Shown here: positions 1 to 64,000 of the stretch, piece by piece
How the letters are laid out: every line of letters begins with the position of its first letter
Position numbering within the stretch: position 1 is the stretch's first letter
Assembly: GCA_945904955.1 (NCBI GenBank)
Contig: CAMDPO010000003.1
Location: 1 to 64,000, forward strand
DNA: 64,000 bases
Source of the DNA: Rhizobium sp. Q54
Lineage (GTDB): Bacteria > Pseudomonadota > Alphaproteobacteria > UBA2966 > CAIVPW01
Reading direction: 5' to 3'
Translations under genes and position numbers: made by a program
The notes under the pieces: generated by a model
Database searches by the model: none
What the model was told of the DNA's origin: nothing
The model's input: the letters and a program-made list of their open reading frames with translations, nothing else

Positions 1-2
1 CG

Positions 3-341
3 TCACGCGCCTTCGAGCAGCATGTTGCGTGTGGCCGCCGGCAGCGCCACGACGAGCCCGTCGAGCTGCTGGGTGATGATGATCTGACAACCCAGGCGCG
101 ACGTGTGGGTCAGGCCAAAGGCGAGGTCGAGCATGTCCTCCTCGTCCTCCGTGGCCTCGGGGATGGCGGCGTAGAACTTCGCGTCGACAACGACGTGGCA
201 CGTCGAGCACGCCAGCGATCCTTCGCAGGCGCCTTCGAGGTCGATGTTGTTGCGGTGGGCGATCTCGAGGACCGACAGCCCGAGCGGCGCGTCCACTTCC
301 TGGCGCCGTCCATCGGGGTGCAAGAACGTCATCTTCGGCAT
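3..341 (-). CDS. fdx: 2Fe-2S ferredoxin, ISC-type (adrenodoxin-like)
   Basis: [51 protein letters not shown]-x5-C-x2-C motif; last gene of isc cluster. Confidence 0.93.
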
Positions 342-441
342 ACGGCGTGTCGCTCCTGGCCCAACCTGGGCAAGTATCGTCGGCCCCGCTTGGGGGCAAA
401 CGGGCGAGAACATGGCGGTTTCAGCCCGCCAAAGAAAGTAC

Positions 442-2358
442 TTACTTCGTTGCCCCAGGCGGTCGAGTCCCCTCGCCGGCCTCCAGGCGATCAGCCAGCG
501 CGCTCACCGAAACGCCGGCCAAGGCCTGCTGGATACCCCGGTCCATGCGGCGCGCCGCAAAGGCTTCGGTGGCGATGTTGAGGGTATCGACGCGGTCCAG
601 GATGGGCGTCCGATCCGTCCCCACCATGACGCGACGCAGCGCCCCCATCTGGTGGTCGATCTCGCGGCGCTCGCCCTCGGACAACAGGTTGCCGTCGCTG
701 CGCAGGGCACCGTCGATCGCCAAGAGCAGCCGTTCTGCATCGACGCGTGCCTCGCGCAGCAGGCGCTCGGTCATGTCGTCCTTGGCGTGCTCGATGCTGG
801 CGCGCAGCATGTCGGCCATCTCGCCGTCCGACAGACCGTAGCTTGGCTTGACCGCAACCTGCTGGCGCAGGCCGCTGGTGACCTCTTCGGCGCTGACCGT
901 GAGCAGGCCGTCGGCGTCGACGCTGAACAGCACGCGAATTCGTGCCGCACCCGCCGTCATCGGCGGAATGCCGCGCAAATCGAAGCGCGCGAGACTGCGG
1001 TTCTCGGCGACGAGCTCGCGCTCGCCCTGCACGACGTGAATGGCCATCGCCGTCTGGCCGTCCTGGTAGGTCGTGAACTCCTGCGCCAGCGACACAGGGA
1101 TCGGCGTGTTGCGTGGCACCACCCTCTCGACCAGGCCGCCTATGGTCTCGAGGCCGAGCGACAGGGGCGTCACGTCCAGGAGCAAGGCGTCCGAGCCGCG
1201 CGTCAGCGCTTCCGCCTGCAAGGCCGCGCCCAAGGCGACGACCTCGTCCGGGTCGATATCGGTGAGCGGCGCGCGTCCAAAGAACTCTGCGACGCGCTTG
1301 CGCACCAGCGGCGTGCGCGTCGCGCCGCCGACCAACACGACGCCGGTGAGGTCAGGCGGATCGAGCCTGGCGTCGGCCAGCACGCTGCGGGCGATCTCGA
1401 TGGTCTGCTCGACCTTGGGCGCAATGAGGGTGTTGAGCGTCGCCTGGTCCAAGCTGTGCCACGTCAGCCGCCCCGCGAGCTCGAGCGGCCACGAGCCCGT
1501 CTCGTGCTCTGTCAGGTGCTCGCGCGCCTGGCGCGCGACGGCCATCGTGCGCTTCACGTCGCCGGACGTCACCTTGTCGGCGCCGATCATGCGGGTGCGG
1601 TCGTGGAGAAAGTGTTCGGCCACGGCGCGGTCGAAGTCGTCGCCACCGAGCTGGACGTGGCCACCGGTGGCGAGCACCTGGAAGACGCCCATCTCCAGGC
1701 GCAGCACGGAGACGTCAAACGTGCCGCCGCCAAGATCGTAGATCGCGTAGGTGCCCTCGGCTCCTTTATCGAGGCCATAGGCCAGCGCCGCCGCCGTCGG
1801 CTCGTTGACCAGACGCAGGACCTGCAGGCCGGCGAGCTTGGCCGCATCCTTGGTGGCCGTGCGGGCGCCGTCGTCGAAATGCGCCGGCACGGTGATGACC
1901 GCTTGGCGCACCTCACGGTTGAGCGTGCGCTCGGCGCGGCCGCGCAATTCCTCGAGGATGTGGCCCGAGATTTCTACCGGCGTAAGCACGCGGCCGCCGA
2001 CCTTCACGCGCACCATGCCACCCGACGAAGTGTCGAGCTCATACTGCAGTTGGTCGGCCACGCGCATGACGTCTTCGGCGCCGCGTCCCATCAGGCGCTT
2101 GATCGAGACGACCACGCGCTCCGGATGATCCTGCAGGGCCGCGCGCGCGAGCTCACCGACATGCATGCTGCCGGACTGGTAGAGCACCGCGGACGGCACC
2201 AGGCCGTGGCCGTGGGCGTCTCGCAGGACCAGGGGCTTGTTGTTCTCCGAGACGGCAACGAGGGAATTGGTGGTGCCGAGGTCGATGCCGACGGCGATCG
2301 ACTTCCTGGCGTGCGGCAGCGGCGTCTTGCCGGGCTCGTGAATCTGCAGAAGGCTCAT
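442..2358 (-). CDS. hscA: Fe-S assembly Hsp70 chaperone HscA
   Basis: [14 protein letters not shown] Hsp70 signature, between hscB and fdx; ORF trimmed to ATG at 2358. Confidence 0.95.
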
Positions 2359-2981
2359 GGCCGGCGGCGCTCGCGCGCGTCTTCCACGAACTTGTCCAAG
2401 TACTTGAGCCGCAGCGTCTGCCGCGCCGCCGCAGCGAGATCGTTCGCGGCGAAGGCAGCGGCAAGGTCCTTGGTCACTCGCTCGAATTGGGCGCATGCAT
2501 CTGCTACGACCGCGTCGGCGGCGGCGGGCGTGTTCGCCTCGGCCAGCGCCTCGCGCATCGCCATGGCGTGGACGAGGATCTCCTCGTCATCCACGGTTTC
2601 CTGGCCGCTGCCGCGCATCGGCCGGCCTTTGAGCGCCAGCAGGTATTCGGCGCGGCGCACCGGTGCCTTCAGGGTCTGGAATGCGTCGTTGAGGTTGGCC
2701 GCATGCTGGAGCGAGTACTCGCGCTCCTTGGGCAGGCGTGCCGCAAAGCGGTCGGGGTGCATGCGCCGCTGCAGCTCGAAGTACCGGCGATCCAGTGCGG
2801 GGATCGCGATGTCGAACGCCGCCGGCAGACCGAAGCGCACGAAGTGGTCGACGATCCGCGGCGGTTGCAACGCACCGCAGCTCTCGCAGAACAGGCCGTC
2901 GCGATCGAGCGTGCCGCTGCACGACCAGCACGCGGCCGAGGCTGGCGCGCGATCAGAAGTCGGCGCCGGTTGCGCAGTCAT
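2355..2981 (-). CDS. hscB: Fe-S assembly co-chaperone HscB (J-domain)
   Basis: J-domain-like RRMHPDRF (HPD) motif, C-terminal helical domain, overlaps hscA start. Confidence 0.93.
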   Translation of the reverse strand: MTAQPAPTSDRAPASAACWSCSGTLDRDGLFCESCGALQPPRIVDHFVRFGLPAAFDIAIPALDRRYFELQRRMHPDRFAARLPKEREYSLQHAANLNDAFQTLKAPVRRAEYLLALKGRPMRGSGQETVDDEEILVHAMAMREALAEANTPAAADAVVADACAQFERVTKDLAAAFAANDLAAAARQTLRLKYLDKFVEDARERRRP

Positions 2982-3042
2982 CGGAGTTGCCTAGAAGGAG
3001 GCGTCCGCGACGGACGCCGAGGTCGGTTGCTGCGCGCGGCGC

Positions 3043-3378
3043 CTAGACGTGAAACGACTCACCGCAGCCGCAGCGGGCGCGCTCGTTCGGGTTCTTGAAG
3101 ACGAACCCGGACTGCAGGTCGCTCTCGACGAAATCCATCTCCGTGCCGACCAGGAACATGGTGGCTTTGGGATCGACGTAGACGGTCACGCCCTTGTCCG
3201 ACACGACCTCGTCCTGCGGCTGGATGTCGTCGGCGAATTCGAGCGTGTAGGAGAGGCCCGAGCAGCCGGCCGTGCGTACGCCGATGCGTACGCCCTGGCT
3301 CGGCTTGCCGCGGTCCGCGAGCATCGCGGCGACGCGCTTGGCGGCGGAGTCGGTGATGGTGATGACCGGCGTTGCCAT
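3043..3378 (-). CDS. iscA: Iron-sulfur assembly A-type carrier IscA
   Basis: ITDSAAKRVAAML...GVRTAGCSGLSYTLEF...NERARCGCGESFHV: conserved C..CGC motif. Confidence 0.93.
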   Translation of the reverse strand: MATPVITITDSAAKRVAAMLADRGKPSQGVRIGVRTAGCSGLSYTLEFADDIQPQDEVVSDKGVTVYVDPKATMFLVGTEMDFVESDLQSGFVFKNPNERARCGCGESFHV

Positions 3379-3414
3379 GTCTCGTCGTTCCTCTCGCTTC
3401 GCTTTTCTCTGCCG

Positions 3415-3858
3415 CTACTGGGCCGCGACGGTCGCGGGCTCAGAGGCGGTCTGTACGTTCTGCGCCTTGCCCGACTTCTTGCGATAGTCGGCGATGGCGG
3501 CCTTGATGGCGTCCTCGGCCAGCACCGAGCAGTGAATCTTGACCGGCGGCAGGGCCAGGTGCTGGGCGATCTGGGTGTTCTTGATGCCCTCCGCCTCGTC
3601 GAGGGTCTTGCCCTTCACCCACTCGGTGACGAGGCTCGACGATGCAATCGCCGAGCCACAGCCGAAGGTCTTGAACTTGGCGTCCTCGATGATGCCCTCG
3701 GAGCTCACCTTGATCTGCAGCTTCATGACGTCGCCGCAGGCCGGTGCGCCAACCAGGCCGGTGCCCACGTCGGTCGCATGTTTGTCCATCGACCCGATAT
3801 TGCGCGGGTTCTCGTAATGATCGATGAGCTTCTCGCCGTACGCCATTTGCTTCTCCAC
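3415..3858 (-). CDS. iscU: Fe-S scaffold IscU
   Basis: YGEKLIDHYENPRNIGSMDK...VGAPACGDVMKLQI...FKTFGCGSAIASSS...LPPVKIHCSVLAEDAI. Confidence 0.96.
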   Translation of the reverse strand: MEKQMAYGEKLIDHYENPRNIGSMDKHATDVGTGLVGAPACGDVMKLQIKVSSEGIIEDAKFKTFGCGSAIASSSLVTEWVKGKTLDEAEGIKNTQIAQHLALPPVKIHCSVLAEDAIKAAIADYRKKSGKAQNVQTASEPATVAAQ

Positions 3859-3929
3859 TCCCTACCCAATGAAATATGGCGGAAACCTTGGATTTTCAAG
3901 GCTCAGCTAGAATTCCGGGCGCTCCCGTC

Positions 3930-5207
3930 CTAGTGGTCGGACCATTGGATCGACTTCAGGTCGATCCCTTCCTGGACCATTTCCCACAATGGGCTCATTT
4001 CGCGCAGTTTCTTCACATGTTTGACGATCGTCTCGATCGCGTAGTCGATCTCGCCTTCGGTCGTCATCCGGCCGATGCCGAAGCGGATCGAGGTGTGCGC
4101 CATCTCTTCCTCGACGCCCAGGGCGCGCAGCACATACGACGGCTCCAGCGAGGCCGAGGTGCACGCCGAGCCGGACGACACGGCGATATCGCGGATGCCC
4201 ATCATCAACGACTCACCCTCGACGTAGGAGAAGCTGAGGTTAAGGTTGCCGGGGAAGCGCGCATCCCGGTCGCCGTTGAGGACGACGTCCTTCAGCTCCT
4301 TGTTGATGCCGTTGAAGAGGCGATCGGACAAGCGCCGGATGCGCTCGTTATCCTTCGCCATCTCGTTCTGGGCGATTTCCGCCGCCTTGCCGAAACCGAC
4401 GATCAGCGGCACGGGCAGTGTGCCGGAGCGCATGCCGCGCTCCTGGCCGCCGCCATGGATCAGCGCGTGCAGCCGCACGCGCGGCTTGCGCCGCACGTAG
4501 AGCGCGCCGACGCCCTTGGGGCCGTACATCTTGTGGGCCGAGATGCTCATCAGGTCGATGTGCATGTCCTCGACGTCGAGCGGTATCTTGCCGGCGGCCT
4601 GGGCGGCGTCGGTATGGAAGAACGCGCCCTTCTCGTGGGCGATGGCGGCGATCTCCTTGAGCGGCTGGACGACGCCGATCTCATTGTTGACGGCCATGAC
4701 CGAGACCAGCGCGGTCTTGTCGGTGACCGCTTGGCGCAGGTGGCCGAGGTCGACGAGGCCGTTCTGCTTCACCGCCAGGTAGGTGACCTTGACGCCTTCT
4801 TCCTCGAGGTGGCGGCAGGCGTCGAGCACGCACTTGTGCTCCGTCACCACGGTGACGATCTCGTTGCGGCGATCCTTGTAGAAGCGGCCGACGCCCTTGA
4901 TGGCGAGGTTATTCGACTCGGTGGCGCCCGACGTGAAGATGATCTCCTTGTCGGTCGCGCCGACCAACGCGGCGATCTGCGCCCGGGCGGTCTCGACGCC
5001 CTCCTCCGCTTCCCAGCCGAACGAATGGTTGCGCGAATGCGGGTTGCCGAACTTGGTCGTGAAGTATGGCAGCATGGCCTCGACGACGCGCGGATCGGTC
5101 GGCGTGGTGGCCTGATAGTCGAGATAGATCGGCAGCTGGATGTTGCGCGCGGCCGCCGGTTCTTTGGCTTGCACGGTCTTGGGGCCCCCTTGGGTCTTCG
5201 TTGCCAT
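3930..5207 (-). CDS. iscS: Cysteine desulfurase IscS
   Basis: [23 protein letters not shown]...[16 protein letters not shown]...[21 protein letters not shown]. Confidence 0.96.
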
Positions 5208-5216
5208 GTCTCTTAC

Positions 5217-6404
5217 CTAGTGCGCTGCGGCGGCAAAGCACGCCGTGCCGGTCGCCCGCGCCATTTGGCGCGTCACGAACTCCGACCAAGCGGCGCAGAA
5301 ACGATCGATATCGGTGCGGGTGGTGCCCCAGCCGATGCTGACGCGGATGGCGGCGCGCGCCAGGCTCTCTGGCACGCCCATGGCGCGCAGCACCCGCGAA
5401 GCGGCGACCTTGCCCGACGAGCAGGCTGCCCCCGCACTCACAGCGATGCCGGCGAGGTCGAGGGCAATGACCTGGGTCTCATTGTCGAGGCCGGCCAGAG
5501 CGAAGTAGGAGGTGTTGGGAAGACGCGCGGCGGTGCTGCCGAACACCCGCACACCCGCCGCCATGATCTTCAGTCTTTCCTCAAGATTGTCCCGCAACGA
5601 GCTGATATTGTTTGTCTTAGATAGGTCAGAGATGGCGAGCTCAGCGGCCAAGCCGAAGCCTGAAATGGCCGCGGCGTTTTCGGTCCCGGCGCGCAATCCG
5701 CGCTCCTGGCCACCACCGATCAGCATGGGCGACAAAAGGCTCAGCTCGCGGGCGATGACAGCCCCCGCACCGGTGGGCCCGCCCATCTTGTGGCTCGACA
5801 AGACCAGGGTGTCGGCGCCGAGCGCCGGGAAATCGACAGGAGTGCGGCCGGCGGCCTGCACCGCGTCGCAATGCAGCACGCCGCCAACCGAATGAACGAG
5901 CTTGGCCGCAGTCGCGACCGGCTGGATCACGCCCGTCTCGTTGTTGGCCAGCAGCAGGGCGACGACGGCGGTGCCGCCCGCGCCCAGCATCTTCTCCAGG
6001 GCGGCCAAGTCCACAACACCGTCGGCGGTGACCGGGACGGTCTCGACCGGTAGATCCAACGCATGGGCCGCGCCCACCACCGAGTCGTGCTCGATTGCCG
6101 AGATCAGCACGCGGCTGGCGCCACGGGCGCGTCCGCCGGGCGCGGCGCGGCGCGCCAGGCTGCGCAACGCCAGCGCGTTGGCCTCGGTGGCGCCGCTGGT
6201 GAAGACGATCTGCTCCCTATCGGCGCCGGCCAACTCAGCGATCGATTCGCGCGCCCGGTCGACGAAAGCCCGGGTCAGACGACCGAAGCGATGCACGGAC
6301 GATGGATTGCCGCCCACGGTCATGACCTCGGCGACACGTGCCAACACCTCCGGCCGCACGGGGGTGGTCGCGTTGTAGTCGAGGTATGTCCAGCGGGAGC
6401 CCAT
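5217..6404 (-). CDS. Second cysteine desulfurase (NifS/IscS-like, class V aminotransferase fold)
   Basis: TYLDYNATTPVRPEVLARV...SSHKMGGPTGAGAVI...AGAACSSGKVAASRVLRAMG; start trimmed to ATG at 6404. Confidence 0.92.
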   Translation of the reverse strand: MGSRWTYLDYNATTPVRPEVLARVAEVMTVGGNPSSVHRFGRLTRAFVDRARESIAELAGADREQIVFTSGATEANALALRSLARRAAPGGRARGASRVLISAIEHDSVVGAAHALDLPVETVPVTADGVVDLAALEKMLGAGGTAVVALLLANNETGVIQPVATAAKLVHSVGGVLHCDAVQAAGRTPVDFPALGADTLVLSSHKMGGPTGAGAVIARELSLLSPMLIGGGQERGLRAGTENAAAISGFGLAAELAISDLSKTNNISSLRDNLEERLKIMAAGVRVFGSTAARLPNTSYFALAGLDNETQVIALDLAGIAVSAGAACSSGKVAASRVLRAMGVPESLARAAIRVSIGWGTTRTDIDRFCAAWSEFVTRQMARATGTACFAAAAH

Positions 6405-6408
6405 CGTC

Positions 6409-6897
6409 CTATTCCGCCGGAACCGGCTCCGGACGCGGCTCGAAGCGGGCGAGCACGGAGCGCGCCAGCAGGCCGCTGGTGCCGAGGACGCGGCGATTGA
6501 CGACGTCGGCGAGGGAAACGGAGCTGAGGTAGAGGTGGATCTGGTTGCCGAGTTCTTCCCACAGATCGTGGGTGAGGCAACGGCCGCGCGAGGAATGACA
6601 GCCGGTGGCGGAGCCGGGCCGACAGCGGGTGGCGCTGAGCGGCTCATCGACGGCGACGACGATGTCGGCGACGCGAATCTCCTCGCCAACGCGGGCCAGC
6701 TTGTAGCCGCCGCCCGGGCCGCGCACGCTGCGCACCAAGTGGTTGCGGCGCAGCTTGCCGAACAGCTGCTCGAGGTAGGAGAGCGAAATCTCCTGGCGCT
6801 CGGCGATCTCGGCCAGGGATACCGGCCGGTCAGAGCTGTGAATGGCGAGGTCCGCCATCGCCATCACCGCGTATCTGCCTCGTGAAGAAAGTTTCAT
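6409..6897 (-). CDS. iscR: Rrf2-family Fe-S regulator IscR
   Basis: MKLSSRGRYAVMAMADLA N-terminus; C-x7-C-x6-C-LTHDLW Fe-S ligand region; upstream of desulfurases. Confidence 0.93.
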   Translation of the reverse strand: MKLSSRGRYAVMAMADLAIHSSDRPVSLAEIAERQEISLSYLEQLFGKLRRNHLVRSVRGPGGGYKLARVGEEIRVADIVVAVDEPLSATRCRPGSATGCHSSRGRCLTHDLWEELGNQIHLYLSSVSLADVVNRRVLGTSGLLARSVLARFEPRPEPVPAE

Positions 6898-6949
6898 ATG
6901 CCCTTCGCTCCCCTAGATTTTTTGGCCCGCCACTAGCATTCCCTGGGGC

Positions 6950-7666
6950 CTAGTCCTTGTTATCTGCCGATACCTTCCGGCGCTCCGGAACGTTGCCGCC
7001 CTCAAGCTTGTTCACGCGTGCCTGCAGTGACTCGATTTGGTCCAAAAGGCCCTCGATGACGCGCGCCACGGGGTCGGGGACCTCGTCGCGTGAGGTCCCG
7101 TACGCCTCGAAGTGAGCGTCCCGATCGCGCCGGGTCATGGCGACCCGGGCGGGGATGCCGACGACGGTTGCGCCGGCCGGCACGTCCTTCAGCACGACGG
7201 CGTTGGCGCCGACACGGGCGTTCTCTCCAACGACAATCGGCCCCAGCACTTGCGCGCCGGAGCCGATGATGACGCCGTCCTTTAGCGTCGGATGGCGCTT
7301 CATATTGACTTGAGAGGCCGAGTCGACGGCCGGGGCGATGCCGCCCAAGGTAACGTCGTGATAGAGGGTGACGTTGTCGCCGATTTCGGCGGTCTCGCCG
7401 ATGACCACTCCGTTGCCGTGGTCGATGAAGAAGCCCTTGCCGATCCGGGCCGCGGGATGGATTTCGATCCCCGTAAAAAGCCGCGCCAGGTTGGAAAGCA
7501 TGCGTGACAGAAGCCGCCATCGCGCTCGCCATAGGCGATGGGTAAGGCGATGGATGAGAACGGCGTGGAAGCCGGGATAGCTCAGCCAAATCTCGGCCAA
7601 CGACCGCACCGCCGGGTCGCGCTCAAAGATCGCTGCGATATCGCTGCGTACCGTCTCGAATGCCAA
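6950..7666 (-). CDS. cysE: Serine O-acetyltransferase
   Basis: HRLTHRLWR...[44 protein letters not shown] hexapeptide repeats. Confidence 0.95.
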
Positions 7667-7690
7667 AGCGACGCCAACTCCGCTCGTTCT

Positions 7691-7765
7691 CGGCGCGATC
7701 CGCGCCGGTCTTTTCGCTTGCGGCGCAATTCGCGCCGTTTGTCTTGCGGCGCGCTCCGAGCGCCG
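7691..7765. repeat. Three tandem GC-rich hairpins upstream of cysE
   Basis: cggcgcgatccgcgccg (7691-7707), cggcgcaattcgcgccg (7721-7737), cggcgcgctccgagcgccg (7747-7765), separated by T-rich linkers gtcttttcgcttg and tttgtcttg. Confidence 0.7.
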
Positions 7766-8078
7766 ACCCGGCCGCCGTGCTTGATCGCCGCCTGCCGAGA
7801 TATGATATAAGCCGCCTCTCGTTGCGACGGCGCCGCTCCGGCACCATCCAGCGAGTTGCCCCCGAGGCCGGCCATCCTGGCGCGTGCCAGGACTCCGGCC
7901 AAGGACTTGGCCCTACGTTTGGATTGTAGTTGTCCGACCTGGTTAGTCAAGTTTGTGAGCCCGGGGCTTGGCTCCTGAGCGACGTAAACTCAACTAGCAG
8001 AGTCGGATTTTGGCTCTGGCAGAGCGCCCAAGCGGCCGGCCCCGCCGGCCCTGCCGCGCGCCTCCAGGAAAATTGAGC

Positions 8079-8720
8079 ATGCCCGAAGTCGTCATCAACG
8101 GACCCGAAGGCCGCATCGAAGCCCGCTACCAGAAGGCGGCGACCGCTACCGCCCCGGTTGCGCTTATCATGCATCCGCATCCGCGCTTCGGCGGCACAAT
8201 GAACAACAAGGTCGTCTACAACATCTTCCACGCCCTCGCGCGCTCGGGCTTCGCCGTGCTGCGCTTCAACTTCCGGGGCGTCGGCAAGAGTCAGGGCACG
8301 TTCGACAACGGCCAAGGCGAGCTCGCCGATGCCGCTGCGGCCCTCGACTGGCTGCAGACCTACCATCCGAGCGCCTCGCACACCTGGGTGAGCGGCTTCT
8401 CGTTCGGCGCCTGGATCGCCATGCAGCTCTTGATGCGCCGGCCCGAGATCAACGCCTTTATCGCGGTGGCGCCGCCAGCCAACATCTACGACTTCGCCTT
8501 CCTGGCGCCCTGCCCTTCGTCCGGCCTGATCATCCAGGGCACCGGGGACGAGGTGGTGCCGGAGCCCGACGTCAACAAGCTCGCCAACCGCCTGAAGGCG
8601 CAGCGCGGCATCGGCGTCGAGTACAAGACGATCGCCGGCGCGGACCATTTCTTCGAGGGCAAGCTCGACGAGATGGCGGCAATGATCGAGCGCTACGCCG
8701 ACACGACCGTAAAGGCCTGA
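8079..8720 (+). CDS. Alpha/beta hydrolase family protein
   Basis: [47 protein letters not shown]...[15 protein letters not shown]. Confidence 0.88.
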
Positions 8721-8740
8721 GGCCCCGAGGCGCGACGCAC

Positions 8741-9994
8741 ATGGGAGCGGCCCGGTCGGACCTCCTCCGCGCTCTGGAGGAGCGCCAGTACGTCCATCAG
8801 ATCACCGATCGCGACGCCTTGGACGCCAAGGCGGCGAGCGGACGCGTCATCGCCTACATCGGCTTCGACTGCACCGCGTCGAGCCTGCACGTCGGCAGCC
8901 TGGTGCAGATCATGATGCTGCGCCGCCTGCAGCAGACCGGCCACAAGCCGATCGTCCTGGTCGGCGGCGGCACCACCAAGATCGGCGACCCAAGCGGCAA
9001 GGACGAGGCACGCAAGGTCTTGTCGGACGCCGACATCACCGCCAACAAAGCCGGCATCGCCCGGAACTTTGCCCCGTTCCTCAAGTTCGGCACCGGCCCG
9101 ACCGACGCGGTCATGGTCGACAACGACGACTGGCTCAACGGGCTCGCCTACATCCCGTTCCTGCGCGAGTTCGGCGCGCACTTCTCGGTCAACCGCATGC
9201 TGTCGATGGACAGCGTCAAGTTGCGCCTGGAGCGCGAGCAGCCGCTGTCCTTCCTGGAATTCAACTACATGATCCTCCAGGCCTACGACTTCCTGGAACT
9301 CGCCCGCCGTCAGAGCGTCAGCCTGCAGATGGGCGGCTCGGATCAGTGGGGCAACATCGTCACCGGCGTCGAGCTCGGTCGGCGCGTCGATGGGCGTGAG
9401 CTGTACGGCGTGACCACGCCGCTCATCACCACCGCCGGCGGCGGCAAGATGGGCAAGACCGCGCAGGGCGCGGTGTGGCTCTCGGCCGACAAGCTGTCGC
9501 CGTACGACTACTGGCAGTTCTGGCGCAACACCCACGACGCCGATGTCGGCCGCTTCCTGCGCCTGTTCACCGATCTGCCGCTCGCCGAGATAGCGGGGCT
9601 GGAGAAGCTCGAAGGCCAGGAGATGAACCAGGCCAAGATCGCGCTCGCCAACGCGGCCACCACGCTTAACCACGGCGCCGACGCCGCACGCGCCGCGGAG
9701 GAAACCGCACGCAAGACCTTCGAGCACGGCGTCGCGGGCGAAGGCCTGCCGACCTTCGCGATCGACGGCGCCGCCCTCAATGCCGGCATCCCGGCGTTCG
9801 AGCTGGTGTTCGCGTCCGGACTGGTCACATCCAAGGGCGAGGCGCGCAAGCTGATCCGCGGCGGCGGCGTGCGCCTGAACGACGCTCCCATCACCAACGA
9901 GTCGGAAGCGATCGGCCTTCAGCACCTTGACGGCGATGGGCGCATCAAACTGTCTCTCGGGCGCAAGCGCCACACCCTCGGCGTGCCGAGCTAG
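8741..9994 (+). CDS. tyrS: Tyrosyl-tRNA synthetase
   Basis: [18 protein letters not shown] (HIGH-like), [12 protein letters not shown] (KMSKS-like), C-terminal S4 domain [16 protein letters not shown]. Confidence 0.96.
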
Positions 9995-12900
9995 GGCAAC
10001 AGCTCGCGCAAGAATCCCGGCGCCAGCGTGGACGCGGGATTGATGGTGATCACCGGCGACGCCGGACTCCCCGTGACCCGATAGTTGGTCGCCAGCAATC
10101 CTTCGCCGATGATGATGTCGCCCAACAGAGGGATGCGGGCGAGGATGTCGTTGAGCGCATAGATCGGCACGATGGTGCCGCGGAAGTCCATCGCGTCCGC
10201 GCGCCGATCGAGCGTGCCGGAGATGGTGATGCCGAGCGAGGCGCCGCGCGCCTTCGAATCACCGAGGGTGAACGAACCTGCCGAGATGCGGAACGGCGCT
10301 ACGTAGTCGATGAACTGGATACCGGGGCCCTGCAGCGACTCGACGATCCCGATCAGCGAGGCCACGGACAGCAACTGCAGCACGCTGGGTGCGCGCACGA
10401 GACGGAAATCGCGCGCCACGAACGTCCCCGCCAGCACCGTGCCGCCGCTTTGCTCGATCTTGCCGTTCAGTTCCATGGCGCCGCCCGCGGCACCCTGAAA
10501 GAGGCCCAGAGCTGCCAGGAACCCTCCTGCGTCCGTCGACGTCACCGAGATGTTCTGACCGCCCTCGGCGTCGGCGATCGCCACGGCGACGCTCGCCCCG
10601 TTGGGCAGCTTCGCCGTCGCGCCAAGCGAGCGCCAGGCGCCGTCGCGGAAGTCACCGGTGCCCGCGGCCTCGTGCAGGGTGCGATCCGGTCCGATGATCA
10701 AGGTGTCGAAGCGGCCGCTGAACTGAACCGGCGGCAACGGCACGCGCCCGTCGGTTGGGACGGCCCCGGCGGTCGCGTCCGCGAGCAGGGGGCGGATGTC
10801 GAGACGCTGGCCTTGGGCAGAGACGACGAGCGCCCCGCTCGCTTGCTGCTCGACGGTCGCACTCATGGTGCTCTCGCCAAGGACGAAGCGCGCGAACTGG
10901 ATGCGGCGCCAGCCGACGTCGGGCGCGACTGCCGCCTCGACGGTGCCGGCGACTGCGAGGCCGGCGGCGGTGCCAGCGAACGAGCGCAGCCGGTAGGCGC
11001 GCGTGGCGTCGGGGGCGAAGGTGAGCTCCGCAAAGCCGTCCTGGCCGGCGGCCTTGGCGTACAGATTCGTTGCGATGGTCGCCTCGCGCAGGTCGAGCGC
11101 GACCCGCAACAGACCCGGCTCGGTGCCTGCCGTGTCGATCTCGGCGCCGATCTGCAGCGGACCGGTGAGCCACGGGTCCAACGCGTAGCCGAAGGCGGCG
11201 AGCATCTTTTCGTCGGCGCGTGCGGTGGCGGAGATGTGCCCCGCCCCGCCGGGATCGGTGCGCTTCCACGTGAACGCGACGTCGTAGCCGTTGATGGTGG
11301 CACCGCCGCTCGCGGTGGCGCTGCGCGGGTCGAGCGAGAAGCGTCCATCGGCCGTGAACTGCGGCGTGTGGATCATCAGGGACGTGAAGTTCAGCGTGCC
11401 GTCGGCGGCGGGCTCCAGCAGCAGGTTGGCCGTCGCGGCTTGGCCAATGCCCTTGTCCCAGCCTTCGCCGGGCAGATCGATGCGCGCCGCGGCAAGGTCG
11501 AGGTCGAACGAGCCGCGCCGTACGCCGACGAGCCCGCCGGCTCCTGCGCCGATCTCCAGGCGGGCGATGGCGCCGACCGGTCCTTGGACGAGCGCGCCGG
11601 CGTCAATGCCGAGGCGCTTGCGTGCTTCGTCGTTGAGGGTGCCGCTGGCGGTCACCTGGATGGCCTGGCCTGCGCGCGTCGGGATGCGCGCATCGATGCG
11701 CAGGGGCGTGCCGTTCGCCAACAGCGTGCCCTGGGCCTCGACGCCGTTGGCGTCGGCACGCAACGACAGGGCGCCCGCGGTCAGGGACAACTGCGCGGTG
11801 CCGGTCGGAACGGTGAGGTCGCGCAGGTTGACGGCGGCCGCGTACTTGATCTGCTCGGCAGGGATGGGATCGTCGAGCGGCAGCGCGATCTGCGCGCGTG
11901 CCGCCATGGCGCCGCCGTAGTCGCGCGGCACGTCCAACGACATCGGCGGCAGCGAAAGGATGCGCAGCGCCTCCGCTGTCGGGCCGCTGGCGACGAGCTC
12001 GATGACCATCTGCGGCACCGGCGAGTCGATGCCGTCGATGTGCACGGCACCTTCGGCGACGGTCAGGGTGCCGACGCGGCCCGTTTCGACCGTGAGCTCG
12101 AAGGTCCGGTTGGTGAGCCGGCCGGCCCCGCGCGCCTCGCGCAGCTCCGGCTGACCGTCGAGGTAGGTGCCGGCGGCGTCCGTATACGTGAAGCGCAAGT
12201 CGATCTCGCCCTTGGCCGGCATCAACGGAATCTCGCCCGGTGCCGCGCGCAGGTGCAGCGTGCCTTCAGGCACCAGGCCCGTGCGCACGTTGTGGGTGAC
12301 CCAGGTGCGCGTGATCGGGGCCAGGGTCACCGGCCACATGGCCGCGAAGCGATCGGCCGGGACGTTGGTCCACGTGGCGTCGGCAACGAACCCGAGGCCC
12401 TGAGGGGCAAACGTGAAGAGGCCGCTCGCCTCCGCCGAGGCACCTGACTGGGCGATGAAAAAGTCGTCGATGCGCAGCGTGCGCAGGCCGTCGAGGACAG
12501 TGCCGCGCACGGCCGCGCTGTCGTAGCCGATCGGTTCCCTCCACAGGGGCGAGGTGACCACGCCGGGACCGCTGGTGAGGTCGAACTCGATGCGCGAGAT
12601 GGAGCCGTCGCGCACGACCAGCGCCGCGACGTTGCCGCTGACCTCGGCATTGACGCTGCCGGCGTTGGCGAGGCGCGGCGCCGATCCGACCAGGTCGGCC
12701 GGGTTCAGGTTGGTGAACGCCGCCGCGATCGTGAGGACGCCGGGCACGTCCGACCATTCGGCAGTGGCGGTGAAGCCGACCGATCCCGACTGCAACGCCA
12801 GCACCAGATCGAGCTCGGCGCTGATGCCCGCCGCACGGCGCACCAGGATGGCGTCGAGGCGCGGCGCAAACCATTCGGCGCCGGCGGCGCGATCCTCGAT

Positions 12901-13479
12901 CCACACGGTGCCATCGGCGATGCCGATGCGCGTGAGGTAGGCGAGTGGCGTGCCGGCCGCGGCCGGCTGGGCGAGGGCACCGAGCAGTAGTTCCAGCATG
13001 CTGCCGGCGCGGATCGGATCGCGCGCCGTTGCCGGCCCAAGGGCGATGCGTCCGTCCTCGTTGCGCACCAGGCGCAACGCGGGGCCGATGAGATCGATGC
13101 GGGTCGGCGCGACGACACCGTTGAAGAGTGCGCGGATCGAGAGGGTTATCGAGATCTCGGGCGCTTGCGCGATCAGGGTCTCGTCGGGGGCGAGGACGCG
13201 CACGTCGAGGACGCGCAGGTCGAGGGTGCGCTCCCAGCCGCCCCACGCCAGGACCGTATCGGCAAACGTGATGCGATAGCCGCTGTCGCCACCGCTGAGG
13301 GCTTCCTGGAAATAGGGCGTGAGGAAGCCGAGGGAGACCGGTCCCGTCGAGACCAGCCACAGCGCGCTCGCCGCGACGACAATAAACCCGGCGGTCAAGG
13401 CCGCAAGCAGCCGAACCAGGAACGTACGCGCGCCCTTCAACCCGCCTCGCCCTCCACCCCCGAGGGCTTTCCTTAGCAC
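9991..13479 (-). CDS. Large envelope protein, DUF3971/AsmA-like C-terminal domain
   Basis: Single N-terminal TM segment then >1000 aa of AsmA/YhdP-like beta-rich sequence ending in [58 protein letters not shown]; putative GTG start, as the upstream part of the ORF overlaps glnE. Confidence 0.82.
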
Positions 13480-13531
13480 GGGCCGAGATGGAAGGCTTCC
13501 AGAGCGGTGCCGCCCGCAATAGGGTCGGCCG

Positions 13532-16402
13532 GTGCTGGGACTCCCTTCGACTCCGGACCCTCTGGCGCTGCCTGCGGACGAAGCCGCGGCCGATCGAGCG
13601 GTGGCCGAGTTGGCGCCCGTCGACGCGGATACCGCCGCGCTCGTTCGCGCCGTCGCCGGCAACAGTCCCTTCCTTGCCCAAGCCATGGTGCGCCAACCCG
13701 CCACCTTGCGCAGGGCGGTGGAACGCGGCGCACCGGCGGCGCTGGCCGAGATCAACGAGGCGATGCGGCGCGCGGCCGACGAGACCGACGGAGCCGCGTT
13801 CATGCACGCGGGCCGCGCCCACCGACTGGCGGCGGCGACCACCATTGCGCTCGCCGACGTGGCGGGCTGGCACACCGGCTCGGTCGTCGCCGCGCTGAGC
13901 GACTTCGCCGAAGCGGCGATCGCGGCGACGGTACGTCACCTGCTGAACGACGCGATCGCGCACGGACACCTGAAGACGCCGGACGGGTTCGTCGTGTTCG
14001 CCATGGGCAAGCTCGGCGCGCGCGAGCTCAACTACTCGAGCGACGTCGACCTGATCGTGCTGTGGGACCAGGACGTGGTCGCGCTGGGGAGTGCTGCGAG
14101 CGCTTCTGACGTCTTCGTGCCCATGACGCGGCGGCTGGTGAAGCTGCTCGCCGAGCGCACCGCGGACGGCTACGTGTTTCGCACCGATCTGCGCCTGCGT
14201 CCCGATCCGGGCTCGACAGCGGTGGCCATGTCGATGGCGGCGGCCGAGGCGTACTACGAGAGCGTCGGCCAGAACTGGGAGCGCGCAGCGTGGATCAAGG
14301 CGCGCCCCATCGCCGGCGACATCGCCGCGGGCGAGCGCTTCCTCAAGGCGCTGACGCCGTACATCTGGCGCAAGCACCTCGACTTTGCAGCAATCGCCGA
14401 CATCCATTCGATCAAGCGCCAGATCCACGCCTATCGCGGCCATTCGGAGGTCGCCGTGCGCGGCCACAACGTCAAGTTGGGCGCCGGCGGCATCCGCGAG
14501 ATCGAGTTCTTCGCCCAGACCCTCCAGCTGATCGCCGGCGGGCGCGATCCGACCCTGCGCTACCGGGCGACCACCGCGGCGCTGCAGGCGTTGGCGACCG
14601 CCAAGCGCATCGACCCGGCGGCGGCGACGGAGCTGACGCCGGCATACTGGTTCCTGCGCCGGGTCGAGCACCGGCTGCAGATGGTGGCGGACGAGCAGAC
14701 CCACACCTTGCCGAAGGACGCCGAGGGCATGCGCCGCATCGCGCTGTTCTCGGGCTACCGCGACCTCGCGGCATTCGAGAACGACATTCACGGTCATCTG
14801 CTCAAAGTCAGCCATCACTCGGGCTTGTTGTTCCAGCGCGCGCCGACGTTGGGCAGCGGCGGCAGCCTGGTGTTCACCGGGGTCGAGGACGATCCCGAGA
14901 CGATCAAGACGCTGACCAAGCTTGGCTTTAGAGAGCCATCGAAAGCGGCAGCCATGGTGCGCGGCTGGCACCACGGGCGCAGCGCGGCAACGCGCACCGA
15001 GCGGGCACGCGAGCTATTGACCGAGCTGATGCCGGACCTGCTGCGCGCCTTTGGACGCACGCCGCACCCCGACTTCGCGCTGCTTCGGCTGGACGAGTTC
15101 CTGACACGGCTGCCGGCGGGGGTGCAGCTGTTCGCCCTGCTCAATGCGCATCCGGAGATGCTCGACCTGCTCGCCGAGGTCATGGGGACCGCGCCGCGCC
15201 TCGCGGAGACCCTGGCGCGGCGGCCGGAGGTGCTGGACGCGGTGCTGGGTCCGGCGTTCTTCCGGCGGCTGCCGTCCAAGGATGCCCTGCGTGCCGAGCT
15301 CGCGACGGCACTGGCCGATGCGACGGTGATGGAGGAAACCCTCGATCGCGTGCGGCGGTTCACCGGCGAGCGCAAGTTCCAGGTCGGCGTCCAAGTCATG
15401 CGCGGCCGTGCCGATGCGCGCACGGCCGGTTGGATGCTGTCGGACCTGGCCGACGTGGTGCTGGAGGCGCTAGCGGAGCGCGCTGCGGCCGAGTTCGCGC
15501 GCCAGCACGGCACGGTGGCCGGTGGCACCTTCGCGGTGCTGGCCATGGGCAAGCTTGGCGCGCGGGAGATGACGGCCGCGTCGGACCTCGATCTCGTCTT
15601 CTTGTATGACGCGCCGGACACGACCTCGGACGGCAAGACGCCCCTGCCCGCCTCGACGTACTTCATGCGCCTGAGCCAGCGGCTGATCGGAGCGCTGACG
15701 GCGCCGACGGCGGCCGGACACTTGTACGAAGTGGACATGCGCCTGCGGCCGTCGGGGACGCAGGGACCGATCGCCACGTCGATGACGGGCTTCCTGCGCT
15801 ACCAGCGCAGCGACGCGTGGACGTTCGAGCACTTGGCGCTGACGCGCGCCCGCTTCGTGGCGGGCTCGCCAGCGTTGGCGGCGCGCCTCGGCGACGAGGT
15901 GCGCGCGGTGCTGGCGCAGCCGCGCGATGCTGCCAAGGTGATCGCGGACGTCGCCGACCTGCGCGCCAAGGTGGACGCCCAGCACGGCACCAGCGATGCG
16001 ATGCAGATGAAGTACGTGCGCGGCGGCCTCCTCGACCTCGAGTTCCTTGCCCAGACGCTCGAGCTGCAGACCGCGGCTGCACACCCGGGGGTGCTGTTGG
16101 GCGACACGGCGGCGGCCTTCGACGCGCTCGCCAAGGCGGGTGCCCTGCCCGCCGAGGAGGCGAGCCGGCTGGGTCGAGCGGTGCTGTTCCAGCGCAACGT
16201 GCAGGCCTGGCTGCGGGCATGCGTCGATGAGACGACCCCAGGGTCCCTTGGCGACGCGCCGATGCTGGCCGTGCTGGCGCGGGCGGCCGGCGCGGCATCC
16301 CCCCAAAGCCTTGCCGCGGATCTTGTGCAAACCCAGGCCTGGGTCTACGAACGCTTTCGCGCGCGCATTGAGGAACCGGCTGCCAAGCTGGTTCAGCAAT
16401 AG
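13532..16402 (+). CDS. glnE: Bifunctional glutamine synthetase adenylyltransferase/deadenylylase
   Basis: Two nucleotidyltransferase motifs: FAMGKLGARELNYSSDVDLIVLW and LAMGKLGAREMTAASDLDLVFLY. Confidence 0.96.
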   Translation: MLGLPSTPDPLALPADEAAADRAVAELAPVDADTAALVRAVAGNSPFLAQAMVRQPATLRRAVERGAPAALAEINEAMRRAADETDGAAFMHAGRAHRLAAATTIALADVAGWHTGSVVAALSDFAEAAIAATVRHLLNDAIAHGHLKTPDGFVVFAMGKLGARELNYSSDVDLIVLWDQDVVALGSAASASDVFVPMTRRLVKLLAERTADGYVFRTDLRLRPDPGSTAVAMSMAAAEAYYESVGQNWERAAWIKARPIAGDIAAGERFLKALTPYIWRKHLDFAAIADIHSIKRQIHAYRGHSEVAVRGHNVKLGAGGIREIEFFAQTLQLIAGGRDPTLRYRATTAALQALATAKRIDPAAATELTPAYWFLRRVEHRLQMVADEQTHTLPKDAEGMRRIALFSGYRDLAAFENDIHGHLLKVSHHSGLLFQRAPTLGSGGSLVFTGVEDDPETIKTLTKLGFREPSKAAAMVRGWHHGRSAATRTERARELLTELMPDLLRAFGRTPHPDFALLRLDEFLTRLPAGVQLFALLNAHPEMLDLLAEVMGTAPRLAETLARRPEVLDAVLGPAFFRRLPSKDALRAELATALADATVMEETLDRVRRFTGERKFQVGVQVMRGRADARTAGWMLSDLADVVLEALAERAAAEFARQHGTVAGGTFAVLAMGKLGAREMTAASDLDLVFLYDAPDTTSDGKTPLPASTYFMRLSQRLIGALTAPTAAGHLYEVDMRLRPSGTQGPIATSMTGFLRYQRSDAWTFEHLALTRARFVAGSPALAARLGDEVRAVLAQPRDAAKVIADVADLRAKVDAQHGTSDAMQMKYVRGGLLDLEFLAQTLELQTAAAHPGVLLGDTAAAFDALAKAGALPAEEASRLGRAVLFQRNVQAWLRACVDETTPGSLGDAPMLAVLARAAGAASPQSLAADLVQTQAWVYERFRARIEEPAAKLVQQ

Positions 16403-16436
16403 CGCCCAACACATTGAAACGATGAGGAGTTCTTCG

Positions 16437-16916
16437 ATGGCCGCAGGCGGTCCGCAGGAAGGCGACAAGGCACCCGCGTTCACCTTGGAGACCGACGGAG
16501 GCGGCAGGGTTTCGCTGTCGGGCCAGAAGAGCAAGAAGGTCGTCGTCTACTTCTATCCGAAGGACGACACGCCGGGCTGCACCAAGGAGTCGATCGCCTT
16601 CACCGGGGCCCTGCCCAAGTTCGAGAAGGCCAACACCACGGTCATCGGCATCTCGCGCGATTCGTGCGCGTCCCACGCCAAGTTCCGCGAGAAGTACAGC
16701 CTCGAGCACTCGCTGGGAGCGGACGAGGATGGCAAGGTGACGGATGCGTACGGGGTGTGGGTCGAGAAGAACCTCTACGGCAAGAAATCGATGGGCATCG
16801 AACGTGCCACGTTCCTGATCGACGGCAAGGGTGTCGTGCGCAAGGTCTGGCACAAGGTGAAGGTCGACGGGCATGTCGACGAGGTGCTCGCGGCGGCGAA
16901 GGCACTGGACGCGTAG
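16437..16916 (+). CDS. bcp: Peroxiredoxin, Bcp/PrxQ type
   Basis: VVVYFYPKDDTPGCTKESIAFTGALPKFEKANTTVIGISRDS. Confidence 0.93.
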   Translation: MAAGGPQEGDKAPAFTLETDGGGRVSLSGQKSKKVVVYFYPKDDTPGCTKESIAFTGALPKFEKANTTVIGISRDSCASHAKFREKYSLEHSLGADEDGKVTDAYGVWVEKNLYGKKSMGIERATFLIDGKGVVRKVWHKVKVDGHVDEVLAAAKALDA

Positions 16917-16935
16917 CGGAACTGGACCGCGATTC

Positions 16936-17018
16936 TCTGGCCCCTCACCCTGCCCTCTCCGGTCGTGCCGAAGGCGCGCCCGGCGCGCGTTCCGCGCGAC
17001 GCGGGGAGAGCGAGATGT
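16936..17018. repeat. Degenerate interspersed palindromic repeat (CCCCTCACCCTGCCCTCTCC...GGGGAGAG type)
   Basis: cccctcaccctgccctctccg...cgcggggagagcgagatgtcaggg, imperfect dyad in an intergenic gap. Confidence 0.5.
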
Positions 17019-17180
17019 CAGGGTTAACGCTGCAGCATTTGGCGGGGCCGGAGCGACTCGACGGAGCGCGTGGAGGCAAGACTCTTTTTGTGGCGGGCAA
17101 GCTGACAATCGACCGGCTTTTCGTTGCCAACAGGAGGCCGAACCGGTACCTACCTTGGCTAGGTTATTGAGGGGGTTGGG

Positions 17181-18816
17181 ATGGCCGACGGAGGGGGAAC
17201 CGCCGTTACCATCCAGCGCATCCGCGATGCGCTGGATCGTCTGTATCCCGAACGCCAATTCTACTATCGCAGCCAGGGTGTCGTTCGCTTCCTCACCCTC
17301 GGCAAGCACGCCCAGATGGGCGCGACAGGCGGACTGATCGTCCTGTTCGCCTGGCTGACCTTCGCGACCGTCCAGGTCGTCCTCCGCAACGAGATCATCG
17401 AAGGCAAGAACGACCGCATCCGCGCAGTCACCGCGGCGTACGACCAGCTCGCTCAGCGCACGCAGGACACCGAGAAGCGGTTCCTCGCCATCACCGGCGA
17501 GGTCGAGGCGCAGCACCGTCAGTTGCTGGCTCTGGTCGACTACCGCTCGCGCCTCGAGAAGGACGTCCAGGAGCTGCACGGGGCGTTGTCGCGCGCCGTG
17601 GGCGAGCGCGACCAAGCGCGCGCCGATATCGACGGCCTGCGCAACCGTGTCGCTACTGCCGAGGAACAGCTGGCGCAGGCGGTGACGACCACCACCGGGC
17701 TCGCCCGTTCGCTCGACGACGCCCAGCGACAGACCGCCGCCCTCGCCCAAGCGCGCGAAACGGCGCTCACCCAGAACCGCACCCTGGCCGGGCAGATCGC
17801 CGAACTTACGACCGCCCTGCGCGGCGCCGTCACCGACGAGAACGCTGCCAAGACAACCCTTGCCGAGACGCAGACCCGCCTCACGCAAACCGGCCGCGAG
17901 CGCGACGCGGCGCTGGCGCGCGGCACCGACCTCGAGCGCCAGGTCGCCGACCTTGCCACGCGCAACACCACCACCACGGGCCGCACTGCCGACCTGCTGC
18001 GCGACCTTGGCCGCGCCGAGGATCAGGCGCTGAAGGTCGTCACCGAGCGCGACGAAGCTACGCGCTCGCGCGACTTCATGGCGCATTTGGTCGACGAGCT
18101 GCAGTACCGGCTCGCCGGCCTCAAGGACTCCCAGATCGAACTGGTCGAGCGGCTCCGGATTCGCGCCGATGAGAACGTGGCGATGGCTGAGACGGTCATT
18201 CGCCACACCGGGCTGAACCTGGAGCTGCTGCTCAACAATGCGCCCGGCGGCGACGCCGGTGCCGCCATCGGCGGGCCGTACATTCCCCTCGCCTTTGCCG
18301 GGCGCGCTCACGAGGCCGAGGACCCGTTCTTCCAAGCGGTGGTCGGCGTCGGAGATGCAGCTCGACCGCTGGAACGCGATGGAGCAACTCCTCGCGGCGA
18401 TCCCGCTGGCGGCGCCCGCCGACAGCTATAGCCTGTCGAGCGCGTTCGGGAACCGCATCGATCCGTTCACCCGCAAGCCGGCCTTCCACGAAGGCATGGA
18501 CTTCGCCGGGCCGCTCAACACGCCGATCAAGGCGCCGGCGCCGGGCGTCGTGACGCGCGTCGGCTACTGGGGCTCCTACGGCCTGATGGTCGAGATCGAC
18601 CACGGCTTCGGCATCACCACCCGCTACGGGCATCTGTCCAAGGCCCCGCTCAAGAAGGGGCAGAAGGTGGCGTTCCGCCAAGACATTGGTACGATGGGAC
18701 GCAGCGGCCGGACGACCGGCCCGCACCTCCATTACGAAGTGTTGTTTGACGGGGAGCCGATGGACCCCGCCAATTTCCTCAAGGCAGGTCGCAATGTTTT
18801 CAAAACCGGAGACTAA
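17181..18816 (+). CDS. M23-family (LytM) peptidase with coiled-coil N-terminus; reading frame shifted by +1 near 18330-18355
   Basis: Frame 1 gives TM plus coiled coil to ...DPFFQAVVG; frame 2 resumes ...MQLDRWNAMEQLLAAIPLAAP...AFHEGMDFAGPLNTPIKAPAPGVVTRVGYWGSYGLMVEIDHGFGITTRYGHLS...HLHYEVLFDG. Confidence 0.85.
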
Positions 18817-19264
18817 GTCGATGGCCGAGACTCCGAGACCGGCTGCCGCGCCGCAGGGCGCGCGCGGCGCACCGTCGATCATCAGCTCGAACCTCCACAT
18901 CGTCGGCAACCTGAAGACCGAAGGCGAGATTCAGATCGACGGAGTCATCGACGGCGACGTCACCGCGGTGTCGGTGACCGTGGGCGCGCACGCCCGCATT
19001 GCGGGCGAGCTGATCGCCGACGACATCATCGTGCACGGTGCGATCTCGGGCAAAATCAGCGCGCGCCAAGTGCGCCTTGCGAAGACCGCCAAGGTGGTCG
19101 GCGACATCGTCCACGAGGTGCTGGCCATCGAAGTGGGCGCCCAAATCGAGGGCCAATTGCGGCGCCTCGACGAGGAGCAGAAGAACCGCCGTGACGACGA
19201 GCCGCGCCGCAAGCCGGAAGCGGTCCCCAAGCTCGCCGTCGGCGGCGAGAAGCAGGCCGGCTAG
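18794..19264 (+). CDS. Bactofilin (polymer-forming cytoskeletal protein)
   Basis: SIISSNLHIVGNLKTEGEIQIDGVIDGDVTAVSVTVGAHARIAGELIADDIIVHGAISGKI repeats; overlaps upstream M23 gene. Confidence 0.93.
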   Translation: MFSKPETKSMAETPRPAAAPQGARGAPSIISSNLHIVGNLKTEGEIQIDGVIDGDVTAVSVTVGAHARIAGELIADDIIVHGAISGKISARQVRLAKTAKVVGDIVHEVLAIEVGAQIEGQLRRLDEEQKNRRDDEPRRKPEAVPKLAVGGEKQAG

Positions 19265-19337
19265 CTGGCTTCCGCTCCGCCCGCGTCGGCGGGTGTGACG
19301 ACCTTGATGCGCGCGCGCATTCTCCGAGTGCGCGCGC

Positions 19338-19868
19338 TCACCATTTCGGCGGGTCCTTCACATTCGCTTCCAGAATGAGGAGGCGGCGCTCGAGCTCGGC
19401 GGTCTCGATGGCGCGCCGGTGGATGTCGATGATGCTCGCGACCTTCTGACCTTCCGACGGCGTCAGCCGCCCCTCGCCCACCATCGCCGTCACGATGCCC
19501 ATGGTGCGCAACGCGTCGAAAGCGGTGACGATCGGCGGAACTTCGAACTCCACCGGCAGATCGCGGCGGGGCGGCAGCAGGCGCGTGAAGCACGCGCGCT
19601 GGGCGACGGCATCGCCGCTGAGCGCCGACGCGAGAACGTGAGCGACGAGAGTTTCGGATTCCGATTCGAGAAACTCGCGCGCCAACGTGACCTTGTTGCG
19701 CGCGCCTTTGGGGCGGCCAGGGTTGCCGGTCGCGAAGCGGCCGGTGCCGGGTTCGCGACCGGCCGCACCCTCCGTTGGAAACGGTGAAATACCGGCGTTA
19801 TCTGGAAATGTCTCACCGGCGCTCGGGTCGGGGGCGGGCGGGTTCGATACGGATTGCAGTCGGTCCAT
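19338..19868 (-). CDS. DUF5681-type small protein (FxxGNPGRPKGARNK motif)
   Basis: TGRFATGNPGRPKGARNKVTLAREFLE. Confidence 0.75.
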   Translation of the reverse strand: MDRLQSVSNPPAPDPSAGETFPDNAGISPFPTEGAAGREPGTGRFATGNPGRPKGARNKVTLAREFLESESETLVAHVLASALSGDAVAQRACFTRLLPPRRDLPVEFEVPPIVTAFDALRTMGIVTAMVGEGRLTPSEGQKVASIIDIHRRAIETAELERRLLILEANVKDPPKW

Positions 19869-19896
19869 CGCTTGCTCCTGGGCGGATGTGGAGCAA

Positions 19897-19925
19897 ACAA
19901 TACACTATGTGTATGAACAGGTCAA
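19897..19925 (-). promoter_or_regulatory. Putative regulated sigma70-type promoter of the DUF5681 gene with palindromic operator
   Basis: Minus strand TTGACC-N17-TATTGT with perfect dyad ATACAC-tat-GTGTAT (19900-19914) between and overlapping the elements. Confidence 0.65.
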
Positions 19926-19958
19926 CACGTTTCGTGGTGTGCGGCCATGGACAGGAAG

Positions 19959-20447
19959 CTACTGCCAGACCCCACGGCGGGCGGCCTTTGCCTCGGCTTC
20001 GGCTGCGTTGAACGCGACGGAGCGCTGGGCGTCCTGGCGGAGGTAGCTCGGCCAGCCGACGGCGTTGCCGGAGCGGATCTGCTCGACGCCGATGTTGACG
20101 CGACCAGCGAAGCATTCCCCCATCATCTGACCGAACGAGTCGCGATTGACCTCGCGGCAAACGACGTCGCCGGTGCCGGCGATGCGCTCGAGGCTTTGAC
20201 GGGAAACCTCGGCCTGGGGCGTGCCGCAGAACTCCTTCATGGGAACGGTCGCCGCCCGGCAGGTGTCGATCTCCGGCGCATCGACGCCCCACAGGCGCAC
20301 GACGGCAAGGCCGATGCGCAGGGTGTCGCCGTCGACGACCGAGGCGCGGCCGGAGACTTCTTTCGGGCGCAGCTCTTGCGCGGGTGCGGGAGCGCTCAAG
20401 GCGAGCGACAGCAGCGCGGCACAAAGCAGAGATCGCATTGTCGGCAT
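19959..20447 (-). CDS. Secreted thermonuclease-like (SNase domain) protein
   Basis: Signal peptide; GRASVVDGDTLRIGLAVVRLWGVDAPE...CREVNRDSFGQMMGECF. Confidence 0.88.
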   Translation of the reverse strand: MPTMRSLLCAALLSLALSAPAPAQELRPKEVSGRASVVDGDTLRIGLAVVRLWGVDAPEIDTCRAATVPMKEFCGTPQAEVSRQSLERIAGTGDVVCREVNRDSFGQMMGECFAGRVNIGVEQIRSGNAVGWPSYLRQDAQRSVAFNAAEAEAKAARRGVWQ

Positions 20448-20652
20448 AGGAACTTTCCCCTGGCCCGGATGATATCGCACCCTACGGCGGCGGGTCCCCT
20501 CGCCTGATTTACCGCCGTCGCACCGCCCTACCCCCTTCGCGCGAAGGCCGCTGTGCGCTTGCCCGTTGCGTTGCGGGGGCTTGGCCACACAGATGCAGGG
20601 GGCGGGCGCGGCGCCCCGCCGCACCCCCGCACCTAACAAAAAGGAGGCGCCC

Positions 20653-21225
20653 ATGATCGCGCTTCGCAAAACTATCGTATCGCTTGGCCTGGCGCTGCTG
20701 GTGGCCGCCCCGATCGTCGCCACGACGGGCGCACCGGCCCTTGCCGCCACCAAGGCCGAGATCACCCGCGACGCTGACGAGGCGCTGCAGACGCTCTATC
20801 GCACCAATCCGGCAGCAGAGGCGTTGGCAAAGAGCGCCAAGGCCGTGCTGATCTTCCCGGAGATCGTCAAGGGCGGCTTCATCTTCGGCGGCGCCTACGG
20901 CGAAGGCGTGCTGAAGCAGGGCGTTGCCTCGGTGAACTACTACAATTCCGTCTCGGCCTCGTGGGGCCTGCAGGCGGGCGCGCAGACCTACGGCTACGCC
21001 GTGTTCCTGATGACCGACAAGGCGCTCGAGTTCCTCGACAAGACGGCCGGCTGGGAGCTGGGCGTCGGGCCGACGATCGTCGTCGTCAACGAGGGCATCG
21101 CCAAGAACCTCTCCACGACCACGGCGAAGGATGACGCGTACGCGTTCATCTTCGACCAGACGGGCCTGATGGCCGGCGTGTCGATCGAAGGCACCAAGGT
21201 CACCAAGTTCAACCCGAACGACTAG
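20653..21225 (+). CDS. Lipid-binding SYLF domain (YSC84-like) protein
   Basis: Strong SD aaggagg; signal peptide; AKAVLIFPEIVKGGFIFGGAYGEGVL; YAFIFDQTGLMAGVSIEGTKVT. Confidence 0.92.
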   Translation: MIALRKTIVSLGLALLVAAPIVATTGAPALAATKAEITRDADEALQTLYRTNPAAEALAKSAKAVLIFPEIVKGGFIFGGAYGEGVLKQGVASVNYYNSVSASWGLQAGAQTYGYAVFLMTDKALEFLDKTAGWELGVGPTIVVVNEGIAKNLSTTTAKDDAYAFIFDQTGLMAGVSIEGTKVTKFNPND

Positions 21226-21245
21226 CGACTCGGGCGACACCGACG

Positions 21246-21281
21246 AGCTCTCTCTCGCGATTCGCGGGGGAGAGCTTTTTC
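21246..21281 (+). terminator. Rho-independent terminator after SYLF gene
   Basis: agctctctctcgcgattcgcgggggagagct followed by tttttc. Confidence 0.85.
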
Positions 21282-21285
21282 GTGT

Positions 21286-21430
21286 CTAGCGCATGGACAT
21301 CAGGTAGTCGGCCAGCACTTCGATCTTGTCGGCAGGAAGTGCTGCGCCGCGATTGACGGCGGCAGGATGCGAGCGGGCGCCGAGATCGTGATTCCAGCCG
21401 GCGATCATGGCGGTCAGGTCGGCACGACCA
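21286..21430 (-). pseudogene. C-terminal fragment resembling a c-type cytochrome or similar small protein
   Basis: Minus-strand reading RADLTAMIAGWNHDLGARSHPAAVNRGAALPADKIEVLADYLMSMR* without upstream gene body. Confidence 0.4.
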
Positions 21431-21852
21431 GCACCATCGTCGTGTGCTGCTAAGCCAGTTGTTCGCGGGCGCGAACGGGACGCTATCGTTCATGCCGGCG
21501 CGCACGGCCGAGTACTACATCAGCGTCGGTTCCTCCGGATTAGGCAGCTTCCAGCTCACGCTCGAAATTGGGGAACGACCCCGCCGCGCGCATCGTGATA
21601 CTTCGTTGCGCCCGATCGCATCATCAACCCGTCGCGCTGGAGGTGCGTCGTAGACTCGGCATCAGGCCTATCGGCGGCCGAACGCGACGTGCTCATGCAG
21701 GTCACCACCGCAGACCAATTGCGGAGAATGATTGGCAGCGCGCAGCACGTATACGCCGACCTGTCGCGGCAATCGACGTCAGGCGGTGCGCGTGAGCGCG
21801 TGCAACTAGGTGCGACACGCCCTAGGTCTCTCAATCTTCGACAGGTTGAATC

Positions 21853-22978
21853 TTAGGTGGCCTTGTTCTGCCCGCCGCCGGCTTCGAAGCGGGCGGCGAG
21901 GCTCGCGTTCATAAAGTCGGACAAGTCGCCGTCGAGGACGGCGGCGGCGTTGCCCTTCTCCACTCCGGTGCGGAGGTCCTTCACCATCTGGTAGGGGTGC
22001 AAGACGTAGCTGCGGATCTGGTGGCCCCAGCCGATGTCGGTCTTGGCGGCGTTGGCGGCGTCCTTGAGGGCTTCGCGCTTCTCGAGCTCGGCCTGGTACA
22101 TGCGTGCCTTGAGCATGCGCATGGCCTCGGCCTTGTTCTTGTGCTGGCTGCGATCCGACTGGCACTGCACGACGATGTTGGTCGGCAGGTGGGTGATGCG
22201 CACGGCCGAGTCGGTGCGGTTGACGTGCTGACCGCCCGCGCCGGACGCGCGGTAGGTGTCGATGCGCAGGTCTTTCTCTTCGATGACGATGTTGATGTTC
22301 TCGTCGACCACCGGGTAGACCCAGGCGCTGGCGAAGCTGGTGTGGCGGCGCGCCGCCGAGTCGTACGGGCTGATGCGCACCAAACGGTGCACCCCGGACT
22401 CGGTCTTGAGCCAGCCGTAGGCGTTCTCGCCGACGATGCGGACGGTGGCGGATTTGACGCCGGCCTCTTCACCGGGCGTCTCCTGCTCCCAGAACACCTT
22501 GAAGCCGTTGTCCTCGGCCCACCGCGAGTACATGCGCACCAGCATCTGGGCCCAGTCCTGGGACTCGGTGCCGCCGGCGCCGGCGTGGATCTCGAGGTAG
22601 GCGTCGTTCTGGTCGGCTTCGCCGGAGAGCAGGCTTTCGAGGCGGCGCTTGGCAGCCAGGTCGCGGAGGCCGGTGAACTCTTTGACGGCGTCGGCGAGGA
22701 CGCCTTCGTCGCCCTCTCCTTCCGCCATTTCAATGAGTTCAACGGTGTCGTTGAAGTTTTTCTCTAAGTCGCGGACGCGACCAACGGCGGCTTCGAGCCG
22801 GGTACGTTCGCGCATGATCGATTGGGCGCGCGCGGTGTCGTTCCACAGGCCGGGATCCTCGGCCTGGGCGTTGAGTTGCTTCAGACGCTCGACGGCGCCT
22901 TGGGAGTCAAAGATGCCTCCTCAGGAGCGCGAGCGACTCCCGGATTTCGGCGGCGACGGATTCAATCTCGGTGCGCAT
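21853..22978 (-). CDS. prfB: Peptide chain release factor 2, expressed by programmed +1 frameshift
   Basis: Short [29 protein letters not shown] then +1 frame [24 protein letters not shown]...; [16 protein letters not shown]; shift site AGGAGG CAT CTT TGA C. Confidence 0.95.
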
Positions 22979-23014
22979 GGGGAACGACTAGCACGGGATT
23001 GCTTGCAGCCGCCA

Positions 23015-23866
23015 TCAGGCGTGCTCGCGCAGCAGCTCGACGGTGAGCTGGGGGAACTCGAAGCCGACGGAGGCGTAGGCGGCGAGGGTCGCTTCCCAGT
23101 CGCCCATCAGGATGCTGAACAGGAACAGCTTGCGGTAGGCGTCGGGCCAGGCGTCGAAGATTGCGTCGGGCGAAAGCCGTGCCTCGCCGACGTGGCTGTT
23201 CTGGGGGCGGTCGAGCTCGGCGTCGATGGCGCGCTCCAGGATGTCGTCGGTGCCGCCGAGGACGCTGGCGAGCCAGGCCGCCAGGTAGGCGCGCTCGGTC
23301 ACCAAGCGCTCGAACAAAACGACGCTGCCGGGCGCCTGCGTGATGTTGGAGAAGTCGGAGTCGACCACTGTCTGGCAAATGCCGAGGAACAAGACATCGG
23401 CGGGGCGGCTGGCCTCGATGGTCACAAAGGGGAGCGAGCTCAGCTTGGTGCCGGTGGCGAGGTCCGCCTCGATGAGGCTGCGGTAGAGGGTCGCGCCGGG
23501 CGGCGGGGTGTGCTGCAGGTCGAGCTTGCAGTGGTGGGTGAACAGCGAGTGGATGCGCGCCAGCGGGTTGCGCACGATGCTGGCGAAGGTGCCGCCGGCG
23601 TCGAGGAACGCCTGGCGCGACTCGGAGTCGTAATAGACGTGGATGATGCCGACGGACTTGTCGCCCTCGCCCGACGCGCGCAGGCGCGCGCGTTCCGTCG
23701 CCAGACGGCGCACCGCTTCGGCGGGCGGCGGCGGCAACGACTCGCCGAAGAGACCGCGGCGGCCGTGCAGGCATACGACGCCGGGATGGTGCTGGAGGAT
23801 GGTCGCGATCCAGCCCGTGGCGGAGCCGCCGCGAGTCGCGATGTTGAAATAGGGGACGAACGTCAC
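23015..23866 (-). CDS. Sulfotransferase-like family protein
   Basis: VTFVPYFNIATRGGSATGWIATILQHHPGVVCLHGRRG...ASIVRNPLARIHSLFTHH (PSB/PB-like motifs); GTG start inferred. Confidence 0.6.
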   Translation of the reverse strand: MTFVPYFNIATRGGSATGWIATILQHHPGVVCLHGRRGLFGESLPPPPAEAVRRLATERARLRASGEGDKSVGIIHVYYDSESRQAFLDAGGTFASIVRNPLARIHSLFTHHCKLDLQHTPPPGATLYRSLIEADLATGTKLSSLPFVTIEASRPADVLFLGICQTVVDSDFSNITQAPGSVVLFERLVTERAYLAAWLASVLGGTDDILERAIDAELDRPQNSHVGEARLSPDAIFDAWPDAYRKLFLFSILMGDWEATLAAYASVGFEFPQLTVELLREHA

Positions 23867-23904
23867 GCGCGGGCGGCGGCCAGCGGTGCGAGGCGGCGGC
23901 GCCG

Positions 23905-26322
23905 TTAGTAGAGGCCGCGTCCGACGGCTGCGTCGACGGCGACGAAGCCGTTGTCGAGCACGAGGGCGGTGTTGGTCGTCGGCTCGGTGCCGGGGCGGAA
24001 GGCTTCCAAGATGACGTTGCGGTCGGTGGGCAGCGCCGGCTGGCCGGTCTCGGCATTCACGCGGACAAGCCGAATGCCGTTCGGCACGCGGAACGGGATG
24101 CCGGGCTTGCCGGCCAGGGCGGCGGCCATGAAGTCGCGAAAGATCGGCGCGGCGGCGGAGGCGCCCTGCTCGGACGCGCCCAGGGACTTCGGATTGTCGA
24201 AGCCGACCCACACGCCGACGGCAAGGTCGGGCGAGAAGCCGATCCACCACGTGTCCATCTCGTCGTTGGTGGTGCCGGTCTTGCCGGCCAGCGGCTTCTT
24301 CACGGCGTTAATGATGACGCCGGTGCCGCGCTGCACGACGCCTTCGAGCATCGAGACCATCTGGTAGGACGAGATCGGATCGATCACCTGCCGGCGCATG
24401 TCGGGCAGGCTCGGCTCGGCCTGGCCGGCCCAGTTGACGCCCTTGCACGTGGCGCAGGTGCGCGCGTCGTGCTGGAAGATGGTCTTGCCGCGGCGGTCCT
24501 GGACGCGGTCGATGGTGGTCGGCGTGATCTTCTTGCCGCCGTTCACCAGCATGCCGTAGGCGGCGGTGAGACGCATGAGGGTCGTCTCGCTGGCGCCCAA
24601 CGAGTTCGACAGGTACGGCTGCATCTTGTCGACGACCCCGACGCGCTCGGCGTACTCGGCGACCTTATCCATGCCGATGTGCTGGGCGAGACGCACGGTC
24701 ATGAGGTTGCGCGACTTCTCGATGCCGAGGCGCAGCGTGCTGGGGCCGTAGAATGTCTGGCTGTAGTTGGCGGGCTTCCATTTGCCGAGGCCTGGGCCCT
24801 GGTCGACGACGAAGGGCGCGTCGAGCACGAGGCTGGCCGGCGTGAAGCCGTTCTCGAGCGCCGCGACGTAGACGAACGGCTTGAAGGCGGAGCCCGGCTG
24901 ACGCATCGCCTGGGTGACGCGGTTGAACTGGCTCTGCTGGAAGCTGTAGCCGCCGACCATGGCAAGGACGCGGCCGGTGTGCGGATCGAGGGCAACGAGC
25001 GCGCCTTCGATGTCGGGGACCTGGTGCAGGGCGTAGGTGCCCTCGCCTTCGAACGGCTGCACGGCGACGACGTCGCCGACGGCGAGCACTTCGGACGGCC
25101 GGCGCGGCGCGGCGCCGACGCGCTGGTCCTCGCGCCAGGCGCGCGCCCAGGTCATGGCGCGCATCGGGATGGAGCCCTTGGCGCCGGTGACGAAGCCGAT
25201 GTCGGCCGCGTCCTCGCGCACGGCCAGCACGACGGCGAGCTTGCGGGTCTCACCGAGGCCGGCCGGGGTTTTGACGCGGCCCAGGCGCGCGGACCAGGTT
25301 CCGGGCCAGTTAAGCTCAGGCAGCTCGATGCGGGCGATGGGGCCGCGCCAGCCGTGGCGGCGGTCGTAGTCCTCGATGCCGTCGCGCAAGGTGGCGACGG
25401 CGATGTCCTGCAGGCGTGGATCGAGCGTGGTGCGCACGGTGAGGCCGCCGCCGTAGAGCGACTCGGTGCCGTAGCGCTGGGCGAGCTCGCGCCGGACTTC
25501 TTCGGAGAAGTAGTCGGCGGTGAAGATCTCGGTGTCGGTGCGCGGGTTGATCGCGAACGGAGTGGCCGTCGCCTCCGCCGCTTGCGCCGCGGAGATGTAG
25601 CCCGCCTCCAGCATCGCCGCGATCACCAGGTCGCGGCGGTCCTTGGCGCGCTCGGGATAGCGGGTCGGGTGGTAGTTGGAGGGCGCGCGGGCGAGTGCGG
25701 CGATGTACGCGGCCTCGGCGATGGTCAGCTCGTCCATCGACTTGTTGAAGTAGTTGAGCGCCGCCTGGGCCGGGCCGTAGGAGCCGAAGCCCAGGTACAT
25801 CTCGTTCAGATAAATCTCGAGGATGCGGTCCTTGGACAGCGCGCGCTCGATGCGCAGCGCCAGAATCCATTCCTTGATCTTGCGGGCGAGCGAGCCGTCC
25901 TGGGCGTTGAGCAAGGAGAGCCCGGGCAGGCGCGCGACCTGCTGGGTGATGGTCGAGCCGCCGATCGGGCGGCGGTCGTCGGCGAAGTTCTTCAGGTTGG
26001 TGATCTGCGAGCGGACGATCGCCACCGCGTCGATGCCGGGGTGCCGGTAGAAATTCTTGTCTTCCATGGCGATGAACGCCTGGCTGACCCGCGGCGGGAT
26101 GGCGGTGATGGGCACGAACACGCGCGGCTCGCGGGCGTACTCGACCAAGAGCCGGCCGTCGCCGGCGTAGACGTGAGTCGTGGTGGGCGGCTCCCACGCG
26201 GCGAGATGGGCGTAGGACGGCAGGTCGCGGCCGAAGTGGGCGAAGCCCCACAGCACCGCACCGGCTGCACCAATGACGCCGACGAACAGCAACGTGACGA
26301 TAGCGGCGAGGAAACGAATCAT
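23905..26322 (-). CDS. mrcA: Penicillin-binding protein 1A
   Basis: Glycosyltransferase EDKNFYRHPGID, GGSTITQQVAR; transpeptidase RQPGSAFKPFVY, KTGTTND. Confidence 0.95.
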   Translation of the reverse strand: MIRFLAAIVTLLFVGVIGAAGAVLWGFAHFGRDLPSYAHLAAWEPPTTTHVYAGDGRLLVEYAREPRVFVPITAIPPRVSQAFIAMEDKNFYRHPGIDAVAIVRSQITNLKNFADDRRPIGGSTITQQVARLPGLSLLNAQDGSLARKIKEWILALRIERALSKDRILEIYLNEMYLGFGSYGPAQAALNYFNKSMDELTIAEAAYIAALARAPSNYHPTRYPERAKDRRDLVIAAMLEAGYISAAQAAEATATPFAINPRTDTEIFTADYFSEEVRRELAQRYGTESLYGGGLTVRTTLDPRLQDIAVATLRDGIEDYDRRHGWRGPIARIELPELNWPGTWSARLGRVKTPAGLGETRKLAVVLAVREDAADIGFVTGAKGSIPMRAMTWARAWREDQRVGAAPRRPSEVLAVGDVVAVQPFEGEGTYALHQVPDIEGALVALDPHTGRVLAMVGGYSFQQSQFNRVTQAMRQPGSAFKPFVYVAALENGFTPASLVLDAPFVVDQGPGLGKWKPANYSQTFYGPSTLRLGIEKSRNLMTVRLAQHIGMDKVAEYAERVGVVDKMQPYLSNSLGASETTLMRLTAAYGMLVNGGKKITPTTIDRVQDRRGKTIFQHDARTCATCKGVNWAGQAEPSLPDMRRQVIDPISSYQMVSMLEGVVQRGTGVIINAVKKPLAGKTGTTNDEMDTWWIGFSPDLAVGVWVGFDNPKSLGASEQGASAAAPIFRDFMAAALAGKPGIPFRVPNGIRLVRVNAETGQPALPTDRNVILEAFRPGTEPTTNTALVLDNGFVAVDAAVGRGLY

Positions 26323-26467
26323 GGGGACGGGGGTCGACCGCCTTGGCTCTCAGAAAGCGCGAACGTCGCGCAATACTATGTCCGAATTTGGGCTCGTAGT
26401 CCCCGGACGTGCGGCGAAACGCCACGCGCGCCAAGGCTTTGCACGTACTTTGTGACGTTTTACCCGA

Positions 26468-27685
26468 TCAGACCGGGTGCAGGTCAAAGTAGCGATTCAC
26501 GGCCCGTGCCACCGCGTCGATCACCGGACGCCGGCCGTTCGCCGCGCGCAGCGAGCGTTCGTCGTTGGGGTTCGAGAGGTACCCTAGCTCGACCAAGACC
26601 GAAGGCACATCGGGTGCTTTCAGTACGGCGAAGCCGGCAAACCTGTGCGTGTTGCGCACCAGGTGCCAGTCCTTGGAGAACTCCGGCACCAGGTAGCTGG
26701 CGAAGGTCGCCGACAGATTCATGGTTTCCCGCTGCGCCAGGCTGATGAGGATGGCGGCGACGTCCGTAGTCTGGTCGGCGAGATCGAGACCGCCGATCAG
26801 GTCGGCGCGGTTCTCGCGCGCGGCCAATGCCTCGGCCTCCTTGTCGGAGGCCTGCTCGGACAGTGTGTAGATGCTGGCGCCACTGATCGAGGGCTGGCCG
26901 ACCGAGTCGGCGTGCAGAGACATGAATAGGGACGCGCCGACCTCGCGCCCGATGGCGACGCGGCGCTGCAGCGGAATAAACGTGTCGGTCTCGCGGGTGA
27001 GGACGACCCGGTAACGGCCGGTCGCCTCGAGCACTTGGCGGAGCTCCTTGGCCATCGCCAAGGTGATGTCCTTCTCGCGTGAGCCGGTGGCGCCGAGGGC
27101 GCCGGGATCGACGCCGCCGTGGCCCGGATCAAGGACGATGACCGGCTTGTCGAAGCGCGCGGGCGGCGGCGGCGCACGAATGGCGAGCTGCGGTTCCGGG
27201 GCGGCTTTGGGTGCTGCGGCGCGGTTGGCGGCAAAGGCGGCGGTGCCGATCGGCTTGAGGTCGATGACGAGGCGGTAGCGGGCGCCACCCTCGGGCGGCA
27301 GCACGAAGGCGCGGGCGATCTCGACGGGCCCTTTGAGGTCGAGGACCAGACGGGAGGTGTCGTTGTCGAAGCGGCCGTAGCGGAAGCCGTCGATGACGCC
27401 GAGCTTGCGGGCCTCATCGGCCGCCGGCAGGGACCAATCGACGATGGGAAGGTCCAGGACCACCCGGTAGGGCCCGTCGAGGACCGACACCGAGTAGCGG
27501 ACCGATTCGGTAAGGTCGAGCACCAGGCGGGTGGAGTCGCCCTGGTCGCCCATGCGCACGCCGACCACGGTCGGCGCCGCGAGAGCGGCCCCCGCGGACA
27601 GCAGCCACGCCGCCACGAGTATCCTTGCGACGCCGGGGCGCAGGCCGAATCGAGCGAGACGCGTCACGAGGGGGACTCGGGTGAC
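26468..27685 (-). CDS. N-acetylmuramoyl-L-alanine amidase, AmiC-like (AMIN + Amidase_3)
   Basis: IVLDPGHGGVDPGALG...SLHADSVGQPSISGASIYTLS...VLVELGYLSNPNDE; start approximate. Confidence 0.92.
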   Translation of the reverse strand, partial: VTRVPLVTRLARFGLRPGVARILVAAWLLSAGAALAAPTVVGVRMGDQGDSTRLVLDLTESVRYSVSVLDGPYRVVLDLPIVDWSLPAADEARKLGVIDGFRYGRFDNDTSRLVLDLKGPVEIARAFVLPPEGGARYRLVIDLKPIGTAAFAANRAAAPKAAPEPQLAIRAPPPPARFDKPVIVLDPGHGGVDPGALGATGSREKDITLAMAKELRQVLEATGRYRVVLTRETDTFIPLQRRVAIGREVGASLFMSLHADSVGQPSISGASIYTLSEQASDKEAEALAARENRADLIGGLDLADQTTDVAAILISLAQRETMNLSATFASYLVPEFSKDWHLVRNTHRFAGFAVLKAPDVPSVLVELGYLSNPNDERSLRAANGRRPVIDAVARAVNRYFDLHPV

Positions 27686-28138
27686 GATGGAAAGACCCGT
27701 CCTGTAGTGTCCGCATTCGCGCGGACCCACCACATATACGCGATTCCGTTGCCGTTCAGCAACGGTACCCCCCGATTCCTTGTGGGCGCCGACACGATCA
27801 TCTCAATTCCATTGTTGATCGCGCATCGGTAACCGTATGATGAACGCGCGAACCTTCGCAGCCGGCTCGTCGATTGGTGCTCTGGGCCCCAATCACCGAG
27901 CGGCGTCGCGCGCGACAGCTAAGTCCCTGAAACAAGAGGGATTTTCGTTGGCGCCGGGGCGCTGGGGGCACCGCGGAGCGTATTGGACCCGAAGCCGGAC
28001 CGGATATTCCCGGGAAGGGCTGCCTATCCCACCGCCGCGGCGGTCGGATGTGGCGCTTCACGGCTTCGCCTAGACAAAGACGTCCCTGACTCCGTCGTTC
28101 GCAGGAGTTCGGTCCGTCCCGGAGGCAGCTGCCAGCCC

Positions 28139-30910
28139 ATGGCAACTCGCTTACTTATCGACGCGGCGCATCCTGAAGAGACACGCGTCGTCGTCGTCAA
28201 TGGAACTCGCCTCGAAGAATTCGACTTCGAGTCCGCCAGCCGGAAACAGCTCAAAGGCAACATCTACCTCGCCAAGGTGACGCGCGTAGAGCCGTCGCTG
28301 CAGGCAGCCTTTGTAGATTACGGCGGCAACCGCCACGGCTTCTTGGCCTTCGGCGACATCCACCCCGACTACTACCAGATCCCCTACGAGGATCGGCAGG
28401 CGCTGCTCGAGGAGCGCGCCGCCGAGGACGCCGAGCGCGGCATGCGCGAGTACGGCGGTGACGAAGGGCCAACGGACGCCCCGGCACAGGCTGCCGACGC
28501 GGCAGACTCCGCGGCCGACACCGCACCGCCCGAACCGATGCCGGAAGTCGTCGGCGGCGAGGTGTCCGCACCGATGCCGAGCGACGACGACGTGGCCGAT
28601 GGCCCCATCGACGTGACGCACCCGGAGCCGGCCGACGCCGCAGCGGCGGGTGTATCCGGCGAGCTGGGCAGCCACCGCGAGTCGGCCGAGCCATCTGCGC
28701 CGGGGCCCGACATGGTCGACCTCGCCGAACTCGCCGACCAGCCGGAGACGGTCGGCGGCGACGAGACCGAGACGGAGACCTTCCAGCCGCGCCGCCATTC
28801 GCGCCGCTACAAGATCCAAGAAGTCATCAAGCGCCGTCAGGTGCTGCTGGTGCAGGTAGTGAAAGAAGAGCGCGGCAGCAAGGGTGCGGCGCTCACCACC
28901 TACCTGTCGCTGGCCGGACGCTACTGCGTGCTGATGCCGAACACCGCGCGCGGTGGCGGCGTGTCGCGCAAGATCACCACGGCCACCGACCGCAAGCGCC
29001 TGCGCGAGATCATCGACTCGCTCGAGGTGCCGGACGGCATGGGCCTGATCGTGCGCACTGCCGGTCAGCAGCGCACCAAGCCGGATATTCGGCGCGACTA
29101 CGAGTACCTGCTGCGCATGTGGGACAACGTGCGCGAGCTGACGCTGCAGTCGGTGGCGCCGGCGCTGGTCTACGAAGAAGCGTCGCTGATCAAGCGCTCG
29201 ATCCGCGACCTCTACCGCTCGGAAGTCGAGGCGGTCTTCGTCGAAGGCGACGAAGGCTACAAGCAGGCCAAGAGCATCATGAAGATGCTCATGCCGAGCC
29301 ACGCCAAGCGCGTCCAGAAGTACGAGGACCGCATCCCCCTCTTCCATCGCTACCAGGTGGAAGCGCAGCTCGACCTCATGCACAGCCCGCGCGTCCAGCT
29401 GCGCTCGGGCGGCTACATCGTCATCAACTCGACCGAGGCGCTGGTCGCCATCGACGTCAACTCGGGCCGCTCGACGCGCGAGCGCAATATCGAGGAGACG
29501 GCGACACGCACCAACCTCGAGGCGGCCGAAGAAGTGGCGCGCCAGTTGCGGCTGCGCGACCTCGCCGGCCTCATCGTCATCGACTTCATCGACATGGAGG
29601 AAGGGCGCAACAATCGCGCCGTCGAACGCAAGATCAAGGACAGCCTGAAGGGCGACCGGGCGCGCATCCAGGTCGGACGCATCAGCGCGTTCGGACTCTT
29701 GGAGTTGTCGCGCCAGCGCCTGCGTCCATCGCTGCTGGAGACGAGCACTGAGCAGTGCCCGACCTGCGGCGGCACGGGCCTGGTCCGTTCGACCGAGAGC
29801 GCCGCGCTCCATGTTCTGCGCGTCATCGAAGATGAAGGCATCAAGGGTAGCGCCCTGCTGACGGTGGAAGTGCCGTCCCAGGTGGCGATCTTCCTGCTCA
29901 ACCAGAAGCGCCTGGCGCTGACGGATTTCGAGCGCCGGTTCGGCCTGATGGTGACGATCCTGCCGGACGCGGCCCTGGTGCCGCCGGCCCATCGCATCAC
30001 GCGCGAAGCGCGCCTCGTTCCGGTCGAGCAGCTGCCGCGCGCTGAAGCGATGTCGCCGATGGCGCCGATCGCCGTCGGCGATGACGACGACGACGAGCCC
30101 GTCGCCGACGACATCATCGAGAGCGACGACGCCGAACCGATCGCCGCCGTCGCCGCCACCGAGGCGCCGCGCGAGCCGCGGCCGCCACGCGAACCGCGCG
30201 AGCATCGCGAACACCGCGAGGCTGGTGCCGAAGGCGGCGACGCCAGCGGCAAGCGACGCCGGCGCGGCAAGCGCGGCGGACGCCGCCGGCGCCGTCGTGA
30301 GGACGGCAGCCTCGCGCCGGAAACACGCAACCAGAATGAGCCGGGTGACACCCGGCAGCCGCCGCAGTTTGACGGCGGCGAACCGATGCAGGCAGCCGAA
30401 CAGGCTCCTTTGGCGCCGCACCTGGCGATCGGCCGTGACCTCGACGGGGTCGGCGGCAAAGATTTCGAGGCGGACGAGGGCGAGAGCATCGGCAACCTCG
30501 CCGAATCCGGTCAGGACAACGACGGCGGACGCGAACAGCCAGTTGTGCCGGGCGAGGCGGGCACCGGCCGCCGCAGGCGTCGCCGGCGCAGCCGCCGCGG
30601 TCGCGGTGGCGAAGGTCAGGCCGGCCAGCCGGAAGCGCAGGCGAACGGCGGCAGTGCGCCGCACGACGACGGCGCCTCCCCGGACACCGCCGAGCCATTC
30701 GATCCGCGCGGCGCGCCCGAGCCGATCGAACGCACCACCAGCGTACCGGTGACGCATCGCTACGTGGCGCCGTCGCCGCCGATGGTGGCACGCGCACCAG
30801 AACCGCCTCCACCGCCACCGCCACCGGTGGTCGAGAGTGCAGCCCCTGCTCCTGCGTCCGCTGACGATGCGAAGCCGCGACGCAAGGGCTGGTGGAACTT
30901 CGGGCGGTAG
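28139..30910 (+). CDS. rne: Ribonuclease E/G family, RNase E
   Basis: SD ggagg; MATRLLIDAAHPEETRVVVVNGTRLEEFDFES; AIDVNSGRSTRERNIEETATRTNLEAAEEVARQLRLRDLAGLIVIDFIDM; CPTCGGTG Zn-link; RG-rich C-tail. Confidence 0.96.
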   Translation: MATRLLIDAAHPEETRVVVVNGTRLEEFDFESASRKQLKGNIYLAKVTRVEPSLQAAFVDYGGNRHGFLAFGDIHPDYYQIPYEDRQALLEERAAEDAERGMREYGGDEGPTDAPAQAADAADSAADTAPPEPMPEVVGGEVSAPMPSDDDVADGPIDVTHPEPADAAAAGVSGELGSHRESAEPSAPGPDMVDLAELADQPETVGGDETETETFQPRRHSRRYKIQEVIKRRQVLLVQVVKEERGSKGAALTTYLSLAGRYCVLMPNTARGGGVSRKITTATDRKRLREIIDSLEVPDGMGLIVRTAGQQRTKPDIRRDYEYLLRMWDNVRELTLQSVAPALVYEEASLIKRSIRDLYRSEVEAVFVEGDEGYKQAKSIMKMLMPSHAKRVQKYEDRIPLFHRYQVEAQLDLMHSPRVQLRSGGYIVINSTEALVAIDVNSGRSTRERNIEETATRTNLEAAEEVARQLRLRDLAGLIVIDFIDMEEGRNNRAVERKIKDSLKGDRARIQVGRISAFGLLELSRQRLRPSLLETSTEQCPTCGGTGLVRSTESAALHVLRVIEDEGIKGSALLTVEVPSQVAIFLLNQKRLALTDFERRFGLMVTILPDAALVPPAHRITREARLVPVEQLPRAEAMSPMAPIAVGDDDDDEPVADDIIESDDAEPIAAVAATEAPREPRPPREPREHREHREAGAEGGDASGKRRRRGKRGGRRRRRREDGSLAPETRNQNEPGDTRQPPQFDGGEPMQAAEQAPLAPHLAIGRDLDGVGGKDFEADEGESIGNLAESGQDNDGGREQPVVPGEAGTGRRRRRRRSRRGRGGEGQAGQPEAQANGGSAPHDDGASPDTAEPFDPRGAPEPIERTTSVPVTHRYVAPSPPMVARAPEPPPPPPPPVVESAAPAPASADDAKPRRKGWWNFGR

Positions 30911-30935
30911 GTCACAACCCAGGCTTAGACGAATG

Positions 30936-30965
30936 GCGGGGAGCGGTTGCTCCCCGCTTCATTTC
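30936..30965 (+). terminator. Rho-independent-like terminator after rne
   Basis: gcggggagc-ggtt-gctccccgc then ttcatttc. Confidence 0.65.
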
Positions 30966-30999
30966 AGGCGAAAGGCGCGCTTCCGGCGCGACAAGGTTC

Positions 31000-32043
31000 A
31001 TGGTCCGCCGCGAAGGGGGACGGCTTTCGGCACGCGAGGTGTGCACCTTCGTGCGCGAGTTCTATTCCCTCGACGCCGCCGCGGCCGAGCCGGTCGCGCG
31101 CGCCACCAACGAAGTGTGGCAGGTGCGCGGCATCTTCGGCGCCTTCGCCTTCAAGCGATTTCCCCTCTCCGCGCGCCGCGCGGCGCTGCGCGAGCCGGGA
31201 CTGACAGCCCACCTGCGCAGCATGGGCATCCCGACGGCGATCTTCACCACCGCCAACGACGGCAGCTTCGTCATCGACGCGCAGGGACAGCCTGCGCACC
31301 TGCAGACGTACGTGGACGGCGTCACCGTGAAGCAGAACCGCGCACCACCGTGGCTGCTGGTGGCGTCGGCGGAGATGCTCGGGCGCATCTGCACGGCACT
31401 CGCCGGCGTGCGCGGCCTGCCCGACGGGTTTCCCGCCACGTGGTTTGCGCTCGACGTTCGGCGCAAGACGCTGGAGTACGACGCGCTGATCATCGCCGCA
31501 TCGCGCAACCGGCGCCTGACGGCGGCGCAGCGGCGCGAGGTCACCGACGACCTCGTGTTCAAGCGCTCGGCGGTGGCCGAGATCGCCACCATCAAGCTGG
31601 CGGCGCGCATGTTCACGCGCGGCGCCACCCACGGCGACTACTCGGTGCGCCAGGTCCTGCTCAACGGCCAGCAGATCGCCGCGGTGGTGGACTGGAGCAG
31701 CGCCTGCCGCCAGCCATACATGTGGGACGTGCTGCGCTCCTACAGCTACGCCGATCCGGCATGCGCCGACGGCCACCTCGACATCGAGGGGGCGCGCCGC
31801 TACGTCGGCGCGTTCATGAATTTCGTGTCGCTGACGCGGCGCGACCTGGCGGCGGGACCGGACCTCTACTACGCGCAGCTGCTGCGCAGCACCTACGGGT
31901 ACCGGCAGGTCCTGCTCGAGGGGAGCACGTCGGCCGAGTTGCTGCGCTTCGCCCACTGGCGCACGCGCCTGTGCCGGTGGATGCAAAAGAATCGTGCGGA
32001 GGTGTCGGAAGCCTTGCGCGAGTTGGCGCCAGCGCGGACCTAG
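31000..32043 (+). CDS. Phosphotransferase family (APH/choline kinase-like fold)
   Basis: THGDYSVRQVLLNGQQIAAVVDWSSACRQPYMWDVLRSYSY catalytic HGD and metal-binding D-W motifs. Confidence 0.82.
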   Translation: MVRREGGRLSAREVCTFVREFYSLDAAAAEPVARATNEVWQVRGIFGAFAFKRFPLSARRAALREPGLTAHLRSMGIPTAIFTTANDGSFVIDAQGQPAHLQTYVDGVTVKQNRAPPWLLVASAEMLGRICTALAGVRGLPDGFPATWFALDVRRKTLEYDALIIAASRNRRLTAAQRREVTDDLVFKRSAVAEIATIKLAARMFTRGATHGDYSVRQVLLNGQQIAAVVDWSSACRQPYMWDVLRSYSYADPACADGHLDIEGARRYVGAFMNFVSLTRRDLAAGPDLYYAQLLRSTYGYRQVLLEGSTSAELLRFAHWRTRLCRWMQKNRAEVSEALRELAPART

Positions 32044-32050
32044 CGCCGGA

Positions 32051-32842
32051 CTAGACCGGCCGGTTCTGCACCAGGTGGCCGTAGGCGACCGAGACGACCG
32101 TCGACATGGCGATCAGGCTCAGCCAGGTGCCGAGCTCATCGGCGGCGACGATGGCAAAGCCAACACCCGTCGTTTGGAAGGTCGACATCGCCGGTAGCGC
32201 GAGGTCGAGAGCGACCGCGGGCAGGCTGGCGATCAGGATCGCGAATGCCAGGCGCCAATAGCAATTGCGCGTGAGCTTCCAAGCGGTGGCGACATCGACG
32301 CGCCGATCGCCCGCGGCAATCGCCGGAAGCATCAAGGTCAGCCGCAGCGAGGCGATCAGGACGGCCAGCGCCAGGAACATCGCCACCGCGCCCGGCCCGA
32401 GCGCCGCGGGCGTGCCGGCGGAGCCGCTGAGCCAGACGTAGCCAGCCCCTGCGAGCAAGGGTGCGAGCACAAGCAGTTGGATAGCGGCGAAGGTCGCAAA
32501 GAAGCGCACGTCGTGCGCGTCGGGAATCAGATCGCGCGGGCCCGAGGGGCGCCAATTGCCGTCGAGGAAGCGATACCAGCGGAGCAGAAAACCGCTCTGC
32601 CACACCATGGTGAGCGCGCCCAGCAAGAAGCCGTTGCGGAAGTCGCCCTCCGCTTCCGTCAGAGGACCGAGCACGTACCGGAAGGCAAGCGACAGGATCG
32701 CCCACGGCCAGATGATCGTGATCAACGGTCCGAAGTTGAGGCCGATCAGGGCGTAGGCGCTCCCCGCCATCTGCCAGGCGCTGGGCACGGGCGGCGCGGG
32801 CACGCCCGCTTGCGGGAGGTCGTTCACGTGCTGCGGCGCCAC
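32051..32842 (-). CDS. Hypothetical multi-pass membrane protein
   Basis: Several hydrophobic segments; long ORF overlapping the aminotransferase stop. Confidence 0.75.
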   Translation of the reverse strand: MAPQHVNDLPQAGVPAPPVPSAWQMAGSAYALIGLNFGPLITIIWPWAILSLAFRYVLGPLTEAEGDFRNGFLLGALTMVWQSGFLLRWYRFLDGNWRPSGPRDLIPDAHDVRFFATFAAIQLLVLAPLLAGAGYVWLSGSAGTPAALGPGAVAMFLALAVLIASLRLTLMLPAIAAGDRRVDVATAWKLTRNCYWRLAFAILIASLPAVALDLALPAMSTFQTTGVGFAIVAADELGTWLSLIAMSTVVSVAYGHLVQNRPV

Positions 32843-33975
32843 GCGGCGACGCGGCGAGCCGCCTCGAGCATCTGCTCCTCCGGGCCGGCGATGGCGAAGC
32901 GCAGGAAGCGATTGCCGCGCTGGGGATCGAAGTCGATGCCGGGCGTGGTGGCGACGCCGGTCTCAACCAGCATGCGTTCACAGAACGCGGCGCTGTCGTC
33001 GGTGAGGGCGCTGACGTCGGCGAAGAGGTAGAAGGCGCCGTCGGCGGGCGCCAGACGATCGAAGCCGGCGCGCGGCAGTGCCTCCAACAGATGCGCGCGG
33101 GTGCGCGCGTAGCCGGCGACCTTGGCGTCGAGGAACGCGCTGTCGTCGAAGGCGGCCTCGGCGGCGATCTGGGAGAGCGTCGGCGCGGAGATGTAGAGGT
33201 TCTGCGACAGGCGCTCGACGGCACTGAGGAGGTCGGCGGGCACCACCATCCACCCTACCCGCCAGCCGGTCATGGCGTAGTACTTGGAGAAGCTGTTGAC
33301 GACCAGCGCATCCGGCGAACAGCCAAGGGCGGTGGCGGCGCGGTCGCCGAACGTGATGCCGTGATAGACCTCGTCGGAGATGAGGCGCACGCCGTGGGCG
33401 GCGCACCAGGGCGCCGTCTCGGCGAGCGCGCTCGCATCCAGCATTGTGCCGGTCGGGTTGGCGGGGCTGGCAATCACCAGGCCGTCGAGGGGCAGCGCGG
33501 CGTCGAGCATCGCCAGCGTCAGCTGGAAGCGCGCCGCATGATCGGTGGGTATGCCGACCGCGGTCATGCCGAGCGATGAGAGGATGTTGCGGTAAGCGGG
33601 GTAGCCGGGCTCGGAGACGCCGATGCGCGCACCGTCGCCGAAGGCGGCGAGGAAGCCGAGCAGGAGGCCGGCCGACGAGCCCGTCGTGATGACGACTTGG
33701 GCCGGATCGACGTCGACGTCGTAGGTGTCGCGATAGTGGCGGGCGATGCGCGTGCGCAACGACGGCATGCCGTTGGCCTCGGTGTAGCCGAGCCGCGTGC
33801 CGCTCTTCAGCGCCTCGGCGGCGGCGGCGACGGCGCGGGGCGGCGGGCCGCCACCGGGCTCGCCGAGCTCCAGGTGGAGGACGTCGTGGCCCTCGGCCTG
33901 GCGGCGATTGGCCGCCTTCAGGACCTCCATCGCATAGAACGGCGCGATTCGGGCGCCGCGGGCCTGCGTTTGCAT
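32824..33975 (-). CDS. PLP-dependent aminotransferase class I/II
   Basis: LHLELGEPGGGPP...ASPANPTGTML...VNSFSKYYAMTGWRVGWMV. Confidence 0.93.
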   Translation of the reverse strand: MQTQARGARIAPFYAMEVLKAANRRQAEGHDVLHLELGEPGGGPPPRAVAAAAEALKSGTRLGYTEANGMPSLRTRIARHYRDTYDVDVDPAQVVITTGSSAGLLLGFLAAFGDGARIGVSEPGYPAYRNILSSLGMTAVGIPTDHAARFQLTLAMLDAALPLDGLVIASPANPTGTMLDASALAETAPWCAAHGVRLISDEVYHGITFGDRAATALGCSPDALVVNSFSKYYAMTGWRVGWMVVPADLLSAVERLSQNLYISAPTLSQIAAEAAFDDSAFLDAKVAGYARTRAHLLEALPRAGFDRLAPADGAFYLFADVSALTDDSAAFCERMLVETGVATTPGIDFDPQRGNRFLRFAIAGPEEQMLEAARRVAAWRRST

Positions 33976-34020
33976 ACCCGGTCTAGCCCGGATTTCTTGC
34001 CTTACACGCGGTTTCATACA

Positions 34021-35424
34021 ATGGTGTCAACGCGCTTGGGGGAGACGCCCGTCTCGGGGGAGAACGGGCCGGCCGGACGGGAGACGCCGTTGCTGCATCG
34101 CCTTCGCAAAACCTTTGTTGCGCCACTACTCATCGCGTCGCTGATCGTGCCCAACGTCGCATTCGGCGCGGAGCAGTCGCTCATCCGCGACGCCGAGATC
34201 GAACATATCAGCCGCACTCTGGCCACGCCAATTTTCGCGGCTGCCGGTCTCGATCCTGCGGCGGTGGAAATCCACCTGGTCGCCGACGACCGCATCAACG
34301 CCTTCGTCGCCGGCGGACAACGCGTGTTCCTCAACACTGGACTGCTGCTCGCCGTGCGCGATCCGCTCGAGATCGCCGGCGTCATCGCGCATGAGACGGG
34401 ACACATCTCCGGCGGGCATCTGGCGCGCACGCAGCAGGCGCTGCAAGCGGCGACGACCCAGTCGATCCTCGCGTTCCTGCTCGGCGCGGCGGCGATGGTG
34501 GGTGGCGGCGGTGCCGATGCAGGCGCCGCGGTGATGCTGGGCGGGCGCGAGATGACCGAGCGTACGCTGCTGCGCTACACGCGCTCCCAAGAGTCGGCGG
34601 CCGACCAGGCGGCACTGACGCTGCTCGTCAAAGCGGGATATTCGCCGCGCGGCTTGATCTCGTTCATGGAGCTGATGGGCCAGCAGGAAGGCCTGCTGGA
34701 AGCGCGCCAGGACCCCTATGTGCGATCGCACCCGATGTTCCCGGATCGCGCCAGCGCGCTGCGCGAGCGCGCCGGCACCGCCGAGGGGCGGCCGCTGCCG
34801 GCGGAGATCGTCAACGGCTTCCCGCGCATGCAGGCGAAGATACTCGGCTTCACCCAGCCGCTTGGCGCGGTGCTGCGCAAATACCCCCTTACCGATACCA
34901 GCGTGCCGGCGCGCTACGCGCGCGCCATTGCCAGTCATCGCCTCGGCCGCCTCGACGAGGCGCTGCGCGAGATGGACGCGGTGATCGCGCTCGACGACAA
35001 GGACGTCTACGCGCTCGAGTTGCGCGGGCAGATTCTGCTGGAGCATGGACGCGTCATCGACGCGGTCGACCTCTATGGGCGTGCCACGGCGCTGGCACCG
35101 AGCCAGCCGCTCATCCGCATCGGCTACGCCACCGCGCTCATCGCCACGAACGACGCGGCGCGCGTACCGGCGGCCATCGACGCCTTGCGCACCGCCCTCG
35201 ACCAGGAGCGCAGCAACGGCGACGCGTGGCGCCTGCTCGCCGAGGCATTTGCACGCGCCGGCGACATCGGCCAGGCTTCCTTGGCGAGCGCCGAGCAGCA
35301 CATGCTGGCCGGCAATGCTAAGGAAGCGCAGCGCTTCGCCGAGCAGGCGCTGCGGCGCCTCGACTCCGGCTCGCCGGCGTGGCTGCGCGCCCAGGACATC
35401 AAGCGCTCCGCGGAGAACGGCTAG
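34021..35424 (+). CDS. M48 metalloprotease with TPR repeats (BepA-like)
   Basis: GVIAHETGHISGGHLAR (HExxH), signal peptide, C-terminal TPR-like repeats. Confidence 0.92.
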   Translation: MVSTRLGETPVSGENGPAGRETPLLHRLRKTFVAPLLIASLIVPNVAFGAEQSLIRDAEIEHISRTLATPIFAAAGLDPAAVEIHLVADDRINAFVAGGQRVFLNTGLLLAVRDPLEIAGVIAHETGHISGGHLARTQQALQAATTQSILAFLLGAAAMVGGGGADAGAAVMLGGREMTERTLLRYTRSQESAADQAALTLLVKAGYSPRGLISFMELMGQQEGLLEARQDPYVRSHPMFPDRASALRERAGTAEGRPLPAEIVNGFPRMQAKILGFTQPLGAVLRKYPLTDTSVPARYARAIASHRLGRLDEALREMDAVIALDDKDVYALELRGQILLEHGRVIDAVDLYGRATALAPSQPLIRIGYATALIATNDAARVPAAIDALRTALDQERSNGDAWRLLAEAFARAGDIGQASLASAEQHMLAGNAKEAQRFAEQALRRLDSGSPAWLRAQDIKRSAENG

Positions 35425-35430
35425 GCACGC

Positions 35431-36195
35431 ATGGGCCGGGGAACACGCATCGCGGTCGCGGGGGCTCTCGCCATCCAGATCGCCATCGTGGTCGGGGTCA
35501 TCGCGTTCGCACCGGCGTTGCTTGACTACGGCATCCGCACCTACCTCGACGCGCACCCCGAAGTGGTGGTCCAGGCGCTCGACCGGTACGAGCAGCAGCA
35601 GGCCGGCAATGCCGACCAGCGCCGCCGCGAGCTGATTGCCCAGCGCGAGCGGGAGATCCGCTTCGATCCGCGCTCGCCCGTGCTCGGTAATCCGACCGGC
35701 GACGTCACCGTCGTCGAGTTCTTCGACTACCGGTGCCCGTACTGCCGGCAGCTGCATCCGCAGATCGCACCCCTGCTCGCGGCGGAGCCGAACGTGCGCC
35801 TGGTGTTGAAGGAGCTGCCGCTGCTCGGGCCGGATTCGACCCTGGCGGCTCGCGCGTCGATGGCGGCGTGGCTGCGCGCGCCGACGCGCTTTGCGCCGTT
35901 CCACGAAACATTGATGCGCTTCAATGGCCGCCTCGATGAGGCGACGGTGGAGCGCCTTGCCAATGAGAACGGCATCAACGGCGGCGACCTCATGCTCGAG
36001 ATGATGGACCCGCGCATCGACCGGGCCCTGGCGGACATACGCGCCCTGGCGGCGGCGATCGGCGTCACGGGCACGCCGGGCCTGGTGATCGGCGACGCCG
36101 TCGTGCCCGGATACATCGACGCGGCAGAGATTCGGCGCCTGATCGCCGAGGCGCGGCGCTCATGCATCTCGTGTCGGGAGCGGCCGGCGGGCTAA
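35431..36195 (+). CDS. DsbA-family thiol:disulfide oxidoreductase
   Basis: VTVVEFFDYRCPYCRQLHPQI CxxC; GVTGTPGLVIGDAVVPGYID. Confidence 0.92.
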   Translation: MGRGTRIAVAGALAIQIAIVVGVIAFAPALLDYGIRTYLDAHPEVVVQALDRYEQQQAGNADQRRRELIAQREREIRFDPRSPVLGNPTGDVTVVEFFDYRCPYCRQLHPQIAPLLAAEPNVRLVLKELPLLGPDSTLAARASMAAWLRAPTRFAPFHETLMRFNGRLDEATVERLANENGINGGDLMLEMMDPRIDRALADIRALAAAIGVTGTPGLVIGDAVVPGYIDAAEIRRLIAEARRSCISCRERPAG

Positions 36196-36199
36196 CGGT

Positions 36200-37894
36200 C
36201 TAGCCGGCAGCGCGCGGAAGGGCCGCCTCGATCGAAGGCGCCAGGATCGCCGCGGGCGGTCCGACCCCATTTGCGAGCAGCACGCGCTGCACATCGGTCG
36301 ACGCGCCGGTGACGATCAGTTGGGCGCCGTTGCGGGTCAAGCGGGCCGCCGTTTGCGCGATGGTGCGGGCCGCCGAGGAGTCGAGGAACGGCACCGCGGT
36401 GAAATCCAGGATCAGGGTCTTGGGACGCTCGGCCAGACGATCGAGGGCAGCGCCGATCGCCGCGGCCGCGCCAAAGAAGAAAGCCCCGCTGACGCGCACC
36501 ACCAGCACATCGCGGCGCGCCGCGGCGGCGCCATCGTACGGCTGACCGCCGGCGCCGTCGGCTTGGTCGTCTGCAACCAGGGGCTTCGCTTCGACGCTGA
36601 TCGACTGCGCCATGCGATGCAGGAACAACAGGGTGCCGAGCGCGAATCCGACGAAGATGCCGGTGGCAAGATCGCGAAAGATCGTCAGCCCGAACGTCGC
36701 CATCAGAACGACGGCGTCCCCGCGCGAGGCGCGCAGTAGGCCGGCGAACGCATGCCGCTCGGCCATCGTCCACGCCACCATCGCCAAAACGCCGGCCAGC
36801 GCCGCGAGCGGAATATGCGACGCCAGCGGGGCGGCGACGAGCAAGAACACCAGCAAGAATAGGGAGTGCAACATACCGGCGACCGGCCCGCGCGCGCCGG
36901 CGCGGACGTTGGTAGCGGTGCGCGCGATGGTGCCGGTGACCGGCAAGGCGCCGAACGCGGCCGACGCCAGGTTGGCGACGCCTTGGGCGACGAGCTCGCT
37001 GTTGGAACGGTGGCGGCGTCCCGTCATGCCGTCGGCGACGACGGCAGACAGCAGAGACTCGATGGCGCCGAGCAGCGCAAAGGCGACGGCGTCGGGCAGC
37101 ACCTCTCGGGCCAGGTCGAGCGAGAAGACGGGAAGCTGCGGCACGGGCACGCCGGCAGGAATGCTGCCGAAGCGCGTGCCGATGGTCTCGACCGGTAGCG
37201 CCACCAGTGAAGTGGCGACGGCAGCCGCCGCGACGGCGATGAGCATCGCCGGCCATTGCGGACGCCAGCGTTTGATCGCGACGATCAGGGCGATGGTGGC
37301 CGCGGCGATCGCCACCGCGGCCAGGTTAATTGTGCCGGCGGAACCCGCCAGGGCGACGATCTTGGGGAGGAGCTCGCCGGGCTCCGGTTCCGTCAGACGC
37401 AGGCCGAGCAGGTCGCGAATCTGGCTGGCAAAGATGATGACGGCGATCCCCGCGGTGAACCCCACCGTGACCGGGTATGGGATGTACTTCACGTAGGTGC
37501 CGAGGCGCAGGAAGCCGGCGGCGATGAGCATGATGCCGGCCATCGTGGTGGCCAGCAGCAGGCCGTCGAGGCCATGGCGCTGCCCCGCGGCGGCCACCAG
37601 CACGATGAACGCACCGGCCGGCCCACCGACCTGGAAGCGGCTGCCGCCGAGCGCCGAGACCAGAAATCCACCGACGATGGCGGCAAGCAGCCCGCGCTCG
37701 GGCGTCGAGCCGGAGGCGATGGCGATCGCCATCGCGAGCGGCAATGCGACCACGGCCACGGTCAGCCCGGCGATCGCATCGGCGCGCAGTGCGGCACTTC
37801 CGTAGCCTTCGCGCAGCACCGTGACGAGCTTGGGAGTGAATAGCTCGCGGAACGTCGGGCCGGAGTCGCTCGGCCGTATCGATCGATTGCTCAT
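36200..37894 (-). CDS. SulP-family inorganic anion transporter with STAS domain
   Basis: RADAIAGLTVAVVALPLAMAIAIASG; C-terminal STAS TLILDFTAVPFLDSSAARTI. Confidence 0.93.
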   Translation of the reverse strand: MSNRSIRPSDSGPTFRELFTPKLVTVLREGYGSAALRADAIAGLTVAVVALPLAMAIAIASGSTPERGLLAAIVGGFLVSALGGSRFQVGGPAGAFIVLVAAAGQRHGLDGLLLATTMAGIMLIAAGFLRLGTYVKYIPYPVTVGFTAGIAVIIFASQIRDLLGLRLTEPEPGELLPKIVALAGSAGTINLAAVAIAAATIALIVAIKRWRPQWPAMLIAVAAAAVATSLVALPVETIGTRFGSIPAGVPVPQLPVFSLDLAREVLPDAVAFALLGAIESLLSAVVADGMTGRRHRSNSELVAQGVANLASAAFGALPVTGTIARTATNVRAGARGPVAGMLHSLFLLVFLLVAAPLASHIPLAALAGVLAMVAWTMAERHAFAGLLRASRGDAVVLMATFGLTIFRDLATGIFVGFALGTLLFLHRMAQSISVEAKPLVADDQADGAGGQPYDGAAAARRDVLVVRVSGAFFFGAAAAIGAALDRLAERPKTLILDFTAVPFLDSSAARTIAQTAARLTRNGAQLIVTGASTDVQRVLLANGVGPPAAILAPSIEAALPRAAG

Positions 37895-37967
37895 GGAAGG
37901 CGATCCTACACCAAGGCCGGCGCACAACACTGGTTCGCCGCAGGGTTCTGTGCTTCCATCGCGCTCG

Positions 37968-38669
37968 ATGGACACCTCCGCTGCCACCCGCGTCGGCACC
38001 CTGCGCGTCGAGAACCTCGGGCTGACCTATGCGTCGGCGAGCGCCGAGCGCTTCACAGTGCTCGACATCGAGCGCATGGAGATCGAGCCGGGCGCTGTGG
38101 TCGGCATCACCGGGCCATCGGGTTCGGGCAAGACGTCTCTTCTGTATGCGCTGACTGGCATCGAGAGGCCGGATCGCGGCGCCATCCGTTGGGGCGACGT
38201 GGACATCACCAAGCTCACCGAGCGCGGCCGCGACAAGTGGCGCCGGCAGAGTATCGGCTTCGTGTTCCAGGACTTTCATCTGATCCCCGGCATGACGCCG
38301 ATGATGAACGTGCTACTGCCGCGCACCTTCGACGGATTCTTCATCGGGCCGGCGATGCGGCGGCGGGCGCAGGAGCTGCTGGAGCTGGTCAAGGCACCGG
38401 CGTCGCGCACCTCGGTTGCCCTGCTGTCGCGCGGCGAGCAGCAGCGCGTCGGCATCGCCCGCGCCCTCCTCAACCGACCCGGCTTGATCGCGGCCGATGA
38501 GCCGACGGCCAGCCTGGACGCGGAATCCGGGCGCATCGTCATCGACCTGTTGCTGAGCCAGGCTGCAGCCACCGGGGCGACCCTGCTGATCGTGACCCAC
38601 GACCCTGCCCTACTGGCGCGCCTGAAGCGGGTGTATCATTTGCGCGGCGGCAGGCTACTCGCCACGTAG
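37968..38669 (+). CDS. ABC transporter ATP-binding protein (LolD/MacB-like), no permease adjacent
   Basis: GITGPSGSGKTSLLYALTG; LSRGEQQRVGIARALLNRPGLIAADEPTASLD. Confidence 0.9.
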   Translation: MDTSAATRVGTLRVENLGLTYASASAERFTVLDIERMEIEPGAVVGITGPSGSGKTSLLYALTGIERPDRGAIRWGDVDITKLTERGRDKWRRQSIGFVFQDFHLIPGMTPMMNVLLPRTFDGFFIGPAMRRRAQELLELVKAPASRTSVALLSRGEQQRVGIARALLNRPGLIAADEPTASLDAESGRIVIDLLLSQAAATGATLLIVTHDPALLARLKRVYHLRGGRLLAT

Positions 38670-38676
38670 GACATTC

Positions 38677-39156
38677 ATGCAGCCATCCATGCGCTGGGTC
38701 ATCGTTCCGGGTTTTGTCGCGGTCGCCGCGGTGGTGGCGGCGGTGCTGTGGCAGGGACGTCAGGCGTCGCTGGTGCCGACCGAGCTGGACGCGGCGATTG
38801 CCGCCGCGCCGGTGCGCCAGGTCGGCGCCGACGGCGGCCAGTGGTACGACTACCAGCAGGCCTACTTCACCGAGGACATGAAGGCCGGGCGCACGGTGCT
38901 GGTCGCGGTGCACGCCGACTGGTGCACCGATTGCCGCGCCCAGGGGCCGATCATCACGCGGCTGATGAAGGAGCCGGCGTACGAGGATGCGGTCGGCTAC
39001 GTCGTCGATTTCGACAGCGAGCGCGCGTTCCTCGCCGACCACAAGGTGCGCACCCAATCGACGCTCATCATCTTCAAGAACGGCGAAGAGGTCGGGCGCG
39101 CGGTGGCCATCACCCGTGAGAAAGACATCCGCGCCCTGTTCGAGAACGGCTTGTAG
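38677..39156 (+). CDS. Membrane-anchored thioredoxin-like protein (DsbD C-terminal-like)
   Basis: TVLVAVHADWCTDCRAQGPIITRLM; VDFDSERAFLADHKVRTQSTLIIFKNGEEV. Confidence 0.87.
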   Translation: MQPSMRWVIVPGFVAVAAVVAAVLWQGRQASLVPTELDAAIAAAPVRQVGADGGQWYDYQQAYFTEDMKAGRTVLVAVHADWCTDCRAQGPIITRLMKEPAYEDAVGYVVDFDSERAFLADHKVRTQSTLIIFKNGEEVGRAVAITREKDIRALFENGL

Positions 39157-39218
39157 CTCCGGGGAGGCTTCCCATCTCTGATCCTGGCGAGCCCACCCCT
39201 CCGCAATCGAGCGTCCCC

Positions 39219-39593
39219 GTGACCGAAGGCACCCGCGCGACCAACCGCCTCGGCGATGTCCTCGCCGACGACATCACCATGCCGATGGTGGTGTACGTGC
39301 TGTACCTGGTCGGCCTGGCGACCGGTGTCGCGGCGCTGATCGGCGTGATCCTGGCGTACGCCAATCGCGACAAGACGGCGGGGACGTGGCTCGACTCCCA
39401 CTACGCCTTTCAGATTCGCACGTTCTGGATCGGGTTCCTGATCCTGTGCGTCGCGATGGTGACGTTCCTGATCGGCATCGGCGTGCTGATCCTGCTCGCC
39501 TTCTGGATCTGGGTGGCGGTGCGCACGATCATGGGCTTCAGTCGCCTGTCGAGGCGCGAGCCGATCGCCGATCCCGGCACCTGGCTCTGGTAG
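39219..39593 (+). CDS. DUF4870-like membrane protein
   Basis: YLVGLATGVAALIGVILAYANRDKTAGTWLDSHYAFQIRTFWIGFL. Confidence 0.8.
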   Translation: MTEGTRATNRLGDVLADDITMPMVVYVLYLVGLATGVAALIGVILAYANRDKTAGTWLDSHYAFQIRTFWIGFLILCVAMVTFLIGIGVLILLAFWIWVAVRTIMGFSRLSRREPIADPGTWLW

Positions 39594-39658
39594 CAGTTCG
39601 TGATGCGCAGGCTTCACCCACGCATCCCGTTCGCACGTCGATGGATGGCCGGGTCAAG

Positions 39659-40224
39659 CCCACTGCTGTCCGGTTACGGGTGCAGTGGACGAGGTGCATG
39701 GCTTGGATTCAACTGGGTTTGTCGAGAACTCAGGCGAATCGAAGCTCGGAGAGCCCAAGCCATGCGGTACCAATCTACGGTGTTCGGTCAGTTGCTAAAA
39801 GCGGTGCCGCGGGGCTGGTTCGATCGAACCGCGGACGTCCTTCGAGTTGGCCGCAAGAAGCGCGCGCTCAGCGAGTGGGGCCACGTCGTGACGATGGTTT
39901 GCGCGCAGCTTTCGGGCGCGCGTTCGCTGCGCGACCTGCAGCGCGTGCTGGAGCGCCATCCTGGAGTGCTCGCGCATCTTGGTTTCGCCGGCGCTGCGCG
40001 TTCTACGCTGGCCGATGCCAACGCGACTCGCCCAGCGGCGTTGTTCGAAGCGGTGGCGAGCAAGCTGTGTGCGCCGCTCGGCGGTAAGGCTGTCGGCAAG
40101 CAGGCACTGCGGCTGATCGACGCCACGCGCATCTATGCCGGCAAGCGCGTCGAAGCCTGGGCGAAGGGCGGCATCAAGTTGCACCTCGGCCTGGACCCTG
40201 AGCATCAGCCGGACAGCAGTGGGG
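39659..40224 (+). mobile_element. Small IS4-like element with terminal inverted repeats and internally deleted transposase
   Basis: TIR cccactgctgtccgg (39659-39673) vs ccggacagcagtggg (40209-40223); flanking CAAG repeat; truncated transposase ORF inside. Confidence 0.82.
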
Positions 40225-40256
40225 CAAGCCCGGCCATGACGCAACCAAGGACCTAG
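39763..40256 (+). pseudogene. Truncated IS4-family (DUF4372 N-terminal) transposase
   Basis: MRYQSTVFGQLLKAVPRGWFDRTADVLRVGRKKRALSEWGHVVTMVCAQLSGARSLRDLQRVLERHPGVLAHLGF...LIDATRIYAGKRVE; catalytic core absent. Confidence 0.85.
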
Positions 40257-42112
40257 CCCAAGAAATTCCAGGTCGTGAGGACCGGGTAGAACGCCGCCCA
40301 GCCGATGGCGATGCCGATCAGGCTGTAGCGGTTGAAGTTCTTCAGGCCGATTCCGAACAGCGCGTAGAGGAACGCCGCCGGCGCCAGGATCAGCGGCGGC
40401 AGCCAGGCGATCTTCGGGAACGGCAACCCTTCGACGCCGTGCACGAAGGCGACGCCGACACTGAAGTTGGCGACCTGCCAGCCGAACCAGGCGATCAGCA
40501 ACAACCCGCCGCCGGCCGAGAGCAGGCCGATGATGTTGGCGCGGGCGCCCCGCCAGCGCAGCACCAAAGCGAGCAGCGAGATGGCGGCGCCGAGTCCGAA
40601 CAGGGCCAAGGTCACCGCCATGAAGGCGCGCTGCATGCCGTCGGACTCGAACAGCGGCGCACGTTCGAGCACTTCGTTGGCGCGCAGCAGGTGCGTGACG
40701 TTGCCGTCGTCGTCGCGCAGGAACTTCACGAAGTTGGCGCCGCCTTGGAAGAGGTCGAGACCGACCTTCTGGAACACCTCGTTGCCCACAACGATGCGCA
40801 CGTCGCTTTGATCGGCAACGTGCACCGAGTTGACCAGCCGCAGGAACTTCAGCGGCGTGTCGCGGTCGATGGTGGCGGAACGGTAGGTCCCGCCGTAGTC
40901 GGCGCGGTCGTCGGGCGCGATGTTGCGCGTCGGCACCGGCGCGGCGGGCACCGGCGGATAGAGCGCCTCGATCAGGCCGAGGCTGAAGCCGCGCACGAGG
41001 GCGCCGGCCGGGCTGAGATCGCCGAGACCGCGGAAGGTACCGGCGTTGGCGGCGACGAAGATGCCGAGGCCGAGGTCGGGCGCCAGGGTCAGGCTGGCGG
41101 AGAAGCCGTTGGCGAGGCCGTCGATCTTCCAAACGATGCGGCCGCCGAGGGGCGTCTCGACCAGGGCGAGCGAGCGGCCCGGCATGCTGGAGTCGTTGGT
41201 GGCGCGGCGCGTCAGCAGGGCGCGATTGGATTCCTCGGTCCACAGGCGCTGGCCGAGGGGCGCGACGCCGCCGCGCAGGATCGCCTGCATCAGGCGCCCC
41301 ATGTCGACGCCGGTGGTGACGACGCCCACCGCCGGGTACGTCTGCGGATAGTCGTACGGCACCGCTTCGAGGCCATCGCGCGCCCAACGGTGGCCGGTGG
41401 CGAGGCGGCTTTGCACCGGCGCCGGCAGGCGCGGCTCGAAGGTGGTCTGGTCCATCGCCAGCGGCCCAAAGACGAGGCGCTGGGCGAGCGTCGGCAGCGG
41501 CACGCCACCGGCCACTTCGAGCGTGGCGCCGACCAGCGATAGCGCGTGGGCGGACGGCAGCGTCGCCGTCTGCGGGCGCAGCGCCGGAACAGGCATGGCG
41601 CGATTCAGGTATTCGACCAGGGGCTGCCATCCGGCCTCGGCCGGTGCGAACTGGCCGAGGATGCGATCGCCGAAGCCGGTGTAGTGCGTGAGCAGATCCT
41701 GCAGCGTCACCGTGGACGGGCCGCGCACGGCAAGGCCGGCGCGCTCCCACAACGGGTGCACGTCCTGCTGCAGGCGGACCGTGCCCGCCTCGGCCGCCGC
41801 CAGCGCCGTCGCGGCGGTGGCGAGGTGGCTGACGCCACCCAGGCGCATCAAGGTGGTGTTCGGGTCGATGACGCGGCTTTGCCCGTCGGCGAAACCATAG
41901 CCGCGCAGCAGGACCATCTCGCCGTTCTGGACGACGGCGACGACGACACCGGGCGCGTCGCCTTGCTGCACCGCCGCACCGATGACGCGGTCGGCGTGGG
42001 TGGCAATCGCCGCGGGCGCGGGCTGGGCCGATGCCGTCGCGGCCGTCAGCGCCATCATGGCGCCGGCCAGCGCCGCCGCTGCCCTCTTCCGGCCCCTCCC
42101 CCACCCCGTCAT
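40253..42112 (-). CDS. Serine hydrolase (class C beta-lactamase/penicillin-binding-like) with C-terminal membrane region
   Basis: Signal peptide; beta-lactamase-fold region DAPGVVVAVVQNGEMVLLRGYGFAD...LTHYTGF; several C-terminal hydrophobic segments. Confidence 0.82.
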   Translation of the reverse strand: MTGWGRGRKRAAAALAGAMMALTAATASAQPAPAAIATHADRVIGAAVQQGDAPGVVVAVVQNGEMVLLRGYGFADGQSRVIDPNTTLMRLGGVSHLATAATALAAAEAGTVRLQQDVHPLWERAGLAVRGPSTVTLQDLLTHYTGFGDRILGQFAPAEAGWQPLVEYLNRAMPVPALRPQTATLPSAHALSLVGATLEVAGGVPLPTLAQRLVFGPLAMDQTTFEPRLPAPVQSRLATGHRWARDGLEAVPYDYPQTYPAVGVVTTGVDMGRLMQAILRGGVAPLGQRLWTEESNRALLTRRATNDSSMPGRSLALVETPLGGRIVWKIDGLANGFSASLTLAPDLGLGIFVAANAGTFRGLGDLSPAGALVRGFSLGLIEALYPPVPAAPVPTRNIAPDDRADYGGTYRSATIDRDTPLKFLRLVNSVHVADQSDVRIVVGNEVFQKVGLDLFQGGANFVKFLRDDDGNVTHLLRANEVLERAPLFESDGMQRAFMAVTLALFGLGAAISLLALVLRWRGARANIIGLLSAGGGLLLIAWFGWQVANFSVGVAFVHGVEGLPFPKIAWLPPLILAPAAFLYALFGIGLKNFNRYSLIGIAIGWAAFYPVLTTWNFLG

Positions 42113-42119
42113 GGCGCCC

Positions 42120-43145
42120 CTAAATAAGCCCGCCGAGCGGCGAGGATGGATCGGCGTAGCGGCGCTTCTGCATGCGGCCGGCGAGATACGCTTGGCGCCC
42201 GGCCTCGACCGCCATGCGCATGGCGTGCGCCATGCGGATCGGATCGCGTGCCTCGGCAATGGCGGTGTTCATGAGCACGCCGTCGCAGCCCAGCTCCATG
42301 GCGATGGCGGCGTCCGATGCGGTGCCAACGCCGGCGTCGACGATAACGGGGACATTCGCGGCCTCGACGATCAGGCGGATGTTGATCGGATTCTGGATGC
42401 CGAGGCCGGAGCCGATCGGCGCGGCGAGCGGCATGATGGCGGCGCAGCCGACGTCCTCGAGCTTCTTCGCAAACAGCGGATCGTCGGTGCAGTACACCAT
42501 GACGTCGAAGCCGTCCTTGATGAGGACCTCGGCCGCCTTCAGGGTCTCGATCATGTCGGGATAAAGAGTCTTCTTGTCGCCGAGCACTTCGAGCTTCACG
42601 AGACTCCAGCCGCCCGCCTCGCGCGCCAAGCGCAACGTGCGTACGGCCTCGTCGGCGGTGTAGCAGCCGGCGGTGTTGGGCAGGTAGGTGTACTGGCGCG
42701 GGTCGAGGTAGTCGGAGAGCATGGGCTGGCCCGGCTCGGCGATGTTGACGCGGCGCACGGCGACGGTGACGACGTCGGCGCCGGACGCCTCGACGGCCGC
42801 GCGGGTCTGCTCGAAGTCCTTGTACTTGCCGGTGCCGACGATGAGGCGCGAGGTGAACTTGCGGCCAGCGACGACGAGTGGGTCGCCGTCGGCTGCGTCG
42901 AGCGTGGCCGCTGGCCCGGTCATCTGTATGCGGGCCTCCGGCCCGACGCCGCCACCGATGAAATGCACGATCTCGACGCGATCGCCCTCGGCGAGCTCGG
43001 TGGCGCCGTAGGCGGAGCGCGGCACGATCTCGAGGTTGCGCTCGAAGGCGACGCGGCGCGCGTCGAAGCCGAGCTTGGCCAGGAGCGAATCGACGTTGAG
43101 GGGGGCCGGGAACTCCCGAGCCTCGCCGTTGATGGTCAGACGCAT
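42120..43145 (-). CDS. thiSG: Fused sulfur carrier ThiS - thiazole synthase ThiG
   Basis: ThiS-like [13 protein letters not shown]...[12 protein letters not shown] followed in frame by Thi[40 protein letters not shown]...[31 protein letters not shown]. Confidence 0.94.
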
Positions 43146-43301
43146 GGGATCACAAATGAACACAGCCAACTGTATGCGGCCAAGAAATGCAGATGGAGCG
43201 GAAGTATGGGGGCGCGCCGGGCGCCGATCAACCAAGCTGGACCTTGGCGAGCGACAGATCGCCCCTGGGCAAGGCGGCGGGCGTCGGCTAGGAAACAACC
43301 G

Positions 43302-44471
43302 ATGAATGCCGTCGACCCGGGGAAGTCGCCGGAGCCTGCGCTCCGCGTCGCCGTAGCCGAGACCGCGGACGAGCGCGAGGCGTGCTACCGCCTGCGCTAC
43401 CGGATCTACGTGGACGAGATGGGCAAGCGGCCGGCGGCGGCCGACCACACCCGCAAGTCGTACTCGGACAGCCACGACAAGAAGGCGACGCTCCTCTACG
43501 TGAGCGACGGCAACGAGGTCGTCGCCAGCGTGCGCAACACCTGGGGTGCCACCGCGCTGCCGGTGGAATACGTCGAGCGCTACGACCTCGAGGGCGTGCT
43601 GGCGGCGGTGCCGAAGCAGGAACTGATGTTCTCCAGCTACTTGAACGTCGCACCCGAGTGGCGGCAGACGCGAGCCATGGGCCTGGCGCTGGAGGCCGCC
43701 TACCGCCACATCCGCACCAACGGCGCGTGGATGACGTTCGTGCAGGGCAACCCTGCCCTGGTGCCGATGTACGAGCGTATGGGGTTCCGCCGCTTCCGGC
43801 CCAACATCACCGATCCGGACTTCGGCCTGCGGCTGCCGATGGCGCTGGTCGCCGACGACGTGCAGCACTTGTCGCGGGTGCACTCGCCGTTCGCGCGCTT
43901 TGCGGCGGACTACACCAACGATGCGCGCCACGCGCAGTGGTTTGCGCAGACGTTCTCGGCGTATGCGCAGCCGAGCATCGCGCGCCTGATGGGCACCGAC
44001 GAGTTCCTGCGCTACGTCGCCGAACGCATGTACACGGACGAGAACCTGCTGTTCCGCGGCGTCGACAAGGACGACATCGACAAGATCGTGCAGTCGGGGG
44101 TGATCCTGCGGGCACGCGGCGGCGAGCCGATCGTGCGCACGGGCGACCCCGGCACCGAGATGTTCACGGTGCTGTCGGGCGCCGCCGAGGTGCGCAAGCG
44201 CGCCAAGTCTGGCCAGACGGTGGTGCTGCAGACGCTGGGCAAGGGCCACATCTTCGGCGAGATGGCGCTGCTCTCGCCGCACCGGCGCACCGCCGACGTG
44301 GTGGCGCTGAACGACGTCGAACTGTTGATGCTGTCGAAGGACTTCTTCGAGAAGCTGATGACGACGGCGCCGGTCGCCGCGGGCCGCATGCTGTGGAACC
44401 TCGCGGTCACCCTGTGCGACCGTTTGCACGTGACGACGGACTCGCTGGTGGCCGAGGGTCCCGCCTCCTAG
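43302..44471 (+). CDS. GNAT/autoinducer-synthase-like acyltransferase fused to C-terminal cNMP-binding domain
   Basis: N-terminal [25 protein letters not shown]...; C-terminal [62 protein letters not shown]. Confidence 0.85.
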
Positions 44472-44529
44472 ACGACTTGGCGCGGAAACGGCGGTTTCGT
44501 TGCACCTTCCGCCCTGCGTGCTATAAACA

Positions 44530-44564
44530 ACGCAGGCCCCGTTGAGGCGGGCTGCGTCTTTTTC
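44530..44564 (+). terminator. Rho-independent terminator
   Basis: acgcaggccccgttgaggcgggctgcgt followed by ctttttc. Confidence 0.8.
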
Positions 44565-44592
44565 GGCCCCGGCCCCGAACCCTGCCCAGTGC

Positions 44593-45102
44593 ATGGACTC
44601 TGTCCTCGTCCTCAACGGTCCCAATCTCAACCTTCTCGGCACACGCGAGCCGGATATCTACGGCAGCGAGACGCTCGATGACATCCGCGCCAAGACCGAG
44701 GAACGCGCGGCGGGGCGTGGGCTGAGCGTGGATTTCCGCCAGTCCAACGCCGAGCACGAGTTGATCGGCTGGATCCAGGAGGCCAAGGGCCAGGCGGCCG
44801 GCATCATCCTGAATGCGGGCGCCTTCACCCATACGTCCCTGGCGATCGCCGACGCATTGGCCGCGGTGGCGCTGCCGGTCGTCGAGGTGCACCTGTCCAA
44901 CATCTATCGGCGCGAGCACTTCCGGCACCATTCGCACATCAGCCGCCAGGCGGAAGGCGTGATCTGCGGGTTCGGCAGCGAGAGCTATGTGCTGGCGGTC
45001 GATGCCATGGCGCACGTGCTAGGACGCAACGGCAAGACGCGGAAGGCGAGCGCGGCGAAGGCGACTCGCGCCGCACGGCCAACGAAGAAGAAGCGGAGCT
45101 GA
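44593..45102 (+). CDS. aroQ: Type II 3-dehydroquinate dehydratase
   Basis: [28 protein letters not shown]...[18 protein letters not shown]...[17 protein letters not shown]. Confidence 0.96.
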
Positions 45103-45103
45103 C

Positions 45104-45556
45104 ATGGCCGACAAGGTCGATCGCGATCTTATCAAGGCGCTGGCGGGGCTGTTGACGGAGAACAACCTCACCGAGATCGAGTGGAGCGAGGGCGAGCGGC
45201 GCGTGCGCGTGGTGCGCTCGGCCGGCCCCACCATGATGGCGATGCCGGCCGGCATGGCCGCGGCGCCCGCAGCTGCGGCCGCACCGGCGGTGGCGGCCAA
45301 GGAAGAGTTCGGCAAGGACCATCCGGGCGCGGTGACCTCGCCCATGGTCGGCACGGTCTACCTGGCGCCGGAGCCCGGCGCCAAGCCGTTCGTCGAGGAA
45401 GGCGCCCAGGTGCGCCAGGGACAGACGCTGCTCATCGTCGAAGCCATGAAGACGATGAACCCGATCCCCTCGCCGCGCGCCGGCACGGTGCGGCGCATCG
45501 TCATCAAGGACGGCTCGCCGGTCGAGTACGGCCAAGTCTTGTTGATCGTCGAGTAG
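45104..45556 (+). CDS. accB: Acetyl-CoA carboxylase biotin carboxyl carrier protein
   Basis: Ala/Pro linker then [47 protein letters not shown] (biotinylation EAMKT). Confidence 0.95.
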
Positions 45557-45579
45557 CGGGTCCGCGGAGGGTCGCGCCC

Positions 45580-46923
45580 GTGTTCGAAAAGGTTCTCATA
45601 GCCAATCGCGGCGAAGTGGCGCTGCGCATCCATCGCGCCTGCCGCGAGCTCGGCATCCATACGGTCGCGGTGCATTCGACCGCCGACGCCGACGCCATGC
45701 ACGTGCGGCTCGCCGACGAAGCGGTATGCATCGGGCCGCCGCCGGCAACCGACAGCTACCTGAACATTCCGGCGATCCTATCGGCGGCGGAGATCACCAA
45801 CGCCGACGCCATCCACCCGGGCTACGGGTTCTTGTCCGAGAACGCGCGCTTCGCGGAGATCGTCGGCGAACACGGCATCACGTTTATCGGTCCGACGCCC
45901 GAGCACATCCGCATGATGGGCGACAAGATCGCCGCCAAGGAAGCTGCCAAGAGCTTAGGGATTCCGTGCGTGCCGGGCTCGGACGGGCCGATTAGCAATG
46001 ACGCCGACGCCAAGCGGGTGGCCAAGGAAATCGGCTACCCGGTGCTGATCAAGGCGACCGCCGGCGGCGGCGGCCGTGGCATGAAGGTGGCGCAGTCCGA
46101 GGCCGAGCTGAGCGAAGCACTGAGCATGGCGCGCTCGGAGGCCGGCAAGGCGTTCGGCAACGACCAGGTCTACATGGAGAAGTACCTGGTGACGCCGCGC
46201 CACATCGAGGTGCAGGTGCTGGGCGACTCCCAGGGCCACGTCATCCACTTGGGCGAGCGCGACTGCTCGCTGCAGCGCCGCCACCAGAAGATCCTGGAAG
46301 AGACCCCCTCGCCCGCCCTCAATGCCGGCGACCGCGACAAGATCGGCGGCATCGTGGTACGCGCCCTGACCAAGCTCGGCTACCTGGGCGCTGGCACGGT
46401 CGAGTTCCTGTACGAGAACGGCAAGTTCTACTTCATCGAGATGAACACGCGCGTGCAGGTCGAGCACCCCATCACCGAAGCGGTGACGGGCATCGACATC
46501 GTGCGCGAACAGATCAAGATCGCCGCCGGCGCGCCGCTCAGCTACGAGCAGAAGGACGTGACCTTCAACGGCCACGCCATCGAGTGCCGCATCAACGCTG
46601 AGGACCCCAAGACGTTCCGCGCGTCTCCCGGACGGGTGACGGACTACCACCCGCCGGGCGGTCTAGGCGTGCGCGTCGACTCGGCGCTGTATGCGGGCTA
46701 CAGCGTGCCGCCCTACTACGACAGCCTGATTGCCAAGCTGATCGTCCATGGGCCTACTCGCAACGAATGCTTGATGCGGCTCCGGCGCGCGCTCGAAGAG
46801 TTCGTGATCGGCGGGATCGATACGACTATCGACCTGCACCGCAAGCTCGTGTCCAACGGGGACTTCGTCAACGGAGCGTACGACGTCCATTGGCTCGAGC
46901 GGTCCATGGGCTCGTGGCGCTGA
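45580..46923 (+). CDS. accC: Acetyl-CoA carboxylase biotin carboxylase subunit
   Basis: [58 protein letters not shown] start. Confidence 0.96.
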
Positions 46924-46960
46924 GGAGAACACCGGCGCTTCCCACACTCGGGTCTGCAAG

Positions 46961-47623
46961 ATGACCCGCATCACACTCGACATGCTGCTACGTGCCTACG
47001 CCCAGGGCATCTTTCCGATGTCCGAGAGCCGGCACGACCCGCACATCTCCTGGTTCGACCCACACAAGCGCGGCGTCCTGCCCATGGAGACGTTCCATGT
47101 GCCGAAGCGCCTGGCGCGCACCATCCGCGACGCGCCCTATCAAGTGCGCACCGACACCGCGTTCCAGGCGGTGGTCGAGGGCTGCGCCAGCCCCCGCCCC
47201 GGCCGCTGGACGACATGGATCAACGACTCGATCATCCAGATGTTCACCGGGCTGCATTCGATCGGGCATGCCCACAGCATCGAGTGCTGGGAGAACGACG
47301 AGCTGGTCGGCGGGCTGTACGGCGTGTCGCTGGGCGCGGCGTTCTTCGGCGAGAGCATGTTCTCGTTGCACCGGGATGCCAGCAAGATCGCCCTCGTCTA
47401 TCTGATCGCGCGACTGCGCGCGGGCGGATTCACCCTGCTCGACACCCAGTTCGTGACCACCCACCTGCAGAAGTTCGGCGCCGTGGAGATTTCGCGCGCC
47501 GAGTACCTGAAGCGCCTCAAGGGCGCGGTGGCGAAGGATGCCGACTTCCACCGGCTGGCGGCGAACGCCTCGCCCGACGAGGTGCTGATGCTGGCGCGTG
47601 TCGCGGAGATGCCGGAGGACTAG
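46961..47623 (+). CDS. aat: Leucyl/phenylalanyl-tRNA--protein transferase
   Basis: LLRAYAQGIFPMSESRHDPHISWFDPHKRGVLPMETFHVPKRLART; VGGLYGVSLGAAFFGESMFS. Confidence 0.95.
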   Translation: MTRITLDMLLRAYAQGIFPMSESRHDPHISWFDPHKRGVLPMETFHVPKRLARTIRDAPYQVRTDTAFQAVVEGCASPRPGRWTTWINDSIIQMFTGLHSIGHAHSIECWENDELVGGLYGVSLGAAFFGESMFSLHRDASKIALVYLIARLRAGGFTLLDTQFVTTHLQKFGAVEISRAEYLKRLKGAVAKDADFHRLAANASPDEVLMLARVAEMPED

Positions 47624-48045
47624 GCCTCCGGCGCGGGGCGCGAACGCGCCTCCAATACGGGACGGGCCGCAAGGCACAGCCCGAACACCAGGGCCACCGG
47701 CCAAATACCCGGCGCCGCGGTTGCACCCAGCACGTACGCCCACCCTCCCGCCGCAAGCGTCGCCAACACCAGCGTGACGAGCGCCTGTGGCACGATGCGC
47801 GGAACGCCGAAGTTCGCTCGGGCGATCATCGCGATGAGCTGGGCCATCACGGTGGCCATGAGTGCCATCCAGAAGATGCGATTGTCGCCGCTGTTCCAGG
47901 CGCGGATGACGCCGAACGTCATGGGCGCGAACCCGACGACGAACGACGCGATGCCGAAAATCCACTGCTGCAACGTGCGCGGCATGAGTCCGTCATGCGC
48001 CGCGTGGATCGCCTGGTCAAGCCCGCGCATGAGGAGTTTTTGCAA
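47620..48045 (-). CDS. Hypothetical membrane protein
   Basis: Four hydrophobic segments; fits between aat and DUF2155 gene. Confidence 0.65.
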   Translation of the reverse strand: MQKLLMRGLDQAIHAAHDGLMPRTLQQWIFGIASFVVGFAPMTFGVIRAWNSGDNRIFWMALMATVMAQLIAMIARANFGVPRIVPQALVTLVLATLAAGGWAYVLGATAAPGIWPVALVFGLCLAARPVLEARSRPAPEA

Positions 48046-48075
48046 TAGGATGCCCCGTGAATCGCATAATGCGAC

Positions 48076-48456
48076 TCAGCGCGGGGCCGGGACGCAGTCG
48101 ATGACGGAGATGTCGTAGACGGCGTGCTCCATGGCGGCGAGCGCGGGGCTGGAGGCGAACATCCAGCCGGAGTAGGCGAGCACCGGGCCCGCCCCTTGGC
48201 GCAGGTCGTAGATTTCCAGGAAGGCGGAGGTTTCGGGGGGCTCTTCGGGCGGGCGCTTGGAGCAGGCACGCACGGTGATGAGGAGCGTGCCGAAGCGGAT
48301 GCCCTGGTCGATGGGGGCGCGCAGGGTTGAGATGCGGGCGGTGACCTTGTCGAGACCCTGCAGGACGGCGATTTTCGGCTCGGCGACCTGTGCCGGCGCG
48401 GCTGCCGCCCAAAGCAGCAGCGGCGCGCAGGCGGCGCCGAGTAGAAGCCCTCGCAT
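48076..48456 (-). CDS. DUF2155 domain protein
   Basis: KIAVLQGLDKVTARISTLRAPIDQGIRFGTLLITVRACSKRPPEEPPETSAFLEI...AYSGWMFASSPALAAMEHAVYDISVIDC. Confidence 0.88.
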   Translation of the reverse strand: MRGLLLGAACAPLLLWAAAAPAQVAEPKIAVLQGLDKVTARISTLRAPIDQGIRFGTLLITVRACSKRPPEEPPETSAFLEIYDLRQGAGPVLAYSGWMFASSPALAAMEHAVYDISVIDCVPAPR

Positions 48457-48463
48457 CGGCCTA

Positions 48464-48970
48464 CTAGGGGGCGAGCAAAGGCACCGGCATCGCGGGCGCT
48501 GGCGCGGCGGGCGCGGGTGCTTGCGGCGTCGTCATGCCGCCGCCGAGGAACTTGCCGAGCAGCTGCTCGAGGCTGACGGAGGCCTGGGTGAAGCGGATTT
48601 CTTCGCCGGGCGCGAGCATGCGGTCGTCGCCGCCCGGGACGATGTTGAGGTAGCGGCCGCCGAGCAGGCCTTCCGATTCGATCGAGGCGGACGAGTCGGT
48701 CGGTATCTTGATGGCGTTGTCGATGGAGAAGCGCACCACCGCGACGTAGGTCTGCGGGTCAAGGGTTTGGCTGCGCACGGTGCCGATCTTGATGCCGCCC
48801 ATACGCACGTCGCCGCCGATCTCGAGGCCGTCGACGCGCTCGAAGCGCGCGGCGATCTCGTAGCCGGTGACGGCGCGGCTGTCGGTGATGTTGAAGGCGA
48901 AGAACAGGAAGCCGGCGGCGATGACGATGACCGCGGCGCCGAGCAGGACTTCGAGCGGGCTCTGCTGCAT
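48464..48970 (-). CDS. mlaD: Mce-family lipid transport protein MlaD
   Basis: EVLLGAAVIVIAAGFLFFAFN; YEIAARFERVDGLEIGGDVRMGGIKIGTV; SIESEGLLGGRYLNIVPGG. Confidence 0.92.
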   Translation of the reverse strand: MQQSPLEVLLGAAVIVIAAGFLFFAFNITDSRAVTGYEIAARFERVDGLEIGGDVRMGGIKIGTVRSQTLDPQTYVAVVRFSIDNAIKIPTDSSASIESEGLLGGRYLNIVPGGDDRMLAPGEEIRFTQASVSLEQLLGKFLGGGMTTPQAPAPAAPAPAMPVPLLAP

Positions 48971-48986
48971 GGCTAGACGTGCCTGA

Positions 48987-49415
48987 TCAATTTGGCCGCT
49001 TGGAGTCGTCGCCCGGGCTCCAGGCTTCGTAGTCACCGGTGCCGCGCGGGCGCTTGGTGCCGGCGGGCGAACTGAGGCTGCCGGGCGGGCGCCAGGCGTT
49101 GGGGGTGCCGGTCAGATTGGCGATGTGCGGCGCCTCCCAGCGGTGGCGGCGGCGGTCGGCCTGGGGTGGTGCTGCGACGGTGTGGTGCAGCCAGGCGTGC
49201 CATTCGGGCGGCACCTTGGAGGCCTCGACGGCGCCGTTGTAGAGGACCCAGCGGCGGCGGCCGCGGCTACGGCTGGCTTTGATCGTGCCGCGCTCCTGGA
49301 AGTAGCGGTTGCCGTTGGTGTCGGTGCCGACCAGCTCGCCGCGGAAGCGCGTGAACAGGGAGGTGCCGAGGGGCTCGTTGGCCCACCAGGAGAACAGACG
49401 GGAAATGAGGCTCAT
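48987..49415 (-). CDS. NADH:ubiquinone oxidoreductase 17.2 kDa (NDUFA12/B17.2-like) subunit
   Basis: LVGTDTNGNRYFQERGT...RRRWVLYNGAVEASKVPPEWHAWLHHT. Confidence 0.92.
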   Translation of the reverse strand: MSLISRLFSWWANEPLGTSLFTRFRGELVGTDTNGNRYFQERGTIKASRSRGRRRWVLYNGAVEASKVPPEWHAWLHHTVAAPPQADRRRHRWEAPHIANLTGTPNAWRPPGSLSSPAGTKRPRGTGDYEAWSPGDDSKRPN

Positions 49416-49506
49416 GGGCTGTCTTTATGGCCCGCCGGGCGGCTTCCGTCCATACGGCCCCTCCCTGCCCGGCCGAACCCGGTGAAACTATATTGTGTGT
49501 GTGGGT

Positions 49507-49558
49507 CACATTTCGGTCACAAAATGTGGTTGACGCTTTGCGAGGCCGGATGTCTAGA
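49507..49558 (+). promoter_or_regulatory. Putative sigma70-type promoter with upstream dyad, driving an intergenic RNA
   Basis: TTGACG (49530-49535) - 17 nt - TCTAGA (49553-49558); dyad cacattt/aaatgtg (49507-49513/49522-49528) and ggtcaca direct repeats just upstream. Confidence 0.65.
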
Positions 49559-49562
49559 TGTT

Positions 49563-49767
49563 GGGCCTCAAGAGGTTCCGGCCCCATCCTGTTGGGTCGG
49601 CGCCCCTAGGGCACCAGCGGAAGGCCTCATGGTCGATCGTCAGCGTCTCCTCAGCTCCGAGCCTCCTTCAGGAAATCAGCTCGGCGCCGGACGTCCGCCA
49701 GCAGCGCGATCGATTGCGGGGTCTTCCGCCTGGGTGCCCTAAGGATTCGAGCCCTGTCCCAGGGCTC
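49563..49767 (+). ncRNA. Candidate structured intergenic RNA upstream of nrdJ (family not identified; 6S-like rod is one possibility)
   Basis: Long-range pairings cctagggcacc (49605-49615)/ggtgccctaagg (49733-49744), ggaag (49619-49623)/cttcc (49723-49727), ggtcgatcg (49631-49639)/cgatcgatt (49707-49715), ccgagc (49657-49662)/gctcgg (49679-49684), plus 3' hairpin gagccct/agggctc. Confidence 0.5.
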
Positions 49768-49865
49768 CGCAAAGTAATCGCAAGGTACAGTTGGCCGCCA
49801 TTATTGGCGGCAGACCTGTTTCCATTTCCCCAATCCTCCCAGCACCTTCGGCGCGCCTAGGGTGA

Positions 49866-49881
49866 ACACCGTATCTAGTGG
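49866..49881. promoter_or_regulatory. Candidate NrdR box upstream of nrdJ
   Basis: acaccgtatctagtgg resembles recalled NrdR box consensus acaCwAtATaTwGtgt (about 12/16); followed by TTGACA at 49889-49894. Confidence 0.45.
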
Positions 49882-49972
49882 TTGTGTATTGACACGCTAC
49901 TAGGGGCGGGGAATCCTGTCGTCCGCAGCCTCCGGTCAACAGAGGCAGCACGGTTCGCTAGGGGGAAAGAAA

Positions 49973-52900
49973 ATGCGTATTGCGCGTCAGTACACTACCG
50001 CTGGTCGGGATGCTTACGAGTCGATTCCGTTCCGCACGGCGACGTCGGAGATTCGAAATCCCGACGGCTCGGTGGTGTTCAAGCTCGACGCGTTCGACGT
50101 GCCCGCCGCGTGGAGCCAGGTTGCCGCCGACGTTCTGGCGCAGAAGTATTTCCGCCGCGCCGGTATCCCGTCCCGCCTGCGTGCCGTCGAAGAGAACGAC
50201 GTGCCGTCGTGGCTGTGGCGCAAGGTTGCCGACACCGCGGCCCTCGAGTCCCTCCCCGCTGCCGAGCGCAGCACCGGCGAGAAGGACGCGCGCCAGGTGT
50301 TCGATCGCCTCGCCGGTACGTGGACGTACTGGGCGTGGAAGGGCGGCTATTTCGGCACGGCAGAGAGCGACGCCGAGACCGACGCGCACGCGTTCCACGA
50401 CGAGATGCGCTTCATGCTGGCCGCGCAGATGGGCGCGCCCAACTCGCCGCAATGGTTCAACACCGGATTGCACTGGGCCTACGGCATCGATGGGCCGGCC
50501 CAGGGCCACTACTACGTCGACTGGCGCTCGGGCGAGATGACGCGCTCGACCAGCGCGTACGAGCATCCGCAGCCGCACGCGTGCTTCATCCAGGGGGTCG
50601 AGGACAACCTGGTCGAGGACGGCGGAATTATGGATCTTTGGCTGCGCGAGGCGCGGCTGTTCAAGTACGGCTCGGGCACCGGCTCCAACTTCTCGGCCCT
50701 GCGCGGCGACGGCGAACGCCTGTCGGGCGGCGGCAAGTCGTCGGGCCTGATGAGCTTCCTCAAGATCGGCGACCGCGCCGCCGGCGCCATCAAGTCGGGC
50801 GGCACGACGCGCCGCGCTGCCAAAATGGTCGTGGTGGACATGGACCACCCGGACATCGAGCGCTTCATCGACTGGAAGGTGCTGGAAGAGCAGAAAGTCG
50901 CCAATCTGGTGACGGGCTCTCGCGTCAACCAGAAGCACCTGACTGCCATCATGAAGGCGTGCCACGCTATGGAAGGCGAGCGCCGCTTCCTGCCCTCCGA
51001 CAATCCCGAGTTGAAGAAGGCGATCCGCGCCGCGCGCCAATCGCAGGTGCCGGAGAACTACGTCCAGCGCGTCATCGACTTCGCCAAGCAGGGCTATAAG
51101 GACATCGAGTTCCCGACCTACGACACCGACTGGGACGGCGAGGCGTACTTCACCGTCTCCGGCCAAAACGCCAACAACACCGTGCGCGTCACCGACGACT
51201 TCCTGCGGGCGGTGCGCGACGACAAGGAGTGGACGCTGACGCGCCGCTCCGACGGCAAGGTTCACAAGAAACTGCCGGCCCGCGAACTGTGGGAGAAGGT
51301 CGCCGAGGCCGCCTGGCAGTCGGCCGACCCGGGCGTGCAGTTCCACACCACCATCAACGACTGGCATACCTGCCCGGCCGGCGGCGACATCCGCGCCAGC
51401 AATCCGTGCTCCGAGTACATGTTCCTCGACGACACGGCGTGCAACCTCGCCTCCCTCAACCTGATGACGTTCCGTCGCGCTGACGGCACCCTCGACACCG
51501 AGTCCTATGCGCACGCCACGCGCCTGTGGACGCTGGTGCTGGAAGTCTCGGTGATGATGGCGCAGTTCCCGTCGCGCCGGATCGCAGAGCTCAGCTATCG
51601 CTACCGCACGCTGGGTCTGGGCTACGCCAACTTCGGCGGCTACCTGATGGCCTCGGGCATTCCGTACGACTCGGAGGAAGGCCGCGCCATCTGCGGCGCC
51701 GCCACCGCGCTGATGACCGGCGTGTCCTATGCGACCTCTGCCGAGATCGCCTCCGAGCGCGGACCGTTCGCGGGCTTCGAGGACAACCGCGCGGCAATGC
51801 TGCGCGTCATCCGCAACCATGCGCGCGCCGCCGGCGCGCTCAGCGGCAAGTACGAAGGCCTGCACACCGAGCCGGTGGCGCTCGACGCCGACAACTGCGA
51901 GGACACCGAGCTGGTCGTCGCCGCACGCGAGGCGTGGAAGCGCGCCCTGGCGCTCGGCACCAAGCACGGCTTCCGCAACGCCCAGACCACCTGCATCGCG
52001 CCGACCGGCACGATCGGCCTGGTGATGGACTGCGACACCACCGGCATCGAGCCGGACTTCGCCCTTGTGAAGTTCAAGAAGCTCGCCGGCGGCGGCTACT
52101 TCCGCATCATCAATCGCTGCGTGCCGCTGGCGCTCGAGACGCTCGGCTACGACGAGGAGCGCGCCAACGCCATCGTCACCTATGCGGTCGGCCACGGCAC
52201 CCTCGAAAACGCGCCGGCCATCGACCACAAGGCGCTGATGGCCAAGGGCTTCCTGCACGACTCGATCGACGCCGTCGAACAGGTGCTCTCCACCGCCTTC
52301 GACATCCGCTTCGCCTTCAACAAGTGGGTCCTCGGCGAGGCGTTCCTCACCAAGACGCTCGCCATCGACCCGGCGAAGCTCAACGATCCGACCTTCGATC
52401 TGCTCAGCCACCTCGGCTTCACCGCCAAGGAGATCGAGACCGCCAACCTATTCTGCTGCGGCGCCATGACGGTCGAAGGTGCGCCGCACCTGAAGCCCGA
52501 GCATATGGCCGTGTTCGATTGCGCCAGCCCGTGCGGCGCGCGCGGCGTCCGCTCGCTGTCGTGGCAGAGCCACATCCTGGCAATGGCGGCGGCGCAGCCG
52601 TTCGTCTCCGGCGCCATTTCCAAGACCATCAACATGCCGAACGCGGCGACGGTCGACGACGTGCGCAACGCCTACCAGCTGTCGTGGACCAAGGCGCTCA
52701 AGGCCAACGCCCTGTACCGGGACGGCTCCAAGCTCTCGCAGCCGTTGGCCTCCGCCATCGCCGGCGCCGATATCGCCGACGACGACGAGCAGGAAGCCAC
52801 CCCGCTCGCCGCGGCTGCGACCACCCCTGCCCCGGCTCCCGCCGTGCCGGAGCGCGTCAAGGCGGCGGCCGAGAAGATGGCCGAGGCCTGGGTCGCGCGC

Positions 52901-53683
52901 CGCAAGCGCCTGCCGCAACGGCGCAAGGGCTACACGCAGAAGGCCACCGTCGGCGGCCACAAGGTCTACCTGCACACGGGCGAGTACGACGACGGCTCGC
53001 TGGGCGAGATCTTCATCGACATGCACAAGGAAGGCGCCGCTTTCCGCAGCTTGATGAACAACTTTGCCATCGCGATCTCGATCGGGCTGCAGTACGGCGT
53101 CCCCCTCGACGAGTTCGTCGAAGCGTTCACATTCACGCGCTTCGAGCCGAGCGGCATGGTCGAGGGCAACACGGCCATCAAGATGGCGACGTCGCTGGTC
53201 GACTACGTGTTCCGCGAGCTGGCGGTGTCGTACCTGAACCGCACTGACCTTGCGCACGTGTCGCCCGACAACCTCCGTCCCGACGCCATGGGCGGCGGCG
53301 AGCGCCCGCGCGAGGCCACCGCCGTCGGCGAGAGCCCGCGCGTGGATATGGCCAGCAACGGCTATGTGCGCGGCCACAAGCCGTACCTGGTGTCGACGGC
53401 GAAGATGCCGGCGGCGGCAGTCGGCGAGGCGCCGCGCATGCTGGCGATGGCCGGCGGCCATGCCGTCGCCCACAACCACACCACCATGACGGTCGCTGAG
53501 ACGGTGAGCGTCGCCGCCGGGTCGGGCGCGTCCGAGGCGGTCGGTGTCACGCTGCGGCGCATCGAGGCCAAGGTCAAAGGCTACGAAGGCGACGCGTGCG
53601 GCGAGTGCGGCAACTTCACCCTGGTGCGCAACGGCACGTGCCTCAAGTGCGTGACCTGCGGCGGTACCACCGGCTGCTCATGA
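49973..53683 (+). CDS. nrdJ: Adenosylcobalamin-dependent (class II) ribonucleotide reductase
   Basis: [36 protein letters not shown]-terminal Zn motif [28 protein letters not shown]. Confidence 0.96.
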
Positions 53684-53934
53684 GGTCCCAGATGCGGAGT
53701 GAATCTCTCGCCAGCCTGCTCGATCATGTCGACGCATTGACGCGCGACATGTGCGAACCGCAGAACAGGCTGGCGGAGGTCAGCTCCCGCATCGCCCGCA
53801 ATCAGGCCAGCGGCGACGACTTCGCCGAGCATCGGCGGCTCTCCGACCACATCGGTGGGTTGATGGACCAGGTCGCCGACCTGCGCACCGTCATCAGCCA
53901 GATACTGGCGCGCAGCCGCGCGCGGGCGGCCTAG
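53680..53934 (+). CDS. Small hypothetical helical protein, ATGA-coupled to nrdJ
   Basis: [42 protein letters not shown]...; ATG overlaps nrdJ TGA. Confidence 0.65.
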
Positions 53935-53938
53935 GCGA

Positions 53939-54229
53939 ATGGCCCCGCTCAGCGCCGTCCAGCATTGCGAATCGGAGATCGAGGCCGAGCTGCGGCGCTA
54001 CCACGAGCGCCAGCGCGCCCTCGAGACGCGCCGGGGCACCGGCGTGCAAGGATTTGACGACCGCGAGGCGCAAGCGCGGCTCGCCACGTTCATCGCCCGC
54101 CTCAACGAATGGCAGGCGCAGGTGCGATCCGCACGGATTGCGGTGATGCACGGCGCGGGGTTTGCCCGCGAGCTGGAGACGTTCGGCGGGGCGGGGGCGG
54201 GTCACGCCTCCGGCGTGACCGCAGGTTGA
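53939..54229 (+). CDS. Small hypothetical coiled-coil protein
   Basis: 96 aa ORF directly downstream, MAPLSAVQHCESEIEAELRRYHERQRALETRRGTG. Confidence 0.55.
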   Translation: MAPLSAVQHCESEIEAELRRYHERQRALETRRGTGVQGFDDREAQARLATFIARLNEWQAQVRSARIAVMHGAGFARELETFGGAGAGHASGVTAG

Positions 54230-54230
54230 G

Positions 54231-54355
54231 TACACACACCCCGTTCCGAGATTCGCCCACGCGGGGCTCCTGCCCTGGAGTCCCATGCGGGTGGATAGCG
54301 GACGGATGCTGGGCCCTCGTCACCGCCGAGGGTTCTCCTGTCCGCGCGTTGTGTA
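54231..54355 (+). ncRNA. Candidate structured RNA (closing stem plus two hairpins) downstream of nrdJ cluster
   Basis: tacaca (54231-54236)/tgtgta (54350-54355); ggggctcc/ggagtccc (54263-54270/54277-54284); gcggac/gtccgc (54298-54303/54340-54345) with inner ccctcg/cgaggg (54314-54319/54327-54332). Confidence 0.4.
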
Positions 54356-54385
54356 GTCCTTTGGTAAATCCTCCCTGATCGACTA

Positions 54386-54455
54386 GGCGGGCCGAGCCAG
54401 TTATGCGGAGCATGCCTTCGCATGACATGCCCACAAGGCTCGGCCCGCCCTTTTT
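54386..54455 (+). terminator. Strong 13-bp stem terminator-like structure with extended loop
   Basis: ggcgggccgagcc (54386-54398) / ggctcggcccgcc (54437-54449) then cttttt. Confidence 0.8.
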
Positions 54456-54523
54456 GATCCACCGGCCGTGGTCCAGTCCCTTGGTTGCGCTACTGCGCAA
54501 CACATTCAAGCTAAGGGCGAGAT

Positions 54524-55060
54524 TCACCCGGGCGTGTAGGCGTTTATGAACGCGTCGCGGTTGGGCATCTTCACGGCCGGCAGGGACTTTGCGTCGATGA
54601 CGTCCGTCTCGCCGACGATCCGGCTCAAGAACAGGACGTAGGCGATCGCCGCGTATACCTCCTCGTCGGTGAGCGACAGGGGTGCGTTGTACGGCATGGC
54701 GCGGCGCACGTAGTCGAACAGGGTGGTCGCGTAGGGCCAGTAGCTGCCGACGGTTTTGAACGTCTGCACCTCGTCCTGCAGCGTACCGATGCCGCTGGCG
54801 ATGCGATCGTTGGTGGCACCCTCGCCTCGTTCGCCATGACACGCGGCGCAGCGCGCCATGAACACAGCCTCACCCTGCTTTGCGGTGGCTTGGCCGGCCG
54901 GCAGGCCGGTACCGTCGGGCGGGATGCTGATGTCGAACAGCCGGATCAGCATTTCCGGCGCCGGGGTGCCGAGCTTGGGTGGGTCGATGGCGAGTGCTGC
55001 GCCGGCCACGACGAGCGCCACGGCGGTCATGCCGCCGAGCAGAACCTTATGCCCAAACAT
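54524..55060 (-). CDS. c-type cytochrome, partner of SoxC-like sulfite dehydrogenase
   Basis: Signal/TM; FMARCAACHGERGEGATNDRI (CxxCH); overlaps upstream molybdoenzyme gene. Confidence 0.9.
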   Translation of the reverse strand: MFGHKVLLGGMTAVALVVAGAALAIDPPKLGTPAPEMLIRLFDISIPPDGTGLPAGQATAKQGEAVFMARCAACHGERGEGATNDRIASGIGTLQDEVQTFKTVGSYWPYATTLFDYVRRAMPYNAPLSLTDEEVYAAIAYVLFLSRIVGETDVIDAKSLPAVKMPNRDAFINAYTPG

Positions 55061-56354
55061 TCTTCACCAACCCGCTCTGGCGGATCTCCCAGGTCGTGAT
55101 GCCGTTGTAGTGGTAGGCGTTCTTGACGCCTTTGGTGCCGATCAGCTCGGCGCGCGTGGGTTGCACGGCACCGGTCTCGTCGGTAGCGCGGCTTTGCAGG
55201 ATGACTTCTTTGCCATCCCACTGCCACGGCAGGCGGAAGCGCGTTAGCGCGCGGCTGGCGATCGGTTCCTGCAGGGCCGCCTCGGCCCATGAGGCGCCGC
55301 CGTCGGCCGAGATATCGACGCGCTTGATCTTGCCGTTGCCCGACCAGGCGAATCCGGAGATCTCGTAGAAGCCGGGGCCCTGCATGTTGACGCCCTCGGA
55401 CGGGCGGGTGATGACCGACTTCACTTCCATCGGGAAGGTGAACTGCATCGACTTTCCGTCCGGCATCAGCTCTGTGTACTTCGAGGTCTCGTCCTTGGTG
55501 TAGGTCGGGCCCTCGGTCAGCTTGATGCGGTGCAGCCACTTGACGTTCATGTTGCCTTCCCAGCCGGGCAGCAACAGGCGCATCGGGTAGCCCTGCTCGG
55601 GCCGGATGCGCTCGCCGTTCTGGAACAACGCGACCATTGCGTCGCCAAGCGCCTTCTCGATGGGAACGCTGCGGCTCATGCCGGAGGCGTCGATGCCTTC
55701 GGCCAGGATCCACTTGGCCTTGGGGTCGATGCCGGCTTCTTCGAGCAGGTAGTGGAGCGGCACGCCCGTCCACTCCGAGCACGAGAGGAGGCCGTGCATG
55801 GTGCCGACGAAGCCGACGGGCGGCTGGACGGCCCAACCGCCGCCGCTGTTGCCGGCGCACTCGATGAAGTGGATGGCCGAGACGCGCGGGTAGCGCATCA
55901 GCGACTCGAGGTCGAACACGAGCGGCTGGCGCACGAGGCCGTGGATCAGGAGCCGGTGGCGGTCGGGATCGATGTCGGGCACGCCGCTGTGGCTGCGCTC
56001 GAAGTGCAGGCCGCTCGGCGTGATGATGCCTTCCAGAAGATGCAGCGGCGTGCGCGACGAACCGGCGCCGGGGCTCGGATAGCTGTTCGCGCGCACCGTC
56101 ACCAGGCGCTGCACCGGCTCCTCGAACTTCGACGGCACGCCGTAGGGTGTGAACGATTTGCCCGGTTCCTTGCGCCAGTCCGGCACGGTCGCCATCTGCG
56201 CGGATGCAGGCTGCGCGCTGAGCAAGCCGCTGAGCGACGCCGCCCCGGCAAAGAATGCGCCGCCGCTCAAGAACATGCGGCGATGCAGCAAGCCATTGGC
56301 AGCAACCGGCTCGGCGTCTGCGAACGGTGTCACCTCGTTCGGAGTCTTCGCCAT
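55047..56354 (-). CDS. Sulfite dehydrogenase, SoxC-like molybdoenzyme
   Basis: RRMFLSGGAFFAG; HFIECAGNSGGGWAVQPP; EGNMNVKWLHRIKLTEGP. Confidence 0.9.
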   Translation of the reverse strand: MAKTPNEVTPFADAEPVAANGLLHRRMFLSGGAFFAGAASLSGLLSAQPASAQMATVPDWRKEPGKSFTPYGVPSKFEEPVQRLVTVRANSYPSPGAGSSRTPLHLLEGIITPSGLHFERSHSGVPDIDPDRHRLLIHGLVRQPLVFDLESLMRYPRVSAIHFIECAGNSGGGWAVQPPVGFVGTMHGLLSCSEWTGVPLHYLLEEAGIDPKAKWILAEGIDASGMSRSVPIEKALGDAMVALFQNGERIRPEQGYPMRLLLPGWEGNMNVKWLHRIKLTEGPTYTKDETSKYTELMPDGKSMQFTFPMEVKSVITRPSEGVNMQGPGFYEISGFAWSGNGKIKRVDISADGGASWAEAALQEPIASRALTRFRLPWQWDGKEVILQSRATDETGAVQPTRAELIGTKGVKNAYHYNGITTWEIRQSGLVKNVWA

Positions 56355-56496
56355 TCCCAAACCCTCCCCTATCCAAACTCGTCGGGATGTTAGTCCCATG
56401 CGCTCGCCAAGGCCAAGGTGCCCGCGGCGCGCCAAAGCGGCAGCGAACGGCCGGGTTGGCAACTCGCGGCGGGCGCCGGTATGGTGCCGGGGGCCC

Positions 56497-57150
56497 ATGA
56501 TCCATCCCGATACGGAACTGCGGTTCGTCTCGCCCGCCGTCGGCTTTGGCGTGTTCGCGACGGCGGCGATCCCGCGCGGCACCCTGCTGTGGGTGGCGTG
56601 TCACTTCGACCGCGTGCTGACCGCCACCGAGGTCGATGGGATGGGCGCCGACTATCGCGCGGTGCTCGAGCGCTACGCCTACGTGGACAGCGCGGGCGAC
56701 TACAACCTGTGCTGGGACCTCGCCCGCCGGCTCAACCACAGCTGCGAGCCGAGCATGCGCGGGCTGGGCCAGCAATTCGACATCGCCGTGCGCGACATCG
56801 CCGCCGGGGAGCAGATCACCTGCGAGTACGGCGTCCTCAACCTGTCCGGTTCCTTGCGCTGTGCGTGCGGAGCGCCGACGTGCCGGGGAACCGTGCGCGG
56901 CGACGATGCGATGCGCCTGTGGGACGCGTGGGACGCCGAGATATTGGCCTCCCTGCCGCGCGCGCGCCACGTGCCACAGCCGTTGCTGCCGTTCGCACGC
57001 GCCGCCGTGCCGTTTTGGCGCTGGGCCGACGGCAGCGAGCCCTGCCCGAGCACGCGCCTCGACTATGCGGGGCGCTCCGCCCGAAGATGTCGACGTCGCG
57101 GACAACCCATGGGCGCTTCGTTCGGCACGATCACAGACATGACGACGTAG
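56497..57150 (+). CDS. SET-domain protein (putative protein lysine methyltransferase)
   Basis: GFGVFATAAIPRGTLLWV...RLNHSCEPSMRG...IAAGEQITCEYGVLNL...CACGAPTCRGTV (NHS, Y, post-SET Cys). Confidence 0.9.
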   Translation: MIHPDTELRFVSPAVGFGVFATAAIPRGTLLWVACHFDRVLTATEVDGMGADYRAVLERYAYVDSAGDYNLCWDLARRLNHSCEPSMRGLGQQFDIAVRDIAAGEQITCEYGVLNLSGSLRCACGAPTCRGTVRGDDAMRLWDAWDAEILASLPRARHVPQPLLPFARAAVPFWRWADGSEPCPSTRLDYAGRSARRCRRRGQPMGASFGTITDMTT

Positions 57151-57151
57151 C

Positions 57152-59314
57152 ATGTTTGGCTTCCTCCGCCGGTTGCCGACCCTGGTGCGCGGACACTGGC
57201 CGGCCTTCCTTCTCGTGACCTCGTTGTTCTTGGCGACCAGCGCGTTTGAAAGCGCGCTGCTGCCGCTCGTCATCCAGGTGCTGATCGACGACGTGCTGAC
57301 ACCGCGCAACGCGGCGCTGCTGGTGCCCTTGCTTGGCAGCGTGGTGGGCGCGGCCGTCCTTTATTGCGTCGTAGCGATCGGGCGGGACGTTTTGCACGCG
57401 CGCCTGAGCGAGACCCTGCTGGCGGGCGTGCGCGAGCGCCTCTACGTGCGCTTGCAGCGCCAGAGCGTCGGGTTCCACGCCAAGACGGCGACGCCGACCC
57501 TGGTAGCGCACTTCACGACGGACCTGAGCGCGGTGGAGCAAAGTCTTGCGTCCGGAATTCCGTGGGCGCTGACCGGCGTGCTCGGACTTTGCATCAGCAG
57601 TGGCCTGCTGTTCACGCTAGAGTGGAAGCTGGCGTTGCTGGCGACGGCGGGACTGGCACTGTCGACGGCTGGACCAACGCTGCTCGGCGGTCGCGCCCTG
57701 CGCGCGAGCCGGCGCGTGCGCGAGGAGCAGGCCCAGTTCGCGGCGCGCGTGCACGAGGACCTGGCGGCGCACCAGACCGTGCTGGCGTTCGGCATGCAGG
57801 GCAGCCGGCTGGCGCGGTTCCGCCACAACCTCGGTAACTACCTGGCATTGTCGACACGGGCGCAAATCCTCGGCGCGCTGGTGGAGCGGACGCCGAACGT
57901 CACCATGCTGGCGTTCAACATGGGCGTTCTGGTGGTGGGCTCGCTCCTGGTGTTCGGCGGCGACATGAGCATCGGATCGCTGGTCTCGTTCTACGCCCTA
58001 TCGACGGGCCTCAGCGCGTCGGTTGCCGCCATCACGTGGTCGCACCCGTACTTCATCGCGGCGGATTCGGGGCTCGGACGCATCGACGAGGCGCTGGCGG
58101 AAGAGGTCAGCGTCACCGACCGCAGCAACCCCGGCGAGGCGACGCCGCTGGCGGACGGCATCGAACTCGATCACGTCACCTTCGGCTATGCGGCGGACCG
58201 GCCGATCCTGCGCGACGTCAGCCTGCACGTGCCGCACAACACGTACTGCGCGTTCGTTGGGCCGAGCGGCTCGGGCAAGTCCACCGTCCTCAATCTGGTG
58301 CTGCGCTTCTTCGATGCCCAGCAGGGCACCGTGCGGTGGGATGGTCGTGACGTGCGCGATCTGACGCAGGCGTCGCTGCGCGGCCAGATGGCGGTCGTGT
58401 TCCAGGACAACGTCGTGTTCCGCGACACGGTGCGGGCCAACCTGCGGGTCGGCAGACCCGACGCATCCGACGAAGAGTTGCGCGCCGCGCTCGCCGACGC
58501 CGAGTTGCTGGACCTCGTCAACAAGCTCCCCAACGGCCTCGATACGATGCTCGGCGAGAGTGGCGTGCGCCTGTCGGGCGGCCAACGCCAGCGTCTTGCC
58601 ATTGCGCGCGCGCTGCTGCGCAACCCGTCCGTGCTGGTCCTCGACGAGGCGACCAGCGCCCTCGACCCGGCGACCGAGGCAGCGGTGAACGAGACGGTGC
58701 AACGGGTCGGGCGCTCGCGCACGGTGCTGTCGGTGACGCACCGGCTGTCGTCGACGACCAGCGCCGACCGCATCTTCGTTCTGGACGCGGGCACGCTTGT
58801 CGAAGCCGGCACCCACGAAGAGCTGCAGCGCAACGGCGGCGTCTATTCGCGGCTGTGGGCGAAGCAGAGTGGATTCGGCATCAGCTCCGAGGGCGACTGG
58901 GCCACGGTAGAGGCGTCGCGCCTCAAGCAGCTACCGCTGCTGAGCGATCTCTCCACCGACGCCCTCGAGATGCTGGCGCAGCAGTTCCAGCCGGAGATCT
59001 ACCCCGCCGACCGCGAGGTGGTGCACCAGGGCGATCCCGGCGACCGATTCTTCATCGTGGCGCGCGGGGACCTCGAAGTTATCGCGGATGACGCCGACGG
59101 CCCCAAGCGCATCGCCACGCTGCGCGACGGTGACTACTTCGGCGAGACGGCGCTCCTCTACGACCAACCGCGCTCGGCGACTGTGCGGACGCTGGCGCCG
59201 AGCGTACTGCTGTCGCTGCGTCGGCGTCCGTTCCTGGCCTTGCTGCAGACCCGGCCAGACTTGCGCGCGGCGATTGAGCGGGAAGCACAGCGCCGGCAAG
59301 CGCGCGTCGCATGA
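57152..59314 (+). CDS. ABC exporter (permease-ATPase half-transporter) fused to C-terminal cNMP-binding domain
   Basis: FVGPSGSGKSTVLNLVLRFF; LSGGQRQRLAIARALLRNPSVLVLDEATSALD; EIYPADREVVHQGDPGDRFFIVARGDLEVI...DYFGETALLYDQPRSATVRTL. Confidence 0.93.
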   Translation: MFGFLRRLPTLVRGHWPAFLLVTSLFLATSAFESALLPLVIQVLIDDVLTPRNAALLVPLLGSVVGAAVLYCVVAIGRDVLHARLSETLLAGVRERLYVRLQRQSVGFHAKTATPTLVAHFTTDLSAVEQSLASGIPWALTGVLGLCISSGLLFTLEWKLALLATAGLALSTAGPTLLGGRALRASRRVREEQAQFAARVHEDLAAHQTVLAFGMQGSRLARFRHNLGNYLALSTRAQILGALVERTPNVTMLAFNMGVLVVGSLLVFGGDMSIGSLVSFYALSTGLSASVAAITWSHPYFIAADSGLGRIDEALAEEVSVTDRSNPGEATPLADGIELDHVTFGYAADRPILRDVSLHVPHNTYCAFVGPSGSGKSTVLNLVLRFFDAQQGTVRWDGRDVRDLTQASLRGQMAVVFQDNVVFRDTVRANLRVGRPDASDEELRAALADAELLDLVNKLPNGLDTMLGESGVRLSGGQRQRLAIARALLRNPSVLVLDEATSALDPATEAAVNETVQRVGRSRTVLSVTHRLSSTTSADRIFVLDAGTLVEAGTHEELQRNGGVYSRLWAKQSGFGISSEGDWATVEASRLKQLPLLSDLSTDALEMLAQQFQPEIYPADREVVHQGDPGDRFFIVARGDLEVIADDADGPKRIATLRDGDYFGETALLYDQPRSATVRTLAPSVLLSLRRRPFLALLQTRPDLRAAIEREAQRRQARVA

Positions 59315-60495
59315 CAGCGCCCTGGTGGCTGGGCGGCTCGCTCACCATTGGCGCCGCCGGACTCGAGATGGCCGGCCGCAGCGTGGCGGCGCTCGCGGCA
59401 GAGACGGACACGCCGCTGTACCTCTACGACTCCGCGCGCGTGCGCGCTCAAGTCGCCGAGGTGCGCGCGGCGCTCGCGCCGTTCCGGGATGCGCGCATCT
59501 GCTACGCCATGAAGGCCAATCGCTTCGGCCCCATCCTCGATCTGTTGCGCCGCGAAGGTGCCGATATCGATGCCTGTTCGCCGCGCGAGCTCGCGGTGGC
59601 GCGCAGTGCCGGATTTGCGTCCGCACAGATCTCGGTGACGGCCTCGTCTCTCTCCGACAGCGATCTGCATGCGTTCGCCGATGCAGGTGTGCACGTCAAT
59701 TTCGATCACGCTCCCACGCTGCGCCGCTACGCGGAGCTAGTGCCGCGCGGCACGCGGATTGGCCTGCGCATCGATCCGGGTGTGCACGTCGGCTATGGCG
59801 TCAACAGCCGTACCGACTACGGCGACAGCCGGCTCGGGCTGGTGCCCGAGGACACCGGCGACGCGCTGATGGCGGCAGCGGACGCCGGGCTCGTCGTGGA
59901 CACCCTGCACATGCACTTGGGCTGGGGCCTGCGCGCGCGGGATGAGGCCGATTTCCGCCGGGCGCTCGGCGTGCTCGCGGGACTTGCACCGCGCGTGCCG
60001 GACCTGCGCTGCATAAATGTCGGCGGTGGCCTGGGCGGGCGGCTGCGCCAGGCCGACGAGCCGCTCAGCGCCGGGCGTTGGGCTGCGGCGATCGCCGCGG
60101 TGTTCGGACACGGCGGGCCGACCATCGCCTGCGAACTGGGCACGCATCTGGTGGCGACCAGCGGCATGCTGGTGGCGCGCGTGACCGCCACCTGGACCAA
60201 GAATGGCGAGCACTGGGCGGGACTCGACGTCGGCCAGGCCGCCAACGTCTACGCCGCCCACTACGGACTGGAGCTCGAATTCGTCGTCGTCGACCGGCCT
60301 CTAGCGGCGGCGACCGAGCGACTCAGCATCGGCGGCAACATCAATGAATCGGGTGACGTGTTCGCGCGCCACCGGATGCTGCCGCCGCTTGCCGGAGGTG
60401 ACCGGATCGCCATCCTGCCGGCGGGCGCCTACGGATCGAGCATGGCGAGCGACCATTGCCTGCGCGGTGGATTCGCCGAGCGGCTGTTGCCATAG
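59311..60495 (+). CDS. Fold type III PLP-dependent decarboxylase (Orn/DAP/Arg decarboxylase family)
   Basis: TPLYLYDSARVRAQVAEVRAAL...ICYAMKANRFGPILDLLRREGADIDACSPREL...INVGGGLGG; ATGA overlap with upstream ABC gene. Confidence 0.9.
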   Translation: MTAPWWLGGSLTIGAAGLEMAGRSVAALAAETDTPLYLYDSARVRAQVAEVRAALAPFRDARICYAMKANRFGPILDLLRREGADIDACSPRELAVARSAGFASAQISVTASSLSDSDLHAFADAGVHVNFDHAPTLRRYAELVPRGTRIGLRIDPGVHVGYGVNSRTDYGDSRLGLVPEDTGDALMAAADAGLVVDTLHMHLGWGLRARDEADFRRALGVLAGLAPRVPDLRCINVGGGLGGRLRQADEPLSAGRWAAAIAAVFGHGGPTIACELGTHLVATSGMLVARVTATWTKNGEHWAGLDVGQAANVYAAHYGLELEFVVVDRPLAAATERLSIGGNINESGDVFARHRMLPPLAGGDRIAILPAGAYGSSMASDHCLRGGFAERLLP

Positions 60496-60664
60496 GCCAC
60501 ACTAAGTTCGCTGGCCTTTTTACACCCGGGGGGGCCGCGATTTTGTGAACGACGAGGCCTACCCTCCTCGGCCCTCCCCGGCTACCGTTAGGCTTATGCA
60601 GAGCGCGTTTCCGGGAGGGGAGCGTTGTCTCGGGCCAACAGGACCAAAGGGAGGCTTCCCGCGT

Positions 60665-61561
60665 ATGACTCAGCCCATCAAGGTCGACCAGAAGTACATC
60701 GAACTCTTCCATGACTACACGCACGCGATGATGCCGCGCCGCGTGTTCGTCGATCGCCTTACCATGATGGCCGGAGGCACCGTTGCGGCGTCCGCGCTGC
60801 TGCCGCTGCTCGAGAACAATTACGCCAAGGCCGCCATCGTCGAGCCGAACGACGCGCGCATCACCGTGACACGCGAAGAGATCGACGGCGGCGACGGCGT
60901 CAAGGTGAAGACCTTGGTGGCCAAGCCGCGCACCGCGACTGGCCGGTTGCCGACCGTCATCGTCATCCACGAGAACCGCGGCCTGAACCCGCACATCGAG
61001 GACGTGACTCGTCGCATGGCCGTCGAAGGCTTCCTCGCGCTCGGCACCGATTTGCTCAGCATGGCCGGTGGCTATCCGGGCACCGACGAAGCGGCGGCGC
61101 AGATTTTCGGCCAAGTGCAGCCGCCCAAGGCGGTCGCTGAGCTGCAGAACATCGCCAAGCTCGCTGCGGCCCGTCCGGATTCGAACGGCAAGGTCGGCGT
61201 CGTCGGCTTCTGCTGGGGCGGCGGTCGCGTCAATGACATCATGACGTCCACCGACACCCCGGCCAACGTTGCGGCCGGCGTCACCTACTATGGTGGCGGC
61301 ACAGGCTGGGCGGCGTTGGCGGCGAACGTGAAGGCGCCGCACTTGGTCCACCTCGGCGCCCTCGATACCGGCACCAACACCGGTAACGTCGCGTACGTCG
61401 ATGCGGCGAAGGCAGCCGGCAAGAACGTGACGGTGTTCCTCTACGATGGCGCCAACCACGCCTTCAACAACGACACCAACGCCGCGCGCTACCACGAGGC
61501 CTCGGCGAGGCAGGCCTGGACGCGCACGGTCGACTTCTTCAATCAGAACCTGAAGGCCTAG
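60665..61561 (+). CDS. Dienelactone hydrolase family protein
   Basis: PTVIVIHENRGLNPHIEDVTRRMAVEGF...VGVVGFCWGGGRVN...DGANHAFNNDTNAARYHEASA. Confidence 0.92.
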   Translation: MTQPIKVDQKYIELFHDYTHAMMPRRVFVDRLTMMAGGTVAASALLPLLENNYAKAAIVEPNDARITVTREEIDGGDGVKVKTLVAKPRTATGRLPTVIVIHENRGLNPHIEDVTRRMAVEGFLALGTDLLSMAGGYPGTDEAAAQIFGQVQPPKAVAELQNIAKLAAARPDSNGKVGVVGFCWGGGRVNDIMTSTDTPANVAAGVTYYGGGTGWAALAANVKAPHLVHLGALDTGTNTGNVAYVDAAKAAGKNVTVFLYDGANHAFNNDTNAARYHEASARQAWTRTVDFFNQNLKA

Positions 61562-61587
61562 CCTTCAAGTTCGACTGTGGATACGGC

Positions 61588-61620
61588 GGGGAGGACCATG
61601 GTCCTCCCCGTTTCGTTTTG
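61588..61620 (+). terminator. Rho-independent terminator
   Basis: Perfect palindrome ggggaggaccatggtcctcccc followed by gtttcgtttt. Confidence 0.85.
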
Positions 61621-61825
61621 GCCGTATGCTGCGCCCCCCCAGCCATCGGGGGGGGGGGTGGCATTAATCACGACGCCCGGTGACAAGATCCAGACAGAGC
61701 GCGTCGGGCTCATGAACGACGGCACGGCCGTACCGATGCGCTGACGTCGGGGATCACGCGGCACAGGAGCGCCGAGCGGACCGCTCGATGTACACTTCTT
61801 GGGCAATCCTGGAGGGGAGGATTCC

Positions 61826-62467
61826 ATGATGCCCATCCGTTCCTTGGCCACGGCGGCCGTCGTGGCAGTTGGTTTGTTCGCGCTTACGCCTGCGTGGTCG
61901 CAAGGCATGACACCGGAGCAACAGCAGCTCTCGGGACTTATCGGCTCACCATCGTTCCGAGCATTCTTGCAAGAAGCCGTGGCTGGGAACGAAGCCGCCG
62001 TGTTCAAGGCGAAGTGCGCCGAACCAAAGGTGACGCGGGTTCTGGGATTCTTGATCGTCACGCCTCCGAACATCACGCAGCGCGGCATCGAGGCCGGCGC
62101 CTGGGTAACCCACGTCGAGGTCGACCGCTGCGGCACCACCGCGAGCCGCCGTATCCTCGCGCGGGTCGAGGGCGGCATCAATTCGCTGACCTCAACGGGG
62201 GTGTTGCCGGGCGATTTTCGCGGCGACCTGAAGCTCGAAACGGACGTCATCCGCACCGCCGTGATTGCGCTCATGGGGACGGCTGGTTGCCGTGACATCG
62301 CGCAGTTTGGCGTGAGCGACATCAAGGCGCTGACTCCCGTGACGGCCGCAGGGTGGAGCGAGACTTGGTTTGCCGAAGCGTACGGCAAGCCGATCACCGC
62401 CGTGGTCGACTACAAGCGCGACGCCACCGGAGTCGGGTTCAACGTTCACGACGTCAAGGTCCAGTAG
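61826..62467 (+). CDS. Secreted hypothetical protein
   Basis: SD gggaggatt, signal peptide SLATAAVVAVGLFALTPAWSQ, 213 aa. Confidence 0.7.
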   Translation: MMPIRSLATAAVVAVGLFALTPAWSQGMTPEQQQLSGLIGSPSFRAFLQEAVAGNEAAVFKAKCAEPKVTRVLGFLIVTPPNITQRGIEAGAWVTHVEVDRCGTTASRRILARVEGGINSLTSTGVLPGDFRGDLKLETDVIRTAVIALMGTAGCRDIAQFGVSDIKALTPVTAAGWSETWFAEAYGKPITAVVDYKRDATGVGFNVHDVKVQ

Positions 62468-63363
62468 TGAGCGTGGCAGCCGTCACCGTCGAGAACGTCG
62501 TCAAGCGCTACGGCGGTGTCACCGCGGTCGATGGCGTCAGCCTGACGATCGCCGAGGGGGAAGTGTTTGCCCTGCTCGGCCCGAACGGCGCCGGCAAGAC
62601 GAGCCTGGTCGAAATCCTCGAAGGGCATCGCCGGCGCGACGGCGGCAATGTCCGCGTGCTGGGATTCGATCCGGCGAGCGGCGGTCGCACCATGCGCGAG
62701 CGCATCGGCATCGTCCTGCAAGAGGGCGGCCTGGAGGGCGAACTCACCGTCGTCGAAACGGTGCGCTACCACGCATCGCTGTTTCCGCGACCCAAGGACG
62801 TGGACGACGTCATCCGCGTCGTCGGACTGGAAGAGAAGCGGCGCTCCCAGGTGCGGCTTCTGTCGGGCGGACAGCGGCGGCGCCTGGAGCTGGCGCTCGG
62901 CGTGGTCGGCGATCCGGACCTGATCTTCCTCGACGAGCCGACGACTGGCTTCGATCCCTCGGCGCGGCGCCAAGCGTGGGACCTGGTGCGCGCGTTGCGC
63001 GGCTTCGGCAAGACCATCGTGCTCACCACCCACTACATGGACGAGGCGCAGGCCCTGGCCGACCGCATCGCCGTCATCGCCCGCGGCCGCATTGTCGCGG
63101 AGGGAACGCCGGCGACGCTGGGCGACCGTCACCTGCGCGGCGCGCGCGTGCGCTTCCGCCCGCCGGAGGGAACGAGCCTCGATGGCCTTCCGGCACCGTT
63201 TGTGCCGAGCGGTAGCGGCTGGGTCGAGGGGGAAACCAAGGCGCCCACCGAGACTCTGCACGCGGTCACCGCATGGGCATTGGCACGCGGCATCGAGCTC
63301 GACGGGCTAACCGTCATGCCGCCGAGTCTCGAGGACGTCTACCTGGACCTGACCCGCACATGA
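62467..63363 (+). CDS. ABC-2 type transporter ATP-binding protein
   Basis: ALLGPNGAGKTSLVEILEGH; LLSGGQRRRLELALGVVGDPDLIFLDEPTTGFDP; GTG start overlapping upstream stop. Confidence 0.94.
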   Translation: MSVAAVTVENVVKRYGGVTAVDGVSLTIAEGEVFALLGPNGAGKTSLVEILEGHRRRDGGNVRVLGFDPASGGRTMRERIGIVLQEGGLEGELTVVETVRYHASLFPRPKDVDDVIRVVGLEEKRRSQVRLLSGGQRRRLELALGVVGDPDLIFLDEPTTGFDPSARRQAWDLVRALRGFGKTIVLTTHYMDEAQALADRIAVIARGRIVAEGTPATLGDRHLRGARVRFRPPEGTSLDGLPAPFVPSGSGWVEGETKAPTETLHAVTAWALARGIELDGLTVMPPSLEDVYLDLTRT

Positions 63364-64000
63364 CGCGGCCCAGCCTTTTGCGTTTGTTCCTGGTGCAGTT
63401 CGGTGCGGAGCAGCGCCTGTTCTGGCGTTCGCCGATCGCGGCGTTCTTCAGCGTCATCTTTCCGTTGCTGATGCTGCTGACGTTCGCGGCGTTGTTCGGC
63501 AACGACCGCATCACGCCGCTTGGGGTCACGGCATCGCAATTCTATGCGCCAGCGCTCGCGGTCTATGGCGCGGTCTCGACGGTCTACTGGAACCTGTCGA
63601 TGAGCCTGGTTACGTCGCGCGAGCTCGGCGTGCTCAAGCGCATCCGCGGCACGCCGATGCCGCCGTGGCTGATGCTCGGTGGGCGCCTGACGTCCTCGGC
63701 ATGGGTGGCGCTGCTGGCAGTCATCCTCATGGTGACTATCGGCGTGCTCGGCTACGGGGTCGCGTTGTACCCGCGTACTCTCGCGGCCGCATTCGTGACG
63801 TTCCTGGTGGGCGTGTCGTGCTTTGCCGCGCTCGGCTGTCTGATCGCCGCCCTGTCGCCCAACGCCAATGCGACCCCGCCCATGGCGGCGGCGACGCTGG
63901 TGCCGCTCGCGTTCATCTCCGAGGTGTTCATCCCGCCTTCGGCATCGTCGGCATCGTGGCTGACCACGGTCGCCGACTTCTTTCCCTTGAAGCATTTCGC
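63360..64000 (+). CDS. ABC-2 type transporter permease (truncated by window end)
   Basis: ATGA overlap; MTRPSLLRLFLVQFGAEQRLFWRSPIAAFFSVIFPLLMLLTFAALFG..., no stop before window end. Confidence 0.9.
   Translation, partial: MTRPSLLRLFLVQFGAEQRLFWRSPIAAFFSVIFPLLMLLTFAALFGNDRITPLGVTASQFYAPALAVYGAVSTVYWNLSMSLVTSRELGVLKRIRGTPMPPWLMLGGRLTSSAWVALLAVILMVTIGVLGYGVALYPRTLAAAFVTFLVGVSCFAALGCLIAALSPNANATPPMAAATLVPLAFISEVFIPPSASSASWLTTVADFFPLKHF

Follow-up and report, generated by a model that had tools for sequence, protein, structure and literature searches.

A candidate structured non-coding RNA behind a predicted NrdR-controlled promoter beside nrdJ in an alphaproteobacterial genus

The segment between nrdJ and a divergent NDUFA12-like gene (ndufA12) probably encodes an independent, genus-specific structured non-coding RNA of ~200-260 nt, which sequence comparison predicts to be transcribed from an NrdR-controlled promoter. 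It lies in the 64-kb stretch of DNA that we analysed, hereafter the window, which is contig C3 of an alphaproteobacterial genome of 2.38 Mb in 64 contigs. The original prediction of a structured RNA with its own promoter at this site is supported by orthologues in all five sampled genomes of the genus (the window's species, G000, and its relatives G001, G002, G003 and G004), by covariation and by conservation of the promoter. A covarying structure, the lack of a conserved reading frame and a conserved promoter of its own, by which an independent structured non-coding RNA is recognized, are all found in this segment (Table 1). The parts of this reading that derive from comparison are the conserved fold, the single orthologous locus, the NrdR-type operator pair and the separate promoter of nrdJ.

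Table 1. Positions in the window of the candidate RNA, its predicted control elements and the neighbouring genes
Feature	Position	Strand	Remarks
NDUFA12-like gene (divergent neighbour)	48987..49415	-	NF006040, 164.2 bits
NrdR box 1 AAACTATATTGTGTGT	49485..49500	+	Best single box of the window; conserved in five species and in G007
NrdR box 2 TCACAAAATGTGGTTG	49517..49532	+	32 bp from box 1, overlaps the -35; top-scoring pair in 64 kb
-35 of P1, TTGACG	49530..49535	+	TTGAC identical in 5/5 species
-10 of P1, CTAGAT	49554..49559	+	CTA(G/C)A(T/G) in 5/5 species; putative function
Proposed RNA	49563..49830	+	Fold z = -4.76, conserved structure; both ends predicted
5' hairpin	49573..49605	+	7 double changes vs 2.7 shuffled; another NrdR-box-like palindrome overlaps its inner stem
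Rod (model R1)	49609..49739, ~131 nt	+	136.6 bits; 5/5 genus genomes; covariation
Invariant junction strand AGCGTCTCCT	49642..49651	+	Same in five species though adjacent stems vary
Invariant junction strand AGCAGCGCG	49700..49708	+	Same in five species
3' hairpin AGCCCTGTCCCAGGGCT	49750..49766	+	From folding; similar hairpins in some relatives, not all
Terminator-like hairpin, then weak T-rich tail	49787..49819	+	Missed by standard scan
NrdR-box-like site of P2	49866..49881	+	Second-best single box in the window
nrdJ promoter P2: TTGACA, 17 nt, AATCCT	49889..49917	+	ATTGAC and GA(A)TcCT block in 5/5 species
nrdJ, B12-dependent ribonucleotide reductase (neighbour)	49973..53683	+	NF005736, 2096.8 bits

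The + strand of positions 49558-49790 is predicted to fold with a minimum free energy of -112.8 kcal/mol, against a mean of -90.7 for shuffled sequences, and none of 200 shuffles folds as low; the opposite (-) strand has a z of -3.23. All the structural elements originally described are present, namely the rod, the 5' hairpin and the 3' hairpin, and the 5' hairpin and the rod both occur in all five species. The RNA is predicted to begin ~4 nt past the -10, near 49563, whereas the position of its 3' end is uncertain and could fall either after the 3' hairpin (49766) or at the terminator-like hairpin (~49826-49830). A conserved reading frame is unlikely because the gaps between species in this segment include lengths of 1 and 2 and are thus not multiples of three, which bears out the earlier statement that no credible coding sequence covers it. 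Searches of the segment for tRNA and tmRNA gave no match.

Pairing in the rod has been kept among relatives. In an alignment of the five species (A3), its 46 pairs are formed in 91.4% of cells, and nine of them have changed on both sides, compared with 3.4 in shuffled alignments, where none of 500 shuffles reaches nine, and with four at most when the partners are slid. Four of these pairs are in the middle stem, four in the apical stem and one in the outer stem, which is largely invariant (CCAGCGGAAGGC paired with CTTCCGcCTGG) and hence carries little covariation information. The 5' hairpin covaries as well, in a hand-registered alignment in which three of 2000 shuffles reach its number of double changes. 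G-U cells outnumber A-C cells on the + strand by 21 to 3, a bias that is partly built in, since the structure had been predicted for that strand. The sample consists of five related species, and the shuffles retain the shared ancestry in the signal; covariation support for the RNA structure is thus good, but not final. One drawn helix, GCGUCU/GGACGU, shows zero double changes in the five species and is broken in G003. Nevertheless, AGCGUCUCCU and the opposite strand AGCAGCGCG are identical in every species though this helix is unsupported, and therefore the junction is probably constrained in some other way, for example by a binding partner. To judge from this conservation, the junction is likely to be the working part of the RNA.

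Both hexamers originally read upstream of the segment, TTGACG (49530-49535) and, after 17 nt, TCTAGA (49553-49558), are present, the -10 conserved across species being CTAGAT. The NrdR operators at this site had been overlooked, and the conserved element proves to be a tandem pair of NrdR boxes. The boxes were scored with fixed weights of our choosing against an NrdR-box consensus of which Rodionov and Gelfand (2005) are reportedly the source. By this measure the pair scores 34, whereas no other pair in the 64-kb window scores above 28, and its spacing is 32 bp in the window and 31 bp in the four relatives. Known NrdR sites consist of two 16-bp boxes separated by a spacer of 15-16 bp, which places them 31-32 bp apart, and box 2 may include the -35 (PMC2892513, PMC12051234); in its ATP- and dATP-loaded form, NrdR is a repressor (PMC12051234). 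The boxes at 49485 and 49517 obey this spacing rule, and the host genome carries an nrdR gene (TIGR00244, 171.3 bits, G000:C52:6792-7217). P1 thus resembles the NrdR regulon in the distance between its boxes, in the position of box 2 at the -35 and in its place beside nrdJ, but members of the regulon in the published accounts examined are protein operons, whereas here the box pair precedes a non-coding RNA. The dyad CACATTT/AAATGTG that had also been remarked upon is present in the window; it is not kept in G002, G001 or G003, and is thus incidental. Two GGTCACA repeats noted at the same time are also there, forming the direct repeat GGTCACA-TTTC-GGTCACA (49505-49521), which lies between the boxes and runs into box 2; G004 and G002 share it, and G001 does so roughly.

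The rod occurs once per genome, at the same ndufA12/nrdJ locus, in each of the five genomes. By DNA search, three of the genus's four other genomes proved to contain the segment (86, 79 and 69% identity), and other genera gave no match. The G003 copy, more diverged and at the same locus, was located from nrdJ upstream regions and confirmed by pattern and by R1; its score of 87 bits (E 7e-15) is expected by construction, as G003 is one of the five sequences behind the model. Outside the genus, R1 gave zero matches, both with permissive filters in the order's 10 remaining genomes and with strict filters in genomes sampled from part of the class (386) and part of the phylum (399). A pattern scan of GTDB genomes returned 23 stretches, with a convincing R1 match solely in the four genus members, and the viral contigs, phage records and plasmid records searched contained no match to the segment. 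Two isolate titles, ErkenSummer (CAIVPW01) and K_Offshore_80m (VGER01), suggest that the genus inhabits freshwater lakes.

Comparison with Rfam, which included 6S RNA (RF00013) and the cobalamin riboswitch (RF00174), matched no family at the gathering score or at E<=10, apart from a snoRNA match that fell below threshold and lay on the opposite strand. The cobalamin riboswitch was rejected, as it was unmatched at either setting. The segment is like such riboswitches in its proximity to the gene of a B12-dependent enzyme, but here a separate promoter of nrdJ follows the RNA. 6S RNA was also rejected, with no match in 49400-49990 at E<=10.

The alternative that deserves most attention is that the rod belongs to a long cis-acting leader of nrdJ, in which transcripts from P1 passing through the rod tune nrdJ by attenuation or ligand sensing and P2 is an extra promoter. 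P1 does match the nrdJ promoter of the sister genera G005 and G007, the rod and nrdJ are on the same strand, a standard scan detects no strong terminator in the window, and long nrdJ leaders exist in other genera of the order. However, nrdJ has a conserved promoter of its own, P2, accompanied by NrdR-box-like sites. The best of these, in G001, score 33 and lie 31 bp apart at -56 and -25; those in the window are weaker. Terminator-like hairpins separate the rod from P2 in four of the five species (the window's, G004, G001 and G002), being weak in the window and unconvincing in G003, and given these two cases read-through from P1 into nrdJ is possible. In G002 and G003, moreover, one or two small protein genes intervene and the rod ends 0.5-0.8 kb ahead of nrdJ, and neither the cobalamin riboswitch nor any other in Rfam matches the segment. 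Because nrdJ has its own promoter, terminator-like hairpins lie between and other genes intervene in two species, an independent unit is favoured, and the leader envisaged in the original prediction as the alternative is less likely. The first intervening reading frame begins 34-37 nt past the rod and encodes 118 aa in G002 (L012) and 113 aa in G003 (L014), and G002 has an additional one of 56 aa; the 118-aa and 113-aa products are homologous (44% identity over 78 aa) and match nothing in Pfam, NCBIfam or PHROG. Their near-equal distance from the rod in two species would fit a 5' leader whose small protein gene was kept in G002 and G003 and lost from the window's species, G004 and G001. We regard this as improbable, since the three species that lack the reading frame still have the rod, with its pairing and promoter, and the reading frame has no match in the window's genome.

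Some bacteria carry two 6S RNAs, and the segment shares with 6S RNA (SsrS) a long rod, a conserved and less paired middle and a length of ~200 nt, so that a second, diverged 6S-like RNA binding RNA polymerase might be imagined. Against this, the segment is unmatched by the 6S model and its promoter bears NrdR boxes, and a canonical 6S RNA is found elsewhere, one per genome, in all eight genomes of the family (in the window's genome at G000:C32:3354-3512, 54.4 bits, at the zapA/5-FCL locus). The 6S-like architecture raised at the outset is accordingly not supported, and a second 6S RNA seems very improbable. It is harder still to believe that the segment is an inverted repeat acting at the DNA level only, as an operator array or the remnant of a mobile element, without any RNA function. 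The inner stem of the 5' hairpin does coincide with an NrdR-box-like palindrome, and the opposite strand folds well too, but there is a single copy per genome at an orthologous position, the phage and plasmid records searched lack it, and its stems have undergone compensatory changes while the junction bases stayed invariant.

If the segment is an independent RNA, as we favour, its control would follow from that of NrdR: loaded with ATP and dATP, the repressor would hold P1 off, and when dATP is low it would leave the tandem boxes, so that P1 and P2 would be active together, the one yielding the RNA and the other nrdJ. The RNA would then probably act in trans, through the invariant junction that the rod holds, AGCGUCUCCU opposite AGCAGCGCG. 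Trans-acting anti-Shine-Dalgarno sRNAs offer a comparison, having a regulated promoter and an invariant, partly unpaired stretch containing CUCCU as the segment does, but no conserved target of the segment was found and it has far more structure, the usual base-pairing sRNAs being much less structured. Among the five genomes, no conserved ribosome-binding-site target of AGCGUCUCCU was found. Its target matches are mostly inside coding frames, and the two that look like ribosome-binding sites (the first ahead of rpoC in G001, the second in G000) do not recur exactly at the same gene in other genomes. Pairing of the RNA with the start region of nrdJ was, in a crude test, no better than that of shuffles in any species. 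Since both tests of base pairing were negative, an mRNA is no more likely to be the partner than a protein. The whole of this proposal, an undescribed family of structured RNAs that are coupled to the dNTP sensor NrdR and act in trans, by which a shortage of DNA precursors would turn on the RNA together with ribonucleotide reductase, is put forward tentatively, at somewhat less than even confidence.

Regulated structured RNAs are well known as a kind; this family and its connection with NrdR appear to be new. Titles and abstracts on NrdR with small or non-coding RNA, a coverage outside which most subscription journals fall, reported no RNA under NrdR control, and the NrdR targets in the published accounts examined are ribonucleotide reductase operons. 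With a non-coding RNA behind an NrdR operator, the control of DNA-precursor supply would gain an RNA arm. A possible route for the birth of an RNA gene can also be seen here. G007 and G005, which represent sister genera, have a box pair of this kind with a TTGAC -35 directly before nrdJ and lack the rod, and this operator-promoter unit drives nrdJ directly, whereas in the window's genus the RNA lies behind that unit and nrdJ has another NrdR-type promoter. P1 is the counterpart of the ancestral nrdJ promoter, and it may still feed nrdJ.

A second ribonucleotide-reductase-like gene is present at G000:C14:37642-37938 (L032) and in most relatives, and the same box scoring found no clear NrdR box pair near it. 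The inner stem of the 5' hairpin (49573-49605) overlaps an NrdR-box-like position 31 bp past the box on the -10. Two nrdJ leaders from other genera of the order, L020 and L023, have hairpins at a similar place, for example GACCCAACATATTGGTGGGTC, and it may be that in nrdJ leaders an operator palindrome doubles as an RNA hairpin.
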